64,000 bases of DNA. It comes from Akkermansiaceae bacterium. Lineage in GTDB: Bacteria > Verrucomicrobiota > Verrucomicrobiia > Verrucomicrobiales > Akkermansiaceae. Position 1 is the stretch's first letter, and every line of letters begins with the position of its first letter. The notes under the pieces are model-generated. The model made no database searches, had not been told where the DNA came from, and saw only the letters and a list, made by a program, of their open reading frames with translations. The position numbers were made by a program, and so were the translations under genes. Of this stretch, positions 1-64,000 are shown in pieces. The DNA is taken from NCBI GenBank assembly GCA_021200315.1, contig JAJQGU010000044.1, forward strand, positions 1 through 64,000, in the 5' to 3' direction.

Positions 1-60
1 CTCCCCCGGATGCTTTCCCCAGCACCCGCAAAAAACGCCCCCCGCTGCATAAAAAGCGCG

Positions 61-1014
61 CTAATCCTCAGGGACCTCTTCAGCGACGGGAGCATCGTCG
101 GGGAGAGAATCCCGGGCGTCGGGGACAGCGTCATATTCGACGACGGGATTGACACGAGGAATGAGATTGGCGCGGCGGATATGCTTGCGGCGTGCGCGGG
201 CATTTTCGAGCACGAGGGAGAGACGCCCGACTTGTTCGGCAAGGTTGTAAATCGTCATTTGAGCTTCGGTTCCGTTGGCAAGGAACAGAAGAAGCTGCCA
301 GCCGCGAGGGCGCGATATACTCAGCACGGGAGGAATATCGGCGATGGAGCGGGAATTGATGAGGCGCATGAGCTCGACAATGGGCGCGCATTCACTCACG
401 CGGATCTGCGAGCCTGCCCGCAGAGGAACCACTTGAGAGGGCGTGACCCGCCACACGGGAATATCCCGGTAATCGGCATGGAGCTGCTCGTCAAAAGGGA
501 AGATGAACCCGCCGGGATCCATGAAAAGAACGGGCTGCCCGGCATCCGCATAAGTCGGGGATTCTTCATAGGCAATGCGTACGACGGGAACGCGGGCTTC
601 CACTTCGACGCGAAGAGTGGAGGGGAGCTCCTTCTGCACGCGTGCCGAAGCAATGGCGGGAGAGGCGAGCAACCGCGACTCGAGACCGGCGGTATCGAGC
701 GCGGCCAGATTGACGCCTTCCTCGATTTGCAGGAGTCCGAGCGCATATTCGCGCGCGACGATGCCATTGGAAGAAAATTCGATGGAGCGGAGATCGAGAC
801 GGCAGGCGGATTCCATCACTTTGCCGGCCAGCCCCCAGATCATCCAAAGGGCGATCAGGAACGCCAGAAGAACCAATCCCCTGCTTTTCAGAAACGCCAG
901 TATCCTGAGCAACGTAAAACGATTCAGATAGCGAACCGTCCAAGGAAGGAACTTTTCCAAGGCGGTCATTTCCTCGCGCTTGCGGCGCCTGTTTCTGTAT
1001 GTATTGCGCGCCAA
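61..1014 (-). CDS. ftsQ: cell division protein FtsQ/DivIB
   Basis: Bitopic divisome protein that links early and late division proteins in the periplasm. The product is 317 residues. It has a strongly basic cytoplasmic tail, one membrane segment at about residues 46-64, then a POTRA-like domain at about 72-150 (residues around SIEFSSNG and LPSTLRVEVEARVPVVRI) and a FtsQ-type beta domain. The acidic C-terminal tail ends PED. It is the last readable gene of the dcw operon and starts 11 bases after the ddl stop. The longest start is TTG at 1014; an ATG lies at 969, but the longer form keeps the basic tail. The order ddl-ftsQ is the usual dcw order and supports the call, because FtsQ sequences diverge strongly. 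Confidence 0.85.
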   Translation of the reverse strand: MARNTYRNRRRKREEMTALEKFLPWTVRYLNRFTLLRILAFLKSRGLVLLAFLIALWMIWGLAGKVMESACRLDLRSIEFSSNGIVAREYALGLLQIEEGVNLAALDTAGLESRLLASPAIASARVQKELPSTLRVEVEARVPVVRIAYEESPTYADAGQPVLFMDPGGFIFPFDEQLHADYRDIPVWRVTPSQVVPLRAGSQIRVSECAPIVELMRLINSRSIADIPPVLSISRPRGWQLLLFLANGTEAQMTIYNLAEQVGRLSLVLENARARRKHIRRANLIPRVNPVVEYDAVPDARDSLPDDAPVAEEVPED

Positions 1015-1025
1015 GAGAGGGGACT

Positions 1026-1955
1026 TCAGCGTTCGATTCTGAAAGAAAGAGCGGCGATACGCATGCAGAGTTCCTCATAGGAGATGCCGGCGGCGGCGGC
1101 GGCACGCGGAAGGAGACTCGAACCGGTCATTCCCGGGATCGTGTTCACTTCGAGGACGAAAGGCTGCATGTCACTGACGCGGAGAAGAACATCCACTCGG
1201 GCGTAAACTTCGATCTCGATGGCCCGGAAAGCGGCGAGAGCCGCCTCCTGCACACGGAGAGCGACAGAATCCGGAATATCCGCCGGACAAATGTAGTCGG
1301 TGCCGCCGCCCATATTCATCCAGGGATATTTATTGCTGAGATCGTAGAAACCGACGCGAGGCTTGATGTGAATAATCGGCAGAGCTCTGCCGTCAAGAAT
1401 ACCGACGGTGAGCTCGAGACCTTCGATGAATTCCTCCACCATCACGCATTCGCCGTAGCGGGCGGCATCGGCCACGGCGGACGGCAAATCTTCCACATCG
1501 CGGACAATATGCACGCCCACACTCGACCCCTCGCAGGGCGGCTTGACCACGCAGGGCACGGATACTCCCGCCAGATCGGGCGAAGCGGAATCAAGCAGCC
1601 GGCAGGCGGGAGTGGGCACGCCTGCCTCGATCATGAGCCGTTTGGCGGCGGTCTTGTCAAAACAATTCCGGCTGGCGCGCGGACCGGCTCCGGTATAGGG
1701 GAACCCGCGGGCTTCAAGGAGAGCCTGCAAGCCGCCGTCCTCTCCGAAGGTGCCGTGGATAAGATTATAGACAAGCTCCGTGCCTTCCGGAATGGCGGGA
1801 TTCGTATCACGCACCTCCACTTCGGTGACGGCCGTGAACCCGCCGCGGCGCAGAGCCTCGGCCACGGCCTTGCCGGAGACCAGGGAAACCTCGCGTTCCG
1901 AGCCCGGGCCGCCCATGAGAAGCGCAATCTTCGTATTTTTGGCAAATGTCTTCAT
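1026..1955 (-). CDS. ddl: D-alanine--D-alanine ligase
   Basis: Cytoplasmic ATP-grasp ligase that makes the D-Ala-D-Ala dipeptide used by MurF. It has 309 residues, the usual length. The N-terminal GGPGSEREVSLVSG motif, the ATP-binding segment CVVKPPCEGSSVGV, the loop GFYDLSNKYPWMNMGGGTDY and the C-terminal metal and substrate motif EVNTIPGMTGSSLLP are all present. ATG start at 1955, 13 bases after the stop of the murC-murB fusion. In Chlamydia Ddl is fused to MurC; here it stays separate and MurB is fused to MurC instead. Confidence 0.95.
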   Translation of the reverse strand: MKTFAKNTKIALLMGGPGSEREVSLVSGKAVAEALRRGGFTAVTEVEVRDTNPAIPEGTELVYNLIHGTFGEDGGLQALLEARGFPYTGAGPRASRNCFDKTAAKRLMIEAGVPTPACRLLDSASPDLAGVSVPCVVKPPCEGSSVGVHIVRDVEDLPSAVADAARYGECVMVEEFIEGLELTVGILDGRALPIIHIKPRVGFYDLSNKYPWMNMGGGTDYICPADIPDSVALRVQEAALAAFRAIEIEVYARVDVLLRVSDMQPFVLEVNTIPGMTGSSLLPRAAAAAGISYEELCMRIAALSFRIER

Positions 1956-1968
1956 AGATGCAAAGTAA

Positions 1969-4269
1969 TCAAAAGAGAGGATCCCGCTCGCCGATCACCT
2001 GAACTTCAGTTCTGAGCGTCACGCCGCGCTCCTCCTGAACGCGGCGTCGGATGATATCAATGAGCTCGGTGATCTGTTCAGGAGTGGCCGTGCCCGTATT
2101 CACGATAAAATTGGCGTGCACGGGCGAAATCATGGCGCCCCCGTGGACAAAACCCTTCAATCCCAATTCATCGATGAGGCGGCCGACGGCTATTCCGGGC
2201 GGGTTGATGAACGTACAGCCCGCGCTGGGCTCGAGAGGCTGCGTCCGGCGGCGCCGGCGGCGGTATGCCTCCGTGGCCTCCCGGATGGCTGCGGCCTTGC
2301 CGGGAGTGCCCCGGAAGGTGGCTTGAAGCACGAAATTAGTGCGGAACTCAGCGATGCTGCGATACGTGGCCTCTTCCATGTCTTCGCGGAAATGCGTCCG
2401 GATCTCTCCGTCTTCATCCAGACAAAGGGCGGATTCGAAACAGCGCCACATATCCGCGCCCATGGCGCCGGCGTTCATGCGGAGGCTGCCCCCCACCTGA
2501 CCGGGAATGCCGTCCATCCACTCGAGCCCCGTGAGCTCCGCACGAGCCGCGGCGGCAGCCACCTTCCTGAGGCGTACGGCGGCGCCGGCAATAACGCGGT
2601 TCCCTTCGACCCGAAGCTCGTCGAACTCGCCTCCCGTGGGATGAAATACAGCCCCGCGTATACCGCCGGCCCGCACGATCATATTGGAGCCCCCGCCGAC
2701 AATGCGCACGGGGAAATTGCGGTCCTTGAAGAAATTCACCGCCTGACGCATGATATCGAACTCCGAAGGTTCGAGCCAGAACTGAGCGGGGCCTCCCACA
2801 TGCATGGTCGTATGACGGGACATGGGCTCATAAAGCCGCGCCGTGATAGAGCTGGAGACATTGCGCGTGATATCCTCGAGCACGGAAAGATCGCGCATGA
2901 TGCGCGTGCCGACTTCATGAACGTTGCCCGCGCCGAGCGTGAGCAACAGATCGCCCGGCTGCAGCGCGTTGCCCACGGAATGATGCGCCCGGGACAACTG
3001 AGGCAAATAGGTCGTTTCCACAGGACCGTAACGGTGCACGGCGTCGACTACGGTCCGGCCTGAAACGCCCTCGATCGGCAGTTCGCTGGCCGGATAGACA
3101 TCGGTGACGTAAAGCGCGTCCACCGACTGGAGCACCCGGCCGAAATCATCCTGCAGCATTTGGGTGCGCGTGTAGCGGTGGGGCTGGAACAACACCACCA
3201 AACGCCGCGGACGAAAAGAGCGGGCCGTCTGCAGCGTAGCGGCAATTTCGGTGGGATGATGGCCGTAGTCGTCCACAATCCGATAGGCGGGCGAGAGATA
3301 TTTGGTCTCGAAGCGGCGGCGGGCGCCAGCAAAGGAGGAAAGCCCCCTCATAATCGAGGGGAAGTCACACCCCATTTCAAGGGCGGCGGCGGCGGCGGCC
3401 AGGGCGTTGAGGACATTGTGCCGACCGGGGATACCAAGCTCCACACGTCCGAGCTCGCACCCCTGGCGGCGGATGGTGAAAAGCGTGCGGCCCCGCATTT
3501 CAGAAACATCGGCGGCGGTATAATCGGCGTGATCCCAGCCGTAGGAAACGGCATTGGAATAGCGGGAACACACATCACAGGCACCGGGATCAGCCGCGCA
3601 GTAAAAAATGCGCCCGCGCGTCTGGCGGCAAAGCCGGTCGAACACGGCCTTGATTTCGCCGAGATCGCGGTAAAAGTCCAGATGCTCGGCTTCAATATTG
3701 AGAATAATGCTGTGCTCGGGAAGATAGTTGACCAGCGTCCCGTCGCTCTCGTCGCCTTCCGCCACGAGATACTCACTATCCTCCGTCCAGTGCGCGTTGG
3801 CTCCCAGTACGGGAATTTCAGCGCCCACGTAATGGCAGGGGCGCAGGCGCCCCTCGCGGAGGAGATGCGTCGTCATGGACGAAGTAGTCGTCTTGCCGTG
3901 CGTGCCGGCCACTACAACGCCGCGTTTGCCGTTGAGAATGGCGGCCAGACATTCGGCGCGGCGCACACAGGGAATCCCTTTTTCCCGGGCGGCAACCAGA
4001 GCGACATTGTCCGGCCGGATGGCGCTGGAATAGATCACCACCTCGGCGTCCGCCACAGCCGCAGCCGTGTGAGGACAAAAGAAGCGCAGACCGCAGCTCT
4101 GCAGATTTTCCGTATCGTCGCTGCTGACTCGGTCACAGCCGCTGACGAGATGCCCCATTTCGAGAAGCATGCGGGCGAGCCCCGACATGCCGGCGCCGGC
4201 CACGCCGATGAGGTGGATGCGCATGGGGCGGCTGCGGTCAAGAAGACGGAGACGTAACTGGTCAATCAT
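1969..4269 (-). CDS. murC/murB: MurC-MurB fusion: UDP-MurNAc--L-alanine ligase / UDP-MurNAc dehydrogenase
   Basis: A 766-residue bifunctional cytoplasmic enzyme. Residues 1 to about 455 are MurC: dinucleotide-type loop GVAGAGMSGLA, ATP loop GTHGKTTTSSM at 122-132, and EAEHLDFY. Residues from about 470 are MurB: TMHVGGPAQFW, FAD motif GGGSNMIVR, MDGIPGQVGGSLRMNAGA, then SAGCTFINPPG and the SPVHANFIVN tail. The usual proton-donor serine of MurB (GS-F-NP) appears as Cys in GCTF. MurB normally acts just before MurC, so the fusion couples consecutive steps. Its ATG overlaps the murG stop as ATGA. Confidence 0.95.
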   Translation of the reverse strand: MIDQLRLRLLDRSRPMRIHLIGVAGAGMSGLARMLLEMGHLVSGCDRVSSDDTENLQSCGLRFFCPHTAAAVADAEVVIYSSAIRPDNVALVAAREKGIPCVRRAECLAAILNGKRGVVVAGTHGKTTTSSMTTHLLREGRLRPCHYVGAEIPVLGANAHWTEDSEYLVAEGDESDGTLVNYLPEHSIILNIEAEHLDFYRDLGEIKAVFDRLCRQTRGRIFYCAADPGACDVCSRYSNAVSYGWDHADYTAADVSEMRGRTLFTIRRQGCELGRVELGIPGRHNVLNALAAAAAALEMGCDFPSIMRGLSSFAGARRRFETKYLSPAYRIVDDYGHHPTEIAATLQTARSFRPRRLVVLFQPHRYTRTQMLQDDFGRVLQSVDALYVTDVYPASELPIEGVSGRTVVDAVHRYGPVETTYLPQLSRAHHSVGNALQPGDLLLTLGAGNVHEVGTRIMRDLSVLEDITRNVSSSITARLYEPMSRHTTMHVGGPAQFWLEPSEFDIMRQAVNFFKDRNFPVRIVGGGSNMIVRAGGIRGAVFHPTGGEFDELRVEGNRVIAGAAVRLRKVAAAAARAELTGLEWMDGIPGQVGGSLRMNAGAMGADMWRCFESALCLDEDGEIRTHFREDMEEATYRSIAEFRTNFVLQATFRGTPGKAAAIREATEAYRRRRRRTQPLEPSAGCTFINPPGIAVGRLIDELGLKGFVHGGAMISPVHANFIVNTGTATPEQITELIDIIRRRVQEERGVTLRTEVQVIGERDPLF

Positions 4270-5372
4270 GGTTCCTGGGGGAGAGAATCGTTTTCAAGCA
4301 CGAAAGCAATCAGGGAGGAAGAAGCGCGCCCGGCACGGGCCAGAGCGGCCTGTTCCATGGCATGCAAAGCGGCGGGCTCAAGAACCACCTCATGGATGAA
4401 AGCCCGGAGAGCAATGGACGTGAATTCTTCCTGCCGAAGCATTCTGGCCGCGCCATTGGCACTGTAGACGCGGGCATTATGCGTCTGATGGTCATCCGCC
4501 GCAAAGGGATAGGGAACAAGCAGGGACGCCTTGCCCAGCGCGGAGAGCTCCGTAAGACTAGACGCCCCGGAGCGGGCGATCACCGCATCAGCGGCCGCAT
4601 AGGCCGAAGCCATATCTTCGCAGAAGGGAAGCGCCCGCACCTGGGGCATTGAGGCGACGAGGCCGGCAACGCGTTCGTAATCGGCCCCTCCTGTGAGAAG
4701 GAGAAACTGCACGCCCGATTCGAGCGCCGCAGTTTCAGAAACGATCGTGTTGATCTGCCGAGCACCCTGCGAGCCCCCCATCGCGAGAATGACGGGACGA
4801 TTCGTATCGAGACCGAAACGCTTGCGCGCCTCGGCACGCTCGATCGGCAACTCGAGCTCGGCGCGAACGGGCGTGCCGGTAATCAGGCACCGGCGGTGCG
4901 GAAAATAATGCGCGGCCTCCTGCATACCGAGCAGCACGGCGTCGCACCAGCGCGAAGTGAGACGATTGGCCTTGCCGGGAAGAGCGTTGGAATCATGAAC
5001 ATAAGCGCGCAGTCCCATGTTGTGCGCCGCGCGCACGGGCGGCAGCGAAGTGAAGCCGCCCATCCCCAGCACGACGTCGGTTTGCAGTTCTTTGAGAATG
5101 CTGCGACAAGCGGAACACGTCCGGCAAAATTTCCAAGCGAAGGGGAAGATCTTCGGAGAAAGCAGACGCGGCATGCCCACGGCTTCGAGCGTCCGGAATT
5201 CGAAGTCTCCATACTTGCTTGAGGCTTGGGCGTCGACTTCCTTCCGGGAGATGAGCAGGACGGGACGATGGCCTTTGCGGCGCAGCTGTTCGGCTACGGC
5301 GATTCCCGGGAAAAGGTGGCCGCCCGTGCCTCCGCAGGCAATTACAACATTCAATGGCTTGTCAGAATTCAT
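4266..5372 (-). CDS. murG: undecaprenyl-PP-MurNAc-pentapeptide GlcNAc transferase
   Basis: Peripheral membrane GT28 glycosyltransferase that converts lipid I to lipid II with UDP-GlcNAc. It has 368 residues. The glycine-rich acceptor loop GGTGGHLFPGIAVAEQL is at the N terminus, and the donor-site segments GGSQGARQIN and ARSGASSLTE follow. It overlaps ftsW upstream and murC-murB downstream by ATGA, which implies translational coupling. Confidence 0.95.
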   Translation of the reverse strand: MNSDKPLNVVIACGGTGGHLFPGIAVAEQLRRKGHRPVLLISRKEVDAQASSKYGDFEFRTLEAVGMPRLLSPKIFPFAWKFCRTCSACRSILKELQTDVVLGMGGFTSLPPVRAAHNMGLRAYVHDSNALPGKANRLTSRWCDAVLLGMQEAAHYFPHRRCLITGTPVRAELELPIERAEARKRFGLDTNRPVILAMGGSQGARQINTIVSETAALESGVQFLLLTGGADYERVAGLVASMPQVRALPFCEDMASAYAAADAVIARSGASSLTELSALGKASLLVPYPFAADDHQTHNARVYSANGAARMLRQEEFTSIALRAFIHEVVLEPAALHAMEQAALARAGRASSSLIAFVLENDSLPQEP

Positions 5373-6511
5373 GGCAGAATGCGCCCATCGGCATGGCGGC
5401 GCTTGATAATGTACGTTTCGGGAGGAGGAATGGCATGTCTTTGAATACTTGTGAGAATTCCGACGGCTCCCATGGTGAAGACGAGATTAGTGCCGCCACA
5501 GCTGATCAGCGGCAGGGGAAGCCCGGAATTGGGCACCAGCGAAGTCACTACGGCAATGTTAAGCATGGCCGGCCAGAAAATCGTGGCCACAATACCCACG
5601 GCCAGCAACCTTCCGAAGCGGTCCGTCGTTTGCAGAGCGACGGCAATACCGCAGAAAGCGAACACTGAAAAGAGAATCGTCACGGATAGAGTGCCGACGA
5701 TGCCCAATTCCTCCCCGATCTCGGCAAAAATGAAATCGGTATGGGCGAAGGGCAGGCTGCCGTGCTTCTCAATGCCGTCCCCAAGCCCCACGCCGGTCAT
5801 GCCGCCCCGGGCGAGCGCCAGAATGGAAATCCATTGTTGGCGCCCGGCATGGAGGCTGTAGAGCGCGGGATCCTTCCACGCCTCGATGCGAATCATGCGG
5901 TTGGGACTCGAATGCGTCTGCAACCAGAGCAGCAACGCGCCCAATCCGATGGCCAGCAGAATGAGCCAGGAACGCGATCCCGCCACATACATGACGCCAA
6001 ACCCGGCCATGGCCAGCGCGGCAGCCGTCCCCATGTCCTTCTCCACAAAAATCAAAAGCAGAGGAACACCAAACAGCACCCCGGGATAAATGAAGCCCTT
6101 CAAGAGGGTGGAAGCGGACTCCTTGTAAGCCGCATACCAATGCGCCAGCGTCATTACCATGCAAATCTTGGCGCATTCGCTCGGTTGAAATTGAAACCCG
6201 CCCAAGCGCACCCACCTGTATTCGCCGTTGACTTCGTGCCCGATCCCCGGCAGAAAGCAGCAAATGAGCAGCCCCACCGCAAAAAGCCAGATCCACGTGA
6301 TCCATTTGCGGAAAATGCGATAGTCCACGATACTGAGCGTCACCGCCGCCGCGAAGCCGAGCAGGCCGAATTCAATCTGCCTGCTGAGGAGAGAATAGGC
6401 CTCATCGCCCTGTTCCACGCATACACTCGTGCTGGAAACCATCACCATCCCGAGCGCAAGCAGAAGGATGAAGCAGATCCACACGATCATGATGCTCAAT
6501 TTGGACGACAT
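5369..6511 (-). CDS. ftsW: lipid II polymerase of the divisome, FtsW
   Basis: SEDS-family glycosyltransferase that polymerises septal peptidoglycan with FtsI. The product is 380 residues with about ten hydrophobic segments. It contains GEYRWVRLGGFQFQPSE, FVEKDMGTA and the C-terminal NSGLPLPLISCGGTNLV signature. It begins 24 bases after the LysM gene and ends in an ATGA overlap with murG. The start is ATG; no Shine-Dalgarno sequence is visible. Confidence 0.95.
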   Translation of the reverse strand: MSSKLSIMIVWICFILLLALGMVMVSSTSVCVEQGDEAYSLLSRQIEFGLLGFAAAVTLSIVDYRIFRKWITWIWLFAVGLLICCFLPGIGHEVNGEYRWVRLGGFQFQPSECAKICMVMTLAHWYAAYKESASTLLKGFIYPGVLFGVPLLLIFVEKDMGTAAALAMAGFGVMYVAGSRSWLILLAIGLGALLLWLQTHSSPNRMIRIEAWKDPALYSLHAGRQQWISILALARGGMTGVGLGDGIEKHGSLPFAHTDFIFAEIGEELGIVGTLSVTILFSVFAFCGIAVALQTTDRFGRLLAVGIVATIFWPAMLNIAVVTSLVPNSGLPLPLISCGGTNLVFTMGAVGILTSIQRHAIPPPETYIIKRRHADGRILP

Positions 6512-6535
6512 GCCGTGCCGAAGAGAGTGAAGGAT

Positions 6536-7636
6536 TCAGCGGGGGACTTTAATCTTCGCGCCAGGCTGCAAACGGCGAGCCTTTCTGTCGTCGAGATTGT
6601 TCAGGCGGAAAAGCTCTGCGGTAGTGGTTTTGTGTTTGCGGGCCACGGCGGCGAGCGTCTCCCCCTTCTTGAGTATATACACACCTGTGGCACGCGGCTT
6701 CTCGGGAGCCGACGAGCGGCGGCTTTCGCGGAGCGGCTGTGCGGACTCTGGAGCCGTCGCGGCAGCTGCGGGCAATGAGGCCATTCCGGACGCCGCGCCA
6801 ACTCCGTCGGAAGCCGGCGGCGGGACGGGCGCATCCCCCGTCACCTGGATCCGGCGTCCGGCAGCCAGGCGGCTGACGTCCTTCTCCGTGAGATTATTAA
6901 GTTTCATGAGCCTCGAGACGCTCGTCTTATACATCCGAGCCACTTTTGAAAGAGTATCGCCGCGTTTCAGCGTGTAGAAGGTTTCCGAACATTCATCGGG
7001 AGCCTCCAAGGCAACCGGCACCGTTTCGCCAGGCTTGGCCGGGATTTGAAGACGCTCTCCGCTGATGGGCTGCGCATGCGAAGCCATCACGGGGTTGACT
7101 GCTCTGAGATCTGCTTCGCTGCAGCCATTCATGGCTGCGATGGAATCCCACGTCTCTCCGGAGGTGACGAGATGCACCGCCGAGCCAGCCTGCACCGCGG
7201 GCAAGGAGCCGGACGAACCGCCGGCGGGGCGCACGATGGTTGAGGGATCGGTGATATGCACCTCGGGTGCACCGATTCCGGAGGAGCTCCGCGGGGAGGC
7301 GGTCATGCGCGCGGTCTGCGGCGCCCGGACGGGCGACGGATTCGCCGGCGCCGCAACAGGAGGAAGACTCATCCCCGTGGTTTGAGCGCCTGCGGAGCTG
7401 TTCTTGGTAAGACGTCCCTGCAGGCAAACGGCGCCGATCACCAGAATGTGCAGCAGGAGAATGACGACCAAGACACGCACAATGCGGCTGCTGGGGGGAT
7501 CATCATCCATGACGCCGGTTTGAGCCCTGTACCGTTTGGCCTTGGGCTGCAGGAGAATGTGGAAAATATGGCGCTTTGGCAGAACGCGCCGTATACCTTT
7601 TCTTTTCAAAGAGTCGAATGTGGGCTTACTGGCCAT
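6536..7636 (-). CDS. membrane-anchored protein with three LysM domains, inside the dcw operon
   Basis: A 366-residue protein without a classical signal peptide. A basic cytoplasmic stretch of about 50 residues is followed by one membrane segment at about 52-72 and a Pro/Ala/Ser-rich linker. Then come three LysM repeats beginning at HLVTSGETWDSIA, TFYTLKRGDTLSKVA and GVYILKKGETLAAVA, each ending in a basic beta strand. LysM domains bind GlcNAc-containing chains, so a periplasmic peptidoglycan-binding role is likely. It overlaps the murD stop by 11 bases and precedes ftsW by 24, so it is co-transcribed with division genes. No catalytic domain is visible. It may be a divisome-associated wall anchor; that is inference. 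Confidence 0.9.
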   Translation of the reverse strand: MASKPTFDSLKRKGIRRVLPKRHIFHILLQPKAKRYRAQTGVMDDDPPSSRIVRVLVVILLLHILVIGAVCLQGRLTKNSSAGAQTTGMSLPPVAAPANPSPVRAPQTARMTASPRSSSGIGAPEVHITDPSTIVRPAGGSSGSLPAVQAGSAVHLVTSGETWDSIAAMNGCSEADLRAVNPVMASHAQPISGERLQIPAKPGETVPVALEAPDECSETFYTLKRGDTLSKVARMYKTSVSRLMKLNNLTEKDVSRLAAGRRIQVTGDAPVPPPASDGVGAASGMASLPAAAATAPESAQPLRESRRSSAPEKPRATGVYILKKGETLAAVARKHKTTTAELFRLNNLDDRKARRLQPGAKIKVPR

Positions 7637-8969
7637 GGCTGGTATGAATTGTGCTGGATTTCAAGTATCTTTTAACGGAAGCGCGGAAACATTCTCCGCG
7701 CTGGACATAACCGGTGAATTGATCGAATGACGAGGTGCCGGGCGAAAAGAGAACCACATCTCCGGAAGAAGCCCAAGCAGCGGCGGCCATGACAGCTTCT
7801 TCCACCGTAACAACCTGTCGTGTCGGGAGCACGGGAGAGACAGCCTCAAAAAGCTGTCGGGCAATCTGCCCGAAGACAATGCATGCCTTCGCCTTTTCAC
7901 GGAGCAGCGGGAGAATGGGGGCATAATCCAGCCCTTTGTCTTTGCCGCCGGCTATGAGGATAACAGGGCGCGTCTGCGCCCGGAGTGCCGCCGCCATCGA
8001 ATGCAGATTGGTGGATTTGGAATCATTCAGCCAGAGGACGCCATCCATTTCTGCCGCGATCTCACAGCGGTGAGCCGGCGGGACGAAAGAACGCACGGCA
8101 TCGGCGATGAGCGACGCATCGACGCCCAGTTCGCGGCAGGCGAGAGCGGCGGCCATGGCGTTTTCGGCATTGTGCGCAGAGGCAAGCGGAGTGCCGTTCA
8201 AGTCAATCAGGCGACGCCCGTCCTCGCAAATCCAGCCGGCGCGGTAACTCAGCAGCCCCCGCTCATTTTGAGAATGGAAGGTGAGGAGTCTGGGACGGAC
8301 GCCTGGCAGGTTTTCCCCTTCGCGGACAACGGCGGCCTGCGAGCCATCCATGTTTTCAAAAATGCGGAGCTTGGCGCGGAAATACTCCTCCACCGTCCGG
8401 TAACGATCCATGTGATCGGGCGCGAAATTGAGCCAGACAGCCACATCAGGGCGGAAATCGCGAATGGTCTCCATTTGGAAAGAGCTGACTTCGAGAGCGG
8501 CATAAGGAGCTCCCCCCTCGAACGCCACCTGGCTGAGGGGAATGCCGTAATTGCCGCAGGGACGTGCGTTGAGACCGGCACGCGTGAGAATGTGCGCCAC
8601 GAGACCGGTGGTCGTCGTCTTTCCATTCGTGCCCGTAATGCCGATGATCACTCCGTTGAAGTGACGGCAGGCAAACTCTGTTTCGCCGATGAGCTCAGCG
8701 CCGTGAGAAACGAAAGCCTGCGTCCATGCAATATCCGACTTGATGCCAGGGGAAAGAATGACGAGATCGGCTCCGTAGGCTCTGCCATCCTCTTCCGTGG
8801 CGGAGAGAGTGAGGGGAAATTCGCCGGAGACATCTCCGGCGTGGGAACCGCCGTCGAAAATCTGGATCTGCCCATACCCGAGCGAACGGGCAAGCCGAGC
8901 GGCGGCCAAGCCGCTGCGCCCCGCGCCCAGAACGGCTACTTTCCGATAACTTGTTCTTGTTTCAGGCAT
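7626..8969 (-). CDS. murD: UDP-MurNAc-L-alanine--D-glutamate ligase
   Basis: Cytoplasmic Mur ligase that adds D-Glu. From the ATG at 8969 it has 447 residues. The ORF extends to a TTG at 8999, but that would overlap mraY by 29 bases, while the ATG sits one base after the mraY stop. Motifs: AVLGAGRSGLAAARLA (UDP-binding N domain), ATP loop GITGTNGKTTTTGLV, NFAPDHMDRY and LNDSKSTNLHSMAAAL. The stop overlaps the LysM gene start by 11 bases. Confidence 0.95.
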   Translation of the reverse strand: MPETRTSYRKVAVLGAGRSGLAAARLARSLGYGQIQIFDGGSHAGDVSGEFPLTLSATEEDGRAYGADLVILSPGIKSDIAWTQAFVSHGAELIGETEFACRHFNGVIIGITGTNGKTTTTGLVAHILTRAGLNARPCGNYGIPLSQVAFEGGAPYAALEVSSFQMETIRDFRPDVAVWLNFAPDHMDRYRTVEEYFRAKLRIFENMDGSQAAVVREGENLPGVRPRLLTFHSQNERGLLSYRAGWICEDGRRLIDLNGTPLASAHNAENAMAAALACRELGVDASLIADAVRSFVPPAHRCEIAAEMDGVLWLNDSKSTNLHSMAAALRAQTRPVILIAGGKDKGLDYAPILPLLREKAKACIVFGQIARQLFEAVSPVLPTRQVVTVEEAVMAAAAWASSGDVVLFSPGTSSFDQFTGYVQRGECFRASVKRYLKSSTIHTSHGQ

Positions 8970-8970
8970 C

Positions 8971-10134
8971 TTATTGGACTGCAAGGAAAGAGAGGCCAAG
9001 CACGGCGAGAATGAGCGCCGCGATCCAGAAACGCACGATCACCTGCGTTTCTTTCAACCCGCCGAGTTCGAAATGGTGATGAATGGGCGTCATGCGAAAG
9101 ATGCGTCGGCCTTTGCCGTGGAATATACGCGTATACTTGAACCAGCCCACCTGCAGGATCACCGAACAGGATTCGACGACGAAGACGCCGCCGATAATCA
9201 CCAGCAGGATTTCCTGGCAAGTGCAGACGGCCACCGCGCCCAGAGCCCCCCCCAGAGCCAGCGAGCCGGTATCGCCCATAAAGAGGCGGGCGGGGTGGCA
9301 GTTGTACCAGAGAAAACCGAGGCACGCACCCACAAGCGTCATGCAAAAAACAGCCAGCTCGCTCATGTCCCGGTGGTGAGGCAGCTGCAGGTATTCCGAC
9401 GAAGAGAACAACGCGTCTCCCGCCGCCAGAGCAAGAGCCCCGTAGGCGATGGCGCAGGCAATCGTACACCCTGCGGCCAGACCGTCGAGCCCGTCGGTGA
9501 GATTGACGGAATTGGAGGTTCCCACAATGACCAGCGCACCGAATGGGATGATGAGCCATCCCACATCGACGACGCCGTAAAATGGCACATAGATATTGGA
9601 AACGAGCTCGCCCACCGGCATGCGCGCCATCGCGCCGGTATCGGAAAGGCCGGCAGCCGCAGCCTGATTGTCGTCAAAATAAAGGAAACTCAGCGCGAGA
9701 AGAGACACGGCGGCTTGAACCAGCAGTTTCACGCGCCCCGCCAGCCCTTCCGACGTATGTTTTCTGACTTTCAGTAGGTCATCCGCCAGACCGAGCACGG
9801 CCAGAGCAAGCGTGACGCCTGAACAGACAAGGATGTAGGGGTTGGTGGGATGAACGAAAAGGAACGTCGCAAGGAGAGCCGGGCCAATGATCAGGATGCC
9901 GCCCATAGTGGGGGTGCCCAGCTTCCTGCCGTGCAGTTCGGCCAGCTTGTGCACCTCGGAGGCGAGACGAATGGGCTGCCCCGCCTTCAATGCAGCGAGG
10001 CAGGCGATCAGCTTCGGTCCCGACAGAATACTCAACAGAAAAGCCACGGCGCAGGCGAGCGCACTGAGCGCCGCCGTTTGGACGAAAGAGGGCGCGGCGT
10101 GAAGCGGCAGGTAATCGAGAAATTGATAGATCAT
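8971..10134 (-). CDS. mraY: phospho-MurNAc-pentapeptide translocase
   Basis: Integral membrane enzyme that transfers phospho-MurNAc-pentapeptide to undecaprenyl phosphate, giving lipid I. The product is 387 residues with about ten membrane segments. Family motifs are visible: GTPTMGGILI, LADDLLKVRK with the Asp-Asp pair, NLTDGLDGLA, FMGDTGSLALGG and the MTPIHHHFE histidine cluster. Its ATG overlaps the murF stop as ATGA. Confidence 0.97.
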   Translation of the reverse strand: MIYQFLDYLPLHAAPSFVQTAALSALACAVAFLLSILSGPKLIACLAALKAGQPIRLASEVHKLAELHGRKLGTPTMGGILIIGPALLATFLFVHPTNPYILVCSGVTLALAVLGLADDLLKVRKHTSEGLAGRVKLLVQAAVSLLALSFLYFDDNQAAAAGLSDTGAMARMPVGELVSNIYVPFYGVVDVGWLIIPFGALVIVGTSNSVNLTDGLDGLAAGCTIACAIAYGALALAAGDALFSSSEYLQLPHHRDMSELAVFCMTLVGACLGFLWYNCHPARLFMGDTGSLALGGALGAVAVCTCQEILLVIIGGVFVVESCSVILQVGWFKYTRIFHGKGRRIFRMTPIHHHFELGGLKETQVIVRFWIAALILAVLGLSFLAVQ

Positions 10135-11516
10135 GAAAGCGATGGAAATAATAGATGCATACAGCGCGAAATGCCGACGGCGTGGCTGGCCTTGAACAAA
10201 AGCGCATCCCCGGCATGAAGTCTGGTCCGCAGCAATTCGGCGGCGGCCTCGGGATCGGAAGCGTAGGCGGTATCAATGCCGCGTGCTCCCCGCAGCATCG
10301 CCGCACTTTCGGGTCCTTCGCCCACGACACAAAGGAGATCAATCTTGAGGAAGGCGGCTTGAGCACCAATGGAAAAATGAGCTTCCCGGGCGGCTTCGCC
10401 CAATTCGCCCATTTGCCCCAACACGGCGATGCGGCGGCCAGCCACGGGAAGAGAAGCCAAAGTGGAAAGGGATGCACGCATGGATTCGGGATTGGCGTTG
10501 TAAGAATCGTCGATCACGGTCATGCCGCCGCTTTCGAGCACGCGCAGCCGGCCGCTCGTAAGCTCGACGTATCTCAGACTCTCGGCGATCTCTTCCGGGG
10601 AAAGGCCAAGCTTCCAGGCAGCCGCGGCGGCCAGCAGACTGTCGGCCGCCATATGCACGCCGGGCACGGGCAGAAAGACGGGGCAGGGCTTGTGCCCTTC
10701 GATGGCAAGATCATACGAACATCCGCCGAGGCTCATACGCAAATGTTCAGCGCGCACCCGCCCTTCGGACATACCCACAGGCACGCATTCGGCCACGGTG
10801 GATGAGGCGATGAGATCGGCAAATTCGCAATCCGCCGGGTAAATGACGCAGCCATGCGCGGGCAGCATTCGCGCGATGGTGCATTTTTCCTCGGCAATGG
10901 CACGGCGGGAACGGAAAAATTCGATGTGAGCGGAGCCAATGCTGGTGATGACACCCACACAGGGGCGAATGAGCCGACAAAGAGGGGAAAGCTCACCGGG
11001 ATGGTTCATGCCGATTTCCCAGATGGCGGTCTGGGTGCCACGAGGCGTGGAGAGGATACTGAGAGGAACTCCTATGTGATTGTTGAGATTGCCCTGCGTA
11101 GCCGAAGCGCGGCCTCTGCGCTGAAGGACACTGCGAAGCATGTCTTTGGTGGATGTTTTTCCGCTGGAACCTGTTACGCCGATGACGCGAATCGGGTCGA
11201 GGCGGTTTCTCCACCAATCGGCGATGCCTTGCAGGGCGGCAAGAGTGTCCGGCACCTCAATCACGGCGCAATCGGAGGGAAAAACACCCTCCATGCGGCT
11301 CACTACTACGACGGACGCTCCCTCGGCGGCCGCACGTGCCGCATACGCATTGCCGTCAAAACGTTCGCCTTTCAGCGCCACAAAGCAGCAGCCAGGGATA
11401 ATGCGACGGCTGTCCGTGCTCACGCCGGAGCTCACGCCATTCGCCGCCGAGCCTTGGCGCAAGATGCCGCCCGTGGCTTCGAGAATGTCTCCGGCACTGG
11501 CTTCGGGGGGGATCAT
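10131..11516 (-). CDS. murF: UDP-MurNAc-tripeptide--D-alanyl-D-alanine ligase
   Basis: Cytoplasmic Mur ligase that adds the D-Ala-D-Ala dipeptide made by Ddl. It has 461 residues. It shows DSRRIIPGCCFVALKGERFDG in the N domain, the ATP loop GVTGSSGKTSTKDML, NLNNHIGVPLS, GMNHPGELSPL and DDSYNANPESMRASL. ATGA overlaps join it to murE upstream and mraY downstream. Confidence 0.96.
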   Translation of the reverse strand: MIPPEASAGDILEATGGILRQGSAANGVSSGVSTDSRRIIPGCCFVALKGERFDGNAYAARAAAEGASVVVVSRMEGVFPSDCAVIEVPDTLAALQGIADWWRNRLDPIRVIGVTGSSGKTSTKDMLRSVLQRRGRASATQGNLNNHIGVPLSILSTPRGTQTAIWEIGMNHPGELSPLCRLIRPCVGVITSIGSAHIEFFRSRRAIAEEKCTIARMLPAHGCVIYPADCEFADLIASSTVAECVPVGMSEGRVRAEHLRMSLGGCSYDLAIEGHKPCPVFLPVPGVHMAADSLLAAAAAWKLGLSPEEIAESLRYVELTSGRLRVLESGGMTVIDDSYNANPESMRASLSTLASLPVAGRRIAVLGQMGELGEAAREAHFSIGAQAAFLKIDLLCVVGEGPESAAMLRGARGIDTAYASDPEAAAELLRTRLHAGDALLFKASHAVGISRCMHLLFPSLS

Positions 11517-13048
11517 GAACGAAATCTTTCAGATTGTTTCTTGGTTTGAATTTCTTCCTCCTGCTCCGCGCGGCAGGCGCGCACCACCTCGGCGTCGCTG
11601 AAGGGATGGCGCACGCCCATGATTTCCTGATAGGGCTCGTGTCCCTTGCCCGCGACGAGCACCACGTCCCCCCGCCGGGCAATTTCAAACGCATGGCGAA
11701 TGGCTTCCGTCCGATCCGTCATGCGAATGCGGGCAGCCTCGGGAATGCCGGGCATAATTTCGTCGATGATGGCGTCCGGATCTTCGCTCCGAGGATTGTC
11801 GGAAGTGACAATACAACAATCCGAAAACGAAGCGGCGGCTTTGCCCATCAGAGCTCTTTTGGTGCGATCGCGGTCGCCGCCGCAGCCAAAGACCGTGATC
11901 AGGCGGCGGGGAGACGGGCAGAGCTGTCTGAGCGTACCGCACACGTTCGCGAGAGCGTCGGGCGTATGGGCATAGTCCACAAAAGCGAAAACACCTTGGG
12001 AGGCGGAGACGAGCTGAAGCCGGCCGGGGACTTGGGGTGCACGAGCCAAGCTGGCGATGGCATCGCGCAGCCCCACCCCCGCCGAAACGGCGCCCGCCAA
12101 AGCGGCCAGGCTGTTGGAAATATTGAACCGGCCGATGAAAGGCAAGCGGACCAGATAGGATTTCCCTTTGTGGACGAGTTCGTAGTCGGAGCCGTGCATG
12201 GTCACGGTTCCCGGCACGGCGCGAAAATCGGCTTCCCTCTCGGTACTGAAAGTCACTACCTTCAAGCGTCCGGAGAAAGCCTCTATCAAGCGGCGGCCGT
12301 AGGGATCGTCCGCGTTGATGACCGCACAGCACCTTTTGTCGCCCAGCGCGGCCATCTTTTCAAAGAGAATGCGCTTGGCGGCAAAATAGCTCTCCATGTC
12401 TCCGTGATAATCCAAATGATCCTGCGTGAGATTGGTGAATATGCCCGCGCGCAGAAAAAGCCCGGCGGTGCGCCGTTGCACGAGAGCGTGCGAGGAGATT
12501 TCCATCGAGAACGCGCGGCAGCGGTTATCCGCCATGTCACGCAGCATGCGCTGCAAGTCGGCGGCGCCGGGCGTCGTGTTGAGGGAAGGGCAGCGGCGGC
12601 GGCCGTCATCGTAATGCACGGTGCCGATCAAACCGGCCTTGCCCCATGTGTCGCGCAGGATGGATTGAAGGAGGTAGCTTACCGTCGTCTTGCCGTTGGT
12701 GCCGGTCACGCCCACACCGATCATGTCGCGCGCAGGGAACCCATACCATGCCGACAGAAGAAGGCCGGCGGACTCATGTGTGTCGTTCACTTGAACCCAA
12801 AGAAGATTTTTCGCCCACTCATCCTGCGGGCGGGGCGTCTCGGCCACAATGGCCACGGCTCCGGCTTCCGCGGCCCGACCAATGAAATCATGTCCATCCA
12901 TCCGGCTTCCCCGCACGGCAATGTAGCAAGCGCCCGGACAGGCACGGCGGCTGTCGTCGGTTACCATTGACAGAGAGATGCTTCGGTCACCTTCGACGCG
13001 TGGCGAACCGGGCAGGATGGAGAAGAGTTCGATGGCCGTAATACTCAT
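11513..13048 (-). CDS. murE: UDP-MurNAc-tripeptide synthetase, meso-diaminopimelate type
   Basis: Cytoplasmic Mur ligase that adds the third stem residue. It has 511 residues. The ATP loop is GVGVTGTNGKTTVSYLL. The motif DNPRSEDP, which in this family marks meso-diaminopimelate specificity, is present after VTS. This indicates a Gram-negative-type meso-DAP peptidoglycan. Its ATG overlaps the ftsI stop as ATGA. Confidence 0.96.
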   Translation of the reverse strand: MSITAIELFSILPGSPRVEGDRSISLSMVTDDSRRACPGACYIAVRGSRMDGHDFIGRAAEAGAVAIVAETPRPQDEWAKNLLWVQVNDTHESAGLLLSAWYGFPARDMIGVGVTGTNGKTTVSYLLQSILRDTWGKAGLIGTVHYDDGRRRCPSLNTTPGAADLQRMLRDMADNRCRAFSMEISSHALVQRRTAGLFLRAGIFTNLTQDHLDYHGDMESYFAAKRILFEKMAALGDKRCCAVINADDPYGRRLIEAFSGRLKVVTFSTEREADFRAVPGTVTMHGSDYELVHKGKSYLVRLPFIGRFNISNSLAALAGAVSAGVGLRDAIASLARAPQVPGRLQLVSASQGVFAFVDYAHTPDALANVCGTLRQLCPSPRRLITVFGCGGDRDRTKRALMGKAAASFSDCCIVTSDNPRSEDPDAIIDEIMPGIPEAARIRMTDRTEAIRHAFEIARRGDVVLVAGKGHEPYQEIMGVRHPFSDAEVVRACRAEQEEEIQTKKQSERFRS

Positions 13049-15243
13049 GGTGCTTTGGTGCTGCGGGGAGAGGTCTTTCGAGAAGCACCCGTCCTAGACG
13101 GCCGGGCGCTGCGGCTATTTTTTTTCAGAGTCTTTACGGGCGCGGGCTTTGCCGCCTCCTGAGCCAGGGCTTCGGTACGGCGGCTCTTTTCGGCTGCCGC
13201 CGGATCGCTGGGGGCAATATCGAGCGTATTCAACACCCGTTGAGCCACTGCGCGAAAAATGGGAGCACCCACCGTGCCGCCGCCTGGCTTGACGTCAGTA
13301 GGATGCGGATCGTCGATCACCACGAGGCAGACGAAGGCGGGGTCTTCAATGGGAACCATCCCGGCGAAAGAAACCGTGTAGCGGTTGCTTGCATAACCGC
13401 CCCCCCCTTCATTCAATTTGTAAGACGTGCCCGTCTTCCCCCCCGTCTCGTACCCTGGAACGGCCGCACGCCTCCCGGTGCCTCCCGTGGCGGTAACGCT
13501 GTGAAGAGCCTCGCGCAGGCCGCGCGCGGTGGACTCTTTCATCACTCGTGCGGCCTCCTGAGGCGGGCATTCGTCCACAATAGAACCGTCCGCGGAAATG
13601 ATTTTATCGATCAGGCGGGGTTGCATGCGCACTCCCTTGTTGGCGATTGACGCATAGACCATCGCCATGTGCAGCGGAGTCACCGTGATGCAATAGCCGA
13701 AGGACATCGGCGCAAAATTGGCCAAATTGCCCCCATTCTGCATAGTAACACGCCCCTCCGTCGGCAGACATATGCCCGTTTTCCGCGTCAACCCGTAGCG
13801 CTCCAGATATTCCTTGTAGGTGGGCCAGCCGACTTTGAACGCAACCTTGCATGTTCCTCTGTTGCAGGAATGCTTGAGAACGGAGGACGGGTTCAACGTC
13901 CCGTGATGGGCATTGCCGGCACAGGTGATGGGTTTAGCGCGCCCGGGCACAAAAACGTTGTCGCATGTCACGGAATCGGTGAATTTCATCTTCCCGCTGT
14001 CAATGGCCGCCGTCGTCGCAATGACCTTGAAGATGGAGCCCGGTTCGTAGACGCCCTGCACGGCGAAATTGAGAGACGCCTTCTCTTGATTTTCCTTGGT
14101 ATTGAGATTGAAGGAAGGATACGAAGCCATCGCGAGAATGTCGCCCGTTTTGGGCTCTACGATGATAACGGCGCCGCGCGGCGCCCGATATTGGGCGATT
14201 CCCTTCTCGAGCTCCTGTTCGGCGATGGTCTGCAATCGCATATCGATCGTGAGACGAATGTTCTGCCCGTGGATAGGTTCCTTGAAGCGGTCATTTTCGC
14301 TGGGAAGAATGAGTCCTTGGGCGTCCCGGCGATATTCCCGGCTGCCATTCTGTCCCTTCAGCCAGCCGTTGAAAGACGCCTCGATGCCGGAGACACCCTC
14401 GTTCTCAAAATCCACAAAGCCGAGCACGTGGCAGAGACTGCCGGGCGCGGCATACGAACGTTTCAGGGAAGCCTCGCACGAAAAGCCCCGTATGCGGGCG
14501 GCGTTCAGCATGCGCATGATCTCATCGGCCTTTTCCTCGGTAAGATTGCGGGCGAGAATAATTTTCTGGATTTTTTTCTCGCGTCCGTCCTGGCGGATTT
14601 TGTCGACGATTTCCTGTTCCTCCATCTGCAGACAAGGAGAAAGCCATTCGGCCACCAGTTTGTCATGCGCACTGAAGTATTTTTCGCAAACAGCTTCGTC
14701 ATAGCTGTTCCTGAGCATTTCCCGAGCCCCGGCCACGCCTTTCTTTCCGCGGGCCGCTTCATTGTCCGTGCCCTTTTTCTCTGCTTGGCGAAACAATGCC
14801 TGCCAGATAAACGGGCTCTCCCTTGGCTGAGGCGTTCTCTTTTTCTCTGCCTGGCGAAGCAATGCCTGCCGGATGCGCCGCACCAGAGCGGTTCTCTGCT
14901 CGGCATTGAGCGAACTCCATTCGGGATAATCGTGCGAGGCGATATTATTGGCCAGTCCCCAGAGCACCATTTGCGGATCCCGAAGATGGTAACGATCCGC
15001 CACTAAATTAATACTCAATATATTGTTTGTAAGTATTTCCTCGTTGCGATCCATGATAATGCCGCGCTGAGCCGGGATTGTGTCGTAGCAGGTCATGGAC
15101 TGCTCCGCCCGTTCTGCGTTCATGTCCTCATCGACTATTTGGAGTTTCACCAATCTCCAAGAGACGCAGATCGCCAGCAAACCTATACCGACGCAAAGGT
15201 GCAGGCAGCGATTGGCAAACTGGTGTCCGGGAATCAGGGGCAT
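13045..15243 (-). CDS. ftsI: septal transpeptidase FtsI (PBP3-like)
   Basis: Membrane-anchored class B penicillin-binding protein that cross-links septal wall with FtsW. It has 732 residues and one N-terminal membrane segment (about 13-28). The catalytic motifs are Ser403-Ile-Phe-Lys406, SCN in HSCNRGT, and Lys603-Thr-Gly. There is no PASTA domain; the C terminus is a Lys/Arg/Ser/Thr-rich tail. Between the membrane segment and the transpeptidase domain lies a charged insertion with two copies of a unit around QALxRQAEKK (DNA copies at 14773-14804 and 14839-14870). The ATG at 15243 lies inside the end of ftsL, a 10-base overlap. Confidence 0.95.
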   Translation of the reverse strand: MPLIPGHQFANRCLHLCVGIGLLAICVSWRLVKLQIVDEDMNAERAEQSMTCYDTIPAQRGIIMDRNEEILTNNILSINLVADRYHLRDPQMVLWGLANNIASHDYPEWSSLNAEQRTALVRRIRQALLRQAEKKRTPQPRESPFIWQALFRQAEKKGTDNEAARGKKGVAGAREMLRNSYDEAVCEKYFSAHDKLVAEWLSPCLQMEEQEIVDKIRQDGREKKIQKIILARNLTEEKADEIMRMLNAARIRGFSCEASLKRSYAAPGSLCHVLGFVDFENEGVSGIEASFNGWLKGQNGSREYRRDAQGLILPSENDRFKEPIHGQNIRLTIDMRLQTIAEQELEKGIAQYRAPRGAVIIVEPKTGDILAMASYPSFNLNTKENQEKASLNFAVQGVYEPGSIFKVIATTAAIDSGKMKFTDSVTCDNVFVPGRAKPITCAGNAHHGTLNPSSVLKHSCNRGTCKVAFKVGWPTYKEYLERYGLTRKTGICLPTEGRVTMQNGGNLANFAPMSFGYCITVTPLHMAMVYASIANKGVRMQPRLIDKIISADGSIVDECPPQEAARVMKESTARGLREALHSVTATGGTGRRAAVPGYETGGKTGTSYKLNEGGGGYASNRYTVSFAGMVPIEDPAFVCLVVIDDPHPTDVKPGGGTVGAPIFRAVAQRVLNTLDIAPSDPAAAEKSRRTEALAQEAAKPAPVKTLKKNSRSARPSRTGASRKTSPRSTKAP
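14773..14870 (-). repeat. in-frame duplicated 32-bp unit inside ftsI
   Basis: Two 32-base units at 14773-14804 and 14839-14870 differ at two positions and are spaced 66 bases (22 codons) apart, so the frame is kept. They encode QALLRQAEKK and QALFRQAEKK. This looks like a recent tandem duplication within a charged, non-catalytic part of FtsI. Confidence 0.85.
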
Positions 15244-15599
15244 GGCGGCGTTGTCGGGTGAAGCCCTGCCACCGTACGGCGCGGCTGGCGTTCGGCAATT
15301 TCAATTTGGGAGGAAGTGATGTCCCGGAGTAACGAGTCGTCTTGAGAAAGGCGATCGCGGATGGCCCATCGATTGACGCGCGCGGCGGCTTTAGCGCGAT
15401 ATTGTTCGGCCGCCAGTCTGCACGAAGCGGTTTTCAGATGAATTTTTTCAATATCCCGTTTGAGGACAATCTGCTCATTCTTGAGCACGGCGTAATAGCA
15501 CCCCCCCGCAATCAACAGCACGGCCAGAGCGGCCATCCAGGCCAGATAACCAAGACTGACGCCGTTTGAAAATGATCTTCTGTTGTGAATTTTACGCAT
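15234..15599 (-). CDS. ftsL: FtsL-like division protein
   Basis: Small bitopic divisome protein of 121 residues from the ATG at 15599. It has a basic cytoplasmic N terminus (MRKIHNRRSF), one membrane segment around LAWMAALAVLLIAGGCYYAVL, and a predicted coiled coil beginning LKNEQIVLKRDIEKIH. FtsL proteins have little sequence identity; the size, topology and position between rsmH and ftsI make the call. The longer reading frame that starts upstream lies inside rsmH. ATG overlaps the rsmH stop by 8 bases, and the gene overlaps ftsI by 10. Confidence 0.85.
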   Translation of the reverse strand: MRKIHNRRSFSNGVSLGYLAWMAALAVLLIAGGCYYAVLKNEQIVLKRDIEKIHLKTASCRLAAEQYRAKAAARVNRWAIRDRLSQDDSLLRDITSSQIEIAERQPRRTVAGLHPTTPPCP

Positions 15600-17070
15600 G
15601 AGCGGCAAGTTTTTCGAGAACGCGCAATTTGGCGCTCCGGGCACGAGGATTGGCGGCGAGCTCATCCGCCCCGGCAACGATAGGTTTCCGCCAAACGAGA
15701 CGGGCGCAGCAATCCGGATTGGGCCGGGACGCCGGCCATTCGGGACGATCGATTTCAGGTCTGGTCACCCGGTCGAAAAAATGTTTGACAAGGCGATCCT
15801 CGAGACTGTGAAACGTGATCACCGCCAATCGACCGCCCTCCCGCAAAAGAGCAACCCCGCCGTGCAGGAATTCCTGCAGGGCATTCAATTCGTCATTCAC
15901 GACAATGCGCAAAGCCTGAAAACTTCTCGTAGCGGGGTGCAATTTGCCTCGGCGAGGCAGCACGCCCTCGATCACTCGGGCGAGCCGGCTCGTAGTCGTA
16001 ATCGGTGCCTGTTCCCGAGCCCTGACGATGGCGCGGGCGATGGTTCTGGAAGCTTTTTCCTCACCGTATTTCCAAAGCCATTCGGCCAACTGCGCTTCGT
16101 CCGCCTCATTCACGAGATCGGCGGCGCTGCGCGGAGTTTGAGGATCCATGCGCATGTCCAGCGGCCCGTCTTCACGAAAGGAGAATCCCCGCTCAGCCGT
16201 GCCGAGCTGATGCGATGAGACGCCTATATCCGCCAGAATGCCGTCCACCACGTCAATTCCCTGCTTTTGGAGAAGCTGCGGAAGGGCACGGAAATTGCCA
16301 CGGAGCGCGTGAAAACGCGAACCGAAACGAGTGAGACGCAGCGAAGCGGCGGCCAGCGCCTCAGGATCCTGATCGATCCCCCACACGACGGCCCCTTGCT
16401 CGAGCAGAGACTCGCTGTGCCCCCCGCCGCCCAATGTAGCGTCAATAATGACTCTGCCCTCGGAGGGCCGCATGGCCTCAACCGCTTCATGAAGAAGAAC
16501 GGTCAGGTGGCAAAACGCCTTCGGAGACTGAGCCGCGCAGAGGCCGAGAGAAGCGGGAGAGGCAGTGCTTTCCCGCAAATCTTCCATCCATTCCAATGCC
16601 TCGCGCTTTGAAACGGCACGAAAGAACGCTGAAGGCGCCCAATTCACTTCGGGCAGCGCACGCTGCCACTGAGCGGTCAAGTCTTCCAAATCCGCAGGCT
16701 CCGTCAGCTCCAGAAGCACGCGGGCATAATTGTCTCCCGTCTCCCAGGCGAGCGGGAGAGCGCCCTCGGTCCCTTCAAGCGCATGCGTCAGTTTCTCCGC
16801 GCACGCCCCCAACAGACAGGATTCCGGTTTCCGCTGAGCGCACTTCGAGAGAAACCCCAAAAAGGATTCGTTCCATTCCTTCTGAAGAGCCGCAAGTTTT
16901 TTCCGGGCTGAGCGAAGGCCGGCTTCGCGCATGGAGTCGGACAAACGCCTGCTCTTTTCTTCCCAGAGCGAAAGCTCTTCCCTCGGAATGAACTCCCGTT
17001 CAAATATCCACGCTTCGTAGCACATGCCGGCGGGAGAATGTCGGCTGCTCCATCTATTCAGAACGCCCAT
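15592..17070 (-). CDS. rsmH: 16S rRNA m4C1402 methyltransferase RsmH with a long N-terminal extension
   Basis: SAM-dependent methyltransferase acting on C1402 of 16S rRNA. The canonical domain begins around residue 185 with HLTVLLHEAV, DATLGGGGHSESLL, ILADIGVSSHQLGTAERGFS and DGPLDMRMDPQTP, and ends with HSLEDRLVKHFF. The whole protein is 492 residues, while RsmH is normally about 310. The first ~185 residues (EAWIFEREFIPREE through FFRAVSKREALEWMEDL) form an unrecognised, charged, mostly helical-looking domain. The ATG at 17070 is one base after the mraZ stop, and no internal stop or good reinitiation site separates the parts, so it is read as a fusion. Confidence 0.93.
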   Translation of the reverse strand: MGVLNRWSSRHSPAGMCYEAWIFEREFIPREELSLWEEKSRRLSDSMREAGLRSARKKLAALQKEWNESFLGFLSKCAQRKPESCLLGACAEKLTHALEGTEGALPLAWETGDNYARVLLELTEPADLEDLTAQWQRALPEVNWAPSAFFRAVSKREALEWMEDLRESTASPASLGLCAAQSPKAFCHLTVLLHEAVEAMRPSEGRVIIDATLGGGGHSESLLEQGAVVWGIDQDPEALAAASLRLTRFGSRFHALRGNFRALPQLLQKQGIDVVDGILADIGVSSHQLGTAERGFSFREDGPLDMRMDPQTPRSAADLVNEADEAQLAEWLWKYGEEKASRTIARAIVRAREQAPITTTSRLARVIEGVLPRRGKLHPATRSFQALRIVVNDELNALQEFLHGGVALLREGGRLAVITFHSLEDRLVKHFFDRVTRPEIDRPEWPASRPNPDCCARLVWRKPIVAGADELAANPRARSAKLRVLEKLAAHA

Positions 17071-17071
17071 C

Positions 17072-17542
17072 TCAAAATACCCCGAATTCGTCGTTGAGAC
17101 ACTTCAATGCGGCAAGCTCCCGTTCTTCGGCCGCGATAAACGCTTCCGGACTCCATACTTCAAAATAGGGGCCCCGCCCTACGAGTCTGGCCTCTCCCGA
17201 AAGCCCCAAACGCGCACACATCTTCTTGGGGATCAAAAGTTTTCCCTGAGCGCTGATAGTGGCTGACACACATTCGGCATACATGTGTCCGATGAAACTG
17301 TCTATGGCCGCCATCGACACGTCCGACATGGCGGCGGCTTTACGTCGAATGCTTTTGACCCAAGAACGGAAATATTCCGGGGAAAAGGCTTTGATCACCG
17401 GGAAATTCTGCTTCGTGGCCTCCAGCAGGATCAGAGGGCATTCCTCCGAATGCCTCCATTCCGAAGGAATCGCCACGCGATTCTTCGGATCGAGTTTATG
17501 GTCGTATTTGCCATAGAGCTCACTGGAGATACCTTCGGGCAT
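17072..17542 (-). CDS. mraZ: transcriptional regulator MraZ
   Basis: First gene of the dcw operon and its autoregulator. From the ATG at 17542 it has 156 residues, close to the family norm. Two AbrB-like halves are visible: YGKYDHKLDPKNRVAIPSEW in the first and TISAQGKLLIPKKMCARLGL in the second. A longer frame from a TTG at 17581 would run through the operator repeats and is less likely. Confidence 0.93.
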   Translation of the reverse strand: MPEGISSELYGKYDHKLDPKNRVAIPSEWRHSEECPLILLEATKQNFPVIKAFSPEYFRSWVKSIRRKAAAMSDVSMAAIDSFIGHMYAECVSATISAQGKLLIPKKMCARLGLSGEARLVGRGPYFEVWSPEAFIAAEERELAALKCLNDEFGVF

Positions 17543-17550
17543 TCGAAAAA

Positions 17551-17588
17551 TACACTTAAATCCACCCCCAGTACACTTCAATACACTT
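17551..17588 (-). promoter_or_regulatory. MraZ-type operator: 10-bp-spaced AAGTGTA repeats
   Basis: On the minus strand the heptamer AAGTGTA occurs at 17582-17588, 17572-17578 and 17551-17557. A degenerate GGTGGA-like copy lies at 17561-17566. The spacings are 10, 11 and 10 bases, one helical turn. MraZ is known to bind GTG-containing direct repeats with 10-bp periodicity before its own gene. The repeats end 8 bases before the mraZ ATG and overlap the predicted -10 box, which suggests repression. Confidence 0.7.
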
Positions 17589-17598
17589 CGCTTGTCAA
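17570..17598 (-). promoter_or_regulatory. predicted dcw operon promoter
   Basis: TTGACA (17593-17598) and TGTACT (17570-17575) are separated by 17 bases on the minus strand. The -10 box is inside the MraZ repeats. Transcription would start about 20 bases before the mraZ ATG. Confidence 0.5.
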
Positions 17599-17852
17599 TT
17601 CAAAAGTATGTTTTCTTGCGCACAAGATAAAAATTCACGCACACACGAACCGATTCCCGGGCACGCGGCGGAATCGGGCGTCTCCCTCCCCTCGCCGCGA
17701 GAAAGGCGGGCGTTGCGGAAACGCTACCGAGAGGGACGCCTCTCCGCCCTGCCGTCCCTTCCCGGCGAAAGGAAACGGAGCGAAGTTCTTTTCCCGACAC
17801 AGCTTTCGGGATTGATCTTGAATTCATCTCCCGTTTCTGTAAGCATCGGGAT

Positions 17853-18674
17853 GTGTACCGCACCGATTACCATACCCATACACCGCTCTGCCGGCACGCC
17901 GAAGGCTCACCAGAGGACTTTGTCGCGCGGGCGCTCGAGTTGGGGTTGCATGAATACGGCATTTCCGATCACGCGCCGATGCCAGGCGACGCTTTCGACG
18001 ACTGGCGCATGCGCGAAAGTGACCTGCCCGCCTACCTGAAGTGGATCGACGCAGCACGCACAGCCGCCCGCGGCACGGGGTTGATCATCCGCGCCGGGCT
18101 CGAATGCGACTGGCTTCCGGGCATCGAGAAATGGACAGTCCATCTCCGCAGCCTGTATGATTGGGACTATCTGATCGGCTCGGTGCACTACCTAGCGCCT
18201 GGCTGGGCCTTCGACGATCCCGCTTTGGCAGGACTTTTTCATACGGGCACGTCCGAAGAGGACTGGCGGCTCTACTGGCGGCACTACGAGGCCATGGCCT
18301 CCAGCGGCCTCTTCGACATCTACGGACATATCGACCTCATCCGGAAATGGGGCCGTGTTCCCGACGAAGATTGGATTTCTCTTGCCGAACCGGCACTCGC
18401 GGCCATGAAACGCGGCGGCGGGATCATGGAAATCAACACGGCCGGGCTTCACACAGCGGCCAAGACACATTACCCGCACCCCGCGCTGCTCGCCCGAGCC
18501 CGTCAATTCGGCATTCCCATTCAGATCAACTCCGACGCCCACGCGCCTGAAACGCTCAGCCGGGATTTTGAAACGGCGGCGCGTTCCGCCATCCAGGTGG
18601 GTTACACGCACACGACCCTTCCCGACCGCTCCCGCCGCCCGCTGAACGACAGCCTGCCCGAGACGGACGCGTGA
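17853..18674 (+). CDS. hisK: PHP-family histidinol-phosphatase
   Basis: Predicted metal-dependent phosphatase for L-histidinol phosphate, late in histidine synthesis. It has 273 residues from a GTG start. PHP metal-binding motifs appear in order: DYHTHTPLCRHA at the N terminus, ISDHAPM, GLECDWLPG, IGSVHYL, DIYGHIDLIRKWG and INSDAHAPE. No other his gene is nearby, so the substrate is assigned by family only. The 270 bases separating it from the divergent mraZ hold only the dcw promoter region and no further gene that I can support. Confidence 0.85.
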   Translation: MYRTDYHTHTPLCRHAEGSPEDFVARALELGLHEYGISDHAPMPGDAFDDWRMRESDLPAYLKWIDAARTAARGTGLIIRAGLECDWLPGIEKWTVHLRSLYDWDYLIGSVHYLAPGWAFDDPALAGLFHTGTSEEDWRLYWRHYEAMASSGLFDIYGHIDLIRKWGRVPDEDWISLAEPALAAMKRGGGIMEINTAGLHTAAKTHYPHPALLARARQFGIPIQINSDAHAPETLSRDFETAARSAIQVGYTHTTLPDRSRRPLNDSLPETDA

Positions 18675-18723
18675 ACGGACTCCGGCTCCCGTTGCCCTCA
18701 AGCGCCGTCTTCCACCGAAGGCG

Positions 18724-21700
18724 CTACCGTCGCTGCAGTTCCCTGCGGATGAAGGGAGCGGTGGGACTCTTGCGGCTGCGGGCAACTTCCTTCACCGTGC
18801 CGGCAGCCACAATGCGGCCTCCCTCGCTTCCTGCGCCAGGACCCATGTCCACCACATAATCCGCCTCACAGATGAGTTCAAGGTTATGCTCGACAACAAC
18901 GACGGTGCCCCCTGCCTCCACCAAGCGGCGCAGCACCCGCACTAGCTGACGCACGTCCTGCGTGTGCAGGCCGATAGTGGGCTCCTCGATGAGATAGAGA
19001 TCCTGCGGCAGGGGCAATCCCCGGCGAATGGCCGTGAGCGCGGCGCGGCGTCCCTTGATCAGCTCCGCCACAAGTTTGACGCGCTGCGCCTCCCCGCCGG
19101 AAAGGGTGTTGCTCGCCTGCCCCAGGGTGAGATATCCCAGCCCCGTATCGCACAACAGGCGCAGTGCGTCGGCGAGGCGAGACTGCCCCGAAAAGAACTC
19201 CGACGCTTCTTCCATGTTCATGGCGAGAACTTCGGCAATCGTCTTCCCTCTGTAGCGCACTTGCAGCGTGCGGGCATTGTAGCGTGAGCCCCGACAGATC
19301 TCGCAGCGCACGGAACAAGGCGGCAGAAAATCCATCTCCTGCTTCTGGTAGCCTGTACCCCTGCACGCCTCGCAGTGTCCGGCGGCGGTGTTGAAAGAAA
19401 ATCGTCCCGCACCGAAACCGAGACGGCGGGCATCCGCGCTCTGGGCGAAAAGGGCGCGGATTTCGTCGAAAATGCCTATGTATGTGGCCGGGGTGGAACG
19501 CGGCGTCTTGCCGAGCGGGGACTGATCCACACTGTAAAGCGCGCGCACGGATTCGAGCCCCCGGCTCGCCTTCCAAGAGGCGCGCTGCACGGAAGTCACA
19601 ATTCCACCCAGCGCCGCGAGCACGGCAGGACCGAGCGTCTCGGTGATCAGGGATGTCTTTCCCGCGCCGGAGGGTCCGGTCACAACCGTGAGACGGGCGC
19701 GGGGCACGCGCAGAGTGATGCCGCGCAAATTGTGCAAAGTGCAACCCCTCAGCTCGAGCCACTCCGCTCCTTCCAGCGGGAGCCACCCGTCAGGGGAACG
19801 CCTCTTGCGATGCACGAGCGCTTGTCCGGTGACGGACGAGGGGTTGGCGCAAATCTCCGGGAAGCTGCCTTGGGCGACAATCTCTCCGCCATGCACGCCC
19901 GCGCCGGGGCCGAGATCGATGACGCGATCGGCGCGGCGCATGGTCTCCTCGTCGTGCTCGACGACAAGAAGAGTGTTGCCGCGAGCCTTGAGATCATCGA
20001 GCGTGTCGAGCAGCCGCTCATGATCGCGAGGGTGCAGGCCGATCGTCGGCTCGTCGAGTACGTAGAGTACGCCGCGAAGCTCGGAGCCCAGCTGCGCGGC
20101 CAGGCGAATACGCTGGATCTCTCCTCCGGAAAGGGTGGTGGCCGGGCGGTCGAGAGAGAGGTAACCCAGGCCGACACGTTCCAGGAAACGCAGCCGCTGC
20201 CCGATTTCGGACACAATGCTGCGGGCGACGTTCTCATCTCGTCCCTCGAAGCTCCAACTCTCCACCAAGCGCAGCGCGGAGGCGGCGTCCATGCCTCCGA
20301 CGACCGTGATCGGTTTGCCGAAGAGAGTGACGGCGCGGGCGAAGGGATTGAGGCGCAGACCACGGCATGCGGGACAGAATGACTCGTTCCCGTCTTTTCC
20401 CTTGGCGGCCGCACGCTCCACACTGCGGTCAAAGCGCAGCTCGCGCTCCAGCTCGCTGAGCTTCTCTCCGGGAGCCTCCTTCACGCCGAGCCTGTTGACG
20501 CGGCCATGCCCCATGCAGAGGGGGCACCAGCCACGCGGCGAATTGAAGGAGAAGGCAGAGGGTTCCAAATCCGCAAAACTCTCTCCGCACTGCGGGCAGG
20601 TGAGACGCGTACCGAGCAGGCGCTCGGCGAACGTTCCTTCCGCACCGCGCCGCGCAAGCAGACGCAGAAAGCCGTCTCCCATCTCCAAAGCCCGGGCGAT
20701 GACTTCCCGAAAGGATGCGAAGTCCACCTCTTCCCCGTTGAGGCGAATGCGGCCGCGCCGAATTTCCAGCCCAGCGAGCACAATGTCCACATCGTGGTTG
20801 ACGTAGCGATCCAGCGGCCGGAAATCCGCGGGACGCACCAAAAGACCGTCCGCCCGGAGGTAGGGGAAGCCCTTCTTCTCCGCCCAGCGGGCGAGATCCG
20901 CATAGTGCCCCTTGCGGTTGCGCACCACGGGCGCGGCGAGAAAAAGCCCCCCCGGCTCGGAGGCAGCCGCTTCCTGAACTACCTGCCGGATTTCTTCCGC
21001 ATCGCGGCGTCCGACGGGCACTCCGCAGGCCGGACAATGAGCCCGGCCGAGTTTGGCGTAAAGCAGGCGCAGAAACTGCCAAATCTCCGTGACCGTACCC
21101 ACGGTGGACTTGCTGCCGCCCCGAGAGCGATTCTGCTCAATGGCGACGGCAGGGGGCAAGCCGACGAGGCGGTCTATATCCGGCGTCTCCATCTGCTCGG
21201 TGAATTGGCGGGCGTAAGGGCTCATCACGTCCATGAAGCGCTTCTGCCCCTCCGCGAAAATGACGTCAAAGGCGAGAGTACTCTTACCGCTGCCGGAAAG
21301 GCCGGTGATCACGGACATCCGGCGGCGGGGAATATCGACATCGATATTCTTGAGTTGGTGATGGCGCGCACCGCGCAGGGCGATGACGCCCAGCGGCACA
21401 TCGGAGTCCGCCGGCTCGCACTCCGCCGCATCATCCTCCGGAGGAACGGCAGGTTCGCCTCGCAGCGCGGCGGCCAGATAGCGCGCCGTATGCCCTGTCC
21501 CGCCGGCGGCCACTTCCTCCGGCGTGCCTTGGGCGACGAGCCGCCCGCCCTCCTTGCCGCCCTCCGGGCCGAGATCGATGACATAATCCGCGCACTTGAC
21601 AAGCTCCATGTTGTGTTCGATGACCAGCAGACTATGCCCCAGCTCCACCAGGCGGCGAAAGAGAGTGAGCAGCACCTCCAAGTCGTGGAAATGCAGGCCG

Positions 21701-24282
21701 GTGCCGGGTTCGTCGAGAATGAGCAGGCTGCCCTTCTCCGACGGTTTGCCGACCAGAGCCGCCACAAGAAGCCGCGCAAGCTTGAGCCGCTGATTCTCTC
21801 CTCCGGAGAGCGTATTGAGCGGCTGGCCCAAACCGAGGTGACCGAGCCCGACATCCTCCAGCACCTGCAGGCGGGCGGCAATGCGGCCGGCACGGGCGTT
21901 TCTCTCTTTGCTGAAAAGAGCCAATGCGCTGCAGACGTCCAGTGCGAGCATCTCCGCCATGCTGTAGCCCATCAGTTTCACGCTGAGCGCCTGCGGGGTG
22001 TATCGCGCCCCGCCGCAAAGGGCGCAGGGCACAAAGATGTCAGAAAGGAACTGCATTTCCACTTTCTCCTGCCCCAGCCCGGAACAGCGCGGGCAGCGCC
22101 CCTCCCCGCTGTTGAAGGAAAAATAGCCAGGGGTGAGACCGCGCGCCCGTGCGGCGGGTTCGGAAGCAAAGAGGGCGCGAAGATCCTCGAACGCTCCGAT
22201 GTACACGACTGGAGCTGAACGCGGTGTGCGTACAATGGGGCTCTGATCCACGAGAAGGACATCCTGCACGAGGTCGAGACCTCGGATGGCCTCCACGGAG
22301 ACTTCGTCCTCATCGTCCCTTTCTTCGGGATGCACGCTGCCGTAGAGCACTTGACAGGCGAGCGTACTCTTGCCGCTGCCCGACACGCCGGTGAGGCAAG
22401 TGTAAGCGCCCAGAGGGATATCCACGCTGAATCCGTGCAGATTGTGGCAGGTGGCGCCAATGATGGAGACATGGGCGCCGCCGCCCGGGCGCAGCTTGGC
22501 GCGTCGGGGAATCCGCACGCGCCGGGCGCCGCTGAGGTAGGCTCCCGTGATGGAAGAGGGCACGGAAAGAATGCCGTCCGGTTCTCCGGCGTAGACAACG
22601 CGCCCGCCCGCCGCTCCGCTGCCGGGGCCCATATCCACGAGCGCGTCCGCCGCACGCATGACGGCTTCCTCATGCTCGACCACGACGAGAGTATTGCCTC
22701 GGCGGGCGAGCCGCCGCATGGCGGCGATTAGCCGGGCGGTGTCGCGGGCATGCAGGCCGACTGTCGGCTCGTCGAGCACAAAGAGGGTTTCCGTCAACGC
22801 CGCGCCAAGGCAAGCTGTGAGACTCACCCGCTCGATCTCCCCACCGGAAAGGGAGCGGGTGAGACGGCTGGGGGGAAGATAACCCAAACCGACTTCGCAG
22901 AGGTAGGAAATGCGGCTCCGCAACTCGAGTACGGCCTGCCGCAGTGCACGGTCATCCCCGACAGCGGGCAGCACACGGGCATCCAGCCAAGGAAGCAGCT
23001 CGTCCATGGGCATGTCCTGCACTTGCGGCACGGTGCAGCCGCCGATGGTGAAGGCGAGAGCCTCCGGCCTCAACCGTCCGCCATGACAGGCGGGACATAC
23101 GCTGTAGACGCGGTAACAGGCCAGAAACACGCGTACGCTGAGCTTGTGGGCGTGCCTTTCCATGTCTTCGATGATACCCTTGTAACCATACCAGCAACCT
23201 TCGCGGAAAGCGTCCCGGACGTTGAGCTCTGGGCGTTCGCCTTGAATGACCCAGTCACGTTCGCGCTGCGTCAGTTTGTTCCAAGGCACCTTGAGGCGCA
23301 CGGCTCCAGCACGGCGGTTGGCGCGCAGAAAGTCGCCGTAGCACTCGGAAAGCGTCTGCGAAGAAAGCATCTTCAGAGCGCCGTCGGCAATGCTTCTGTC
23401 TGGCAGAACGCCCCGTTCATAATCGTAGGAAATGGCGCGGCCGTATCCTTTGCAGGCGGGGCAGGCACCGAGAGGGGAGTTGCCGGAAAAGAGGCCGGGG
23501 CGCGGCTCTTCCAGAGGATGCCAGTCATCGCGGAAGCGGCGCGGCGCACCCCAAGCGCCGTTTCCGCCGCGCAGTGAGACGAGGGCGGTGCCATGGCCGA
23601 AACGCAGGGCGTTTTCCAGCGCTTCGACCAGCCGCGGACGCGCCTCCTCCCGCAGTCTCAGCCGATCCTGAACAACCGTCCAGTTCTCCTTGCCGAGGCG
23701 GGACTCGTCGGCATCGGAGAGCCGCAGCGCCTCGCCCTCAGCCAGTACGCGCAGATAACCCTGGCTCTCCAAGTCTTTCCGCATTTCGTCAAAACCGCCG
23801 ACAGGGCGCACGGCGAACGCGACGAGCGCGTCTTCCCCGCCATGCGTGCGCAGCAAATCATCGGCCGTGCCCTGCGGCGTAGCGGGGCGGATGATGTTGC
23901 CCTCCGCATCGCGCCCGACGGCGAGTCGGGAAAAAATGAGCTTGAGGTACTCATTGACGCCGGTCATGGTGCCAACGGTCGAGCGCGAACTCTTGACGGA
24001 GTTCCGCTGCCCCAATGCGACGGCGGGCGGCACGTTCTCCACGGCGTCGACGTCGGGGCGGTTCACGCGATCCATGAACTGCCGCACGTAGGGAGAGAAG
24101 GTCTCTACGTATCGCCGCTGCCCTTCCGCATACAAAACGCCCATGGCGAGAGAGCTCTTGCCGCTCCCGCTCGGACCGGTCACCACGGTGAGCCCTCCCA
24201 GCGGGATATCGGCGTCGACATCCTTAAGGTTGTGTTCCCGCGCCCCCCGTATATGGATATGCTGATCGTCCCCGGCTGCCAT
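18724..24282 (-). CDS. uvrA: double-length UvrA, excision nuclease subunit A
   Basis: DNA damage recognition ATPase of nucleotide excision repair. The 1852-residue product is two complete UvrA units in tandem, joined near residue 970. There are four Walker A loops (GPSGSGKSS at 36-44, [27 protein letters not shown]) and four LSGGE signatures. Zinc-type CxxC pairs occur in both halves, but the first CPACG module is present only in the second half (HCPACGVPV); the matching place in the first half has none. A tandem UvrA of about 1.8 kb codons is known from Chlamydiae, so this is probably a PVC trait. The first half may be specialised; that is inference. Confidence 0.96.
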
Positions 24283-24291
24283 CGCGGTTTG

Positions 24292-24320
24292 ATTATAGCC
24301 ATGCCCGGCCGGAAATGGAA
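24292..24320 (-). promoter_or_regulatory. predicted uvrA promoter, -10 box next to the start codon
   Basis: A perfect TATAAT on the minus strand (24292-24297) ends 9 bases before the uvrA ATG. The -35 region (TTCCAT at 24315-24320, spacer 17) is poor. Transcription would begin at or next to the start codon, giving a leaderless or nearly leaderless mRNA. Confidence 0.45.
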
Positions 24321-24346
24321 GTCTGGATCAAGCTGTCGGTTTCCGC

Positions 24347-24374
24347 TTGACATTTCGGGGAAAACCGCCATAGT
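24347..24374 (+). promoter_or_regulatory. predicted promoter of the SGNH hydrolase gene
   Basis: TTGACA at 24347-24352 and CATAGT at 24369-24374, spacer 16. The leader would be about 60 bases. It lies back to back with the uvrA promoter. Confidence 0.45.
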
Positions 24375-24440
24375 TCCGTTCATCCGAATGCCGGATCCGT
24401 CCGCGGGGCGGGCGGGTTTCAGGCGCGGAGCGATGCCGTC

Positions 24441-25451
24441 ATGAAAAAGAACTGTCTCCTCGCGGGGCTGCTGTCCCTAGCCATTCTTCCCTCTTTCGCC
24501 GGAACGAAAATCGCCTGCGTGGGCGACAGCATCACGTACGGCTCCGGGATCTCTAATCGGGAAACGAACAGTTATCCGTATTTTCTTCAGAAGTTGCTGG
24601 GCGACGGCTATGAAGTAGTCAACTTCGGCAACCCCGGAAAAACGGCCGGAGACTTCCCCGGACAGGTCGGGCGTTGGTACGGCTCCACCCGTGAGCACCA
24701 GGAGGCCGTGGCCTTCGAGGGTGACATTTACGTCTGCAATCTGGGCATCAACGATACGGGGGTATGGTGGAACGCCGGCCTCTTCGTGCAGGGCTACCAG
24801 AACCTCATCGACCAGTGGCGGGGCAAGCGCAAAGACGTGCCCGTGATCATCTGGACGCGGCTCGGGCCGGATTTCCGGGGCGAGCCCGGCAAGAAAGCAT
24901 TCCCGGGCAACGTATTCCCCGAGCGCAAGTATTCCGCGAAGGACAACGGCTCTTCCGCCAAACGCGGAGAGGCCGAAAAACTCCTTCAGAAAATCGCGCG
25001 AAAAAAGAAGACGCTCACGATGGATGCCTATGCCGCCATGGCTTCCCACCCCGAATGGTACAAGGACGGTCTGCACCCCATGGCTCCCGGCGCCCGACGC
25101 ATCGCCCAGCTCACTTGCTCGGCGCTCTATCGCTTGCGCCCGTGGCGTCAGGCCGCCCCGGTGATCCGCGTCGACGAGACCCGCCTGACGCTCACCAATG
25201 AAAGCGCACGCGCCCTTGTGCTCGACCACGGCACCCTCAAGGGCGGCCCCAAGCAAAGTGTGATTTTCGTGTTCGGCGAAGGAAGCGTGCTGGGGCCGGG
25301 GGAATCAGCGACTATCCGACTGAACGCCGAAGCAACCTCCGCCGATTTCGGCTCACCTCTCGCCACCAAAGCGGCGCATGCCGAAAATGCCGTCTTCGTT
25401 CCGGCAGGGAAAACTACCGCTGAAACGCACCCCCGCATCCAGGTGGATTGA
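24441..25451 (+). CDS. secreted SGNH/GDSL-family esterase
   Basis: Predicted extracytoplasmic carbohydrate esterase or lipase of 336 residues. A signal peptide covers residues 1-20 (cleavage after PSFA). Catalytic blocks are visible: GDSI with Ser30, GIND at 102-105, and DGLHP with Asp209 and His212. The last ~90 residues form a beta-rich extension. Similar proteins remove acetyl groups from sugars such as sialic acid, but the substrate cannot be read here. The gene stands alone, divergent from uvrA. Confidence 0.85.
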   Translation: MKKNCLLAGLLSLAILPSFAGTKIACVGDSITYGSGISNRETNSYPYFLQKLLGDGYEVVNFGNPGKTAGDFPGQVGRWYGSTREHQEAVAFEGDIYVCNLGINDTGVWWNAGLFVQGYQNLIDQWRGKRKDVPVIIWTRLGPDFRGEPGKKAFPGNVFPERKYSAKDNGSSAKRGEAEKLLQKIARKKKTLTMDAYAAMASHPEWYKDGLHPMAPGARRIAQLTCSALYRLRPWRQAAPVIRVDETRLTLTNESARALVLDHGTLKGGPKQSVIFVFGEGSVLGPGESATIRLNAEATSADFGSPLATKAAHAENAVFVPAGKTTAETHPRIQVD

Positions 25452-25581
25452 CGCAGCACGCGCCGGGGCGGGAACTCCGAGCCGCTGCCACCGTGCCTGT
25501 CTGAATGTACAGTCTTTCTCCCTGCAAACGTCATTCCCGGCGATTTATCTGACATGACAGAGAGGAAGAAGCACTGGGGGC

Positions 25582-25610
25582 TTGCCAGAAACGCGCCTCT
25601 TCCGTACACT
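25582..25610 (+). promoter_or_regulatory. predicted promoter of the M50 protease gene
   Basis: TTGCCA (25582-25587) and TACACT (25605-25610) with a 17-base spacer. The -10 box ends 9 bases before the ATG at 25620. This favours that start and a leaderless mRNA. Confidence 0.55.
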
Positions 25611-25619
25611 GCCTGTGAG

Positions 25620-26339
25620 ATGGTACGTTTTCAGCTATTCGGCATTCCAATCAGCATCCACCCCAGCTTGTGGGTGGTACTGGCTTTGCTTGGCGGCGGA
25701 CTTCACCTCCAGAGCGCCGAGCAGCTGTTGCCCATTGCGATTTTCGTCATTTCGGCTTTTCTCTCGCTTCTCGTGCACGAGCTGGGGCATGCCTTGACAG
25801 GGCGTGCGCTGGGTGGGGGCAACCCGCAGATCCATTTTGCCTATCTCGGGGGGCTCTGCCACAATCCAAACGGCCGCTGGTCGCGCCTCTCGGGAGCGGC
25901 CATGACCGTGGCGGGGCCATTGGCGGCCATCGGATGGGGCGTTCTTGCCGCGCTTCTCCTGAGCCTCTACATCGGCGATTTCGAACTGGGGCTGCGGTAT
26001 GCGTGGCACTCCGTCTGGTTCTGGGACTCCCTCTCTCTCGGTGAAGAGGCAGCTCTGCGATCGCTCGCGCTCAGCGACGGCGCCCTGTATTTCTTTCAAT
26101 GCACCCTGCTGGTCTCTTTCTGGTGGAGCATTCTCAACCTGCTGCCCGTCTATCCGCTGGACGGCGGGCAGATTCTGGGCGGGCTGATGACCTCGGCCAA
26201 GCGCCTGCACATGCTCAGCATGGCGGCAGCGGCTCTGTTAACGGCGCTGGCCTTCGCGTTCCAATACTGGTTTCCGGGAGCGATCATGATCTATTTCGCC
26301 GTGTTCAACTACAAGGCCATGTTGGCCTCGCCCCATTAG
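25620..26339 (+). CDS. M50-family intramembrane zinc metalloprotease
   Basis: Predicted site-2-protease-like membrane protein of 239 residues. It has the zinc motif HELGH in the second membrane helix and the second metal motif around NLLPVYPLDGGQI. Five or six hydrophobic segments are visible and there is no PDZ or CBS domain, so it belongs to the small M50 type. An upstream in-frame ATG at 25554 would add 22 residues, but a promoter -10 box lies between the two ATGs and M50 proteins often begin near FGIPISIHPS. The substrate is unknown. Confidence 0.85.
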   Translation: MVRFQLFGIPISIHPSLWVVLALLGGGLHLQSAEQLLPIAIFVISAFLSLLVHELGHALTGRALGGGNPQIHFAYLGGLCHNPNGRWSRLSGAAMTVAGPLAAIGWGVLAALLLSLYIGDFELGLRYAWHSVWFWDSLSLGEEAALRSLALSDGALYFFQCTLLVSFWWSILNLLPVYPLDGGQILGGLMTSAKRLHMLSMAAAALLTALAFAFQYWFPGAIMIYFAVFNYKAMLASPH

Positions 26340-26351
26340 ATCCTTTCATTT

Positions 26352-27872
26352 ATGAATTCAAAAACAGCAATCTCACCTACGCGGGCGGAGGATTTTCCCG
26401 AATGGTACCAGCAGGTTGTCCGCGCCGCCGACATGGCGGAAAACTCGGAAGTGCGCGGCTGCATGGTGATCAAGCCTTGGGGATATGCCATCTGGGAGCT
26501 CATCCAGCAGGAACTCGACGCCCGCTTCAAGGCCACCGGCCACAGCAACGCCTATTTTCCGCTGCTCATCCCCATCTCCTACTTGGAGAAAGAGGCCGAA
26601 CACGCCGAAGGCTTCGCCACGGAATGCGCCGTGGTGACACACCACCGCCTCGAAGCTGAAAAGGATCCCGAAACGGGCAGAACGCGCATGATGCCCGCCG
26701 GCGAACTGACGGACAAATACGTCATCCGCCCCACTTCGGAAACCGTGATCGGCGCGGCGTTTGCTCGCTGGACGTCGAGCTACAGAGACCTCCCGCTCAA
26801 GATCAACCAGTGGTGCAACGTGATGCGCTGGGAAATGCGCCCGCGCATTTTTTTGCGCACGGCGGAGTTCCTGTGGCAGGAAGGACACACCGCCCACGAG
26901 ACGAAGGAAGAGGCTATCGAGGAAACTCACACCATGCATCGCGTGTACGAGGACTTTCAGCGCGACGTACTCGCCGTGCCTTCCATTCCCGGCGAAAAGA
27001 CCGAGGCCGAACGCTTCCCCGGTGCCGTGCAGACTTTCACGGTCGAAGCGATGGTGCAGGACCGCAAGGCCATCCAAGCCGGCACCTCGCACTTTCTGGG
27101 TCAGAACTTCGCCCGATCGCAGAATATCTGCTTCGCCGGCCGCGACAATGAACGCAGGTTCGCATGGACAACCTCCTGGGGCGTCTCGACGCGCATGATC
27201 GGCGCTCTCGTCATGCTGCACGCGGATGATGACGGGCTCATCTGCCCGCCCCGCGTGGCGCCGCTGCAAGTGGTCATTCTGCCGGTGACGCCCAAACCCG
27301 AGACCCGCGGCGCCGTGCTCTCCCACGCCCGGGCACTCGCCGGGCGTCTTGCCGCCCTCACCTTCCACGGCCGCCCGATTCGCGTGCGCGTGGACGACCG
27401 GGATCTCGGCGGCGGCGCCAAAAAGTGGGAATGGGTGAAAAAAGGTGTGCCCGTGCGCCTTGAAATCGGCCCCAAAGATATGGAAAAAGGGGTGCTTTGC
27501 GTTTCGCGCCGCGATCTGCCGCCGCACGAAAAGTCCTTCCTGCCGGAAGAGGACGTCGTAGAAGGGCTCCCCGCCCTTCTGCAAGACATCCAGGACACCC
27601 TCCTCAAACGCGCCACGGATTTCCGCGACGCGCACATTCGCCGCGCCGCCACGTTGCGGGAACTTGAAGAGAATTTCTCCACCGAGGGGGACGCCGACTG
27701 GCTGCTCGTGCCGTGGGACGCCTCGCCTGCACAGGAAGAGGAGCTCGCCAAACGCCTCCGCATCAGCATCCGCTGCATTCCGCACGGAGAAATGGGGCGG
27801 GGTGACCCCGCCCCCTGCATCCTCACCGGCAGACCCACCACCCGGCGCGTACTCTGGGCCCGGAGCTATTGA
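26352..27872 (+). CDS. proS: prolyl-tRNA synthetase, archaeal/eukaryotic type
   Basis: Class II aminoacyl-tRNA synthetase of 506 residues. Motifs RPTSETVIGAAF, RWEMRPRIFLRTAEFLWQEG and the tRNA-binding region identify the short ProS type 3, which lacks the editing insertion of the bacterial type. The C terminus ends in RSY, with the terminal tyrosine typical of this type. It starts 12 bases after the M50 gene and ends before a strong hairpin. Confidence 0.95.
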   Translation: MNSKTAISPTRAEDFPEWYQQVVRAADMAENSEVRGCMVIKPWGYAIWELIQQELDARFKATGHSNAYFPLLIPISYLEKEAEHAEGFATECAVVTHHRLEAEKDPETGRTRMMPAGELTDKYVIRPTSETVIGAAFARWTSSYRDLPLKINQWCNVMRWEMRPRIFLRTAEFLWQEGHTAHETKEEAIEETHTMHRVYEDFQRDVLAVPSIPGEKTEAERFPGAVQTFTVEAMVQDRKAIQAGTSHFLGQNFARSQNICFAGRDNERRFAWTTSWGVSTRMIGALVMLHADDDGLICPPRVAPLQVVILPVTPKPETRGAVLSHARALAGRLAALTFHGRPIRVRVDDRDLGGGAKKWEWVKKGVPVRLEIGPKDMEKGVLCVSRRDLPPHEKSFLPEEDVVEGLPALLQDIQDTLLKRATDFRDAHIRRAATLRELEENFSTEGDADWLLVPWDASPAQEEELAKRLRISIRCIPHGEMGRGDPAPCILTGRPTTRRVLWARSY

Positions 27873-27900
27873 CACACATTCACTTTTTCACGGGAATTTG

Positions 27901-27938
27901 TTCGCCCTGCTGCGGAAATACAGCAGGGCGAACGTTTT
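27901..27938 (+). terminator. rho-independent terminator after proS
   Basis: Perfect 12-bp stem (TTCGCCCTGCTG with CAGCAGGGCGAA), 8-base loop at 27913-27920, followed by CG and TTTT. It lies between convergent proS and yidC. The rest of 27939-28146 shows no supportable gene. Confidence 0.8.
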
Positions 27939-28146
27939 CCCAATGCCCCGGCGGTCAGTCCGGATACTTTTCCGAAGGGCCGTACTTGTTGGTGCCTCGT
28001 TGGCTGTCCCGGCAGATTAAAATGAGGAGGGCAATATCGCCATACAAGGAACGCGGCCGACCGCCAAGATGCTTTTCCTCTCGTACGTACGCCCGCCGCC
28101 CGCTCGGGAAACATCCGCCTCCCGCAACTCTTCCGATTTTTTTGCG

Positions 28147-30036
28147 CTAACGTCTGGCATTCTTGGCCAGTCGCTTCTGCTCTTCAAGCGCGGCTCTCTG
28201 AGCTTCCATCATGCGCTCGAAGAAGCCTCCCCTCTTCTTTTTATTGACCTTCTTGAGCTCAGGCATGGGCATGCGCCTCATCAAGTAATTCTGGACGATC
28301 GAAATGAGATTCTGTACTGTCCAGTACAGGGCGAGTGCGCTCGGATAACTGTAGCAGAAGAGAAAGAACACCAATGGCATAAACATCATGATCTTCTGCT
28401 GGGTCGGATCGCCGGCCTTCGGCGTCATCAGCATCACCGCCACTTGGGTGGCGGCCATCACGATGGGCAGTACATTGATGGGAATACCGAAAAGCTCTCC
28501 CACGGTGTCCGTCTGCGAAAGATCGTGCATCCATAAAATGAAACCCTCGCCGCGAAATTCTGCGGTTGTTTGCAGCATATAGAAGAAGGCGAAAAAGATA
28601 GGCAATTGGATGAGCATGGGCAGACAGCCGCTGGCAGGGTTGATGCCATACTGCTGGTAGAGCTTCATCATCTCCATGTTGATCTTTTGCCTGTCATCGC
28701 CATATTTTTCCTTCAGCTCCTGCATTTTGGGCTGCAAGAGAGACATGCGGCGCATCGACATCATCGATTTGCGGTGCAACGGCCAAATAAGCCCCCGAAT
28801 GACGAAGGTCATGCCGATGATGGCCCATCCCCAGTTTCCAAACCAACCGTAGAAAAGGTTGATGAGCCAGTTCATCGGTACGCTGATGAAGCTCAGCCAG
28901 CCGTAGTCCATGACAAAATCGAGGCGGTTCGGCATTTTCGCAAGCATCTGGTACAGCTTCGGCCCCATGTAGAGATCATAACTGAACTGCTGCACGCCGC
29001 CCTTCGTCTGTTCGCCGCTGCCGGCCACCGTAAAGGAGGGGATGCCCACGGCGGCGGAAACTCCGGACGTGCTGCGGTCTTCATGCCGGAGAGAATAACT
29101 GCTCTCGGGCTGCGCGTAGAGCTCATGCGAACGCGCATTCTTCGAGGGAATTACCAACGTAGCGTAATATTGATTCATTACGCCGCCCCAAATGAGACTC
29201 TTGTAGTCCGTCTTGTAAATGCGCGCCTTGTCCGAACCGAACCAAGGCTTGAAGGATCCGCTGTTCTCCTTGATGAAATCGCCGTCGTCCTGCGATACGT
29301 AGTAGGTATAGGTTTCCCATTCGGACTTGGAGATCGGATAGCCGCCGCCGGCAAAGAGCCCCCAGTTGGCGTATGTGAGATTCTTTCGTGTGTTGTTCTG
29401 GATGGTGACACGCAGGGAGAGCATGTAGCGATGAGCTTCCTGGTCTTCGTTCTCCACGGGCTTCAGCATATACTCCTTGCAGATGATGAGACTCTTATCG
29501 GGAGTGACGCCGGTGAGCTCCACCATGTCCTTACTCTGCGCAGTGACCTTGTAGAGAGTAGTGTCGCGGATGGGCGGAGAGCTTTCCCCCAGATTGTACA
29601 TGAGCGTGCCGATGCCGCAGGGAGATGCCTCGTTGAGGCGCACATCGTGATTTCTGAGCGCCTCTTTCGTGCTGTCGATGGCCACTCCGTCCATTTCGGC
29701 ATACAGCACGCTGCCGCCTACGTCGCCGAACGCAAACGTGGCCACTTTTTTGCCTGTCGCATCAAAAGTACTGAGACGAGCCACTTCACGCGGACGGGCG
29801 GGAACATTTGCCGCAGTCCCGTGGGTTTCGGACTCGGGCTTGGGAGAGAACCCGGCGGAATCAACCTCTCTTCCCCCCTTCGCCGCATCGGCGGCCGCCG
29901 GAGAGCCGGCAGACGAGGCCGCCCTCTCCGGATCCGCGCTGCGGCCGGTATTTTCCTTCCCTTGATTGCCAAGGTAAAGCTGCACACCGAGCAGCGCGCA
30001 GCAGATGATGACGATGAACCAAGATTTTTTATCCAT
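28147..30036 (-). CDS. yidC: membrane protein insertase YidC
   Basis: Oxa1/YidC insertase of the inner membrane, acting alone or with SecYEG. From the ATG at 30036 it has 629 residues: a first membrane helix (about 4-21), a Ser/Ala/Gly-rich linker, a large periplasmic beta domain, then the conserved core with WPLHRKSMMSMRRM, GINPASGCLPMLIQLPIF and YWTVQNLISIVQNYL. The tail is basic. The reading frame extends upstream into yidD, but MDKKSWFIVII is the natural start. Gene order rpmH-rnpA-yidD-yidC is conserved in bacteria. Confidence 0.95.
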   Translation of the reverse strand: MDKKSWFIVIICCALLGVQLYLGNQGKENTGRSADPERAASSAGSPAAADAAKGGREVDSAGFSPKPESETHGTAANVPARPREVARLSTFDATGKKVATFAFGDVGGSVLYAEMDGVAIDSTKEALRNHDVRLNEASPCGIGTLMYNLGESSPPIRDTTLYKVTAQSKDMVELTGVTPDKSLIICKEYMLKPVENEDQEAHRYMLSLRVTIQNNTRKNLTYANWGLFAGGGYPISKSEWETYTYYVSQDDGDFIKENSGSFKPWFGSDKARIYKTDYKSLIWGGVMNQYYATLVIPSKNARSHELYAQPESSYSLRHEDRSTSGVSAAVGIPSFTVAGSGEQTKGGVQQFSYDLYMGPKLYQMLAKMPNRLDFVMDYGWLSFISVPMNWLINLFYGWFGNWGWAIIGMTFVIRGLIWPLHRKSMMSMRRMSLLQPKMQELKEKYGDDRQKINMEMMKLYQQYGINPASGCLPMLIQLPIFFAFFYMLQTTAEFRGEGFILWMHDLSQTDTVGELFGIPINVLPIVMAATQVAVMLMTPKAGDPTQQKIMMFMPLVFFLFCYSYPSALALYWTVQNLISIVQNYLMRRMPMPELKKVNKKKRGGFFERMMEAQRAALEEQKRLAKNARR

Positions 30037-30049
30037 AATAAAAAAGGAT

Positions 30050-30289
30050 TTACTGTTTGCGGGGAGGGACGGGATCATGGCCGCACTTGCCCCACGGGTT
30101 GCAACGCAGAACACGCAGCACGCCCAAGAGAGTGCCCTTCCACGCGCCATGAACCTCAAGAGCCTCCATAAAGTACTGAGAACATGACGGCGTAAAGCGG
30201 CAGCCACTGTGCGACCCCGCCAAGATGTGAAGAGGCGCACTCAGGATAAGTTGGTAAAAGCGGATGCAAAACTTGAGCAGAGCTTTCAT
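30050..30289 (-). CDS. yidD: membrane protein insertion efficiency factor YidD
   Basis: Small peripheral membrane protein of 79 residues that assists YidC. The signature [16 protein letters not shown] and the cysteine segment [15 protein letters not shown] are present. Its ATG at 30289 overlaps the rnpA stop as ATGA and it ends 13 bases before yidC. The longer frame upstream is within rnpA. Confidence 0.93.
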
Positions 30290-30642
30290 GTCAGAGGCAA
30301 AGCTGCTCGAAGGCGCCTGAGCGTTTTGATGAAATCTTTTTCCAAAGACGCAAAAGAAGCATCCTTCGCCCGCCAGCGGAGAATGACTGCGAACCGGACG
30401 CCCAACGCCCAAGGATCACCATGCCGCCGAAGCAATTCACGGACGCGCCGGCGCAGGAGGTTGCGCACGACCGCGCACCCTATCTTTTTCGTGCAGATGA
30501 CGCCGAAAGAAGAAGGAGCGCAAACCTCGGAGAGGCGAACGGCACTCAGGACGAGACAGCGTCCAGCCACCGATGTTCCCGCCTCGCGGACATGCGCGAA
30601 CTCAAAAGCACGCGTCATACTTTGTCGACGGGTCAATTGCAT
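30286..30642 (-). CDS. rnpA: ribonuclease P protein component
   Basis: Protein subunit of RNase P, which matures tRNA 5' ends. From the ATG at 30642 it has 118 residues, the normal size. The RNR motif region [19 protein letters not shown] and the C-terminal AVILRWRAK segment are recognisable. The reading frame is open for another 48 codons upstream but that part overlaps rpmH and is not coding. The gap to rpmH is 64 bases. Confidence 0.92.
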
Positions 30643-30706
30643 CGCACAAGCACTCCAATGGAAAAGAAGAGGCACCTTGGAGCCTCCCGCAAGGACGCCG
30701 ACAGAC

Positions 30707-30892
30707 TTAACGCCCGTGCTGGATGGTGTGGCGCTTATAATGAATCTCAGCACCCTTGGGCAGAAGACGCTTCCGACCTTTAGCACGACGGCGGCTCAGA
30801 ATGGCGCGGCCGTTTTTCGTGGCCATGCGGGCACGGAATCCAAACTGGCGCTTGCGGCAGCGCTTGGAAGGCTGATAAGTTCTCTTGCTCAT
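30707..30892 (-). CDS. rpmH: 50S ribosomal protein L34 with a C-terminal extension
   Basis: Ribosomal protein of 61 residues from the ATG at 30892. Residues 1-44 are canonical ([37 protein letters not shown]). Most L34 proteins end there; this one continues with about 17 further basic residues ([17 protein letters not shown]). It is the first gene of the rpmH-rnpA-yidD-yidC group. Confidence 0.96.
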
Positions 30893-30925
30893 AATGAAAA
30901 ACTTGTTAGTGAAGTAACACAGGCC

Positions 30926-30985
30926 GTAGAGGACTTCTCTACACAACCGGGAGAGAGATCATATACTTTTTTGATGTACTGTCAA
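30926..30985 (-). promoter_or_regulatory. predicted rpmH promoter and leader hairpin
   Basis: On the minus strand TTGACA (30980-30985) and TATGAT (30958-30963) are 16 bases apart, the strongest promoter match in the window. The leader of about 60 bases contains a small hairpin, GTAGAG/CTCTAC at 30926-30942. Confidence 0.7.
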
Positions 30986-31041
30986 GCCGACATCTGAGTT
31001 TTTTCACACGACGGGAGCAAATCGACTCGGAGCGGCAGGCT

Positions 31042-32361
31042 TCACGCGTCATGCACCATGAACTTCAGCTCAGCTTCGGACGTCACTTCGCCGTTGACGA
31101 GACAGCGTCCCGTTGCCTGCCCGATCGAGCCGCGCATTTTCACAAGCTCGGTTTCAATGATGAGGACATCGCCCGGAACCACGGGACGGCGGAATTTCAC
31201 TTTGTCGGCGCTCATGAAATAGCCGATTTTGCCTTGATTGCCAGGAATACGCAGCATGAGAATGGAGGCCACCTGCGCCATGGCTTCCACTTGCAGCACT
31301 CCGGGCATCACGGGACGCCCCGGGAAGTGGCCCTGGAAGAAAAGCTCATTCATCGTCAGATTCTTTTGCCCGATACATTTCGTCTCCCCTTCCACGCTGA
31401 GAATGCGATCCACCATCAGGAACGGATAGCGGTGAGGCAACAGCTTCATGACTTCGCGCGTGTCGAGAATGGATTCGCCATCCGGAATTGAAGCGGGTTC
31501 CTGAGGCTTCAGAGAGAGCATGCTCCGGTACTCCTTCTTCAGCCTGGCGGCAAAGGTTGTGTTGGGGCCGTGGCCAGGCATCACGGCGATCACGTGGCCG
31601 AGAATACGGCGGCCGTTGAGAATGAGATCCCCCACCAGATCCATGGCCTTGTGGCGGGCAAATTCGTTCGGAAAGCGCAAAGGCTCCTTGCTGAGCACTT
31701 CCTCCCCTCGGATAACCACGGCGTTCTCCAGACTGCCTCCCTGGATCAATCCCTTCTCCAGCAAGGGTTTTATTTCTTCGTAAAAGCAAAAGGTGCGGGC
31801 GGGGGCAAATTCCTTTTCGTAGAGGGCGGGTGTCACCGCGGAATCAAAATACTGCGTGATGCGGCCTCCCGCTCCCACGCACGTGACAGAGACGCGGTAC
31901 TCTTTTGACGGAAGCACCAAGAGGATGGAGCCACGGCTTGTTTCAATGCTGATAGGCTCGCGGATCTGCCACACACGGCCGGGGGCGTCCTGCCCGGCAA
32001 TCCCGGCGGCCCTGATTAATTCCACGTAAGGAGCCGCCGAACCATCGCCTATCGGAGGCTCGTTCGCGTCCATCTCAATCAAGGCATTGTCGATCCCCAT
32101 GCCGGTGAGCGCCGAGAGCACATGCTCAACCGTATGCACTTTCACCGAACCTTCCGCCAAAGTCGTAGCGCGCTCCACGGTCTGCACCTTGTCGACATCG
32201 GCGTCGATAAACGGCTGGTCGGGCAAATCGACGCGTCTGAATTTCAAGCCGTAGTCTACAGGTGCGGGCTTGAGCGTCAACGTGACGGGAGCGCCTGTAT
32301 GGAGAGAAGTGCCCTTCAGGGTGGCATTTTTAGCCAAGGTGCATTGTTGCGGGACGGCCAT
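31042..32361 (-). CDS. lpxC/fabZ: LpxC-FabZ fusion: UDP-acyl-GlcNAc deacetylase / beta-hydroxyacyl-ACP dehydratase
   Basis: Bifunctional 439-residue enzyme. Residues 1 to about 290 are LpxC, the zinc deacetylase committing UDP-GlcNAc to lipid A: HTVEHVLSAL, ARTFCFYEEI, HKAMDLVGDL and PGHGPNT. Residues from about 300 are FabZ: LPHRYPFLMVDRI, GHFPGRPVMPGVLQVEAMAQ. Such fusions are known in Bacteroidetes and in the PVC group. Both enzymes draw on 3-hydroxyacyl-ACP, so the fusion joins lipid A and fatty-acid synthesis. The ATG at 32361 is preferred over upstream in-frame starts because it begins at the LpxC domain and matches the promoter. Confidence 0.96.
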   Translation of the reverse strand: MAVPQQCTLAKNATLKGTSLHTGAPVTLTLKPAPVDYGLKFRRVDLPDQPFIDADVDKVQTVERATTLAEGSVKVHTVEHVLSALTGMGIDNALIEMDANEPPIGDGSAAPYVELIRAAGIAGQDAPGRVWQIREPISIETSRGSILLVLPSKEYRVSVTCVGAGGRITQYFDSAVTPALYEKEFAPARTFCFYEEIKPLLEKGLIQGGSLENAVVIRGEEVLSKEPLRFPNEFARHKAMDLVGDLILNGRRILGHVIAVMPGHGPNTTFAARLKKEYRSMLSLKPQEPASIPDGESILDTREVMKLLPHRYPFLMVDRILSVEGETKCIGQKNLTMNELFFQGHFPGRPVMPGVLQVEAMAQVASILMLRIPGNQGKIGYFMSADKVKFRRPVVPGDVLIIETELVKMRGSIGQATGRCLVNGEVTSEAELKFMVHDA

Positions 32362-32371
32362 AACGGATGAT

Positions 32372-32400
32372 ATATTATCGAAAAAAAACAAACTTGTAAA
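32372..32400 (-). promoter_or_regulatory. predicted lpxC-fabZ promoter
   Basis: TTTACA (32395-32400) and TAATAT (32372-32377) with a 17-base spacer on the minus strand. The -10 box ends 10 bases before the ATG, again a nearly leaderless layout. Confidence 0.55.
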
Positions 32401-32438
32401 GCTCAAAGTCGCAGGCGGAGCCATTGCGTCAATAAACC

Positions 32439-32467
32439 TTGCCAGAGGAAGCGAATTCATGTATTCT
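32439..32467 (+). promoter_or_regulatory. predicted cdaA promoter
   Basis: TTGCCA (32439-32444) and TATTCT (32462-32467), spacer 17. The -10 box ends 7 bases before the ATG at 32475. It faces away from the lpxC-fabZ promoter. Confidence 0.55.
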
Positions 32468-32474
32468 CGGGCGC

Positions 32475-33305
32475 ATGTGGAGCTGGCTGGCTGAGCACGG
32501 AGAACAAATACGCATCGTCTTTGTGGCCGTCTGCGAGATCCTGATCTTGTGGATCGCCTTTTACCAAGCCTATCGGGCTTTTCACGCCACGAGAGGAGCC
32601 AACATTCTGCTGGGCTTGATTTCCTGCCTGATGGGCTTGACCATCCTGACTGTCCTGCTGCAGCTGACTGTACTCTCTTGGTTGTTGAAAAGCCTGTTTA
32701 CACCCGCTCTGCTGATTGCGCTGGTGGTGATCTTTCAGCCGGAGCTGCGAATGGCGCTGGCCAGAATGGGACGCCTGCGCGACGTGTCCGTATTCGGTTT
32801 CACCATTTGGGGCAAAACGGCTGAAAGTGATTTTGTGGAAAAACTTGCAGCAGGAGTCACGAATCTCTCCAACAAACGATATGGAGCGCTCATCGCGCTG
32901 AGGCGCTCCAACGAGCTCACCTCCATCATCGAAACGGGCACACTCATTGACGGAATCTTCACTCGAGAGCTGATCGGCACCATTTTTTTCCCAAAGACCC
33001 CCCTGCATGACGGAGGAGTCATCTTGGATCACGAACGCATCGTGGCGGCCGCCTGCGTCTTCCCCGTCTCGGCCAAAGAGATGAAAGACCGCTCCATTGG
33101 CCTGCGCCACCGGGCAGCAGTAGGGCTCAGCGAAGAATCCGACGCCGTAGTGATCGTCATCTCGGAGGAAACCGGTGCAGTTTCCCTCTCGTTTGGCGGA
33201 CGTCTCGAACGCAATGTCGATATCAATTACTTGAAAACGCGATTGAAAGAACTCCTGTATGAGCACACCCTCCCTCAAAAAACTCAAGATGTTGCTCAGC
33301 CGTAA
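32475..33305 (+). CDS. cdaA: diadenylate cyclase CdaA
   Basis: Membrane-bound cyclase making c-di-AMP from two ATP. From the ATG at 32475 it has 276 residues. Three membrane segments fill about residues 10-85, followed by the DAC domain with PLHDGGVIL (the usual DGA is DGG) and the RHR motif in GLRHRAAVGLSEESDAVV. A longer start inside the promoter is unlikely. Its 3' end overlaps a small ORF that resembles the membrane anchor of CdaR, the usual partner of CdaA. Confidence 0.93.
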   Translation: MWSWLAEHGEQIRIVFVAVCEILILWIAFYQAYRAFHATRGANILLGLISCLMGLTILTVLLQLTVLSWLLKSLFTPALLIALVVIFQPELRMALARMGRLRDVSVFGFTIWGKTAESDFVEKLAAGVTNLSNKRYGALIALRRSNELTSIIETGTLIDGIFTRELIGTIFFPKTPLHDGGVILDHERIVAAACVFPVSAKEMKDRSIGLRHRAAVGLSEESDAVVIVISEETGAVSLSFGGRLERNVDINYLKTRLKELLYEHTLPQKTQDVAQP

Positions 33306-33384
33306 CTGGCTGCCCAAATTCATCTGTCTAGTGTTGGCCATCATCGTCTGGTGCGCCATTAAATACATATACACAGCACGCTGA
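33259..33384 (+). CDS. 41-residue membrane protein resembling a CdaR (YbbR) anchor without YbbR domains
   Basis: Short ORF that starts within cdaA in another frame (47-base overlap) and ends with TGA at 33384. The product has a basic N terminus (STPSLKKLKMLLSRN) and one membrane helix (WLPKFICLVLAIIVWCAIKY). CdaR proteins, encoded right after cdaA in many bacteria, begin with just such a basic-then-W-helix anchor, followed by YbbR repeats that are absent here. An internal ATG at 33289 would give 31 residues. Synteny and topology support it as real, but the overlap and small size leave doubt. Confidence 0.55.
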   Translation: MSTPSLKKLKMLLSRNWLPKFICLVLAIIVWCAIKYIYTAR

Positions 33385-33409
33385 GATCTGACAGCTGTTG
33401 ACATCGCAC

Positions 33410-34042
33410 ATGAATTTCTTCATTACAGGAACCGACACAGAGATAGGGAAAACTTATGTCACTGAGCTGTTGCTGAGAGATTTGCGTAAGCGAGGAATTG
33501 CGGCTGCTGGCTACAAACCCATCGCCTGCGGCGACCGACAGGACGCCCGCCGCCTGCGCGCCGCCTGCGCCCCCTCTCTAAGCCTCGACGAAATCAATCC
33601 GCTGTATCTCCGTACACCGACAGCCCCATGCGTGGCGGCGGCGATCGAGCGGCAGTCCATCGATCTCTCCATGCTCGCAGCGGGTTATGAATACTTGGCC
33701 GCCCGTCACGAGCAAGTGCTTGTGGAAGGCGTCGGCGGGTGGGAAGTGCCTCTGTGCCCCGGCAAGACCGTGGCGGATCTCGCCCGAATGCTTGATCTCC
33801 CAGTCCTCCTCGTGGTGGGCAACCGACTGGGTGCGGTGAATCACGCCCTTCTCACGGTCAAATCCATCGCCTCCTCCGGTCTCGCCTGCCGGGGGATTAT
33901 CCTCAATCACTCCGGAGACGAATGGGATACGGCAGCCCTCACCAACAAAGGGCTCATCGAAGAATTTTCAAAGCTTCCCGTCCTCGCGGAACTCATCCAC
34001 GGCCAAGATGAAATCGACAGCCAAGCCATTCTTGGCGCGTGA
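33410..34042 (+). CDS. bioD: dethiobiotin synthetase
   Basis: ATP-dependent ligase that closes the ureido ring of dethiobiotin, next to last in biotin synthesis. It has 210 residues. The P loop is GTDTEIGKTYV at the N terminus, with GYKPIACG and VEGVGGWEVPL downstream. No other bio gene lies nearby. The ATG at 33410 starts the family domain directly; an upstream start four codons earlier has no support. Confidence 0.93.
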   Translation: MNFFITGTDTEIGKTYVTELLLRDLRKRGIAAAGYKPIACGDRQDARRLRAACAPSLSLDEINPLYLRTPTAPCVAAAIERQSIDLSMLAAGYEYLAARHEQVLVEGVGGWEVPLCPGKTVADLARMLDLPVLLVVGNRLGAVNHALLTVKSIASSGLACRGIILNHSGDEWDTAALTNKGLIEEFSKLPVLAELIHGQDEIDSQAILGA

Positions 34043-34058
34043 GGAAGACATGCGCATC

Positions 34059-34079
34059 GAGGAGAAAGCGGCTCTCCTC
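34059..34079. other. hairpin between convergent bioD and recombinase genes
   Basis: Inverted repeat GAGGAGA (34059-34065) and TCTCCTC (34073-34079) with a 7-base loop, 16 bases after the bioD stop. No T-run follows on either strand, so terminator function is uncertain. Confidence 0.35.
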
Positions 34080-34095
34080 CATCCCGAAAAAACAC

Positions 34096-35139
34096 CTACC
34101 CCAGCAGCGTCCAGAATGGCAGGGTATCCTTCCCCCGCACGCCGCGCAAGTTAATGTAACGCGTACGCAGCAGAGAACTGTCCCGATGACCGAGTTGAAG
34201 CTGAAGGGAGGGCAGATCATGATAAGTCTTGGCATGATAGCTCGCAAAGGTATGACGCAAGACGTCTGGCACCCAGCGGCGGAATCCCGCCTCCCGCCGC
34301 AAGGCGCTCCATCGCTTCTCCCATTGAGGCGGACAAAGAAGGGTTCTTTTCCCGCTTCTGGACGAAATGAGCCGCCACTGCCTCCGCAACATGCGCTGCA
34401 GGGAGGGGCAAAGCGCCACTTGCCGACCGCCGCCCGTCTTGCTGTGGCAAGGAGCGAGCAAAAGCACATCCTCTTCCCAAGAAATATCCTCCCATCGCAG
34501 GCGTGCCACTTCTCCCGGCCGCACTCCGGCAAAAAGCATGAGGCCCAGCGCCGGCAAACAATCTCGGAAAGCGGGGCGTTTCGCCGTCTGAACCAAACGC
34601 CTGCATTCACGCAGAGTAAGAGGCAGAATCTCCTTTTCGCAGACACGGGGCATCTCAATGGTCGACACAGGATTCTGATTGCACCACCCCTGCTGTATCC
34701 CAAAGGCAAAGATGCTGTGTAGAACCGCCCTCCCCTTGCGGAAGCTGTGTGCGCTGTTTCCGAAGACTTCTTCCAGCGCACCTCGGCACTCCATCGTGCT
34801 GATTCCCCTCAACGGCCTGTCGGCCAATTCGGAAAAACGCAATAACCGCCCGATATAACTGCGCAAATCTCGGCGCGTCGTCGGTCTGCGTTCCGATCTG
34901 CGTTCGTAGCTCTTCCACGCTGCCTCTGCAAAAGACACTGTGCGCTCCTGATTTCGAACGGCAACGATGCCCTCCCTGATGACTCGGCGTACTTCACGCA
35001 CAAGGCCCTCCCTTCCCTGAAACGCTATTACCCGCAGTTCCGGCATCTCTTCCACGCATTCCACGATCAGACGGGCCGCATCCAGCTCCGTCAAAGGCAG
35101 CTCCCGCAGCAACATGTCTATGCTCTTATTCTTTCTCAT
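34096..35139 (-). CDS. solitary tyrosine recombinase, copy 1
   Basis: Phage-integrase-family site-specific recombinase of 347 residues. It has a SAM-like N-terminal DNA-binding region, then a catalytic domain with Arg207 (GVRPGEV), Lys234 (HSKTGG), Arg295 (DVLRHTFASYHAK), His318 (LGHRD) and nucleophile Tyr328 (LLRTRY). The usual first His of the HxxR box is Asp292. It has a close paralogue at 54839-55873 with the same key residues. No cargo, excisionase or attachment repeat is visible around it. It starts about 465 bases upstream of rpoD, pointing the other way. Target sites are unknown. Confidence 0.9.
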   Translation of the reverse strand: MRKNKSIDMLLRELPLTELDAARLIVECVEEMPELRVIAFQGREGLVREVRRVIREGIVAVRNQERTVSFAEAAWKSYERRSERRPTTRRDLRSYIGRLLRFSELADRPLRGISTMECRGALEEVFGNSAHSFRKGRAVLHSIFAFGIQQGWCNQNPVSTIEMPRVCEKEILPLTLRECRRLVQTAKRPAFRDCLPALGLMLFAGVRPGEVARLRWEDISWEEDVLLLAPCHSKTGGGRQVALCPSLQRMLRRQWRLISSRSGKRTLLCPPQWEKRWSALRREAGFRRWVPDVLRHTFASYHAKTYHDLPSLQLQLGHRDSSLLRTRYINLRGVRGKDTLPFWTLLG

Positions 35140-35186
35140 ACAGTCTTCGATAACATTCTTCCCCCCGTCGGAGCAACCCTTTTCTC

Positions 35187-35477
35187 TTACAACGATTTCC
35201 CCGTATAGAAGGCAGGCGCGCCCGGCGTCTGCGATAAACTGCCTGAATGGATTTCAGCGACAGCCGGTTTTCCGGCCCGCTCGATTGCTCTGAAGTGACA
35301 ATGCCCCAAGAAGTCTTCAAAAGCGCAGCTCCCCTCGCTCCAAAAGCACACCTTTTTAACATCAATGTAAACGAGAGGAAACAGGCTATTCGTGAACGGA
35401 TGTTCAGAACTCCATTTCCCCGTTCCTTTGACTCCAAACAACGAGCTGGAAATGTCGGGGCGTTCTGTTTTTGTCAT
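35187..35477 (-). CDS. possible small hypothetical protein
   Basis: A 96-codon frame with ATG at 35477, ending 47 bases before the recombinase gene. The product contains FGVKGTGKW, FPLVYIDVKKVCFWSEG and EDFLGHCHF, with no recognised domain and no signal peptide. Codon choice is not obviously wrong for coding, but no other evidence supports it. It might be a remnant. The remainder of 35140-35604 holds only the rpoD promoter. Confidence 0.25.
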   Translation of the reverse strand: MTKTERPDISSSLFGVKGTGKWSSEHPFTNSLFPLVYIDVKKVCFWSEGSCAFEDFLGHCHFRAIERAGKPAVAEIHSGSLSQTPGAPAFYTGKSL

Positions 35478-35502
35478 AACCAGTTTTTTCACGAAAAACC
35501 TC

Positions 35503-35530
35503 TTGACACGAGAAAGCGCCCGCATACAAT
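35503..35530 (+). promoter_or_regulatory. predicted rpoD promoter
   Basis: TTGACA (35503-35508) and TACAAT (35525-35530) with a 16-base spacer. The leader to the ATG at 35605 is about 67 bases. A second TTGACA at 35556-35561 has no good -10 partner. Confidence 0.6.
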
Positions 35531-35604
35531 ATGCGGCGCTTTGTCAGCTTCGCGCTTGACAAGAATGTTAAGGGGTGGATTCTGCCCTTAATCCTCGTAT
35601 CACC

Positions 35605-37764
35605 ATGCCATCATCAAAAAAAACAGCACAGCTTCCCGTCGAATCAAAAAACCGGGACTCTGCCGAAAAAACCGGAACATCCTCAAAACACAAAGCTTCC
35701 CAAAAGAAGCGAGCGGATCAATCCGCGCAAGTCGCTGAAGGGCGCTCCGTTGCCCCGTCCTCCAAACATCCTGTCAAAGGAAGCAAGAAAGCGTCTTCCG
35801 AAAAAGCGGCGCTTCCCGCTCCGCCGGCTCATCCTCAGAGGAAAAGCACCGAAGCCGCCGAGACGAAGAATCCAGAAACGAAGGAATCGAAGATCAAACT
35901 GACGGGAAAGGAAGTCCAAGCGTTCTTTCCGGACGACATTATCCTGCGCAGCGCCTTCAAGCAACTTGTCGCCAAAGCGCGGAAAAACAATGGATGCGTG
36001 ACAGATGACGACATCTACACCGCACTGCCCGAAGAGGGATATGACGACAGCGACAGCAACAAGCTTTTCGAACATCTGCATTTACTGGGTATTGAAGTGC
36101 GCGACGACATCCCGGCGCCTCAAAAAAAGGAAAAACGCGGACACGCGGCCAATTCCGATGGATTCAGCGTGGATCAGAAAGTAAAGGAACTGCTCAGCCG
36201 CTCCAGCGAGCAGGGGTATCTGACGTATTCGGACATCAATGACACGCTGCCCCGCGATTTGGTCGAACAGGAGGATATCGACGAAATCATGGGGCGTCTG
36301 CAAAATTGTCAAGTCGATATCATCGATGAATCCGATGTGGACAGCTACAACGACCGCCAGCACCTCGCCGACGCGGAAGAGGAGGATGAAAATGAGAAAA
36401 TGGAAGCTAAACTCGACATCCTCGACGATCCCGTGCGCATGTATCTCAAGCAGATGGGGCAGACGGACCTGCTCTCCCGACAGCAGGAGATCGACATCTC
36501 GCATCGCATCGAAAAGGCGGAGAATGAATTGCTCTCCTGCCTCCATCTATTTGGTCCATCAGCCAATTATTATCTCGATGTGGCCGACAAGGTGTTGCGC
36601 AATGAGGAGCGTTTCGACCGCATCGTGGCCGAGAAGAACTTCGAACGCCGCGACAAATATATTTCCGAAACCAGGCGTCTGATGGGTAAGGTGATTGACG
36701 CGCATAACGAGACAACTGCCATTTACAGGCAACTTTTCCGTGCGCGCAAAAGCAAAAAGTCCACCAAGGCATATGAGACTGCCTTTGAAGAGACGCGCAA
36801 CGAGCTTACCAGCCTCTTCTCGCAATTCTCCTTCAAGGGGACGATCTACGAAGACTTCGTCGAACAGATCCGCCAGCTGCGCATGCGCATTCTGAAACTG
36901 ACCCGCCAGCTCGAAGCAGACCCCGACAACACAGAACTTCTCGACGCCATCAACGAGTATGAACTTCAGCTCTGGATGCCTATTCCCCATTTCTTGGAAG
37001 AATACAGGCACATGCGCGAAAGCCTGAAGGAAGCCCAGAAAGCCAAAAACGAAATGATCATGGCCAATCTGCGCCTCGTCATTTCCATTGCCAAAAAATA
37101 CACCAACCGCGGGCTCGCCTTTCTCGACCTCATCCAGGAAGGCAACATGGGGCTTATGAAGGCCGTGGAAAAATTTGAATATCGTCGGGGCTACAAATTT
37201 TCCACTTATGCTACGTGGTGGATACGTCAGGCGATCACCCGATCGATCGCGGATCAGGCACGCACGATTCGTATCCCTGTGCACATGATCGAAACAATCA
37301 ACAAACTCATGCGCGTACAGAAAAAACTTGTGCAGGATCTGGGGCGAGAGCCCACACCCGAAGAAATTTCCGCCGAATGCAGCATGCCTCCGGATCGTGT
37401 GCGCGCGGTGCTCAAGATGGCTCAGCAGCCCATTTCCATGCAACAGCCCGTAGGGGATTCCGACGATACTTCCTTCGGCGATTTTCTCGAAGATAAGTCC
37501 GCGGAAAATCCGATGGAAGGGGCTTCGTTCGCCTCGCTCCGCGAGAAGCTCGAAATCGTGCTGAATACGCTCAACGAACGCGAACGTTCAGTGATAGAGC
37601 AGCGCTTCGGCATGAAGGACGGCACTCCCCGCACGCTCGAAGAAGTGGGCCGCCAGTTCAATGTCACCCGCGAGCGCATCCGTCAAATCGAGGCCAAGGC
37701 TCTCCGCAAGCTGAGACACCCCACGCGCCTTAATCAACTCAAGGGGTTCTCCTCTGATTCGTGA
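35605..37764 (+). CDS. rpoD: primary sigma factor RpoD (sigma-70) with a doubled region 1.1
   Basis: Housekeeping sigma factor of 719 residues from the ATG at 35605 (the frame also opens at a GTG at 35575). A Lys/Ser/Pro-rich N-terminal tail of about 100 residues is followed by two region 1.1-like units: about 111-170 ([19 protein letters not shown]) and 187-242 ([15 protein letters not shown]). Then come region 1.2 ([18 protein letters not shown]), a large non-conserved region, region 2 ([35 protein letters not shown]), region 3 and region 4 ([20 protein letters not shown]). A normal RpoD has one region 1.1. Confidence 0.96.
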
Positions 37765-37780
37765 TGGCTTCTCCGCCCGT

Positions 37781-37812
37781 TTTCCCGAGGCTTTTGCCTC
37801 GGGAAATCTTCT
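37781..37812 (+). terminator. terminator after rpoD
   Basis: Perfect 11-bp stem TTTCCCGAGGC / GCCTCGGGAAA with a TTTT loop at 37792-37795, followed by a T-rich but interrupted tract. Confidence 0.7.
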
Positions 37813-37890
37813 GTCTTCAGAAAAATACCGGCCTCGACGGACTTGTGAGGGGAAGCGGGTGATTTTTTCTCGCCGCCGTGCATTTTTCGA

Positions 37891-37919
37891 GTGACTTGGA
37901 AGGCGGAATCGTGTATACT
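37891..37919 (+). promoter_or_regulatory. predicted secretin promoter
   Basis: GTGACT (37891-37896) and TATACT (37914-37919), spacer 17, ending 13 bases before the ATG at 37933. Confidence 0.4.
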
Positions 37920-37932
37920 GAACTCACTTCTT

Positions 37933-40398
37933 ATGGTGGGTTCACGTGTATCGATCCTGCATGCTCTGAAAGGAGGCGCTTGTGCGGCGTTCACCGCGGC
38001 GGTGCTTTGCGCCCAAACGGAGCTTCCCGGCAACGCGGCCGGAACCGCTGCCCGACACGAAGCCAGGCTCGTCGACCGCACGCGGGAAAGCATGCAACTG
38101 ACGGAGGAAGGCCGACAAGCCTACCAACAGCGCAAATACAGCCGCGCCGTTGAATTGTTCTCCCAAGCTCTCGATATTCTGCCCGACGCTCCCGTGACAG
38201 CATCCCAACGTGGATACATCACTCATTGTCTTTCTGATTCATACGTCTCCACTGCCATTGACTACAAGAATGTGGGGCGCACCGACGAGGCGAGGGAAAT
38301 GCTGGAAAAGGCTGTTGAACTTGTTCCCGACAACAAAAGAGCCCGTCAAGAATTGGCTTGGGTGAACGATCCCGTCCGCACCAACCCTGCGCTGACGCCG
38401 CAGCACCTCGGCAGAGTGGAAGAAGTGCAGCGGTTGTTGGTTCTTGCCAACGGCCATTATGACCTCGGCAAATACGGCAAGGCTCTTTCCGCCTTTAATC
38501 AGGTTCTCAGCCTCGATCCTTTCAATACTGCCGCACGCGAAGGAATGGAACGATGCTACAAGGCCGAAGATTCGTATTACAAAACGGCTCGCGATTCCAT
38601 GAGAGCCGGAGCCTTAGCTGCCAGCGATGCATTATGGGAAGAAGACAATACTCTCATCGTTCCCGAAGCCGCCCCGATTCAAAGAAATGAGGAAAACGCC
38701 TCGGTGAACGATGATGGCGCCATCGACGAACGCCTTGCAACCATCATCCTGCCGCGTGTTGTCTTTCAGGAAGCGACAATTTTTGAAATTCTGGATTCGT
38801 TGCGTTCTCTCATACGCCGCTTCGAACAGAACGACGGCTTCCCCTCTCGCCCAATCAATCTGACGACGAATTTCGGAACGCCTTCTTCAATGCCGTACAA
38901 GGAATTGATGAACAGACGAGTTTCTATTGATTTGAGCGAAATCTCGCTCAAATCTCTGTTGGGTATCATCAGCGAGCAGACAGGAACCACTTTCTATACT
39001 TCGCCCATCGGGGTGGAATTCACGCTTTCCGGTGCAAATTACGGTCCCATGATCACCCGGACTTTTCATGTTCCTTCCCGCTTCTTTGCCGAAGCCGGAG
39101 AAGACGAAGCTTCGGGAGACGATCTTTTTGCAGAATCCTCCTCATCTTTGAAGGTTAAACGTCTCAACCCCGTGAAATCGCTGGAAAATATGGGTATTCA
39201 TTTTCCCGAAGGAGCTTCCGCCCAATACAGCCCCAGCACGTCCACACTCACGGTGCGCAATACGCCATCCAATATCGAAAGCATTCAGGAGCTGGTCTCC
39301 GCTCCGCTCGAAGGAGAAAAGCTCGTCCAGCTCAATGTCAAAATGCTCGAAATCAACGAGGAAGACTTGAAAGAACTGGGGTTTCAATGGCTGCTCAATT
39401 TCACGGTGGGCGGTCATACATATGGAGGCGGAGGCACTGACCAAGGCACCGAGGCGCTTTCTGACATCGTTTCTCCGGCGGGCGGCGCTCTTGAGACGGC
39501 GCAGTCCGTTTCAAAGGCGCCCATCGTCAACGGAGGGCTCCGCTCCGGCACCCAAGTCATCACCAACAATTCAATCGACAAATTGATTCAGGCAGGTTCC
39601 CCCGAAGGATTCTCGGGAGCCGATACAAGCCCCGCACCCGCCGTCCTCTCGATACGCGGCGTCTGGTCCGTGGCGGATGTTACCATGATTATGCGCGGTC
39701 TCGACCAGAAAACGGGAACGGATCTCGCGGAAGCGCCGAAGATCATCTTTTCCCCAGGCAGCGACCAACAGATCATTTTCTCCAATGTTCGGGAATTGTT
39801 CTATCCGGAAAGCTACGATCCCCCGGAACTGAGCAATAATTCCCGAACCCAATTGGCTTCCCCCGCCCACCCGTCTTCCTTTGTCCGCTACACTTCGTCT
39901 GAGGAAAGAGAGGGCGGCATCGGCTCCACGCTGCTCATCCACGAAGCCGCCGTCGAGGGTGAAGGCAATTATGTTACCCTGAGCCTGACCATGCTTCACA
40001 ATTCGTTCGACGGCTTTATCAACTATGGTGTTCCCATCGCAGCCCCCATGTACGACGGCTCGGGAGATGTCAATTATATTTCGCTGACGGACAATAAAAT
40101 ATTAATGCCCGTATTTACGAGAAAATGCCTGAACACTAAAATCACCGTGGTTCCCGGGAGTGTCCTGGTCATGGGCAGTTTGTTGAATTCGAAACGGGTG
40201 CGTTATGAGGACAAAATCCCTGTGCTGGGCGATCTGCCTCTCGTAGGACGCCTATTCCGTTCTGAAGGTTCTGAAAATGAACGAAAAGCTCTTTTGATTT
40301 TTGCCAAGGTGGACGTCGTGGATCCCTCGGGGCGCGATGTCCGCACCGGAGAGCGGCCCTCGGAAATGGGCGCAGCTTCGTCTTCATGGTCCAAATAA
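37933..40398 (+). CDS. TPR-containing outer-membrane secretin, Amuc_1098-like
   Basis: Predicted outer-membrane channel subunit of the PilQ/GspD type, 821 residues from the ATG at 37933. A signal peptide ends near AAVLCAQ. Two or three TPR-like units follow (RQAYQQRKYSRAVELFSQAL, GKYGKALSAFNQVLSLDP), then N-type ring domains and the C-terminal secretin core with SIRGVWSVADVTMIMRGL, GSVLVMGSLLNSKR and KIPVLGDLPLVGRLF. The layout matches the Akkermansia type IV pilus-like secretins. No pilM, pilB, pilC or pilin gene is adjacent, so it is either an orphan paralogue or works with genes elsewhere. Confidence 0.85.
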   Translation: MVGSRVSILHALKGGACAAFTAAVLCAQTELPGNAAGTAARHEARLVDRTRESMQLTEEGRQAYQQRKYSRAVELFSQALDILPDAPVTASQRGYITHCLSDSYVSTAIDYKNVGRTDEAREMLEKAVELVPDNKRARQELAWVNDPVRTNPALTPQHLGRVEEVQRLLVLANGHYDLGKYGKALSAFNQVLSLDPFNTAAREGMERCYKAEDSYYKTARDSMRAGALAASDALWEEDNTLIVPEAAPIQRNEENASVNDDGAIDERLATIILPRVVFQEATIFEILDSLRSLIRRFEQNDGFPSRPINLTTNFGTPSSMPYKELMNRRVSIDLSEISLKSLLGIISEQTGTTFYTSPIGVEFTLSGANYGPMITRTFHVPSRFFAEAGEDEASGDDLFAESSSSLKVKRLNPVKSLENMGIHFPEGASAQYSPSTSTLTVRNTPSNIESIQELVSAPLEGEKLVQLNVKMLEINEEDLKELGFQWLLNFTVGGHTYGGGGTDQGTEALSDIVSPAGGALETAQSVSKAPIVNGGLRSGTQVITNNSIDKLIQAGSPEGFSGADTSPAPAVLSIRGVWSVADVTMIMRGLDQKTGTDLAEAPKIIFSPGSDQQIIFSNVRELFYPESYDPPELSNNSRTQLASPAHPSSFVRYTSSEEREGGIGSTLLIHEAAVEGEGNYVTLSLTMLHNSFDGFINYGVPIAAPMYDGSGDVNYISLTDNKILMPVFTRKCLNTKITVVPGSVLVMGSLLNSKRVRYEDKIPVLGDLPLVGRLFRSEGSENERKALLIFAKVDVVDPSGRDVRTGERPSEMGAASSSWSK

Positions 40399-40481
40399 TC
40401 TTTCCGCTCATCAAGCCGGTGTGAAAGTCCTTTCTTCCGACACTCAGTATCCGCCACGTTGTTCACTCCACAAAAATCACC

Positions 40482-42233
40482 ATGCAGTCTCCCCCTTCTT
40501 CCAACGGCAGCGAAGGAAATTCTTTTCGCGTGTCTCACATCATCGAGCAAATGCATCAGGAGCACCCTTCCAAAATCAAATCCAAGGAAGTGGTCATTGA
40601 TAAAGACGGCAAAAAGAAGGTGCGCGTTGTCAAGAAACGCCGGGTTTCCATCTCTAATGCCACCGCCAGAAAAAAGCAACCCGGGAAGTGGTTCGGACTC
40701 GGCATCGCCTTGATCCTTCTGTTGCTCATTGGCGGTGCCGGTTTCTTTGCATGGCGCGTTTCCTCAATGAATGGGGAATCCTATGCCGAAAAGCAGCAAA
40801 ACGCATTGAAAGAAACATGGAATGCCGCCAGTGTTTCCTTGAGTCATCTCGGAATGGACGGTTTCAATCTTTCCATCAGCCAATTGAAGGCCGAATTTCC
40901 CGAGAGCTACCCCATCGCCCGCATTGAGTGCACAGGTCTTTCCGCGCCGCTGAGCCTGAGAAGTTATTTCAGCGGCGTCCTGTCGGGCAATGAGCTCGAA
41001 ATCTCCCGCATGGACGTGATTCTTCGGGATAACTTCAAGGTGATGACGACGCCCCATCTGGCCGGCGAGATTTTATGGCAGTTCGACCGCATCCGATGCA
41101 AGGATCTGAACATTCGTTTTGAGACTGAAAAACTGGGCTCTTTCTCCCTCCGGACCCCGTCGGCTTATGTGTACTCACCCAATTCCCAGCGAGGGGCGCA
41201 CTCTCTTGTGATACAGGGCGGTACGCTGAAATTGCGCAGGTGGCCGGCCATCGACATTCAAGAGAGCCATATACTTTCCACATACAACGGGCTTGAGGAG
41301 GTAACGCTCAAAGGATCAATCGACATGGGAGAGATCGGCATCGTGCAGGAAGACAAGGCCGAAATTTCCATGAAGGGCTCCATTCTGGAAGGGAAACCCG
41401 TCGAAGGTGAATTCACGCTTATCTCGTCCAATTTGGATCTCTCTTATCTCACGCAAAAGAAATTCACTTCCATCATCACAGCCAAAACCCGCTTGGAAGC
41501 GACCACGGGGGTGGCTACGGATCAGCAGCAGTTATCCATGACGCTCCCGGCGACGGCGGCCACGGGAGAGCTTCTTCCTCCCGTCTTCAATGGCAAGGTG
41601 CTTCTCAAAAATATCCGCTTGGACAACAGACGCCTGCCTGCCATTCCCCTCCTGATGCAGCATGTTGAATCCAACAGGCGTGACAAATATTCCCCGCCCA
41701 CCTTTCAAATGGGTAGTGCAAGAATCATCCAACAGGGAGAAAAAGTAAGCATCGAAATTCTCCAAGACGATCTCTCCGATCCGGCCGTATTGACCGTGCA
41801 GGGCAAAATAACCGTCGACAAAGATGGTATCCTTTCCGGGTTCCTGAACTACGGGTTGCCTCTACGTATTTCGCAGGCAGAATACAGGGGAGAGTCGGAT
41901 CCTCTGTTTACGGAGACCGCCCGTTTGGCTTGGCTGAGCACCCGCCTCTCCGGAACAGCTGACGCGCCTACGGACAATGCGGACGCACTGGATCAGAAAG
42001 CCGCTGCGGCTCGCGCAAAAATGCCGGCGCCTCATTCTCTGCTCATGCCGACTATCATTATCCCTGGTCAAGCTTCCACCCCTTCCCCACCGACCAAGGA
42101 TCAAGGTACGCCGGTGTCCGCTCCGGGAACTTCTCCCGCGCCTTCCCCGGCCATGCCGGGCACCTCAGGGCTTCCCTCCCCAGGCTCGGATACCGATGAC
42201 ATTTTCCTGCGCACTCTTCAGCAGGGCCATTGA
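40482..42233 (+). CDS. membrane-anchored periplasmic protein, AsmA-like outline
   Basis: Unrecognised protein of 583 residues. It has a Lys-rich cytoplasmic region of about 68 residues (KDGKKKVRVVKKRRVS), one membrane helix at about 70-91 (LGIALILLLLIGGAGFFAW) and a long beta-rich periplasmic region reminiscent of AsmA-type proteins. A Pro/Ser/Thr-rich tail of about 60 residues ends it. It lies 83 bases after the secretin and four bases before an acyltransferase, so it may serve envelope assembly or lipid transport. The family link is weak. Confidence 0.75.
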   Translation: MQSPPSSNGSEGNSFRVSHIIEQMHQEHPSKIKSKEVVIDKDGKKKVRVVKKRRVSISNATARKKQPGKWFGLGIALILLLLIGGAGFFAWRVSSMNGESYAEKQQNALKETWNAASVSLSHLGMDGFNLSISQLKAEFPESYPIARIECTGLSAPLSLRSYFSGVLSGNELEISRMDVILRDNFKVMTTPHLAGEILWQFDRIRCKDLNIRFETEKLGSFSLRTPSAYVYSPNSQRGAHSLVIQGGTLKLRRWPAIDIQESHILSTYNGLEEVTLKGSIDMGEIGIVQEDKAEISMKGSILEGKPVEGEFTLISSNLDLSYLTQKKFTSIITAKTRLEATTGVATDQQQLSMTLPATAATGELLPPVFNGKVLLKNIRLDNRRLPAIPLLMQHVESNRRDKYSPPTFQMGSARIIQQGEKVSIEILQDDLSDPAVLTVQGKITVDKDGILSGFLNYGLPLRISQAEYRGESDPLFTETARLAWLSTRLSGTADAPTDNADALDQKAAAARAKMPAPHSLLMPTIIIPGQASTPSPPTKDQGTPVSAPGTSPAPSPAMPGTSGLPSPGSDTDDIFLRTLQQGH

Positions 42234-42237
42234 TTTC

Positions 42238-42945
42238 ATGACCAGACAAGAAGAACTGAGGAATCGTATCTCTAAGCGCTCAACGCGTTGGACGCCTTTG
42301 TTGGGACACTTTCTCTGGGGGATTATCCAATGCATCTGCCTAACTCTGCGCATACGCTTCCGCCTCGAAACGGGGGCTGCATCCTCATGGAAGACGAGAC
42401 CGGTAATCGTAGCGCTTTGGCATAACCGCACTTTTGTCCCCTGCTATGTCTACCGGAAAATGGGATTTTCTCCCCCTATGTGCGTGTTGACCAGCGCCAG
42501 CAAGGACGGGGCTCTGCTGGAAATTGTGGCTAAACATTACAGAATGGCTGCCATCAGAGGTTCAAGCGGTCGGCGCGGCGTCACTGCTTTCATGGAGATG
42601 ACTCACTGCATGAGGCAGGGATACAGCATGTGCATCACTCCCGATGGTCCCAAAGGTCCTCGTTACACCGTTCATCCCGGCGCCGTCAAACTGGCATCGA
42701 TGTCCGGCGTGCCTATCGTCCCCGTGTGTATTGATTACTCCGCCTGCTGGCGAATCGGCAAGGCGTGGGACGGCTACGCCATTCCTAAGCCTTTTTCTAA
42801 AGTTTCCCTTTTGTGGGGGAAAGAACTGACGGTACCGCCCGATCTTGATGAGAACGGCCTTCAGAAGTTTTGCCTCCAACTGACCGAACGACTCTGTCTC
42901 GGGCGTCCCGATTTTTCACCCATAAAGCCATCAGATCATGCCTAA
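42238..42945 (+). CDS. DUF374-type lysophospholipid/lipid A acyltransferase-like protein
   Basis: Predicted membrane-associated acyltransferase of 235 residues from the ATG at 42238. The longer open frame upstream is inside the preceding gene. It contains [11 protein letters not shown] with the His motif, [19 protein letters not shown] and [11 protein letters not shown], the usual layout of DUF374 proteins. These resemble lipid A acyltransferases but their substrate is mostly untested. It overlaps folD by 8 bases. Confidence 0.85.
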
Positions 42946-43819
42946 ACAAATTAATGGAAAAGAAATAGCAGAATCTGTCCGCGAGTCGCTCAAAAAAGAA
43001 ATTGACCTCCTTTCAGCCCGCGGATATCAGCCCGGGCTCGCCGTGGTGCTCGTGGGTGAAGATCCTGCCTCACAAGTTTATGTCGCCTCAAAAGTAAGAG
43101 CCTGTGCTGAATTGGGACTTCGTTCCCAAAAATGGGTTCTGCCTGCCGAAACCACTCAGGGAGAGCTTATCTCTCTGATTCATCAATTGAATGCCGATCC
43201 CGCCGTTCACGGCATTCTCGTGCAGAGCCCGCCGCCTCCGCACATTAATGAGCGGGCCGTCGTGCTTGCGATCGCCCCCCGCAAGGATGTAGATGGCTTT
43301 CACCCTGAAAACGTGGCCAAACTCGTGCTCGAGGATCCCTCCGGCTTTGTTCCATGCACCCCTCTCGGCTGCATGGAACTGCTTCGTACCGCCGGCATCG
43401 AGACCGCCGGGGCGCACGCCGTGGTCGTCGGCCGAAGCATGATCGTAGGCAAGCCGATGGCTCATTTACTCATGTCCAAACGAGCCAACGCCACTGTCAC
43501 CATCGCTCATTCCCGCACGCGCAACTTGGCGGCTCTCTGCCGCACTGCGGACATCATCGTCGCTGCCGTAGGCCGCCCTGAAATGATCACCGCTGACTTC
43601 GTGAAAAAAGGAGCCGTGGTTATCGATGTAGGCATCAACCGCATCGCCGACTCCAGCCGCCCTCGCGGCTACCGCATTGTCGGCGATGTGGATTATGCTT
43701 CCGTCGCCCCAAACTGCCGCGCCATCACGCCCGTGCCTGGCGGAGTCGGCCCCATGACCATTGCCATGCTGATGGCCAATACGGTCAAAGCATGCAGACA
43801 ATCCCTTCAAGAGTCCTGA
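42938..43819 (+). CDS. folD: methylene-THF dehydrogenase / methenyl-THF cyclohydrolase
   Basis: Bifunctional one-carbon enzyme of 293 residues. It shows [16 protein letters not shown] with the catalytic Lys region, [32 protein letters not shown], the NADP segment HSRTRN, and [23 protein letters not shown] lies within the end of the acyltransferase gene (ATGCCTAA), implying coupling. Confidence 0.97.
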
Positions 43820-44263
43820 ATGTCGGCCAAAGCCGCCATCAGAAAAACTGCATTTCATGTATGAGTCTGTCCACGGGATGCCGGGTTCATCGCATTCTTT
43901 GTCTCCGGTTGTTTTTGCGTTATTCACGGCACTTCTCCGACGAAGACGCCGTCAGGCGGGGGCGGAGCAATGGAAATAAGGCGTTAAGTTGGAAATAATC
44001 AGAAAATGCCTCTCTGACGCGGGTGCGCAAAAAACGCTGGATACCTCAAAATCGACAACTGGAACGGCATCGCAAAAGTAATGGATTCATTCCTCACAGA
44101 GAGCCTCTCGGCGAAGCATTCGGCTCAAGTCCCGAGATGATTGGATTCGCTCTGAAGAACATGGCTGAGCTGAGTTCTCTGCAATTTCCCGTTTCTTCTC
44201 GATTCAACGACTTTTGGTGACAAGAGACGGAACGGCTTTCATGATTCAAGACACGATTTAGTC
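43820..44263. other. intergenic stretch without a recognised gene
   Basis: This segment between folD and the next promoter contains only short frames without family features. I saw no tRNA-like cloverleaf, no T-rich terminator and no obvious repeats. It could hold a small RNA or degraded gene, but nothing in it supports one. Confidence 0.5.
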
Positions 44264-44292
44264 TCGCCATGTATCTCATGGAGAGTTATAAT
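44264..44292 (+). promoter_or_regulatory. predicted promoter of the metallo-hydrolase gene
   Basis: TCGCCA (44264-44269) and a perfect TATAAT (44287-44292) with a 17-base spacer. The -10 box ends 10 bases before the ATG at 44303. Confidence 0.6.
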
Positions 44293-44302
44293 AGCCTGCG
44301 GC

Positions 44303-44917
44303 ATGGAGCACATCAGGATGTATACAGGCGGGGCGCTGGAGACCAATGGTTATCTCGTCATTACAGGCGCCGACTTGTACATTGCTGTCGATGCGCCCGA
44401 AGGATTCACGGATTGGATTCTCTCTCACAGGCCCAACGCGCGTATCACCGATCTTCTGATTACTCATCAGCATTTCGACCACATTCAGGACGCTGCACGT
44501 ATGAAGCGCCAATTCGGCTGTACAGTTCATGCCCATTCCCCGTTCACCGAAAGTCTCACTCTGTCTCGCCTGTGGAGCGGGTTGCAATTGGAACCCTTTG
44601 AGGTGGATGATGTGATCGGTGAAGCTCGCCACACGGACTCTTGGGGAGGCAAAGCTTGGCACATTCACTATGTGCCGGGGCACGCGCCCGATAGTCTCGT
44701 CTATCACATGGCAGACGAATCCATCCTGTTTTCAGGCGACGTGCTTTTTGCCGGCTCGATCGGACGCTCCGACTTTCCTGGAGGCGACCGCAACGCTCTG
44801 CTGGGGGGGCTCCGTGCACGCATTCTCAATCAACCAGCCAACACAAATGTCTATCCCGGCCACGGACCTTATACCACTATCAAGAACGAAATTCTCAGCA
44901 ATCCATTCATTCACTGA
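44303..44917 (+). CDS. metallo-beta-lactamase-fold hydrolase (glyoxalase II-like)
   Basis: Predicted binuclear metal hydrolase of 204 residues. The metal motif is THQHFDHI, followed by VPGHAPDSL, FSGDVLFAGSIGRSD and YPGHGP with the last His. The size fits the small YcbL/GloB-like group, which cleave thioesters such as S-lactoylglutathione. The true substrate is not evident. Confidence 0.88.
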   Translation: MEHIRMYTGGALETNGYLVITGADLYIAVDAPEGFTDWILSHRPNARITDLLITHQHFDHIQDAARMKRQFGCTVHAHSPFTESLTLSRLWSGLQLEPFEVDDVIGEARHTDSWGGKAWHIHYVPGHAPDSLVYHMADESILFSGDVLFAGSIGRSDFPGGDRNALLGGLRARILNQPANTNVYPGHGPYTTIKNEILSNPFIH

Positions 44918-44928
44918 ACATCTCCATA

Positions 44929-44953
44929 CAGGCGGCTTTCGCCTGCTTTTATT
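44929..44953 (+). terminator. terminator after the metallo-hydrolase gene
   Basis: Stem CAGGCG/CGCCTG with loop GCTTT, followed by CTTTTATT. It ends 12 bases before the helicase ATG. Confidence 0.65.
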
Positions 44954-44965
44954 ACACTACAAACA

Positions 44966-46171
44966 ATGACATTCTCGGAACTCGGCCTTTCAGCACCCAT
45001 TCTTCAGGCGGTGGAAGAATGCAAGTATCAGCACCCCACTCCCATTCAGGAGCAGGCCATCCCGCATATTCTCGAAGGCAGGGATCTCATCGGCGCCTCC
45101 CAGACAGGTACGGGCAAAACCGCAGCCTTTGCCCTTCCTCTGTTGAGCGATCTCGAACCCTTGAGCAAACCCCAGATACTTGTGCTTGAACCCACGCGCG
45201 AACTTGCCGATCAGGTGGACGAAGCCTTCCGTTCCTATGCCAAACACACGGATATTCATACGGCTCTGCTCTATGGTGGCATGGGCTACGGTCAACAGAC
45301 GCAGGATCTGAAAAGAGGAGCTGACATTGTCATTGCCACACCGGGACGCCTCGTGGATCATTTCTACAGAGGCAACATGAAATTCAAGGACTTGAAATGT
45401 CTTGTGCTCGATGAGGTGGATCGTATGCTCGACATGGGCTTCATGCCCATCGTCCGCAAAATAGTTAATCTCTGTCCTTGGGATCACAGGCAGACACTCT
45501 TTTTCTCCGCCACCATGCCCCCGATGATCGCCGGTTTTGCCAAATGGTGCTTGAAGGATGACGCCGTCGAGATCGCCATTGCGCGGCGCGAAGTGGCTTC
45601 CACTATCTCCCATGCCTTCTACCCCGTTGGTCTCGATCAGCGGGACGATCTCCTGCTCGCTCTCATACGCCAGACACAGTTCCACTCGATGATGATTTTC
45701 ACCCGCACCCGCAAAGAGGCGGACAGCGTCTGCGGTCTCATCCGCGGCTCAGGCTACGGCGACACTGTCACCGTCATGCATTCCGACATCGGGCAGAAAG
45801 AACGCATGGCCGCTTTGAAAGGTTTTCGCGAAGGAAAATTTTCCATTCTCGTGGCTACCGACGTTGCCGCCCGCGGCATCGACATCAACGGCGTCACTCA
45901 CGTGGTCAACTATCGCGTTCCCGAAAATCCGGAAGATTATGTGCACCGCATCGGACGCACGGGACGCGCCGAAGCTACGGGCGATGCCTTCACTCTCCTG
46001 ACGGCGGACGAACTTGATTTTGCCATGGCTGTCGAGCATTTTATCGGCAAAAAGATCGACCGCCGCAAGCTCGAAGGTTTCAAGTACGCCTACACCACCC
46101 TATTGGACGACCGCCCTCTGCGTCCCGTCCGCAAACCCCGTCCCGCCTCTCCCTCACGGCGCAGGCGCTGA
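44966..46171 (+). CDS. DEAD-box RNA helicase
   Basis: ATP-dependent RNA helicase of 401 residues with both RecA-like domains: Q motif (PTPIQEQAIP), motif I SQTGTGKT, PTRELADQ, TPGRLVDH, motif II DEVD (a DEAD variant), SAT, ATDVAARGID and HRIGRTGR. The C-terminal tail is short and basic (PRPASPSRRRR). It probably acts in ribosome assembly or mRNA decay, like RhlE, which it resembles in size. The ruvC start follows 5 bases after its stop. Confidence 0.93.
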   Translation: MTFSELGLSAPILQAVEECKYQHPTPIQEQAIPHILEGRDLIGASQTGTGKTAAFALPLLSDLEPLSKPQILVLEPTRELADQVDEAFRSYAKHTDIHTALLYGGMGYGQQTQDLKRGADIVIATPGRLVDHFYRGNMKFKDLKCLVLDEVDRMLDMGFMPIVRKIVNLCPWDHRQTLFFSATMPPMIAGFAKWCLKDDAVEIAIARREVASTISHAFYPVGLDQRDDLLLALIRQTQFHSMMIFTRTRKEADSVCGLIRGSGYGDTVTVMHSDIGQKERMAALKGFREGKFSILVATDVAARGIDINGVTHVVNYRVPENPEDYVHRIGRTGRAEATGDAFTLLTADELDFAMAVEHFIGKKIDRRKLEGFKYAYTTLLDDRPLRPVRKPRPASPSRRRR

Positions 46172-46176
46172 GCCTC

Positions 46177-46683
46177 GTGCGCGTCCTCTCCATAGATCCC
46201 GCCATTCGGCATACGGGCTACGCCGTCACAGAAGGAGATTTTCGCACTCCCTCCACTCCAGCTTACGGCACGCTTGTTATCCCCAATCGGATTTCCCAGT
46301 CTGAAAGCCTCCTGCGTATTCATCAGACGCTCTGCTCCATGATTGAGCAATGGCAGCCCGACGAGCTGGCTATCGAAGGTGTCATTTACGTGCAATCGCA
46401 CCGTACAGCCATCGCCATGGGCTCAGCACGTGCTGCCGCCATATTGGCTGCGGCACGATACGGGCGCCCTATCATGGAATACCCTCCGAACTGCGTTAAA
46501 CTCGCCACTGTCGGGCGGGGACACGCCGGCAAGGAGCAAGTGGCCTTCATGATGCGCGCACTTTTCCGCCTGACCGAAACCCCAGCCTCCGACGCCGCGG
46601 ACGCGCTTGCCATCGGCTACACGCATCTTGCCGCTTCCGATCCCTCCCGCGCCCACCTTTTCTTAAAGAAAAAATACATCTGA
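46177..46683 (+). CDS. ruvC: Holliday junction endonuclease RuvC
   Basis: Resolvase subunit of RuvABC, 168 residues from a GTG start. Catalytic acids are in SIDPA (Asp7), AIEGVIY (Glu) and SDAADALAIGY (Asp pair). The usual VER-V segment reads IEGVIYVQSHRTAIAMG. It is probably co-transcribed with the helicase. Confidence 0.92.
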   Translation: MRVLSIDPAIRHTGYAVTEGDFRTPSTPAYGTLVIPNRISQSESLLRIHQTLCSMIEQWQPDELAIEGVIYVQSHRTAIAMGSARAAAILAAARYGRPIMEYPPNCVKLATVGRGHAGKEQVAFMMRALFRLTETPASDAADALAIGYTHLAASDPSRAHLFLKKKYI

Positions 46684-46734
46684 TGCAATGGGATCACATG
46701 TTTTCCGCAGCCTTGGCAGCGACGGAGAAAAACA

Positions 46735-46754
46735 GCGTCTCCGCATAGAGACGC
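46735..46754. other. hairpin downstream of ruvC
   Basis: Perfect 7-bp inverted repeat GCGTCTC/GAGACGC with a 6-base loop. A T-rich tail (TGTTTTTCTCC) follows only when read on the minus strand, so it would stop antisense transcription rather than ruvC. Confidence 0.4.
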
Positions 46755-46857
46755 CATGTTGCCGCAGCCGTCCGGCACGCAAGACACTCCCCGCCCGTCT
46801 CATGTCATATGCCGGGAAAATGCTTGCAGTTCCCAAACTTCCGCAGTAAAAAAGCCC

Positions 46858-48537
46858 ATGACAATTGAACAGCCTGAGAAACGCGATTTTATCCGCGAGA
46901 TGATCGCTCGGGATCTCGCCGAGGGCGTTTGCAAAGCCCCAATCACCCGATTCCCTCCCGAACCGAATGGCTATCTGCATATTGGCCACGCAAAGGCAAT
47001 TTGTCTCAATTTTGGCTTGGCTCAGGAATACGCTTCTCTGGGAGCCTGTTGCCATCTGCGTTTCGATGACACCAACCCGAGCAAGGAAGATCAGGAATAT
47101 GTCGACAGCATTCAAGAAGACATTCACTGGCTGGGTTTCGACTGGAAGGATCAGCTCTTCTTTGCATCAGATATGTTCAATTTCTTCTATGAATGTGCGG
47201 TGCAGCTGATACGCAATGGATTGGCCTATGTAGACGAACAGGGGGTAGACGCCATCCGGGCGCAGCGCGGCAGCATCGTCACGCCCGGAACGGAGTCTCC
47301 ATTCCGTAACCGTCCTGTCGAAGAAAACCTGGCGCGTTTTGAAGCGATGAAACGCGGCGAGATTCCTGAAGGCAATGCCGTACTTCGCGCAAAGATCGAC
47401 ATGGCGTCCAGCAATATGAACATGCGCGATCCCGTGCTCTACCGCATCGTTTTTGCCGAACACCACAACACGGGTGCCGCTTGGCGCATCTATCCGATGT
47501 ATGATTTCGCCCACCCGCTCGAAGACGCCTTTGAGCACATCACCCACTCTCTCTGCACGCTTGAATTCGAAAACCATCGTCCGCTCTACGACTGGGTGAT
47601 TGAACACTGTCCGGTTCCCTCCCGGCCGCGACAGACGGAATTCTCGCGCCTTAACATCACCTACACTGTCATGTCGAAGCGCAAGTTGCTGCAACTCGTG
47701 CAGGAAGGCTACGTCTCCGGCTGGGACGATCCGCGCATGCCCACAATCTCCGGCATGCGGAGGCGCGGTTTTCCCGCCGCGGCCATCCGCCGATTTTGCG
47801 GAATGGTAGGCATCACTAAATTCAATGGGAACACTGACACGGCTCTGCTCGAACACACCGTGCGCAACGAGCTCAACGCCGCCGCGCCGCGCCGCATGGC
47901 GGTACTGCATCCCCTGAAGCTTTCAATCACCAATCTGCCGGAAGATTACCGAGAGGACGTAGAAGTGCAGATCAACCCCGAACAACCTGATTGCGGCACC
48001 CGTAAAATCACTCTGACCCGCGAGGTGTGGATCGAGCAGGATGACTTTATGATCGATCCGCCGAAAAAATTTTTCCGTCTCGGGCCGGGGCGCACCGTAC
48101 GCCTGCGGGGAGGCTACTGCATCACCTGTACCGGCTACAGCACCGATGCCGAAGGCCGCGTCACCGAAGTGCAGGCCGAAGCGATTCCCGGTACCATCGG
48201 TGCACCGGCTCCCGACGGCGTCAAGTGCCGCACGGCTATCCACTGGGTTTCCGTGCCTCTGGGGGTTGAGGCCGAAGTGCGGCTTTACGATCGCCTTTTT
48301 CGGGATGAAGTGCCTGACGCTCATGAACAGGGGTTCCTTGCCGCTCTGAATCCGGCTTCTCTCGAAGTGCTGACACATGCCCAAGTGGAGCCAGCTCTCG
48401 CCGCCGCGGAACCAGAGTTTTCCTGCCAGTTTGAACGACTGGGCTATTTCGTGGCTGATCGCCGCGACCACGCTCCCGGGCGCCCGATATTCAACCGCAC
48501 CATCGCGCTGAAGGATTCTTGGGCCAAAGCCAAGTAA
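46858..48537 (+). CDS. glnS: glutaminyl-tRNA synthetase
   Basis: Class I aminoacyl-tRNA synthetase of 559 residues from the ATG at 46858. Motifs: PPEPNGYLHIGHAKA (HIGH), RFDDTNPSKE, and VMSKRKLLQLV (KMSKS equivalent). The C-terminal anticodon-binding beta barrels are present. An earlier in-frame ATG at 46756 would add 34 residues without family support. Its presence means Gln-tRNA is charged directly. Confidence 0.95.
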   Translation: MTIEQPEKRDFIREMIARDLAEGVCKAPITRFPPEPNGYLHIGHAKAICLNFGLAQEYASLGACCHLRFDDTNPSKEDQEYVDSIQEDIHWLGFDWKDQLFFASDMFNFFYECAVQLIRNGLAYVDEQGVDAIRAQRGSIVTPGTESPFRNRPVEENLARFEAMKRGEIPEGNAVLRAKIDMASSNMNMRDPVLYRIVFAEHHNTGAAWRIYPMYDFAHPLEDAFEHITHSLCTLEFENHRPLYDWVIEHCPVPSRPRQTEFSRLNITYTVMSKRKLLQLVQEGYVSGWDDPRMPTISGMRRRGFPAAAIRRFCGMVGITKFNGNTDTALLEHTVRNELNAAAPRRMAVLHPLKLSITNLPEDYREDVEVQINPEQPDCGTRKITLTREVWIEQDDFMIDPPKKFFRLGPGRTVRLRGGYCITCTGYSTDAEGRVTEVQAEAIPGTIGAPAPDGVKCRTAIHWVSVPLGVEAEVRLYDRLFRDEVPDAHEQGFLAALNPASLEVLTHAQVEPALAAAEPEFSCQFERLGYFVADRRDHAPGRPIFNRTIALKDSWAKAK

Positions 48538-48544
48538 TTTTGTC

Positions 48545-49840
48545 ATGAATGAGATTCGTGCAGCAGAAAAAGCCGGCGTTCCGATTTTTCCTTTCCGCGA
48601 AGTGCCGCCCGCGGCCGGCTCAATTCCCATCGCTCAAGGCGTCGACCCGCTGGTGTTCAGCTCTCTTCCCGAAATTATCGAAGAACTGAGACAAGGCCGC
48701 ATCATCCTCGTCACGGACGATCCCTCACGGGAAAACGAGGGCGATCTCATCTGCGCCGGAGAATTCGCCACGCCTCAGGCGATCAATTTCATGGCCACTC
48801 ACGCGCGAGGGCTCATCTGCACGCCCATGTCGCCTGAAAAAGTCGATTCGTTGGGTATCCCCATGATGAACCGCCGCAACACCGAAAAGCTCCACACGGC
48901 CTTCACCGTTTCAGTAGATGCCCGAGAGGGGACCACCACGGGAATCAGCGCCTTCGAACGCTCACTCACCACCATGAAGTTGGCCGATCCGCACGCCGCG
49001 ATCGACGATTTTGTACAACCGGGGCACGTGTTTCCTCTCCGTGCGGTGAAGGGCGGCGTCTTGCGCCGCGCCGGGCATACAGAAGCCACCATCGACCTCA
49101 TGCATCTGGCCGGGCTCCAACCCGTGGGCGTATGCTGCGAGATCATGCGCGACGACGGCACGATGGCACGCATCGGCGATCTGGGAGGCTTCCAGCGTAC
49201 ACACGGTCTCAAGGCCTGCACGCTCGCCCAGATCATCGAATATCGCCAGCACACCGAACGCTTGGTGGAACGCGAGGAGACCGTCAAGCTGCCCACCGAC
49301 TACGGAGAATTTATCTGCCATTCCTACCATTCGAAAATAGACGGATCCACGCACCTCGCCTTGGTGCACGGAGAAATCGACCCTGATTCACCTGTGCTGG
49401 TTCGCGTGCACAGCGAATGCCTCACGGGAGATGTGTTTGCCTCGCGCCGCTGTGATTGCGGCAGCCAGCTGCATACGGCCATGCGCCGCGTGGCGGCAGA
49501 GGGAGGCGTCATTCTTTACCTCAGGCAGGAAGGCCGCGGCATCGGCCTTTCGGCCAAACTGCATGCCTATAAATTGCAGGAACAAGGTCTCGATACCGTT
49601 GAAGCCAACATTCGTCTCGGCTTCCCGCCCGACCTGCGCGATTACGGCATCGGCGCCCAGATCCTGCGCGACCTAGGCGTGCGTCACCTGCGCCTGCTGA
49701 CGAATAATCCCAAAAAGATCATCGCGCTGGAAGGCCACGGACTCGATGTGGCCGAACAAGTTCCCATCAGCATCGCCCCCAATGAGACAAACGCCTTCTA
49801 TCTGGCCACCAAGCGCGACAAGATGGGGCACACTCTCTGA
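48545..49840 (+). CDS. ribBA: bifunctional RibBA, riboflavin synthesis
   Basis: Fusion of DHBP synthase and GTP cyclohydrolase II, 431 residues. The RibB half (about 40-235) has DDPSRENEGDLICAGEF and HTEATIDLMHLAG. The RibA half (about 240-431) has the zinc site HSECLTGDVFASRRCDCGSQ and GFPPDLRDYGIGAQIL. A 38-residue N-terminal extension precedes the RibB domain. The gene lies 7 bases after glnS. Confidence 0.96.
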   Translation: MNEIRAAEKAGVPIFPFREVPPAAGSIPIAQGVDPLVFSSLPEIIEELRQGRIILVTDDPSRENEGDLICAGEFATPQAINFMATHARGLICTPMSPEKVDSLGIPMMNRRNTEKLHTAFTVSVDAREGTTTGISAFERSLTTMKLADPHAAIDDFVQPGHVFPLRAVKGGVLRRAGHTEATIDLMHLAGLQPVGVCCEIMRDDGTMARIGDLGGFQRTHGLKACTLAQIIEYRQHTERLVEREETVKLPTDYGEFICHSYHSKIDGSTHLALVHGEIDPDSPVLVRVHSECLTGDVFASRRCDCGSQLHTAMRRVAAEGGVILYLRQEGRGIGLSAKLHAYKLQEQGLDTVEANIRLGFPPDLRDYGIGAQILRDLGVRHLRLLTNNPKKIIALEGHGLDVAEQVPISIAPNETNAFYLATKRDKMGHTL

Positions 49841-49858
49841 CCTGAAAAGTCCCCTGCG

Positions 49859-51070
49859 GTGAAAAAAAACAGCATCCCAGAGAATGGCAGCCGCACGCCC
49901 TCTCTCTGGCTGTGTTTGCTGCTCTCAGCGCTCGTCCACGCTTCAGTGGTCGCGCTCATTTTCCCGATTGATCTCAAAAAAGGGATGCGCCGCACGAAGG
50001 CGCGGCATGAACCGAACCGTCTCGTCTCCATCGTGCGCACGGAGAGAAAAACTGATGCCCAGCTCACAGGAAAGAAGACCGAAGAGGCTCGGCGGGCGCG
50101 CCCTGCTGTCCACACGACTCCGGAACAGGAATCTCCGGAACCGGTAAGGGAAGCCGAATTCACAGGAGCTCGCAATACAATCGCATCGGGAGCCAATCGC
50201 CCCACAGACGAAAAGAGCCGGGAAAATCTTCCCAATGTAAATGGACGGACGGATCGCAACGAGATCAATGTCATCTCTCGGGAACGGCAGGACGGTTCTC
50301 TTGAAAACGATGGCCGGGTATCCTCTTCTCGAACACGCGTGCAGCCCCGCCTTGGACAGCAAAGCGGCGGCGGCTCTCTCAACCGCTCGGGCAAAGGTGC
50401 ACCGTCAACCCCGGGAACACCGGACGGCATGGCACGATCCGATGACAAAGGCGCGGAAAACACCCGCGATTCCGCCGCGGCCGCCCTCGTCGAACGCCAT
50501 GATGACGCATTCGGCAGAGATATTCTCACCTCCATCGTCCGCTTTGGCCAGACTCCCAGCGTCCCCGTGCCCACAATAGGAATGCCGGATGGAACGGGCA
50601 AGGTTTTTCCCCCACAGGATGGCACGGCAGGAAACAATAACCGTAGCCCATATGATCCTTCCTTCACTCCGGATTCTCAACCCGGTTTTCTCACCCACGA
50701 AAAACGTACCCGCACCACAGGGCGCTTCGTATTCGGCAAGAACCCATCGCTCAACGTCGAACGCACGCCTACAGGTGCCTATCAAGAGCTCATTTACCGC
50801 AGGATCAGTTATTTCTGGTACCGGGAGTGTGACGCCCATCGCGACATGATCATTCCGGGCAGTCTCCAAATCCGCATGCTGATCAATCCTAAAGGGCAGG
50901 TCATGTCCATGGATCTCATGCAGCGCAACGGGGCGAGCGTTTCGCAGCAGGGTTTCACCTTTCGGGCCATCAGAAACGCAGAAATCCCCCCTATGCCGGA
51001 AGAGGTGCGGAAGGATCTTGTAGGCGACAGCATGGAACTCCTCTTTAGCTTCTACTTCGACACTGAATAA
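49859..51070 (+). CDS. TonB/TolA-like energy transducer
   Basis: Predicted periplasm-spanning protein of 403 residues from a GTG start. One N-terminal membrane helix (about 15-35, LWLCLLLSALVHASVVALIF) carries the Ser-His pair typical of TonB anchors. A long low-complexity, charged and Gly/Pro-rich linker follows, then a C-terminal domain (about 310-403) with LQIRMLINPKGQVMSMDL and SMELLFSFYF, typical of TonB/TolA C termini. It precedes ExbB and ExbD homologues, forming a proton-motive-force transducer. Confidence 0.8.
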   Translation: MKKNSIPENGSRTPSLWLCLLLSALVHASVVALIFPIDLKKGMRRTKARHEPNRLVSIVRTERKTDAQLTGKKTEEARRARPAVHTTPEQESPEPVREAEFTGARNTIASGANRPTDEKSRENLPNVNGRTDRNEINVISRERQDGSLENDGRVSSSRTRVQPRLGQQSGGGSLNRSGKGAPSTPGTPDGMARSDDKGAENTRDSAAAALVERHDDAFGRDILTSIVRFGQTPSVPVPTIGMPDGTGKVFPPQDGTAGNNNRSPYDPSFTPDSQPGFLTHEKRTRTTGRFVFGKNPSLNVERTPTGAYQELIYRRISYFWYRECDAHRDMIIPGSLQIRMLINPKGQVMSMDLMQRNGASVSQQGFTFRAIRNAEIPPMPEEVRKDLVGDSMELLFSFYFDTE

Positions 51071-51082
51071 CCATTTACCATC

Positions 51083-51700
51083 ATGAAAGAACAAATCATT
51101 GAACTTTTCGGAGCCTGCCAGCCTTTTGGCTATCCCCTGCTCGCCTGCTCGCTCGTCCTCGTAGCCGCTGTCATCTACCACATCTGGCTCAATGCCGGCT
51201 CCTTCCGTGGCGTTGCCCGCATGTCCAGATTGTGGGACAAAGCGCAGACGGGCGATCTCGACGCACGGCGGGCTTTCCTGTCCGAAGCCAACGAAGGACG
51301 CAGTGCCGCCGCCCGCCTCTGCGGCACGATCATTCAGAATTCATCCATGTCTGATGAATCACTTCGCCCTCTCGTGGAATCGAAGGCTAGGGAAGAATCG
51401 ATCAATCTCCAAGGCGGTCTCGCCGCCATTGACATGATCATCAGTATCGCCCCTATGTTCGGAATTCTCGGTACAGCCTGGGGGCTCGTGGAAATCTTCG
51501 GCGTATTCGGTCTCAATGAACAACGGGAAGGCATTGCTCAGGGCATCGCCACCGCCCTCTACACCACCATTTTCGGATTGGCCGTCGCGGCTCCGGGTGT
51601 AATTGCCGTCTCATGTTTCAATCGCAGGCTGGAAAAATGCGTTTCCGCCCTCGAAGCTCTCGCGAACGACGTCATGGTGCAGAGAACCATCTTTCACTGA
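51083..51700 (+). CDS. exbB: ExbB/TolQ/MotA-type proton channel
   Basis: Inner-membrane proton channel subunit of 205 residues with three membrane segments. The conserved core has IAPMFGILGTAWGLVEIF and GIATALYTTIFGLAVAAPG. It begins 12 bases after the TonB-like gene and 18 bases before exbD. It could be TolQ rather than ExbB; no tolB or pal gene is nearby. Confidence 0.9.
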   Translation: MKEQIIELFGACQPFGYPLLACSLVLVAAVIYHIWLNAGSFRGVARMSRLWDKAQTGDLDARRAFLSEANEGRSAAARLCGTIIQNSSMSDESLRPLVESKAREESINLQGGLAAIDMIISIAPMFGILGTAWGLVEIFGVFGLNEQREGIAQGIATALYTTIFGLAVAAPGVIAVSCFNRRLEKCVSALEALANDVMVQRTIFH

Positions 51701-51718
51701 TCCCGCCTCGTATCGATC

Positions 51719-52147
51719 ATGAAATCCTTTTATCGTTCCAGAAGAAGCGCGAGCATTCCCATCGTCCCCATGCTCGACATTCTTACAATCCTGTTGATTT
51801 TCTTCATCGTGCACACGCAATTGAAGACGCAGCAGAACACACTTAAAATCAATCTTCCTCGAACCCATTATCTCGCAGGGAAAAAAGTGCCCGATGATTT
51901 CGCGCTGCTCGAGATAGGTTCGAACGGCCAACTCGCTCTTCAAGGGCAGCTTCTCTCTGGGGATGAATTAGGCAGCCGCATCCGGGAACTTCTTGTCGAA
52001 CATCCCGACTTGAAGATTCAAGTTTCCGCCGCCGAGGGCACTCCTCTCGGCTCACTGATTCAGGTGACGGACATACTGACAGGCGCTGGGATTGACACGC
52101 CGGATCTTCCTGTCAGAATTGATTTTCATCCATTTTCCCAAGATTAG
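51719..52147 (+). CDS. exbD: ExbD/TolR-type protein
   Basis: Bitopic partner of ExbB, 142 residues. The proton-path motif PMLDILTILLIFF with the membrane Asp is present, followed by a periplasmic domain ending in IQVTDILTGAGI. It forms a unit with the TonB-like and ExbB genes. Confidence 0.9.
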   Translation: MKSFYRSRRSASIPIVPMLDILTILLIFFIVHTQLKTQQNTLKINLPRTHYLAGKKVPDDFALLEIGSNGQLALQGQLLSGDELGSRIRELLVEHPDLKIQVSAAEGTPLGSLIQVTDILTGAGIDTPDLPVRIDFHPFSQD

Positions 52148-52162
52148 TCCGCCTTCACAGCC

Positions 52163-52720
52163 ATGCTCCTCACGATTACACAATACGGCGACCCGACACT
52201 GCGCGTGAAATGCGCTCCGGCGAACCTTTCGGACGAAACTCTCGTCACCTTGGCGGACAATATGCTGGAGACCATGTATGCCGCCGAAGGCATCGGCTTG
52301 GCGGCGCCGCAGGTAGGACAGAGCATACAATTGATCGTCATTGATCTCCCTGATGAAGAGGGTGAGGAAACGGAAAATGCCCTCGTCAACGGTGTGCTCA
52401 AACCCATCCGCGACATCATGCCGCTGCGTTTCGTCAATCCGAAGCTGGAACCCTACGGCAAACCCTGCCCCTTCTATGAAGGATGTCTCAGCATAAGTGG
52501 GATCCGCGCCAATGTCATGCGCCCGGAGCGTCTCAAGGCCACTCTCACTCTCCTCGACGGGTGCGCTCTCGCGCTCGACTGCGGTGGCCTTCTTGCCCGC
52601 TGCATCCAGCACGAAGCGGATCATCTCAACGGCGTTCTCTTTACCGATCGCGTCTCCTCTGCTGCCAAGATCACCTTGCAGAAGCGCCTCAAACGGCTCG
52701 CCCTCGAAAATGCCCGATAA
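52163..52720 (+). CDS. def: peptide deformylase
   Basis: Metal-dependent removal of the formyl group from new proteins. It has 185 residues and all three motifs: GIGLAAPQVG, EGCLSI and QHEADHLNG. A Gly/Glu insertion (DLPDEEGEETE) lies after the first motif. It follows exbD by 15 bases. Confidence 0.96.
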   Translation: MLLTITQYGDPTLRVKCAPANLSDETLVTLADNMLETMYAAEGIGLAAPQVGQSIQLIVIDLPDEEGEETENALVNGVLKPIRDIMPLRFVNPKLEPYGKPCPFYEGCLSISGIRANVMRPERLKATLTLLDGCALALDCGGLLARCIQHEADHLNGVLFTDRVSSAAKITLQKRLKRLALENAR

Positions 52721-52822
52721 TGATTCTTTCAAAAAGGCTGAAGGGCGCATCCACATCCGCTTGTTCATAGGTGATGCCGCAGCCCGGACTTGACGGAAAG
52801 CTCTCACGTGTGGCATCAATAG

Positions 52823-53824
52823 ATGCTTATGGAAAGGAATCGTCGTGTCTCTTTTTCGCGGTGCGGAGAGCCTGAAGAAGTACTTGAGGTGGGGGAAAGC
52901 GGAGTCGTTGCTCCTCAGGCCGGAGATCTCATGGTGCGCATGCTTGCCTCGCCCATCAATCCTGCGGACATCAATTTTGTACAGGGAGTATACGGAATCA
53001 AGCCCGTCCTGCCTGATTCCCCGGCAGGACTCGAAGGATGCGGCGTGGTCATCGAATCGAAGGCGGAAGGCTTTGAATCTGGCGACCAGGTGATCATGCT
53101 TCGTGGAGTAGGTGCCTGGAGCCGCTTTCTCACTGCTCCAGCCGGTAATTTTCTGAAATTAAACACCACCGTGGATCCCATCCAAGCAGCCATGCTGAAA
53201 GTGAACCCTCTCACGGCATGGCGCATGCTCCATGGCTATGTGGAACTGCGGCCGGGCGATTGGATTGTGCAGAATGCCGCCAATTCCGGTGTGGGGCGCT
53301 GCATCATTCAAATTGCCCGCAAAATGGGCGTCAAGACGATCAACTTTGTGCGCCGTCCGGACGCCCTGCGCGACGAACTGACGGCACTCGGCGCCGACCT
53401 TGTCGTGGATGAAAATGAGGAAGACGTGGTCAAAAAGACGCTTGCCCAGCTTGGGAAAATACGCCCCGTGCTGGCCTCAAACGCCGTGGGAGGCGACAGC
53501 GCCCTGAGATTGATGGATATGCTCGCTCCCGGCGCATCGATGGTCACCTTTGGTGCCATGAGTAGAAAAAGTATTAAAGTGCCCAATGGATTTCTCATTT
53601 TCAAGGGAATTCAGCTTAAAGGGCTCTGGGTCACCCAATGGTTAAAGACTGCTCCTCGCGAAGAGATTGAAGAAGCTTACGCCCTGCTTTCTGGATGGAT
53701 GGCTGAAGGAGTCCTTTCACAAGCAGTCGATTCCGAATATTGCATCGACCAGGTGTGCGAAGCTGCTGCAAAAGCCCGGCAGGAATTTCGCAACGGCAAG
53801 ATCATTCTGAAACTCGGGGAGTAA
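52823..53824 (+). CDS. MECR-type trans-2-enoyl reductase (MDR superfamily)
   Basis: NADPH-dependent oxidoreductase of 333 residues, most like mitochondrial MECR/ETR1, which reduces enoyl-ACP in fatty-acid synthesis. Supporting segments are SPINPADINFVQGVYGIKP, VNPLTAWRMLHGY, QNAANSGVGRCIIQIA with the nucleotide loop, TINFVRRPD and LKGLWVTQW. No zinc-binding residues of alcohol dehydrogenases are visible. It may act as an enoyl-ACP reductase; a quinone oxidoreductase is the alternative. Confidence 0.8.
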   Translation: MLMERNRRVSFSRCGEPEEVLEVGESGVVAPQAGDLMVRMLASPINPADINFVQGVYGIKPVLPDSPAGLEGCGVVIESKAEGFESGDQVIMLRGVGAWSRFLTAPAGNFLKLNTTVDPIQAAMLKVNPLTAWRMLHGYVELRPGDWIVQNAANSGVGRCIIQIARKMGVKTINFVRRPDALRDELTALGADLVVDENEEDVVKKTLAQLGKIRPVLASNAVGGDSALRLMDMLAPGASMVTFGAMSRKSIKVPNGFLIFKGIQLKGLWVTQWLKTAPREEIEEAYALLSGWMAEGVLSQAVDSEYCIDQVCEAAAKARQEFRNGKIILKLGE

Positions 53825-53834
53825 AACTGTCATT

Positions 53835-54797
53835 ATGCCCACGCTGCGGCAGTTTGTCATCGACATCCTTCATAGCATGGAGGAATCGGGAGGGCATGCC
53901 CTGTCGGTGGACACGGATGCGCGCGGGATCCTCCACATGTGGATGCTCGCCTCCCGTCAAAGCCATGGTGAGAGAAAAAAAGCCCCGGCTGACCACCCGG
54001 ACGCCGATCCCGGCGGCGGCTTCTCTCGCGAGACGGCGCCGCGGCTCGGCGCTTCCCGCGAAATGACTCTGTCGGAAATGCTCCAGGAATACGCCGTGCA
54101 AGCAAGAGAAGAAGAACAGGAGGAGCGAGAAATCCCTTTTTTCCGCCCTGGTGGGCGAACCACACAGGAAAAATGGGAACAGTTTGCTCTTCTGTTGCCT
54201 CAATGGGGTCCTCTGCGCGAACTGGGCTCGTTGCGCAAAACAGCCGTGATGGGCACAGGCAATCGATGCGCAGAAATCGCGTTCGTGAGCGACGCTCCCA
54301 ATTATTACGACGAACAAGCCGGCAGACCTCTGGCTGGAGTAGCCGGACAGAAGTTCGATGGAATTCTCAAGGCTATGGGACTTAACCGGGAATTGGTTTA
54401 TCTGACTTACGGCGTGAAGTTCCGTCCACAGATTCCGCACCAGACGACCAATAACCGTCCTCCCAGCGATGTCGAAATCTCTCTCAGCCGCCCCGTACTC
54501 GAGACTGAAATGCGCCTTGTAAAGCCAAAAGTGATTGTCGCGCTCGGAGTAATTGCCGCCCGTTGTCTGCTGAACGGGGACGGATTGCCTTTAGATGCGC
54601 TTCGAGGCAGAGTACATAACTTTCTTGAAATCCCCGTTGTGGTCAGCCATCATCCAAGTTATCTGCTGCGCACCTCCGATTTGGGGGAGAGGCGCCGCTT
54701 CTGGGAAGATATGCTCCTCGCCTTGGAAACGGCGCGTATGCCGGTCACTCATCGACAGAAAGGATATTTTCTGCCGGGGAACACCGGCCGGCGTTGA
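53835..54797 (+). CDS. uracil-DNA glycosylase superfamily protein without the iron-sulfur cysteines
   Basis: A 320-residue protein with a charged N-terminal region of about 130 residues and a C-terminal family 4-like UDG fold. Motif 1 is SDAPNYYDEQAGRPLAGVAG and motif 2 is SHHPSYLLR. Family 4 enzymes coordinate a 4Fe-4S cluster with four cysteines; the positions here (near ELGSLRKTAVMG and YGVKFRPQ) have none. It is probably a DNA-binding or repair protein with altered activity. It lies 10 bases after the enoyl reductase and converges on recombinase copy 2. Confidence 0.8.
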   Translation: MPTLRQFVIDILHSMEESGGHALSVDTDARGILHMWMLASRQSHGERKKAPADHPDADPGGGFSRETAPRLGASREMTLSEMLQEYAVQAREEEQEEREIPFFRPGGRTTQEKWEQFALLLPQWGPLRELGSLRKTAVMGTGNRCAEIAFVSDAPNYYDEQAGRPLAGVAGQKFDGILKAMGLNRELVYLTYGVKFRPQIPHQTTNNRPPSDVEISLSRPVLETEMRLVKPKVIVALGVIAARCLLNGDGLPLDALRGRVHNFLEIPVVVSHHPSYLLRTSDLGERRRFWEDMLLALETARMPVTHRQKGYFLPGNTGRR

Positions 54798-54838
54798 TTG
54801 ATTGTCTGTCCAGAGCTTATCCGGACTTTCAGCACCGC

Positions 54839-55873
54839 TCAGTGCCAGAAATAATAGGCGTCTTGTCGGGTGATACCCTCCATATTCAGGTAGCGTGTGC
54901 GGAGCAGATCGGCAGAGCGGTGCCCCATCTCCATCTGCAGAAGCGGGAAATTGCGGTAATACTTGGCATGGTAGCTGGCATAGGTATGTCTCAAACAATC
55001 CTGCTGCCATTTAGAAAACCCCGCCGAAAGGCGAAAGCGTTTCCACTTTCTGTCCCAGTTTGGAGGTGCAATCGGTTTGTCGGAATCCAGCGGACGGAAA
55101 GAACGCAGGCAGCGTTCCAACACCGGCGGGATATGCACATGCCTCACGCCTCCCGTTTTGCTGTGCCGCGGACGCAATGTCACGATCTTGTCCTCCAAAT
55201 TGATGTCTCTCCATTTCAAGCGCGTGACCTCGTTCGGGCGAATGCCCGCGTAAAGCATCAACCCGATGGCCGGCCAGAGAGGACGGAAACACTCCCGGCG
55301 CAGCACATGCTTGATGCGCCCTATTTCAAGAGGGGAGAGCGGTCTGATAACACTTTCCTGCAAATTGGGGGCTTCTATACCAGTCACAGGGTTGACGGAG
55401 CACCATCCTTGCCGTATACCGAAGTTGAAGATTCCGGAGAGTATGATACGCGCCTTGGAGAATTGCCGGGGCGAGCGTTCCCGTGCACGAAGAAGAGTCT
55501 GACAATCTCCCGTGGTGATGTCGCGCAATGATTTTGCGCCAAATTCAGGCATGCCGTCCATGAGGTTTCGAGCGACTGAACGAATCTCACGCAAGGTTCT
55601 CGGTCTCCTGTGAGCCTTGGAAGTCAATGACCTTTCGACAGCTTCCTCAAAACTCACCGTCTGTTCTTCGCAATGAATGGCCTGCGCGGCGACACGGATT
55701 ACCTGCCTGCAATGCTGGAACGCAGGTCTCTGCCGGGCGGGCGTCTCATCGAGCAATTCACAGATCAGCCGCGAAGCGTCTAGCAGGGATAATCCGCTTC
55801 TAGTCAACAACGCCTGCGCAGCCTCTATTTCTATTTGATTATTTATTATGGTCATATTGGCCATGATAGTCAT
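54839..55873 (-). CDS. solitary tyrosine recombinase, copy 2
   Basis: Paralogue of the recombinase at 34096-35139, 344 residues. Catalytic set: Arg212 (GIRPNEV), Lys239 (HSKTGG), Asp292 in place of His, Arg295 (DCLRHTYASYHAK), His318 (MGHRS) and Tyr328 (LLRTRY). The C-terminal end is FWH, as copy 1 ends near FW. Three in-frame ATGs open the gene (55873, 55864, 55855). Its 5' flank holds a small hairpin, AGGAGG/CCTCCT near 55890-55910. No attachment sites, cargo or partner proteins were seen. Confidence 0.9.
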   Translation of the reverse strand: MTIMANMTIINNQIEIEAAQALLTRSGLSLLDASRLICELLDETPARQRPAFQHCRQVIRVAAQAIHCEEQTVSFEEAVERSLTSKAHRRPRTLREIRSVARNLMDGMPEFGAKSLRDITTGDCQTLLRARERSPRQFSKARIILSGIFNFGIRQGWCSVNPVTGIEAPNLQESVIRPLSPLEIGRIKHVLRRECFRPLWPAIGLMLYAGIRPNEVTRLKWRDINLEDKIVTLRPRHSKTGGVRHVHIPPVLERCLRSFRPLDSDKPIAPPNWDRKWKRFRLSAGFSKWQQDCLRHTYASYHAKYYRNFPLLQMEMGHRSADLLRTRYLNMEGITRQDAYYFWH

Positions 55874-55990
55874 AATCAGCTAGGGAACGCAAGGAGGAAA
55901 AACCTCCTGAATTTCCTGTCTATTCCCCGTCGCATCTCTTGATCGGCCAGCTCTGGAGTCTATTCTCACATATCACGATATCTCGGCCAT

Positions 55991-56608
55991 TCATTGGCAG
56001 GTGTCATTCTCCTTCACGGCCTTTCCAAGAGCGGAAAGCGGAGCCTCCCGCAGATCGAGCGCGCGGACGAGAAATTGAAGGACAAAGAGACTGCCGACGG
56101 CGTCGAAAAGCGCGTCATGCCAGCGCCTGCCAGGAACACATTGCCGCACATCAGAGGTGATCCCGAGCGCCTCGGCCACAGCTCCTAGAGAATAATCCTT
56201 CCGCCCCGGCATGGTCACACGAGCAAGGGTGAGTGTATCGAGCCACGGCCCCAGCCCATGGCCGGGGAAACAGCGCAAGAAACGGCGCTCGGTTGAACAA
56301 TGGTGCCCTACCACCACGGCTCCTCCAAGCAGCTCTCTCACTCGAGGCCAGAGGGAAAGGAGAGAGGGTGCTCCGACAAGCATTTCTGTGGTAATTCCAT
56401 GCACTTTTGCAGCCGCCCAATGGACGGGATGAGATACAGAGAGATATGAATCCCAAAGCCGGGGTGCGCCGAACAGCCCTTCCACGCGCACGACGCCGAT
56501 CTGCACGGGCTGATCCGTTTCGCCCGGAGCCGCCCCGGCGGACTCGAAATCAATGGCAGCAAAAGCGCACCGGGAGAGAGGAGTACCATTCATCATATCG
56601 CCCCGCAT
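55991..56608 (-). CDS. DEDDh 3'-5' exonuclease
   Basis: Predicted DnaQ-like exonuclease of 205 residues. Exo I is AAIDFESAG (Asp and Glu), Exo III is WHDALFDA. The Exo II place reads GHHCSTERRFL, with Glu where Asp is usual. The segment VHGITTEMLVG is typical of the epsilon-type group. It could trim RNA or DNA in repair; the exact role is not evident. Several ATGs near the start (56608, 56596, 56593) are possible. Confidence 0.85.
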   Translation of the reverse strand: MRGDMMNGTPLSRCAFAAIDFESAGAAPGETDQPVQIGVVRVEGLFGAPRLWDSYLSVSHPVHWAAAKVHGITTEMLVGAPSLLSLWPRVRELLGGAVVVGHHCSTERRFLRCFPGHGLGPWLDTLTLARVTMPGRKDYSLGAVAEALGITSDVRQCVPGRRWHDALFDAVGSLFVLQFLVRALDLREAPLSALGKAVKENDTCQ

Positions 56609-56632
56609 TTTATCCTCACGCGGGCATCAAGT

Positions 56633-56669
56633 AAATGAAAAGCCGCCCCGGCGGCAAAACCGGGACGGC
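56633..56669 (-). terminator. terminator after the autotransporter gene
   Basis: On the minus strand a 10-bp stem (GCCGTCCCGG with CCGGGGCGGC, one G-T pair), loop TTTTGCCG, followed by TTTTCATTT. Confidence 0.8.
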
Positions 56670-56693
56670 GACGCAACAGAACATGAAATCGCC

Positions 56694-58883
56694 TTAAAAT
56701 GAATAGCTCAAAGAGGCATTCACCCCATGCAGCGAAGCACCGCTTCTGCATTCGAAGACATAACCTGCATACGCTGACCAAGTTTTGCATATCTTCCACG
56801 AGAGTGCCGCATTGGCGCGAATGGCATTGCGCCCCGGTGAAACCGAATGTTCAGCAAATCCGCTGCCATCCGGATTGGTGATGGTCACTTTGCCGTTCTG
56901 CCGCACAACGTCGCCGACGTAGGCCACGCCCACAATAGGAGTCAACGCCATGTCGTTGCAGAAAGTATAGGTGCGGTCAATGGCAAAACCTACGGAAAGG
57001 GCGAGATTCTGGTAGTGCCCGTCCGAATAGCGGTTGTTAAGACCCGCCCCTGACTCGCGGAAGCTTTCCATGCGGGCGGCAGTATAGTCCAACCCGATGA
57101 AGGGGCGTAAATTGTACGCGGGGCACACTTGGTACACCCAGCCGGCGCGGCCGCCCACGGCAAAGACGTCTTCGTTCCAATTGGCCGTGGCTGTGCCTGG
57201 TTCGAGGAGGATGTTGTTCACCGAGCGGGAACTTTTGTTGCTCGACGAGCCATAGGCGATATAACCATCGAGCTGAATGTCCTGCTTGAAGTTGGGCACA
57301 CTGATCAATGTGCCAGCGTAAAGACTGAACATGGTGGTGTCCTGATCGATTTTACCGGCGTCATAAACGAAGCTGCCGCTCTTTGGTTTCAAGCGTCCGT
57401 ACATTTGGCCAAAAGAGAGCCCCACTACAGCGTTTTTGCCAGTCTTGTGATCTATACCGACGGCAAAGCCACCGCCATTGAACTTGTACCCGGTGCGCCC
57501 GTTGTGGCTGGAAACGTTCTGAAAATCCCCAATACCTCCCGCCCAAATATTCGATCCCGTCACCCGATCGCTGTAAATGTGATTGCGCGCACCGTCTGCA
57601 AAGGCAAAAAGAGTTTGCGATGCGCTCACCAACGTATTTGCCGCACGCGTGGCATCACCCGCATTGGCTGAACGCACGGTGGCCGCGCCCGAGCTCGCCA
57701 GGGAACCAACGTCCCAGATAAGTCCTTTGTTCAGCAAAGTTTCGAGCGTACCGCCCCAATCGTAGGAACTGAAAGAGCCTGTCAGCGAGCCCTCATCCAG
57801 ATCAAAAAACTGGAACGATGTACCCGCCGTCAAATTCTGGGCGAAAGAGATCATCTCTTCCGTGGTCGCACTGGCATATGTGATGACACCTGAAGAATCC
57901 GTAGTGGCAGTCTGTAGATTCAGGACGAATGTATTCTCTCCGTTGAGAGCAATATCGCCTACGATGCGGAATTGGGAGATCTGCGAGTTGGTGTCGTTGT
58001 TCTCGCTTCCGGCTGTCACAGCGTTGGTGACAACGGTGACAGTCCACGTGTTCGAGCCATCTGCTGAAGTCGTCAAATCACTGATTGTCAAAATTCCGGG
58101 AGAATTTCCCGCTTGCAGACTACTCTCTCCTGTCAGAATAACCCCACTCACCGTGCCCGTGCCGCCGATGAAGCCTCCGCTCACGATGATGGCGTCTCCC
58201 GTCCCGGCCAGGGTAGCGCCATTCTCAAGCACCACCGCCCCCGCCACTGTGGATGAAGTACAGTTTACTCCATCGCTTTCAAGGATATTCTGCATGGCGG
58301 AGGAGGGTTGTTCGCTGGTCACATTCACTTGAACGCCATCTAGTGTCAAAGTTTGCCCCGAATTGACGTTGAATGTCTTGGTTTGGACAGACGCCGCAGT
58401 GTCCGTAGTGATTTCCGCATCGGCGGAGGTATTGAGCTGATCGATGGTGACACTAGTTGCATTTTGGATATAGGCAGCCTCCGCAGCCTCCATGATAACG
58501 TAATTTTCCGTTGTGGAGACATCGTTCTCAACCGTGACGACTGAATAAACGTCGGCCACAGCCCCTCCAGCCGCCAAGGATGAAGAACCCGTAGCCACTG
58601 TCGCCGCCGAAGCGCCGCTCGTACCGCTCGTGACCGTGAGCGTCCATAAATCGCCCGCCTCCGTCAGAACCAGGGAAACATCCGTCGCCGCTCCCGAGCT
58701 CGAGGAGGAGCCTTCCCCGGTCTCATTTTCGGCCGAGATGCTGTCTTCCGCCACAGCTTGAACGCCGGTCACAGAAGCACTCGCCTCTCCGGCAGAACCA
58801 GCCGAAGTTGTCGTGGAGCATATAGTGGCGGATAAAACCGCCGCAAGAGCCGTCCTCAGGCTTATAGGTAATTTAATTTTCAT
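56694..58883 (-). CDS. autotransporter (type Va) with Ser/Thr/Ala-rich passenger
   Basis: Predicted surface protein of 729 residues from the ATG at 58883. The signal peptide is MKIKLPISLRTALAAVL plus an Ala/Ser-rich end. The passenger (to about residue 410) is Ser/Thr/Ala/Gly-rich and contains autotransporter-style strands such as GGFIGGTGTVSGVILTG and LQAGNSPGILTI. The last ~300 residues form a 12-strand-type beta barrel ending in SYSF with the terminal Phe expected for Bam-dependent insertion. The frame extends upstream to 59033 but those codons lie in the leader. The passenger function is not evident; adhesion is plausible. Confidence 0.9.
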   Translation of the reverse strand: MKIKLPISLRTALAAVLSATICSTTTSAGSAGEASASVTGVQAVAEDSISAENETGEGSSSSSGAATDVSLVLTEAGDLWTLTVTSGTSGASAATVATGSSSLAAGGAVADVYSVVTVENDVSTTENYVIMEAAEAAYIQNATSVTIDQLNTSADAEITTDTAASVQTKTFNVNSGQTLTLDGVQVNVTSEQPSSAMQNILESDGVNCTSSTVAGAVVLENGATLAGTGDAIIVSGGFIGGTGTVSGVILTGESSLQAGNSPGILTISDLTTSADGSNTWTVTVVTNAVTAGSENNDTNSQISQFRIVGDIALNGENTFVLNLQTATTDSSGVITYASATTEEMISFAQNLTAGTSFQFFDLDEGSLTGSFSSYDWGGTLETLLNKGLIWDVGSLASSGAATVRSANAGDATRAANTLVSASQTLFAFADGARNHIYSDRVTGSNIWAGGIGDFQNVSSHNGRTGYKFNGGGFAVGIDHKTGKNAVVGLSFGQMYGRLKPKSGSFVYDAGKIDQDTTMFSLYAGTLISVPNFKQDIQLDGYIAYGSSSNKSSRSVNNILLEPGTATANWNEDVFAVGGRAGWVYQVCPAYNLRPFIGLDYTAARMESFRESGAGLNNRYSDGHYQNLALSVGFAIDRTYTFCNDMALTPIVGVAYVGDVVRQNGKVTITNPDGSGFAEHSVSPGRNAIRANAALSWKICKTWSAYAGYVFECRSGASLHGVNASLSYSF

Positions 58884-58989
58884 ATCTTGTATCGTTGTTG
58901 TCTTCGTTGGTATGAAGAGGCACACAGACCTTTCTTCCCATAAGAATCCATTGTTAGACAATATGTTCAAATTAAACCGCATACAATGT

Positions 58990-59024
58990 AAAAACAAATA
59001 GAATTTCCCCCTGTGGAGAAATTC
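58990..59024 (-). terminator. terminator after the amidohydrolase gene
   Basis: Minus-strand stem GAATTTCTCC / GGGGAAATTC with loop ACAG, followed by TATTTGTTTTT. It isolates the autotransporter from the upstream operon. The autotransporter promoter should lie between here and 58883; candidate boxes are weak. Confidence 0.85.
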
Positions 59025-59053
59025 GCTCCGCATGAGGCCGTCACAAGGCCGGA

Positions 59054-60376
59054 TTATCGCGTCTTTCTGGCCACCCAGTGGCGCAGGTCTGACATTGCTT
59101 TTCGAAGAGATTCGTAATCAATACCGTGAAATAGACCATCGCGGTAAAGAATACGACCATCGACCATGGTCAGGCGATTCTCCATGCCTGTGGCGGCGTA
59201 AACCACATTAGAGATCACGCAATGCACGGGCTGCATGTTGGGCTCAGCCACACTGAACGCACAGAGATCCGCCTTCATGCCGGGAGCAAGAACGCCTATA
59301 GAGGGATCGTGCAAAGCGCCCGCCCCGCCCCGCGTAGCCAGATCAAGCGCCTGTTGGGCGGAAAGAGCCGTCGGATCAAGTTTGGAGATTTTCTGCAACA
59401 AAGCGGCCACATACATCTCGCGCACCATGTTTTGCGCATTGTTGCTCGCCGGGCCATCAGTGCCGAGTCCTACGGCGATGCCGCGGCTCAGCAATGAGCC
59501 CAGAGGCGCCGCGCCTGAAGCCAGCTTCATGTTCGATGCAGGATTGTGAACGACGGCGCATCTTCCTTCCGCCAACATGTCCATGTCGGCATCATCGACA
59601 TCCACGGCGTGAAAAAAAGTGGCGTCCGGCCGGAGCAGGCCGAGGTCGCGGCAGTAGGCCACGGGACGCATGCCTGTCCGCTTCAGACAATTTTCCGTCT
59701 CACCCCGCGTTTCAGAAAGATGCATTCCGAACAGGCAGCCCAGTTCATCGGCAAGTGCCCGACATTGGTGCAGAAACTCGGGGTTTGTGGTATAAATAGC
59801 GTGAGGAACAACAGCTTGCCGAATACGCGGGTGTCCCTTCAGAACCTCGGCATGTTCCCGAATCTGCTCGAAAACCTCCTCGGCATCGCGAGCCACAAGC
59901 GAAGGGAAAAAATGGGAGACCGACTCACCGATCACAGCGCGCAGCCCCATGCGATCCGTAGCGCGAAAAACGGAGGGTTCCATCATGTACATGTCATAAA
60001 ACGCTGTGGTACCCGTGCGCAGCATTTCGGCGCAAGAGAAGGCCGCGGCCGTCTCAATCACCTCCGCCGTCAACTTCGCTTCGATGGGGAATATATCCAA
60101 ATGCAGCCAGTCCATTAACGCCTTGTCATCAGAATATCCCCGAAGGAGAGACATAGGGATGTGCGTGTGGCCGTTGATCAACCCGGGAAGTATCACGGAC
60201 TCCCCCAAATCGATCACAGACGCCCCCTCCCAATGGTCATCAATTTCATCCCGCCTCCCCACGGCGACGATCAAATCGCCCCGCACGGCCACAGCGCCAG
60301 GTTCATGGATGCGCCTCTCGGTATCTTGGGTGACTACAAAATCCGCCCGAATCAGCCAATCACACCGCTGCCTCAT
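59054..60376 (-). CDS. amidohydrolase, methylthioadenosine/S-adenosylhomocysteine deaminase type
   Basis: Metal-dependent deaminase of 440 residues. Metal ligands: NGHTHIPMSLLRGYSDD, HLSETRGE, and GLGTDGPASNN with the catalytic Asp. The sequence around MYMMEPSVFRATDRMG fits the MTA/SAH deaminase (TrzN-like) family, which converts these adenosines to inosine forms. It follows the membrane protein by 13 bases and ends at a strong terminator. Confidence 0.88.
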   Translation of the reverse strand: MRQRCDWLIRADFVVTQDTERRIHEPGAVAVRGDLIVAVGRRDEIDDHWEGASVIDLGESVILPGLINGHTHIPMSLLRGYSDDKALMDWLHLDIFPIEAKLTAEVIETAAAFSCAEMLRTGTTAFYDMYMMEPSVFRATDRMGLRAVIGESVSHFFPSLVARDAEEVFEQIREHAEVLKGHPRIRQAVVPHAIYTTNPEFLHQCRALADELGCLFGMHLSETRGETENCLKRTGMRPVAYCRDLGLLRPDATFFHAVDVDDADMDMLAEGRCAVVHNPASNMKLASGAAPLGSLLSRGIAVGLGTDGPASNNAQNMVREMYVAALLQKISKLDPTALSAQQALDLATRGGAGALHDPSIGVLAPGMKADLCAFSVAEPNMQPVHCVISNVVYAATGMENRLTMVDGRILYRDGLFHGIDYESLRKAMSDLRHWVARKTR

Positions 60377-60389
60377 CTTCGCGCAGGAC

Positions 60390-60983
60390 TCAACGCCAAA
60401 ACAGAAAGGAACAGAGCAGCACAGCCACTCCGTACATCAATCCCAGCCACGTCAGACTCTCATAGACTCCCCGCCGAGCCACGATCCACTCCGCCATGCG
60501 ATGAAACAAATAGGGCTTCGCCACCCAAAGCAGAGCCAACACGATGATCGCATACGCCCAAACCGGGATAAGCAGGCGCGTGATCGGATCTTCCAGAAAG
60601 GCGGCATGCAGGAAAGGGCAAACCAAAAGCAGCAGGAAAAGCCCCAGCGCACGCGGGAAAAGCTGCTCTTTCACGTAAACGATCATGAGGATCCACATCA
60701 GCGGGCAAAGCAACATGAGATAAGGCTTCAACCCCGCAAACAAATCCAGATCCACCCCCATGCGCGTGATAGGAATATCAGCAACCAGCAAGAAAATCCA
60801 AAGAAAATCTACTGCCAGCAAGGCGGCTGCAAGCGTGTGACTCCGATGCACCGTAAGCAGGACAGACTGTACCCAGCCCGCACGCAACAACATCACCGCA
60901 TGCCCCGCGATCAGGGCAGCCCCCAAGACAATCCCCGCCTGGAAGAGAGGAATCATTTCGTAGGCATGAAGAACGCTGGACAT
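60390..60983 (-). CDS. unrecognised multi-pass membrane protein
   Basis: A 197-residue protein with six predicted membrane helices (for example IVLGAALIAGHAVMLL, LLAVDFLWIFLLVADI, LGLFLLLLVCPFLHAAF). No catalytic motif is visible. The ATG at 60983 follows the GH2 stop by 12 bases and the gene ends 13 bases before the amidohydrolase, so the three genes probably form an operon. Confidence 0.75.
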   Translation of the reverse strand: MSSVLHAYEMIPLFQAGIVLGAALIAGHAVMLLRAGWVQSVLLTVHRSHTLAAALLAVDFLWIFLLVADIPITRMGVDLDLFAGLKPYLMLLCPLMWILMIVYVKEQLFPRALGLFLLLLVCPFLHAAFLEDPITRLLIPVWAYAIIVLALLWVAKPYLFHRMAEWIVARRGVYESLTWLGLMYGVAVLLCSFLFWR

Positions 60984-60995
60984 CAAAGGTGCGTT

Positions 60996-63584
60996 TTATT
61001 TTTTCAACTCTTCCGGCGAAGCCTTCTCGATCTTCAGCTTCAGCGTGACAGGCGGCAGGCCTTCCGGCGCCGCAGTGAGTGTCACATCACCTTCTCCGCC
61101 GCGCTTGCCGCGCACGATCACTTGAGCAAGGCCGTTGAATATACTGATAGAATCACCGCTCATGCTGTCCCAATCCACTGGGTTGCCGTTGCACACGCCG
61201 ATAATATCCGCCGGGCCGGCGATGCTGAACTTCACTTTGCGCTTATCCGTAGGTACCACGCGCCCTTGGACATCCGCCGCCGAGACAGTAATGTAGCTGA
61301 TATCCCGGGCATCGCCGAGAATCTTCGGACGATCCGCCTTGAGCTTAAGCATGGCAGCATCTCCCGTCGTTTCCATTTTGGCGCTGGCCCATGCCTCGCC
61401 CTTCTTCCAAACTTTCACCTCCAGGACGCCAGGCTCGTACACGACGTCTTCCCAGAAGAAGCGGTAGCCATCTTTCTCCTTGCCGGGATTTTTTTTCTTT
61501 TTCCCCAGAGATTTGCCGTTCAGAAATAGCTCTGCCTCGTCACCGGAAGAATAGACATGCACGGGAGTGACCTGGCCTTTGCGCTCCGGCCAGTTCCAAT
61601 GGGGGAGAATATGCGCGAAACGCTCCTCCGGCAGCCAGCGCGAGCGATAAAGATAGTAACGATCCTTCGGGAAGCCGCAGAGATCCACGATGCCGAAATA
61701 CGAACTGCGCGACGGCGCTTTGTTCCCCAGTTTTTCAAACTGCTCCATCATCCGTTTCTGCTCTTCGGGATCAGTGTAGTTGTTCAGGTTGCTGGTATCT
61801 TGATTATACGGAGTCGGTTCGCCGAGATAATCAAACCCCGTCCAGACGTATTCGCCCGCAATGCGGGGGACACGGTCTTGAGCGGCGAATTCGACGTCCG
61901 GACGGTATCCCCAGCCTGGTGCTTGCAGATCGTATGAACTGACCTGGTAGTTGCGGATGCCGTATCCTGCTCCGGAGTTGTGCTCCCAAGAATAGGCTTT
62001 CTTATTGATTTCTTGCGGAGCGCCCTTCACAGGAAGAATGTATTCGCCGCGCGTCGACACGCAAGAAGAGGTTTCGGAAGCAATGATCGGTTGCTTGGGA
62101 CGCTGTTTGGCGGCGTCAGCATACTTCTTCGGCTTGTAATTGAATCCGTAGATATCAAATATTTCTCCAAAGCCGTTGTCCCACGCCTTTACATCGTTGC
62201 ATCCGCAGGTGACAGGACGCGAGGGATCGTGTTTTTTGAAGAGGCTTACCAGTTCTTTTGCCACCTCCTTGCCCCGCGCCGTGCTCTGCTCGGAAATCTC
62301 ATTTCCTGCGCTCCACATAATCACGCTCGGGTGATTGCGGTCACGGCGGACAAAATTTTCCACATCCTTCACGTGCCAATTTTTCCACAACGTGTTGTAT
62401 CCATTGACCTTTCCGTATTTCTGTGCTTCCCATATATCGAAGATTTCGTTGTCCACAAGAATGCCCATTCGATCGCAAAGATCAAGCAATTCCGGCGCGG
62501 GGGGATTGTGGGAAGTACGAATGGAATTGACGCCGAAGCTTTTCAGAATTTCAAGCTGACGTTCAATCCCGCGATGGTAAACGGCCGCGCCCAGAGGACC
62601 GAGATCATGGTGTTGGCACACTCCCTTGAGGTATACACGCCGTCCGTTGAGATAGAAACCATCGGGTTTCCATTCGGCCTTGCGCACTCCAAAAGTGTTT
62701 TTTACGGAATCCACTACTCCTTCGTCTGATTTGATGCTGGTAGTCAGCGTATAAAGCTTCGGCTTGTCCAGCTCCCAAAGCTGGGGCGAAGGCAGGTTCA
62801 GCGCCAGCTCGACATCTCTCGTCGCGCCCGGTTTGATCTCTATGGCCTGCGAGGTGGTCCTCACATTTTTCCCGATGCGTTGAGACACTTTTACGCTCAC
62901 AGGTTTGTCGCTCGCGTTGCGCACGGTTGTCACCGTTTTTACCGTGGCCGCATTTTTGGAAATGCGCGGAGTGGTAATGCTCACTCCCCAGAGATCGACG
63001 TGCACGGGATTGCTCTTCGTGAGCCACACGTGTCGATAGATGCCCGCTCCGGGATACCAGCGGGTACCATTCGGCGGATTGTTGGCGCGCACGGAAATTA
63101 CGTTTTTCTCCCCGAATTTTAACAGATCGGTAATATCAATCCGAAAGGAGGAATAGCCATAAGCCCATTCGCCCGCAAATTGGCCATTTACATAGACCTT
63201 GGGCATAGACATTACGCCGTCGAAATCCAGATAAAAGCGACTTCCCGCCTCATTGGCCGGCACGGTAAATTCCTTGCGGTACCAGCCGATATCATTCCAT
63301 GGGAGCTTGCCTGTCTCATTGGGCTCCTCGGCCAGAAAGGGACTTTCAATCGCCCAATCGTGAGGCAGCTGCACCGCCCTCCACGCGCTGTCATCGTAAC
63401 TGGATTCGCTGGGAGAACCTGGCGCCCCGGCCTCAAGACTCAGAGCAGGCTCGCCGCTCTCGCGGGCACGTGCGAATTTCCAATCGAAATCAAAGGTTTC
63501 GCGCGCCGTCTCCCTTACAGGGACTGCCCACAGAGAAGAAAACCCCACCATCGCCGTCAAGGTGATCAGAGAAATTGTACGCAT
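60996..63584 (-). CDS. secreted GH2 glycoside hydrolase (beta-galactosidase-like)
   Basis: Exo-acting glycosidase of 862 residues from the ATG at 63584. A signal peptide (about 1-20, MRTISLITLTAMVGF) is followed by the GH2 sugar-binding domain (LPHDWAIESPF, GVMSMPKVYVNGQFAGEW), an Ig-like domain, the TIM barrel with acid/base Glu in MWSAGNEISE and nucleophile Glu in IIASETSS, then DUF4982-like and Ig-like C-terminal domains (HVYSSGDEAELFLNGKSLG). Such architecture is common among gut glycan degraders. Host mucin glycans are a plausible substrate, by inference. Confidence 0.92.
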   Translation of the reverse strand: MRTISLITLTAMVGFSSLWAVPVRETARETFDFDWKFARARESGEPALSLEAGAPGSPSESSYDDSAWRAVQLPHDWAIESPFLAEEPNETGKLPWNDIGWYRKEFTVPANEAGSRFYLDFDGVMSMPKVYVNGQFAGEWAYGYSSFRIDITDLLKFGEKNVISVRANNPPNGTRWYPGAGIYRHVWLTKSNPVHVDLWGVSITTPRISKNAATVKTVTTVRNASDKPVSVKVSQRIGKNVRTTSQAIEIKPGATRDVELALNLPSPQLWELDKPKLYTLTTSIKSDEGVVDSVKNTFGVRKAEWKPDGFYLNGRRVYLKGVCQHHDLGPLGAAVYHRGIERQLEILKSFGVNSIRTSHNPPAPELLDLCDRMGILVDNEIFDIWEAQKYGKVNGYNTLWKNWHVKDVENFVRRDRNHPSVIMWSAGNEISEQSTARGKEVAKELVSLFKKHDPSRPVTCGCNDVKAWDNGFGEIFDIYGFNYKPKKYADAAKQRPKQPIIASETSSCVSTRGEYILPVKGAPQEINKKAYSWEHNSGAGYGIRNYQVSSYDLQAPGWGYRPDVEFAAQDRVPRIAGEYVWTGFDYLGEPTPYNQDTSNLNNYTDPEEQKRMMEQFEKLGNKAPSRSSYFGIVDLCGFPKDRYYLYRSRWLPEERFAHILPHWNWPERKGQVTPVHVYSSGDEAELFLNGKSLGKKKKNPGKEKDGYRFFWEDVVYEPGVLEVKVWKKGEAWASAKMETTGDAAMLKLKADRPKILGDARDISYITVSAADVQGRVVPTDKRKVKFSIAGPADIIGVCNGNPVDWDSMSGDSISIFNGLAQVIVRGKRGGEGDVTLTAAPEGLPPVTLKLKIEKASPEELKK

Positions 63585-63634
63585 AAACAAAAAGACAAAC
63601 TATTTAATAATACCCGATTGCTCTCATGAACCTT

Positions 63635-64000
63635 TCACGAAAATGCCTTCGCACTCCTTCGTTTTCGTACGCCCTCGGCCAAGGTTTCGAGAATATCCTC
63701 GGTCTCCTCCCAGCCGACACATTGGTCTGTAATGCTCTGCCCATAAGTCAGCGGAGGTCTGTTTGGCTGGGAGCCGCTCACAAGATTGCTTTCGATCATC
63801 ACGGAGCCGATATGTTCGGAGCCCCCGGCCAGCTGACGTGACACCTCTTCGGCGACGAGGTGCTGGTTGCGCCAATCTTTCTTGCTGTTACCGTGCGAAC
63901 AATCGATCATTAGGCGGTTAGAGATGTCGCTCTTCTGCTGCATTTTCCACGCCTTCTCCACATGTTCCGCAGAATAGTTCGGACCTTGAGTCGAACCGCG
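63635..64000 (-). CDS. class I DAHP synthase, 3' part (5' end outside the window)
   Basis: C-terminal 121 residues of 3-deoxy-7-phosphoheptulonate synthase, first step of the shikimate pathway. Visible segments: GPNYSAEHVEKAW, MIDCSHGNSKKDW, VMIESNLVSGSQ, PLTYGQSITDQCVGWEET. These match the AroF/G/H class. The frame runs off the right edge. It ends 50 bases before the GH2 start. Confidence 0.93.
   Translation of the reverse strand, partial: RGSTQGPNYSAEHVEKAWKMQQKSDISNRLMIDCSHGNSKKDWRNQHLVAEEVSRQLAGGSEHIGSVMIESNLVSGSQPNRPPLTYGQSITDQCVGWEETEDILETLAEGVRKRRSAKAFS

Follow-up and report, generated by a model that had tools for sequence, protein, structure and literature searches.

In this study, the small open reading frame (ORF) behind cdaA in the window, that is, in the whole 64,000-nucleotide stretch of DNA analysed, is best explained as a real gene for a CdaR consisting of its membrane anchor only (mini-CdaR), the product of which would be an intramembrane subunit of the diadenylate cyclase CdaA that determines how the enzyme assembles or oligomerizes and, through this, how active it is; we give this reading a probability of roughly 0.7. 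The assignment as an anchor-only CdaR follows from the combination of purifying selection, anchor homology, gene order, natural fusions, intermediate forms, co-occurrence with membrane CdaA, and the finding that no YbbR domain is present in the whole window genome. The features of the locus are collected in Table 1.

Table 1. Position of the putative mini-CdaR gene and its neighbours in the window.
Feature	Position	Strand	Remarks
mini-CdaR, 41-aa single-pass membrane microprotein, predicted anchor-only CdaR	33259..33384	+	ATG 33259, stop TGA 33382-33384
cdaA, membrane diadenylate cyclase (CdaA_N + DAC), 276 aa	32475..33305	+	Pfam
cdaA-free part of the mini-CdaR gene	33306..33384	+	Encodes the greater part of the helix plus the short outer end
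bioD, dethiobiotin synthetase-like, AAA_26	33410..34042	+	Pfam; stands where glmM follows mini-CdaR in Chthoniobacterales
lpxC-fabZ	Before cdaA in gene order	-	
Integrase-like gene (Phage_integrase)	34096-35139	-	Directly after bioD

The mini-CdaR ORF starts within cdaA in the +1 frame, overlaps its 3' end by 47 nt and ends 79 nt past the cdaA stop codon. Its 41 codons translate to MSTPSLKKLKMLLSRNWLPKFICLVLAIIVWCAIKYIYTAR, which displays a basic N-terminal segment, the residues N16-W17-x-x-K20 and a hydrophobic helix at about 21-36 that includes A27 and W31. Scans with Pfam and NCBIfam returned no model matching the ORF, and the product of the window cdaA was recognized by Pfam DAC (2.3e-37) and CdaA_N (1.1e-5). 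The window genome is that of a 2.2-Mb Akkermansia; judged by CdaA, at 68% identity, A. glycaniphila is its closest relative in the sample. Most other Akkermansia mini-CdaRs, including that of A. glycaniphila, have a C-terminal tail in common, EIRRSHP or DDIRLSMPE, which is itself conserved. The window copy stops before this tail, and same-genus relatives are usually about 10-25 residues longer, so that it is short even among mini-CdaRs; the missing tail could signify relaxed constraint in the window species. Genes of such small size that overlap cdaA are probably missed easily in annotation.

The profile of mini-CdaR, made of 25 rows with the window ORF among them, found exactly one match in the whole window genome, at the end of cdaA (E 2.6e-15). 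A mini-type ORF was likewise noticed at the cdaA end in all of the 111 loci first fetched (a few genomes being counted twice), which range from Akkermansia to Chthoniobacterales. Outside the overlap with cdaA, pN/pS for mini-CdaR was 0.095 among seven A. muciniphila-like loci, and the helix in the A. muciniphila group recorded 0 nonsynonymous against 87 synonymous differences, summed over pairs; in a second Akkermansia group of three loci, dN/dS was below 0.05. Selection of this kind on the amino-acid sequence marks the ORF as a functional protein-coding gene among the relatives of A. muciniphila, and even the 0.9-Mb genomes of the window's class (G073, G094) retain it. As far as sequence comparison reaches, the mini-CdaR ORF is a real gene under strong purifying selection. 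The earlier note had placed a 41-residue ORF with an anchor-like helix in the position of cdaR behind cdaA, and the single genome-wide match together with the low pN/pS bears this out; its suggestion to look for the ORF behind cdaA in relatives was answered by the 111 loci, and stop codons in the relatives' ORF, which it had named as the refuting observation, were examined and the ORF was not refuted.

With regard to gene order, cdaA, mini-CdaR and glmM follow one another in Chthoniobacterales, and of the 123 mini-CdaR matches in the larger class sample for which the place of cdaA is listed, 120 adjoin cdaA. In one genus (g151; G280, G257, G312), mini-CdaR lies away from cdaA on another contig, directly before glmM where the locus was read. 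In a different genus (g20; L174, L175, L176, L258, L262), the distance between cdaA and mini-CdaR lies between about 0.1 and about 1.2 kb, depending on the species. Natural fusions of CdaA with the bare anchor were found in one Akkermansia (L172) and, within the same order, in a member of a different family (L204), and fusions of CdaA, anchor and YbbR in L328 and L137. The first of the latter two, from genome G333, is one ORF of 402 aa that encodes CdaA, the anchor and a YbbR-like stretch, and the other sampled members of the family to which this genome belongs are without CdaA. No recognizable mini-CdaR was detected near cdaA in families f68 and f74 (L278-L280, L285, L286, L305, L314) or in part of f65, which counts against the main reading; the CdaA of f68 and f74 is divergent.

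These observations bear on two readings in which the peptide itself would do nothing. Should mini-CdaR be a decaying, functionless remnant of cdaR, the absence of the genus-wide tail from the window copy and the gradual reduction visible in one-domain forms would be accounted for; strong purifying selection, persistence in every CdaA-bearing class genome of the phylum sample and in the 0.9-Mb genomes, and survival after separation from cdaA nevertheless render this very improbable. We consider it slightly less probable still that the ORF merely couples the translation of cdaA to that of the next gene, bioD or glmM, with the peptide being irrelevant, because the amino acids are constrained and the nucleotides are not, and because the sequence persists both where it is fused to CdaA and where it is separated from cdaA, even though the ORF does overlap the cdaA 3' end and the differing next genes make a general coupling role conceivable.

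The homology of mini-CdaR to the CdaR anchor was assessed with hhalign against 49 full-length CdaRs, all from Verrucomicrobiota and thus from the same phylum as mini-CdaR, giving a probability of 96.8% and a score of 58.2, with mini-CdaR 5-40 placed on CdaR 3-38. Among shuffled controls, the best score was 18.7 (of 100) for core columns and 36.2 (of 100) for helix-only columns. In the phylum sample, drawn from Verrucomicrobiota, the mini-CdaR profile also matches, in 17 genomes outside the window's class, the N-terminus of long CdaR-type ORFs that adjoin cdaA. YbbR proteins occur in 85 of the 145 genomes of this sample, nearly all being long ORFs that adjoin cdaA, and in none of its 49 genomes of the window's class. 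The larger class sample disclosed YbbR above the cut-off in 27 of 246 genomes, mostly as CdaRs of one or two domains and about 130-255 aa behind cdaA, and with these two- and one-YbbR forms, which occur in sister families, the CdaRs make up a series graded down to the bare anchor. Convergence is therefore improbable as an explanation, that is, a small membrane protein of other origin that replaced CdaR and resembles its anchor only by being a hydrophobic helix: short hydrophobic sequences do align easily, and the mini-CdaRs are only about 30% identical among themselves, but the score of 58.2 stands well above what permuting the helix columns alone yields, the profile matches only genes linked to cdaA or glmM wherever linkage was checkable, and the one- and two-YbbR forms bridge mini-CdaR and CdaR.

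In terms of family membership, PF07949 (CdaR/YbbR family) is defined by at least one YbbR domain, which mini-CdaR lacks, and mini-CdaR does carry an N-terminal anchor homologous to that of CdaR and the place behind cdaA and before glmM, with bioD next instead in Akkermansia. Read from its sequence, mini-CdaR is not a member by the defining domain and is a CdaR by descent of its anchor and by position. The proposal of the earlier note that CdaR is here reduced to its membrane anchor is hence upheld by profile homology, by the order cdaA-mini-CdaR-glmM, by the intermediate forms that keep one or two YbbRs, by the CdaA-mini-CdaR fusions and by a genome free of YbbR.

The two- and one-YbbR forms suggest that the outer domains were shed stepwise, this being the direction they imply. 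On the CdaA tree, which is unrooted and unsure in its deep branches, at least three changes separate YbbR-bearing and mini-CdaR forms, and one bare form (L283) is placed among the one-domain forms. With the direction so taken, shedding probably happened more than once in Verrucomicrobiota. At two loci of the Akkermansia family (L215, L219; G325, G348), a charged tail of about 60 residues with a heptad-like pattern takes the place of YbbR behind the anchor.

Among the phylum-sample genomes that belong to the window's class, mini-CdaR was present in all 26 genomes with membrane CdaA and in none of the 23 without it, counts that are not independent events since the genomes are related. This co-occurrence would tie mini-CdaR functionally to the membrane CdaA. 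Almost all of the CdaA-less class genomes (22/23) carry a different DAC protein, about 450-490 aa long. Three such substitute cyclases were read (L330, L331, L332), and the one scanned (L330) has the architecture PTS_EIIA_2-DacZ_P-DAC with no CdaA membrane domain; this soluble-looking cyclase might link c-di-AMP to PTS phosphorylation.

Previous findings revealed that CdaR binds CdaA via the transmembrane domains (PMC10243994, PMC8573169, PMC8316131), and TM1 of CdaA has been proposed as the contact for CdaR (PMC10243994). If the contact is made in this manner, mini-CdaR keeps exactly the part that makes it. K+R in mini-CdaR amount to 3.8 on the N side against 1.4 on the C side, and the fusions agree with this bias in that their anchor begins on the cytoplasmic side, where the cyclase domain lies; charge and fusions together point to an N-terminus inside, one helix and a short tail outside. 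Mean-field DCA was applied to 248 pairs of CdaA and anchor, 220 of them distinct (effective number about 122), and yielded a single outlier, CdaA F29 with mini-CdaR C23, at about 7.8 SD. F29 lies close to the inner end of TM1, and C23 close to that of the mini-CdaR helix, a geometry that is sensible for an antiparallel pair. The remaining top pairs display no enrichment in the membrane part of CdaA (13 of 40, with 34% expected), and a phylogenetically independent, tree-based paired test was not significant (median p 0.125). For these two reasons, covariation is not used as proof here, and the pairing of CdaA residue 29 with mini-CdaR residue 23 is a suggestive sign of contact. The published CdaA-CdaR contact, the co-occurrence and the covariation, taken together, indicate that mini-CdaR probably touches CdaA in the membrane, a contact that the earlier note had thought possible; we likewise expect it to be translated in the window species and to affect CdaA activity.

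In the mechanism we propose, mini-CdaR would be made together with CdaA, and its helix and N-W-x-x-K motif would pack onto the transmembrane domain of CdaA, with TM1 as the likeliest site. It would then act as a constitutive intramembrane subunit that fixes how CdaA assembles in the membrane or oligomerizes, and hence its activity, regulation by outer signals having been lost along with any external sensor. Having no outer domain, mini-CdaR would not sense the periplasm or wall as YbbR domains may, so that it would be the role of the anchor which selection keeps. A different possibility, which we hold to be rather doubtful and yet the most serious competitor, is that mini-CdaR dynamically inhibits or activates the catalytic step, dosed by its expression, instead of being a constitutive structural subunit. 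CdaR has been reported both as activator and as repressor (PMC8573169), c-di-AMP is higher in S. aureus that has lost ybbR (PMC11520302), and it also rises in E. coli when cdaA and cdaR of B. subtilis are expressed there together (PMC8316131), all of which favor such a dynamic role. Mini-CdaR, however, has no outer domain and so no obvious signal input, and a constitutive subunit accounts no less well for the near-perfect co-occurrence and the fusions.

How CdaR acts on CdaA is called unclear or unknown in published work (PMC8573169, PMC10243994). The anchor is kept alone behind cdaA in Akkermansia and many relatives, which suggests that it does an important part of the job of CdaR. We lean slightly towards the wider view that the core function of CdaR lies in the transmembrane helix alone, the YbbR domains having been shed repeatedly across the class and a CdaA subunit of 40-60 residues kept, which would make CdaA a two-component membrane enzyme whose activity a bare helix sets. 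In a CdaR that is minimal by nature, the role of the anchor is separated from that of YbbR, and such a protein offers a tool of 41-60 residues for testing how CdaR acts. In cancer immunotherapy, c-di-AMP from Akkermansia reportedly provides a key stimulus to the immune system (Lam et al. 2021, cited after PMC10243994). At the Akkermansia cdaA locus, mini-CdaR would be the sole dedicated CdaA partner seen. Our literature search, with subscription papers mostly outside its reach, found no description of a CdaR without YbbR domains.

KdpF, AcrZ and MgtS are single-pass membrane microproteins that tune membrane proteins, a short helix acting in the membrane on a larger partner. Mini-CdaR would resemble them in this general mode of action, and its putative partner is a nucleotide cyclase. 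In Firmicutes the operon is cdaA-cdaR-glmM (PMC8573169), and the Firmicute CdaR (YbbR), like mini-CdaR, has a single N-terminal anchor and stands directly behind cdaA, with glmM next as for mini-CdaR in Chthoniobacterales; it differs in having several hundred residues with YbbR, whereas mini-CdaR has 41-110 aa and no YbbR and is followed in Akkermansia by bioD, not glmM. The CdaA-CdaR fusions of some streptococci carry the anchor behind the cytoplasmic cyclase domain, as do all four fusions found here (L172, L204, L328, L137), but they are described as large (PMC10243994), while L172 and L204 carry the bare anchor. The full-length CdaRs of other Verrucomicrobiota classes and the one- and two-YbbR CdaRs of sister families keep the outer domains that mini-CdaR is without and share its place and anchor motif, mini-CdaR corresponding to their first 35-40 residues.
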